From: JAUXIQ01 sp030620925 [NCBI: Nitrospinota bacterium]
GTDB taxonomy: Bacteria; JAUXIQ01
Direction of reading: 5' to 3'
NCBI GenBank assembly: GCA_030620925.1
Contig: JAUXIQ010000125.1
Coordinates: 1-6,270, forward strand
DNA length: 6,270 nucleotides
Within the stretch, counting starts at the first letter, position 1. Each line of letters starts with the position of its first letter. The notes below the pieces were generated by a model. It saw only the letters and a program-made list of their open reading frames with translations, ran no database searches and was not told where the DNA came from. A program made the translations under genes and the position numbers. This document shows, one piece after another, positions 1 to 6,270 of this stretch.

Positions 1-133
1 AGCGCTTGCCGCTCACGAACCCTTTCACGGCCAGAATCTCAGGGATGTGTTTATTGTTGTACCATTCGTTGAATTCATCTTCTTTTTCCGCGGCCATATC
101 CATCTGCACAACGAGTAACGGTCTCTCACTCAT
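1..133 (-). CDS. Partial EthD-like / dimeric alpha-beta-barrel family protein, N-terminus only
   Basis: This open frame is too short to stand out by length. It starts at an ATG (complement of 131-133) and runs off the left edge after 44 complete codons. The start is preceded on the minus strand by a purine-rich AGGGAAGGGGG about 6 bases upstream, a convincing ribosome binding site. The peptide begins MSERPLLVVQMDM. It then has the pattern FNEWYNNKHIPE (residues 21-32), followed by L-x-V-x-GF-x-x-G-x-R. That layout, a beta strand and then a helix carrying W-Y-x-x-x-H-I-P-E, is typical of EthD-like and related ferredoxin-fold proteins that dimerise as alpha-beta barrels. Members include small oxygenase, isomerase or stress-related proteins, so no specific reaction can be assigned. 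It is transcribed away from the dcw cluster and is probably functionally unrelated. Confidence 0.72.
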   Translation of the reverse strand, partial: MSERPLLVVQMDMAAEKEDEFNEWYNNKHIPEILAVKGFVSGKR

Positions 134-175
134 CTCGTACCCCCTTCCCTATTCAGTTAGCTTTTTTTAGTGGTA

Positions 176-238
176 TTAGACTGTATATACCGACACCTCA
201 ATTGACGGTTCACATCCGCTTCACCCTGTACAGTCTAA
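176..238. repeat. Perfect 10-bp inverted repeat TTAGACTGTA / TACAGTCTAA
   Basis: TTAGACTGTA at 176-185 is the exact reverse complement of TACAGTCTAA at 229-238, with 43 bases between the arms. The right arm overlaps the 8-bp palindrome CTGTACAG (226-233). The pair could be two operator half-sites for a regulator of the leftward gene, or the closing stem of a transcribed RNA. The sequence alone does not decide. Confidence 0.5.
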
Positions 239-291
239 AGCCGATTATGTATCGCCTCCGGTAGAACTATCGAAACCACGCAATAAAAAAA

Positions 292-346
292 TGCAATTTT
301 AGTAACACTTAAATTTACGAAGATGTCAGCGATCAGTGAAATTGCA
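292..346. repeat. 8-bp inverted repeat TGCAATTT / AAATTGCA
   Basis: TGCAATTT (292-299) is complementary to AAATTGCA (339-346). Inside it, CACT (306-309) pairs with AGTG (335-338), so an RNA could form a stem of 12 pairs with a six-base bulge on the 5' side. The right arm shares GCA (344-346) with the 5' arm of the following terminator-like hairpin, so the two folds are mutually exclusive. Confidence 0.4.
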
Positions 347-367
347 CATTATATGGTGCCTTTTTTT
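344..367 (+). terminator. Weak candidate rho-independent terminator
   Basis: GCACAT (344-349) pairs with ATG (353-355) and TGC (357-359) around a TAT loop with one bulged G at 356. One C and then seven T (361-367) follow. The stem is short, so this is a weak candidate. It lies upstream of the dcw promoter on the + strand. It would therefore end a transcript starting inside the intergenic region, or block antisense read-through into the cluster. Confidence 0.35.
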
Positions 368-444
368 AGCTCCGCATCCATATATTGTTTCATGAAGACC
401 CTCATCTAAAATGCTTAAAACGCTCAAAAAAACGCTTTTTTATC

Positions 445-473
445 TTGACATAACAGCCGATAAAGTTTATGAT
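445..473 (+). promoter_or_regulatory. Sigma70-type promoter of the mraZ/dcw operon
   Basis: TTGACA at 445-450 is a perfect -35 box. A 17-base spacer leads to TATGAT at 468-473, one mismatch from the consensus -10. An A/T-rich tract (about 416-442) just upstream could serve as an UP element. Transcription would be expected to start near 480. That leaves a leader of about 40 bases before the ATG at 521, but only about 14 before the ATG at 494. This is the best promoter seen in the window and probably drives the whole cluster. Confidence 0.85.
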
Positions 474-474
474 G

Positions 475-509
475 TGGTATAAATTAGAATTTTATGGAAA
501 ATTGTGGAA
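475..509 (+). promoter_or_regulatory. Putative MraZ operator: four TGGnA-type boxes on a 10-bp period
   Basis: TGGTA (475-479), TAGAA (485-489), TGGAA (495-499) and TGGAA (505-509) are separated by exactly five bases each, so all lie on the same helix face. MraZ in Escherichia coli is known to bind direct repeats of TGGGN separated by five bases near its own promoter. Same period, same core and same position make autorepression by MraZ the natural reading. The boxes deviate from TGGGN at one or two positions, so the assignment is inferred. Confidence 0.6.
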
Positions 510-520
510 CGGGAACAGCT

Positions 521-961
521 ATGTTTTTCGGAAGATACTTCATTACGCTGGACGATAAAGGCCGTATAAAAATTCCTGCTCCTTTCACAAAGTATCTTGA
601 TCGGGAGGAGGAAGATACCATCATATTGACTAACTTCGGCAGCTGCATAAGAGCATACCCCGAAAAAGAGTGGAAGGCTCTGCGGGCAAATGCAAAAGAT
701 CAGCCCGCTTTGCAGGAAAACAAATTGGCCTCAGAGAGGCTCTTCTTTTCATCGGCTAATATGGTAAACCTGGACAAACAGGGACGCCTTCTCATACCCA
801 ACTCTCTGCGAGCGGAAACCGGTCTTAAAGAGGACATAGTTCTCCTGGGCATCGACTACCGCTTCGAAGTTTGGGATAAAGCCCAATGGGACGCATATCA
901 GAAAACCTCCCAGGAAAAGAAAGAAGATATTTTCGAAGGGCTGTCTAAGGCTGGATTTTAA
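521..961 (+). CDS. mraZ: MraZ, AbrB-fold transcriptional regulator of the dcw cluster
   Basis: MraZ is a DNA-binding protein with two AbrB/SpoVT swapped-hairpin domains that forms ring-shaped oligomers and controls its own operon. From the ATG at 521 it has 146 residues, close to the usual 140-150. The N-terminus MFFGRYFITLDDKGRIKIP matches the family start, with the D-x-K-G-R-x-x-x-P signature at residues 11-19. The second copy, LDKQGRLLIP, begins around residue 84 (D85, G88, R89). An in-frame ATG at 494 would add nine residues. I reject it because it has no ribosome binding site, lies about 14 bases from the predicted transcription start and sits inside the MraZ-like boxes. The ribosome binding site for 521 is only fair (GGAACGGGA, 506-514). 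The gene is first in the cluster and is followed by rsmH, its usual partner. Confidence 0.95.
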   Translation: MFFGRYFITLDDKGRIKIPAPFTKYLDREEEDTIILTNFGSCIRAYPEKEWKALRANAKDQPALQENKLASERLFFSSANMVNLDKQGRLLIPNSLRAETGLKEDIVLLGIDYRFEVWDKAQWDAYQKTSQEKKEDIFEGLSKAGF

Positions 962-1002
962 CATATATATCCTGAGTGTTAAAGGAGAAAAGAGGGGGGG
1001 CC

Positions 1003-1054
1003 ATGAAAACCTGGGGATGAAAGAGAGGTCGATCGGGCGGTCCACCGCCCCGCT
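1003..1054 (+). other. Probable uncaptured N-terminal coding of rsmH (frame break)
   Basis: Read in the rsmH frame, these bases encode DEREVDRAVHRPA just before MLEEVL. H-x-P before M/L-L-x-E-V is the conserved RsmH opening. That frame has a stop (TGA) at 1004-1006 and then 16 codons with no ATG, GTG, TTG, CTG or ATN start. An ATG at 1003, preceded by a purine-rich tract (981-1000), opens a different frame that ends after five codons at the TGA at 1018-1020. Removing one G from the GGGG at 1013-1016 joins that ATG to the rsmH frame and gives an N-terminus starting MKTWDEREVDRAVHRP. Alternatively, adding one G at 1035-1037 joins the ATG at 1017. A sequence error or a genuine frameshift are both possible. 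Confidence 0.6.
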
Positions 1055-1972
1055 ATGCTGGAGGAAGTGCTCTTCTTTCTTAAGCCCTCCAGGGGCGGGG
1101 TGTTTGTCGACTGCACCATAGGGGAAGGAGGGCACGCTCGGGCCATTCTCGAATCGGGCCCCGAAGACACCCTCCTAGTCGGCATAGATCGTGACCGGGA
1201 GATATTGAGGGTGGCGGAAAGGACACTCGAACCCTTTGCGGAGCGCATTCATCTGGTACACAGTAATTTTTCCAACGTAAAGGAGGTGCTCGAATCCCTT
1301 AAGCTGGAGGGAGCAGCCGGCGTGCTTTTCGACCTGGGTGTTTCTCTCTACCACCTCAGCAAACCGGAGAGGGGATTCAGTTTCAGGCACGAAGGCCCTC
1401 TGGACATGAGGCTTGACGGGGAGGATGAAACGACCGCGGCGCACCTGGTCAACAACCTTAAGGAAGCAGAGTTGAAGCGGATTTTGTATGAATATGGAGA
1501 GGAAAGGTGGGCTCCCAGGATAGCCAGGCATATTGTGAGGGCCAGAGAAAAAGGGGCTATAGAGACCACCGGACAACTTGCAGAAATAGTCAGGAGAGCG
1601 ATACCCGCTAAGTACAGGCCGCGGCGAATAGACCCGGCCACCAGAAGTTTTCAGGCTCTCAGGATAGCAGTCAACGGTGAGCTGGATGTCTTGCCGGGAG
1701 CGATAAGGGACGCTATTGAAATACTTGAGCCGGGTGGTAGAGCCTGTTTCATAAGTTTTCATTCTTTGGAGGATCGTGAGGTAAAAAGAGGTTTGCGTAG
1801 TCTGGAACGGGGTTGCGCGGGTTCTCTCGAATCCACCGCCAGCACCCGGAGGCAAGGGGCGGAGAGAATAATAAATATATTGACCCCCAAACCTCTCTCC
1901 CCTTCCCCGGAGGAGAGGGTCGCCAACCCCGTCTCTAGAAGCGCTAAGTTGAGAGCAGCCGAGAAATTGTAA
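1055..1972 (+). CDS. rsmH: RsmH, 16S rRNA (cytosine-1402-N4)-methyltransferase
   Basis: RsmH (formerly MraW) transfers a methyl group from S-adenosylmethionine to N4 of C1402 in 16S rRNA, in the cytoplasm. Family motifs run through the frame. The SAM-binding VDCTIGEGGH is at residues 18-27 and the acidic GIDRD at 43-47. DLGVS is at 93-97, followed by RGFSF and GPLDMRLD (106-121). RRIDPATRSFQALRI starts at 190 and SFHSLEDR spans 234-241. The C-terminal tail has NPVSRSAKLRAAEK. The 305 residues are slightly short of the usual 310-320, and the deficit is entirely N-terminal. The first in-frame ATG (1055) has no ribosome binding site. It follows a perfect GGGCGG-TCCA-CCGCCC hairpin (1035-1050) and leaves out the conserved H-x-P residues encoded just upstream. 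The true start is probably near 1003 with a one-base frame break between. It lies 93 bp after mraZ in the same operon. Confidence 0.93.
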   Translation: MLEEVLFFLKPSRGGVFVDCTIGEGGHARAILESGPEDTLLVGIDRDREILRVAERTLEPFAERIHLVHSNFSNVKEVLESLKLEGAAGVLFDLGVSLYHLSKPERGFSFRHEGPLDMRLDGEDETTAAHLVNNLKEAELKRILYEYGEERWAPRIARHIVRAREKGAIETTGQLAEIVRRAIPAKYRPRRIDPATRSFQALRIAVNGELDVLPGAIRDAIEILEPGGRACFISFHSLEDREVKRGLRSLERGCAGSLESTASTRRQGAERIINILTPKPLSPSPEERVANPVSRSAKLRAAEKL

Positions 1973-2002
1973 TATCAACGTTATCCAGTTCAGGGAGGTG
2001 TG

Positions 2003-2374
2003 ATGAAATCCTACGCAGCCAGAACACGTAATTTTCCACTCATCGTTCAGATAGAATGGGACAAAATTTTCGCCGGGCTGGAGCTCAAAAAATTTCTGGC
2101 TTATGTCATATTTGTGACCTGCTTCCTCATGGGAGCTCTCCTCTACTTGTGGCCGCACATGCAGCTTCTTCAGAACGGCTTCCAATATAACGGCCTTCAG
2201 GTGCACAAAGAGCGCCTGTTGGATGAAAACAGAGCCCTGCGCCTGGAGTTCAGCAGCCTTAACTCACTGGACAGGGTTGAGCGCATGGCCCGCAACGAGC
2301 TGGGGATGACGACGCCGAAGGAAGGTCAGATAGTCTACGTCGCTCTGGAAAGCACTGGCAAAAATGAACGCTAG
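2003..2374 (+). CDS. ftsL: FtsL-like bitopic cell-division protein
   Basis: FtsL is a small single-pass inner-membrane protein that joins FtsB and FtsQ and activates septal synthesis by FtsW/FtsI. This protein has 123 residues. A cytoplasmic N-terminal part (1-30) ends in charged residues. One hydrophobic segment (about 31-50, FLAYVIFVTCFLMGALLYLW) is followed by a periplasmic leucine-rich coiled coil (about 65-95, with ERLLDENRALRLEFSSL). The family-like ending RNELGMTTPKEGQIVYV comes near 97-113. A GTG at 2000 is in frame, but GGGAGG (1993-1998) is only one base from it and four from the ATG at 2003, so 2003 is preferred. FtsL sequences diverge widely. The call rests on topology, the ELGM-P-GQ signature and the position between rsmH and ftsI. 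Confidence 0.88.
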   Translation: MKSYAARTRNFPLIVQIEWDKIFAGLELKKFLAYVIFVTCFLMGALLYLWPHMQLLQNGFQYNGLQVHKERLLDENRALRLEFSSLNSLDRVERMARNELGMTTPKEGQIVYVALESTGKNER

Positions 2375-2434
2375 CGAGAGGCTTCGCCTTCACTTCCATA
2401 GACAATAACCCACTATTTACTTCCTGGATTCGCG

Positions 2435-4321
2435 ATGAGAGAGGTTAGCGCCGACGTAAGAACTCTTAAACGTCTTAAAATAGCTGCGTTCATGCTTTTA
2501 ATTTTCGGCGCGGTGGTAGGGCTAAGGCTTTTTCAGTTCCAAATCATCCAGCATGATCAGTTATCCGCCAAATCCGAGCAGCAATACCTGAGGACGCTCA
2601 AACTGGAGCCCAGGCGAGGGACCATCTACGACAGGAACGGCAAGGAATTGGCGGTGAGCGTTTCGGTCAACTCTCTTTATGCCAACCCCAGAGAGACAAC
2701 GATTACGAAAACCTCCACCAACCGGTTAGCCTTCATACTGGGAACCTCCCCCGAGGAGTTAGCCGCCAAACTCAGATCGCCCAAACATTTCATCTGGTTA
2801 TGGAGGAAGATCCCCCCTCGGAAGGCGGAAAGTATCGCCGCTCTCAACATAAAGGGGTTGGGGGTGGTCAAAGAAAACAAGAGATACTATCCAAAGCGCA
2901 CCCTTGCCGCCCAGATACTTGGCTTCGTGGGAACCGACAATGAAGGGCTGGAAGGATTAGAATATATGTACGACGCATACGTGGGGGGTGAGCCCAGCCT
3001 GGTGCTGGTGAAAAAGGACGCCAAGGGGCGCAATATTTACGCTTCCAGACGAATCCTCAAGGAAGGGTCTAAAGGGCTTGACATACTTCTAAACATAGAT
3101 GAAACTGTTCAGTATATAGCTGAAAAGGAGCTGGCCCGGCAAGTGGCTGAAAGCCGAGCCAGGGGCGGCGTAGCAATAGTTATGGACCCTCATTCCGGCG
3201 AGGTGCTGGCACTGGCTCACCAGCCCTCATTCAACCCCAACAGTTTCCTCGACTACAAGCCCGCTCGATGGAAAAGAAGCGCAATCTCAGACGCCTACGA
3301 ACCAGGTTCTACGTTTAAGATCGTCACTCTGGCAGCGGTCCTCGAAGAAGGCCTGGCGCAACCCGATGAAATATTATATGCCGAAAACGGAACCCTGGTG
3401 GTTGCCGGGAAATCATACCATGACGTTCATAATTATCATTGGCTCACAACCAGGGAGGTGATTTCCAAATCCAGCAACATCGGCACCATCAAGCTGGGGC
3501 AGAGACTGGAGCCGGACCTTATGTACAGATATATCAGAAACTTCGGGTTCGGCTCGAAAACGGATATAGGTCTTCCGGGGGAAGCCAAGGGTCTGGTCCG
3601 GGAAACTGAGGAGTGGTCCGGAGTATCCTTGAGTTCCATAAGCATCGGATACGAAATATCGGTCACGCCCATTCAATTGATCACCGCCTATGCCGCGGTG
3701 GCAAATGGTGGTCACCTGGTTAATCCCCGAGTGGTGAGAGGTGTTATGAAAGAGGGCCGGTTAATAAAAGAGTTCCCCGGCTTACCGGCCAGACGGGTAA
3801 TATCGGATAAAACGGCGGAGATCATCACCTCCATTCTCAAGGAAGTGGTGACTGTCGGCACCGGCCGGACGGCCGCTGTCCCTGGATACGACGTAGCGGG
3901 GAAAACTGGAACCGCCCTGAAATTCGATATCGAATTGGGCGCCTACTCTTCGAGCAAGTACGTGGCTTCCTTCGTGGGGTATTTTCCGGCGGACGACCCG
4001 AGGGTGGTGATACTGGTGCTCATAGATGAGCCCAAAGGCAGTTTCTATGGTAGTGAGGTGGCCGCGCCTACTTTCAGCAGAATTGCTTCTCAGGTGGCCA
4101 GGTATATGAAAATCCCGGCCCGGAATAATCTTCTCATAGCGGCCGCCCCCGATACCGATAAAAAAGTAGAAGGGCCTGCGAAAAAAGGAGAGGAAATCAG
4201 TAACATATTTAAGCGCATAGACAGAGGCTTAAAAAAACTGTTAGTCAAGGCTGTCTCCCCTCTCATGATACCCACGAAAGGAAAGGCGGCAAGTTACCGG
4301 ACGAATGAGGATTCAAGCTGA
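2435..4321 (+). CDS. ftsI: FtsI, septal peptidoglycan D,D-transpeptidase (class B PBP, PBP3-like)
   Basis: FtsI cross-links peptidoglycan at the septum, working with FtsW in the periplasm, and is a beta-lactam target. The 628-residue protein has a short cytoplasmic tail and one membrane anchor (about 14-32). The PBP dimerisation domain opens with RRGTIYDRNGKELAVS (60-75). The transpeptidase domain has all three active-site motifs: S292-T-F-K295 with the nucleophilic serine, S346-S-N348, and K490-T-G-T493. The catalytic domain ends near 555. Instead of PASTA repeats there is a charged tail of about 70 residues with a cationic amphipathic stretch (588-607). A stop at 2399-2401 precedes the frame and the ATG at 2435 is the only good start. 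Its ribosome binding site is weak (GGA at 2426-2428). The gap after ftsL is 60 bp. Confidence 0.96.
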   Translation: MREVSADVRTLKRLKIAAFMLLIFGAVVGLRLFQFQIIQHDQLSAKSEQQYLRTLKLEPRRGTIYDRNGKELAVSVSVNSLYANPRETTITKTSTNRLAFILGTSPEELAAKLRSPKHFIWLWRKIPPRKAESIAALNIKGLGVVKENKRYYPKRTLAAQILGFVGTDNEGLEGLEYMYDAYVGGEPSLVLVKKDAKGRNIYASRRILKEGSKGLDILLNIDETVQYIAEKELARQVAESRARGGVAIVMDPHSGEVLALAHQPSFNPNSFLDYKPARWKRSAISDAYEPGSTFKIVTLAAVLEEGLAQPDEILYAENGTLVVAGKSYHDVHNYHWLTTREVISKSSNIGTIKLGQRLEPDLMYRYIRNFGFGSKTDIGLPGEAKGLVRETEEWSGVSLSSISIGYEISVTPIQLITAYAAVANGGHLVNPRVVRGVMKEGRLIKEFPGLPARRVISDKTAEIITSILKEVVTVGTGRTAAVPGYDVAGKTGTALKFDIELGAYSSSKYVASFVGYFPADDPRVVILVLIDEPKGSFYGSEVAAPTFSRIASQVARYMKIPARNNLLIAAAPDTDKKVEGPAKKGEEISNIFKRIDRGLKKLLVKAVSPLMIPTKGKAASYRTNEDSS

Positions 4322-4348
4322 ACCCCTTTAAGAAAATAAACTTATGCC

Positions 4349-5848
4349 ATGCAGTTACATAAACTAACAGAAGAAATCCCCGGTTTATGCCTCATGGGGA
4401 ACCCCTGTGTGGAAATCGACTCCATCGCATACGACTCCAGGAAAGTTACCCCCGGCTCCCTTTTTGTGGCCCTTAAAGGCCGCAAGAGCAACGGAGTGGA
4501 TTTCGCGCGGGAGGCCAGGAAGAAGGGCGCAGTGGCCGTCATGCTCTCCGAGGACAGCGTGCGGGGAAGGGAGAAGCTCTGCTCTGAAAGTTCGGTCAGC
4601 CTGATTATATCCGGGGAACCCCGCAGAGACATGGCTCTCATGGCCTGCAAGTTTTACGGCTCCCCCACTGACAAGTTGAAATTAATCGGAGTAACGGGCA
4701 CTAACGGCAAGACTACCACCACCTACCTCACCGAGTCCGTATTCAAGGCGGCGGGCAGGAAAACGGGAGTGATAGGCACCATAAGTTACAGAGATGCTAA
4801 CTCGGAGGAGGCCGCCGATCAGACTACCCCCGAGTCGGTGGACCTGCAGCGCATGTTCAGAGACATGGTGGAGGCGGGGGCGGAGTTCTGCCTGCTGGAG
4901 GTCTCGTCACACGCCCTTGAGATGGAGCGCGTGTCGGGGAGCAGGTTTGAAACCGCCGTTTTCACCAACTTGAGCCAGGACCATCTCGACTTTCACAACG
5001 ACATGGAAAATTATTTCAAAGCCAAAAGGAGGATGTTCCAGCAGTTTCAGGTGGGTGCGGCCATCGTAAACACGGACGACCCCTGGGGCCAAAGGCTGGC
5101 AGCGGATTTCTCCGGGAATAAGTTTACTTACGGCCTCAACAGTGAGGCGGATTTCAGCGCCCTGAAACCGAGCATATCCATGGAGGGGCTGGAATTCACC
5201 CTGATATCCCCTGAGGGTCGCTTTCCCATCAAGTCAACCCTCACAGGCAGGCATAATATAAATAATATACTGGCCGCATCGGCCATAGCGTTATCCGCCG
5301 GCATCGATATATCCCACGTCCAGAGCGGTATCGCTTCCTTAGGCTTCGTCCCCGGCCGGTTTCAGAAAGTCGACGAGGGGCAGAACTTTGCAGTTATCGT
5401 AGACTACGCTCATACCGATGATGCCCTCCGCAAGCTCCTTGAGGCAATCCGAAGCATTGGTGGCGGCAAGCTTATCGTGTTGTTCGGATGCGGAGGAGAC
5501 AGAGACAAAGGCAAAAGACCGCTCATGGGGAAGGCAGCCGCTGAGCTGAGCGATTTCGCGGTGATCACGTCGGATAACCCCCGCTCTGAGGACCCCATGA
5601 GCATAATAGCGCAGATAGAACGGGGCTTCCTGGACGCCGGAAACAGGAAAGACGCCTACTTGATAGTAGCGGAGCGAAAGGAGGCCATACACGAGGCTGT
5701 ATCTAGAGCAGGTGCAGGAGACGTGGTGGTCATAGCCGGGAAAGGGCACGAGAAATACCAGGTGGTGGGAGACAGGAGATTACCCTTCGATGACGTGGAG
5801 GAGGCCAGGCAGGTTATCAACGCCATGGCCTCCCGGAAGGTTCGATAA
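4349..5848 (+). CDS. murE: MurE, UDP-MurNAc-L-Ala-D-Glu:meso-diaminopimelate ligase
   Basis: MurE adds the third residue of the stem peptide to UDP-MurNAc-L-Ala-D-Glu using ATP, in the cytoplasm. The 499 residues match the usual size of about 490-500. The N-terminal substrate-binding domain has IAYDSRKVTPGSLFVALKG (26-44). The ATP loop is G117-T-N-G-K121-T122. The central domain carries TTPES, LEVSSHA (183-189), DHLDFH (211-216) and K226 in YFKAKRRMF, the lysine carbamylated in characterised homologues. D409-N-P-R412 is the motif of enzymes that select meso-diaminopimelate over lysine. The ATG at 4349 is the first start after an in-frame TAA at 4337-4339. No strong Shine-Dalgarno is visible. 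The gene starts 27 bp after the ftsI stop, so coupling to upstream translation is plausible. Confidence 0.97.
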   Translation: MQLHKLTEEIPGLCLMGNPCVEIDSIAYDSRKVTPGSLFVALKGRKSNGVDFAREARKKGAVAVMLSEDSVRGREKLCSESSVSLIISGEPRRDMALMACKFYGSPTDKLKLIGVTGTNGKTTTTYLTESVFKAAGRKTGVIGTISYRDANSEEAADQTTPESVDLQRMFRDMVEAGAEFCLLEVSSHALEMERVSGSRFETAVFTNLSQDHLDFHNDMENYFKAKRRMFQQFQVGAAIVNTDDPWGQRLAADFSGNKFTYGLNSEADFSALKPSISMEGLEFTLISPEGRFPIKSTLTGRHNINNILAASAIALSAGIDISHVQSGIASLGFVPGRFQKVDEGQNFAVIVDYAHTDDALRKLLEAIRSIGGGKLIVLFGCGGDRDKGKRPLMGKAAAELSDFAVITSDNPRSEDPMSIIAQIERGFLDAGNRKDAYLIVAERKEAIHEAVSRAGAGDVVVIAGKGHEKYQVVGDRRLPFDDVEEARQVINAMASRKVR

Positions 5849-5849
5849 A

Positions 5850-5879
5850 CCTCTACCCTTGATAAGAGGAAAAAGACCG
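5850..5879 (+). promoter_or_regulatory. murF ribosome binding site, possibly within a small hairpin
   Basis: AAGAGGA (5864-5870) is the only purine-rich candidate upstream of the murF ATG, about 9-10 bases away. Its AGAGG (5865-5869) can pair with CCTCT (5850-5854) just after the murE stop, a five-pair stem with a ten-base loop. This could make murF translation depend on ribosomes leaving murE. It is weak evidence from pairing alone. Confidence 0.3.
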
Positions 5880-6270
5880 ATGGCGCGGCTAAGGATGAAG
5901 GAGATCATCCAGGCTACAGGCGGAAAGCTTCTGGAGGGCAACGCGGAAGCGGAAATAGAGGGGGTATCCATCGATTCCAGAACCATTCGCCCCGGCGAGC
6001 TCTTCGTCTGCCTTGTGGGTGAGAAGCAGGATGGACATCGTTTCGCCGGAGAGGCTCTCAGCAAAGGGGCTGCGGGTCTGCTCCTCTCCTCAAGGGAGGC
6101 TTATCAAAAAGTCCGCTCTCAAATAGGCTCATCGAGTAACGGTTCTCTGCCGGTGATCTTTACTGAGGATACCACAACCGCCCTGCAAAACCTGGCGCTC
6201 CACGTGAGAGAAAAAAACCCGATACCCATCATCGCAGTAACCGGCTCTAACGGAAAAACGACCACCAAGG
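5880..6270 (+). CDS. murF: MurF, UDP-MurNAc-tripeptide:D-Ala-D-Ala ligase, N-terminal part
   Basis: MurF attaches D-alanyl-D-alanine to the UDP-MurNAc tripeptide, completing the cytoplasmic pentapeptide precursor. The frame opens with ATG at 5880, 31 bp after the murE stop, and stays open to the right edge: 130 complete codons of an expected 450 or so. The substrate-binding domain shows VSIDSRTIRPGELFVCLVG (29-47) and then DGHRFAGEAL-KGAAG. ALQNLA precedes the ATP loop TGSNGKTTTK (121-130), with K126 as the phosphate-binding lysine. The Mur ligase fold is shared with murE. Gene order and the DGHRF block favour MurF. An in-frame ATG at 5895 is a less likely start because its upstream purines are too close. 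The catalytic centre and C-terminal domain lie beyond the window. Confidence 0.93.
   Translation, partial: MARLRMKEIIQATGGKLLEGNAEAEIEGVSIDSRTIRPGELFVCLVGEKQDGHRFAGEALSKGAAGLLLSSREAYQKVRSQIGSSSNGSLPVIFTEDTTTALQNLALHVREKNPIPIIAVTGSNGKTTTK

Follow-up and report, generated by a model that had tools for sequence, protein, structure and literature searches.

An otherwise intact rsmH gene whose conserved opening was probably cut off from its start by one small change

RsmH, also called MraW, is a 16S rRNA m4C1402 methyltransferase whose sequence begins with a conserved H-x-P opening. A preprint links methylation at C1402 to translation from start sites that are structured or that use GUG, UUG or AUU (PMC13317604). 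In the account given there, Escherichia coli and Bacillus subtilis grown in laboratory media suffer only minor growth defects when RsmH is lost, and a suppressor that arose in B. subtilis was an insertion of one G in mraW (PMC13317604). A real loss of rsmH is thus tolerated, at least in these two species. In METTL15, a human relative of the enzyme, the methyltransferase domain is described as beginning at Pro74 (PMC10828496).

Here we report on an rsmH gene with no start codon ahead of this conserved opening. The window, by which we mean the whole stretch of DNA analysed, is a complete contig of 6,270 bases (C293) from a bin of 445 contigs and 2.5 Mb that is 89.47% complete and 3.55% contaminated. 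Its genes run mraZ, rsmH, ftsL/divIC-like, ftsI/spoVD-type, murE-like and murF-like, the last present only in its first part; murE and murF are named from Mur ligase domains and gene order. Four of these genes matter here:

494 to 961, plus strand: mraZ, intact, the 5' neighbour of rsmH (Pfam MraZ, 1.5e-31; stop at 959 to 961)
1055 to 1972, plus strand: rsmH (mraW) from its first in-frame ATG, 305 amino acids, otherwise intact (Pfam Methyltransf_5, 2.7e-102; NCBIfam TIGR00006)
2000 to 2374, plus strand: ftsL/divIC-like gene, intact, the 3' neighbour of rsmH (Pfam DivIC and FtsL)
2435 to 4321, plus strand: ftsI/spoVD-type penicillin-binding protein gene, intact (Pfam Transpeptidase, 7e-79)

For the product of 2435 to 4321, the best NCBIfam model is TIGR02214 (SpoVD), at 485.4 bits against a cut-off of 688, which leaves it an FtsI/SpoVD-type protein of no clear subfamily. 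At the other end of the window, positions 1 to 133 of the minus strand hold the start of a small protein, 44 residues long where the contig edge ends it, that scores 25.5 bits with DUF4286 against a Pfam cut-off of 25.8.

Some simple accounts of the locus could be set aside. A fusion of mraZ and rsmH was rejected by direct reading, since in-frame stops separate the two. A second copy of rsmH was rejected as well: the bin gave a single match. Nothing in the window matched an Rfam family at the gathering score, and a known RNA element was therefore rejected as the explanation of the start region. A search of viral contigs for an exact 24-base pattern gave 0 matches.

Where does translation of rsmH begin? 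On direct reading, its frame is open from 1007, directly after a TGA at 1004 to 1006, and its first ATG stands at 1055. The codons from 1007 to 1054 are AAA CCT GGG GAT GAA AGA GAG GTC GAT CGG GCG GTC CAC CGC CCC GCT, and no ATG, GTG, TTG, CTG or ATN is found among them. The region can be described as follows:

983 to 1000, plus strand: purine-rich Shine-Dalgarno region serving the ATG at 1003 (anti-Shine-Dalgarno pairing of -11.6 kcal/mol)
1003 to 1020, plus strand: five-codon frame M-K-T-W-G-stop, one base out of the rsmH frame; a possible original rsmH start, now disconnected (direct reading; Shine-Dalgarno strength)
1007 to 1039, plus strand: stretch of the rsmH frame that is open but offers neither a start codon nor signs of conservation (codon list; pLDDT below 50 for residues 1 to 11)
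1035 to 1050, plus strand: 6-bp GC hairpin formed by the codons of R-A-V-H-R-P, with arms at 1035 to 1040 and 1045 to 1050 (direct reading)
1040 to 1054, plus strand: V-H-R-P-A, the conserved RsmH opening, ahead of the frame's first start codon (homologue alignment; predicted fold ordered from about here)

An earlier note on this DNA had pointed to conserved coding upstream of the first rsmH ATG with no start codon to serve it, and both direct reading and the alignment of homologues confirm this. The stretch that it called RsmH-like, 1019 to 1054, must be shortened: V-H-R-P-A at 1040 to 1054 stands, and the rest, up to 1039, is modelled with pLDDT below 50. The alanine after H-R-P, which the note had counted as RsmH-like, is a departure from the family.

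Homologous loci show what normally lies ahead of this opening. A first set held 59 aligned loci: 56 from 58 other genomes (two had no match) and 3 distant loci from a scan of genome contigs. The histidine is present in 58 of the 59 and the proline in 46, and all 58 loci with the motif have an in-frame ATG, GTG or TTG upstream of the histidine; these counts give the availability of an upstream codon, and the codon really used by each locus may differ. As read from the alignment, none of the 58 is forced to start at the position equivalent to 1055. The exception, L063, has a frame break of its own; read by eye, it keeps H-T-P-I-M in another frame, with a GTG before it. In two of the 59 loci, L033 (GTG) and L066 (ATG), no in-frame start lies upstream of the histidine except the codon immediately before it.

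A second set added 14 loci at E <= 1e-78, with 45 to 50% identity, that were absent from the first. All 14 have the histidine; an upstream start was computed for 13 of them, and in the last, L092, an M is visible in frame by eye. Over both sets the histidine occurs in 73 of 73 loci, once in a displaced frame, and each locus has an in-frame start available upstream. Of the 386 genomes searched, E 1e-78 is reached by the window's own and by 17 others, whose identity is 46 to 53%; the comparison set includes no other genome of the window's genus or phylum, and all of the homologues are distant. Relatives that likewise begin at MLEEVL and lack H-x-P would count against the reading of the earlier note, and none occurs among the 73 distant homologous loci.

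Structure prediction bears on the same boundary. An AlphaFold model of the open frame, made with 17 homologues, has a mean pLDDT of 91.1. Residues 1 to 11 (1007 to 1039) lie below 50, the block from 11 to 20 averages 83 and later blocks exceed 95; order is predicted to begin at about V-H-R-P. The alignment with METTL15 pairs residue 7 of the query with residue 70 of the METTL15 chain. Assuming no gap, Pro74 is the proline of H-x-P, and a protein begun at 1055 would therefore lack the first residues of the fold. The codon scores of the competing frames over 1003 to 1054 are small and mark no switch of frame. Coding evidence extends upstream only to about 1040.

We conclude that the conserved opening was probably severed from its start by a single small change, somewhere from 1003 to about 1040, either in the DNA itself or during its assembly. 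Judged by sequence, rsmH is an ordinary 16S rRNA (C1402-N4)-methyltransferase gene with a lost start. The change might have been of one base in length, leaving rsmH in a different frame from that of the well-served ATG at 1003, or it might have been a substitution of an in-frame GTG-type start that now reads GTC, at 1040; loss of a GTG-type start would explain the data equally well. Ribosomes loading at 1003 would stop at 1018 to 1020. At most, a truncated RsmH without H-R-P-A would be made weakly from 1055. A small lesion or sequence error behind conserved coding was also the core of the earlier note, and that idea is supported. Its two repair sites, GGGG at 1013 to 1016 and the G run at 1035 to 1037, are not established. 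Nothing localises the change to these runs: because coding evidence stops at about 1040 and the codon scores mark no switch, it may sit anywhere from 1003 to about 1040 and not necessarily in a run of G.

The candidate starts differ in how well they are served. For reference we used 127 genes of the bin, taking for each the best start within the first 40 codons; their median pairing is -8.3 kcal/mol, and choosing the best start favours strong values. Only 15% of these genes exceed the site ahead of the ATG at 1003, a strength that 2.4% of internal control sites reach. This ATG, one base out of frame with a purine-rich leader, is as the earlier note had it; its frame ends after five codons, at the TGA at 1018 to 1020. 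The ATG at 1017, in the third frame, pairs at -5.8 kcal/mol (78% of the 127 genes are stronger, and 38% of internal controls are as strong). For the ATG at 1055 the value is -6.5 kcal/mol: 72% of the genes are stronger, and 27% of internal controls match it, so that the claim that it lacks a Shine-Dalgarno sequence is right in effect.

Might RsmH nonetheless begin at 1055, directly or by reinitiation after the frame at 1003 to 1020, as a working truncated protein with the conserved opening as a relic? The downstream sequence is certainly well kept. From 1055 the protein scores 310.7 bits with TIGR00006 (curated cut-off 154.3) and 342.8 with PF01795 (cut-off 27). The alignment of the 59 homologues has 22 columns at 95% conservation or more; the window matches 21 of them, the exception being the valine directly after H-R-P, which is alanine here. 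At a threshold of at least 85%, two of 48 columns depart, the same valine and a later leucine that has become isoleucine. Valine follows H-x-P in 58 of 59 loci of the first set and 14 of 14 of the second, 72 of 73 overall; isoleucine stands in its place in L063 (in the displaced frame) and in L117.

The valine site lies upstream of 1055, and the 20 conserved columns downstream are all kept. The alanine would fit relaxed constraint upstream of 1055, a weak hint: since two of the 22 columns lie there, a single departure would fall among them by chance about 9% of the time. The stop at 1018 to 1020 also ends 35 bases ahead of 1055, in keeping with reinitiation. Against a truncated protein stand the 73 of 73 loci with a start available upstream of the histidine, the weak ribosome-binding site at 1055 with the GC hairpin just upstream, and the loss of conserved residues that are ordered in the predicted structure. 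We consider a working truncated RsmH unlikely.

Initiation at a near-cognate codon would preserve the opening. GTC at 1040 stands one codon ahead of the histidine, and its Shine-Dalgarno pairing is -10.3 kcal/mol. To our knowledge GTC is not an accepted start codon. Titles and abstracts yielded no relevant literature on GUC initiation, and we think that a start at this or another near-cognate codon is very improbable.

Programmed frameshifting at the TGGGGATGA stretch would join the frame of 1003 to rsmH, for example if the ribosome, with the TGA in its A site, slipped back by two bases on the Gly codon. The sequence, read with general knowledge of such sites, offers a stop codon for the A site, a Gly tRNA able to re-pair after such a slip, a Shine-Dalgarno sequence upstream and a hairpin downstream. 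Yet re-pairing in the plus-one direction would be poor by our reasoning, the hairpin begins 17 bases past the site, and homologues provide no parallel: an ordinary in-frame start is available in 58 of 59 distant loci. The hairpin, a perfect 6-bp GC stem as the earlier note said, is present but is not a notable signal. Compared with dinucleotide shuffles, 980 to 1070 folds with z +1.10 and 1020 to 1075 with z +0.37, neither better than the shuffles, and a notable hairpin signal was rejected on that ground. Slippage has no positive support, and we give frameshifting almost no weight.

A self-regulating switch is a matter of speculation: after the five-codon leader, translation of rsmH would begin at 1040 or 1055, on a codon that is non-standard or hindered by the hairpin. 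If methylation of C1402 helps hindered and non-AUG starts, the level of methylation by RsmH would therefore set translation of rsmH. As an account of this locus, such a switch would be a long shot.

Our preferred reading, a start lost by one small change, leaves the question of whether the change is in the genome or in the contig. If it is an assembly or consensus error, the start is intact in the organism itself and the contig is slightly wrong. The fragmentary state of the bin and the intact remainder of rsmH are in keeping with this. We looked for frame breaks across a sample of the bin. A frame-specific fifth-order model was trained and applied on 31 contigs (220,971 bases, 145 genes). In two-fold cross-validation it recovered 117 of 145 artificial one-base deletions placed at 20 to 80% of gene length with the penalty that the scan used, and 92 of 145 at a stricter penalty; it was used instead of a codon-usage model that had found 15 of 102. 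The only frameshift that the codon-usage scan called, in L115, was rejected, being the junction of two genes when read by eye.

The 31 real contigs gave 65 candidate breaks. We examined 14 of the 16 strongest, the other two being an alternative pairing within a stretch already covered and a candidate at a contig end, and none of the 14 looks genuine. For ten of them the opposite strand carries, over most of their length, a longer open frame (390 to 959 codons), and we took these ten, with no family search, for antisense shadows. Another three have shorter frames opposite them with Pfam matches (ATP synthase I chain, NrdR domains and a proteasome subunit), and one falls at what we take to be a neighbouring nuoJ/nuoK pair. 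The scan is ill-suited to breaks as near a gene start as that of rsmH, which it did not visibly flag: the best 30 of the 65 include no plus-strand candidate from the window. In its own right, the minus strand of L035:3-530 (contig C1 of the bin) encodes a proteasome-subunit domain (PF00227, 5.5e-19), a candidate HslV or 20S-type subunit.

Runs of G or C also count against an error. In the 145 intact open reading frames, which were chosen for intactness, a run of exactly four G or C occurs 1,092 times and a longer run 400 times. Contigs as small as 2,516 bases suggest a short-read assembly, and four-base runs are rarely wrong in such assemblies. A generally error-prone assembly was rejected, as none of the 14 breaks examined looks genuine, and a generally homopolymer-prone one is unlikely. 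Of the error proposed by the earlier note, the general form is thus made less likely by this sample of the bin, and a single local error stays possible. We hold an assembly error at the rsmH start to be a tentative explanation. Somewhat more likely is a lesion in the DNA itself, at strain level and in a gene that can be dispensed with, although the data do not separate the two. As a counterpoint, the gene is otherwise well preserved and has no second lesion, which would fit an assembly error or a working truncated protein equally well.

For annotation these findings mainly advise care: gene-calling software would probably choose 1055 and so hide the severed opening. If the lesion is real, it would suggest that C1402 methylation has been naturally lost or weakened in an uncultured lineage.

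A second rsmH locus of our comparison set shows a broken frame. In L063 (genome G017), a one-base break within the gene, at seven consecutive G (about 554 to 620), costs the rsmH frame. In the sibling genome G164 (L117), rsmH is open across the site of that break. Another genome from the family of G017, G386, is 98% complete and has no rsmH match at E 0.001, a possible natural absence.

How does the window compare with known systems? Like described RsmH/MraW proteins (TIGR00006 / PF01795), its product has the full domain and the H-x-P opening, and methylation of 16S rRNA C1402 by it is predicted; the neighbours mraZ, ftsL/divIC-like, ftsI-like, murE and murF are also those of RsmH/MraW loci. 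Unlike them, it has no start codon before the conserved opening and has alanine where 72 of 73 loci have valine. The breaks in L063 and in the B. subtilis suppressor lie inside the gene, whereas that of the window lies at its very start. The B. subtilis break is reported as confirmed by sequencing (PMC13317604); those of the window and G017 are candidate breaks read from assemblies. Loss of a start by so tiny a change is an ordinary kind of event, and the likeness to L063 and to the B. subtilis suppressor (PMC13317604) is that a single small change would have cost an otherwise intact rsmH its frame.
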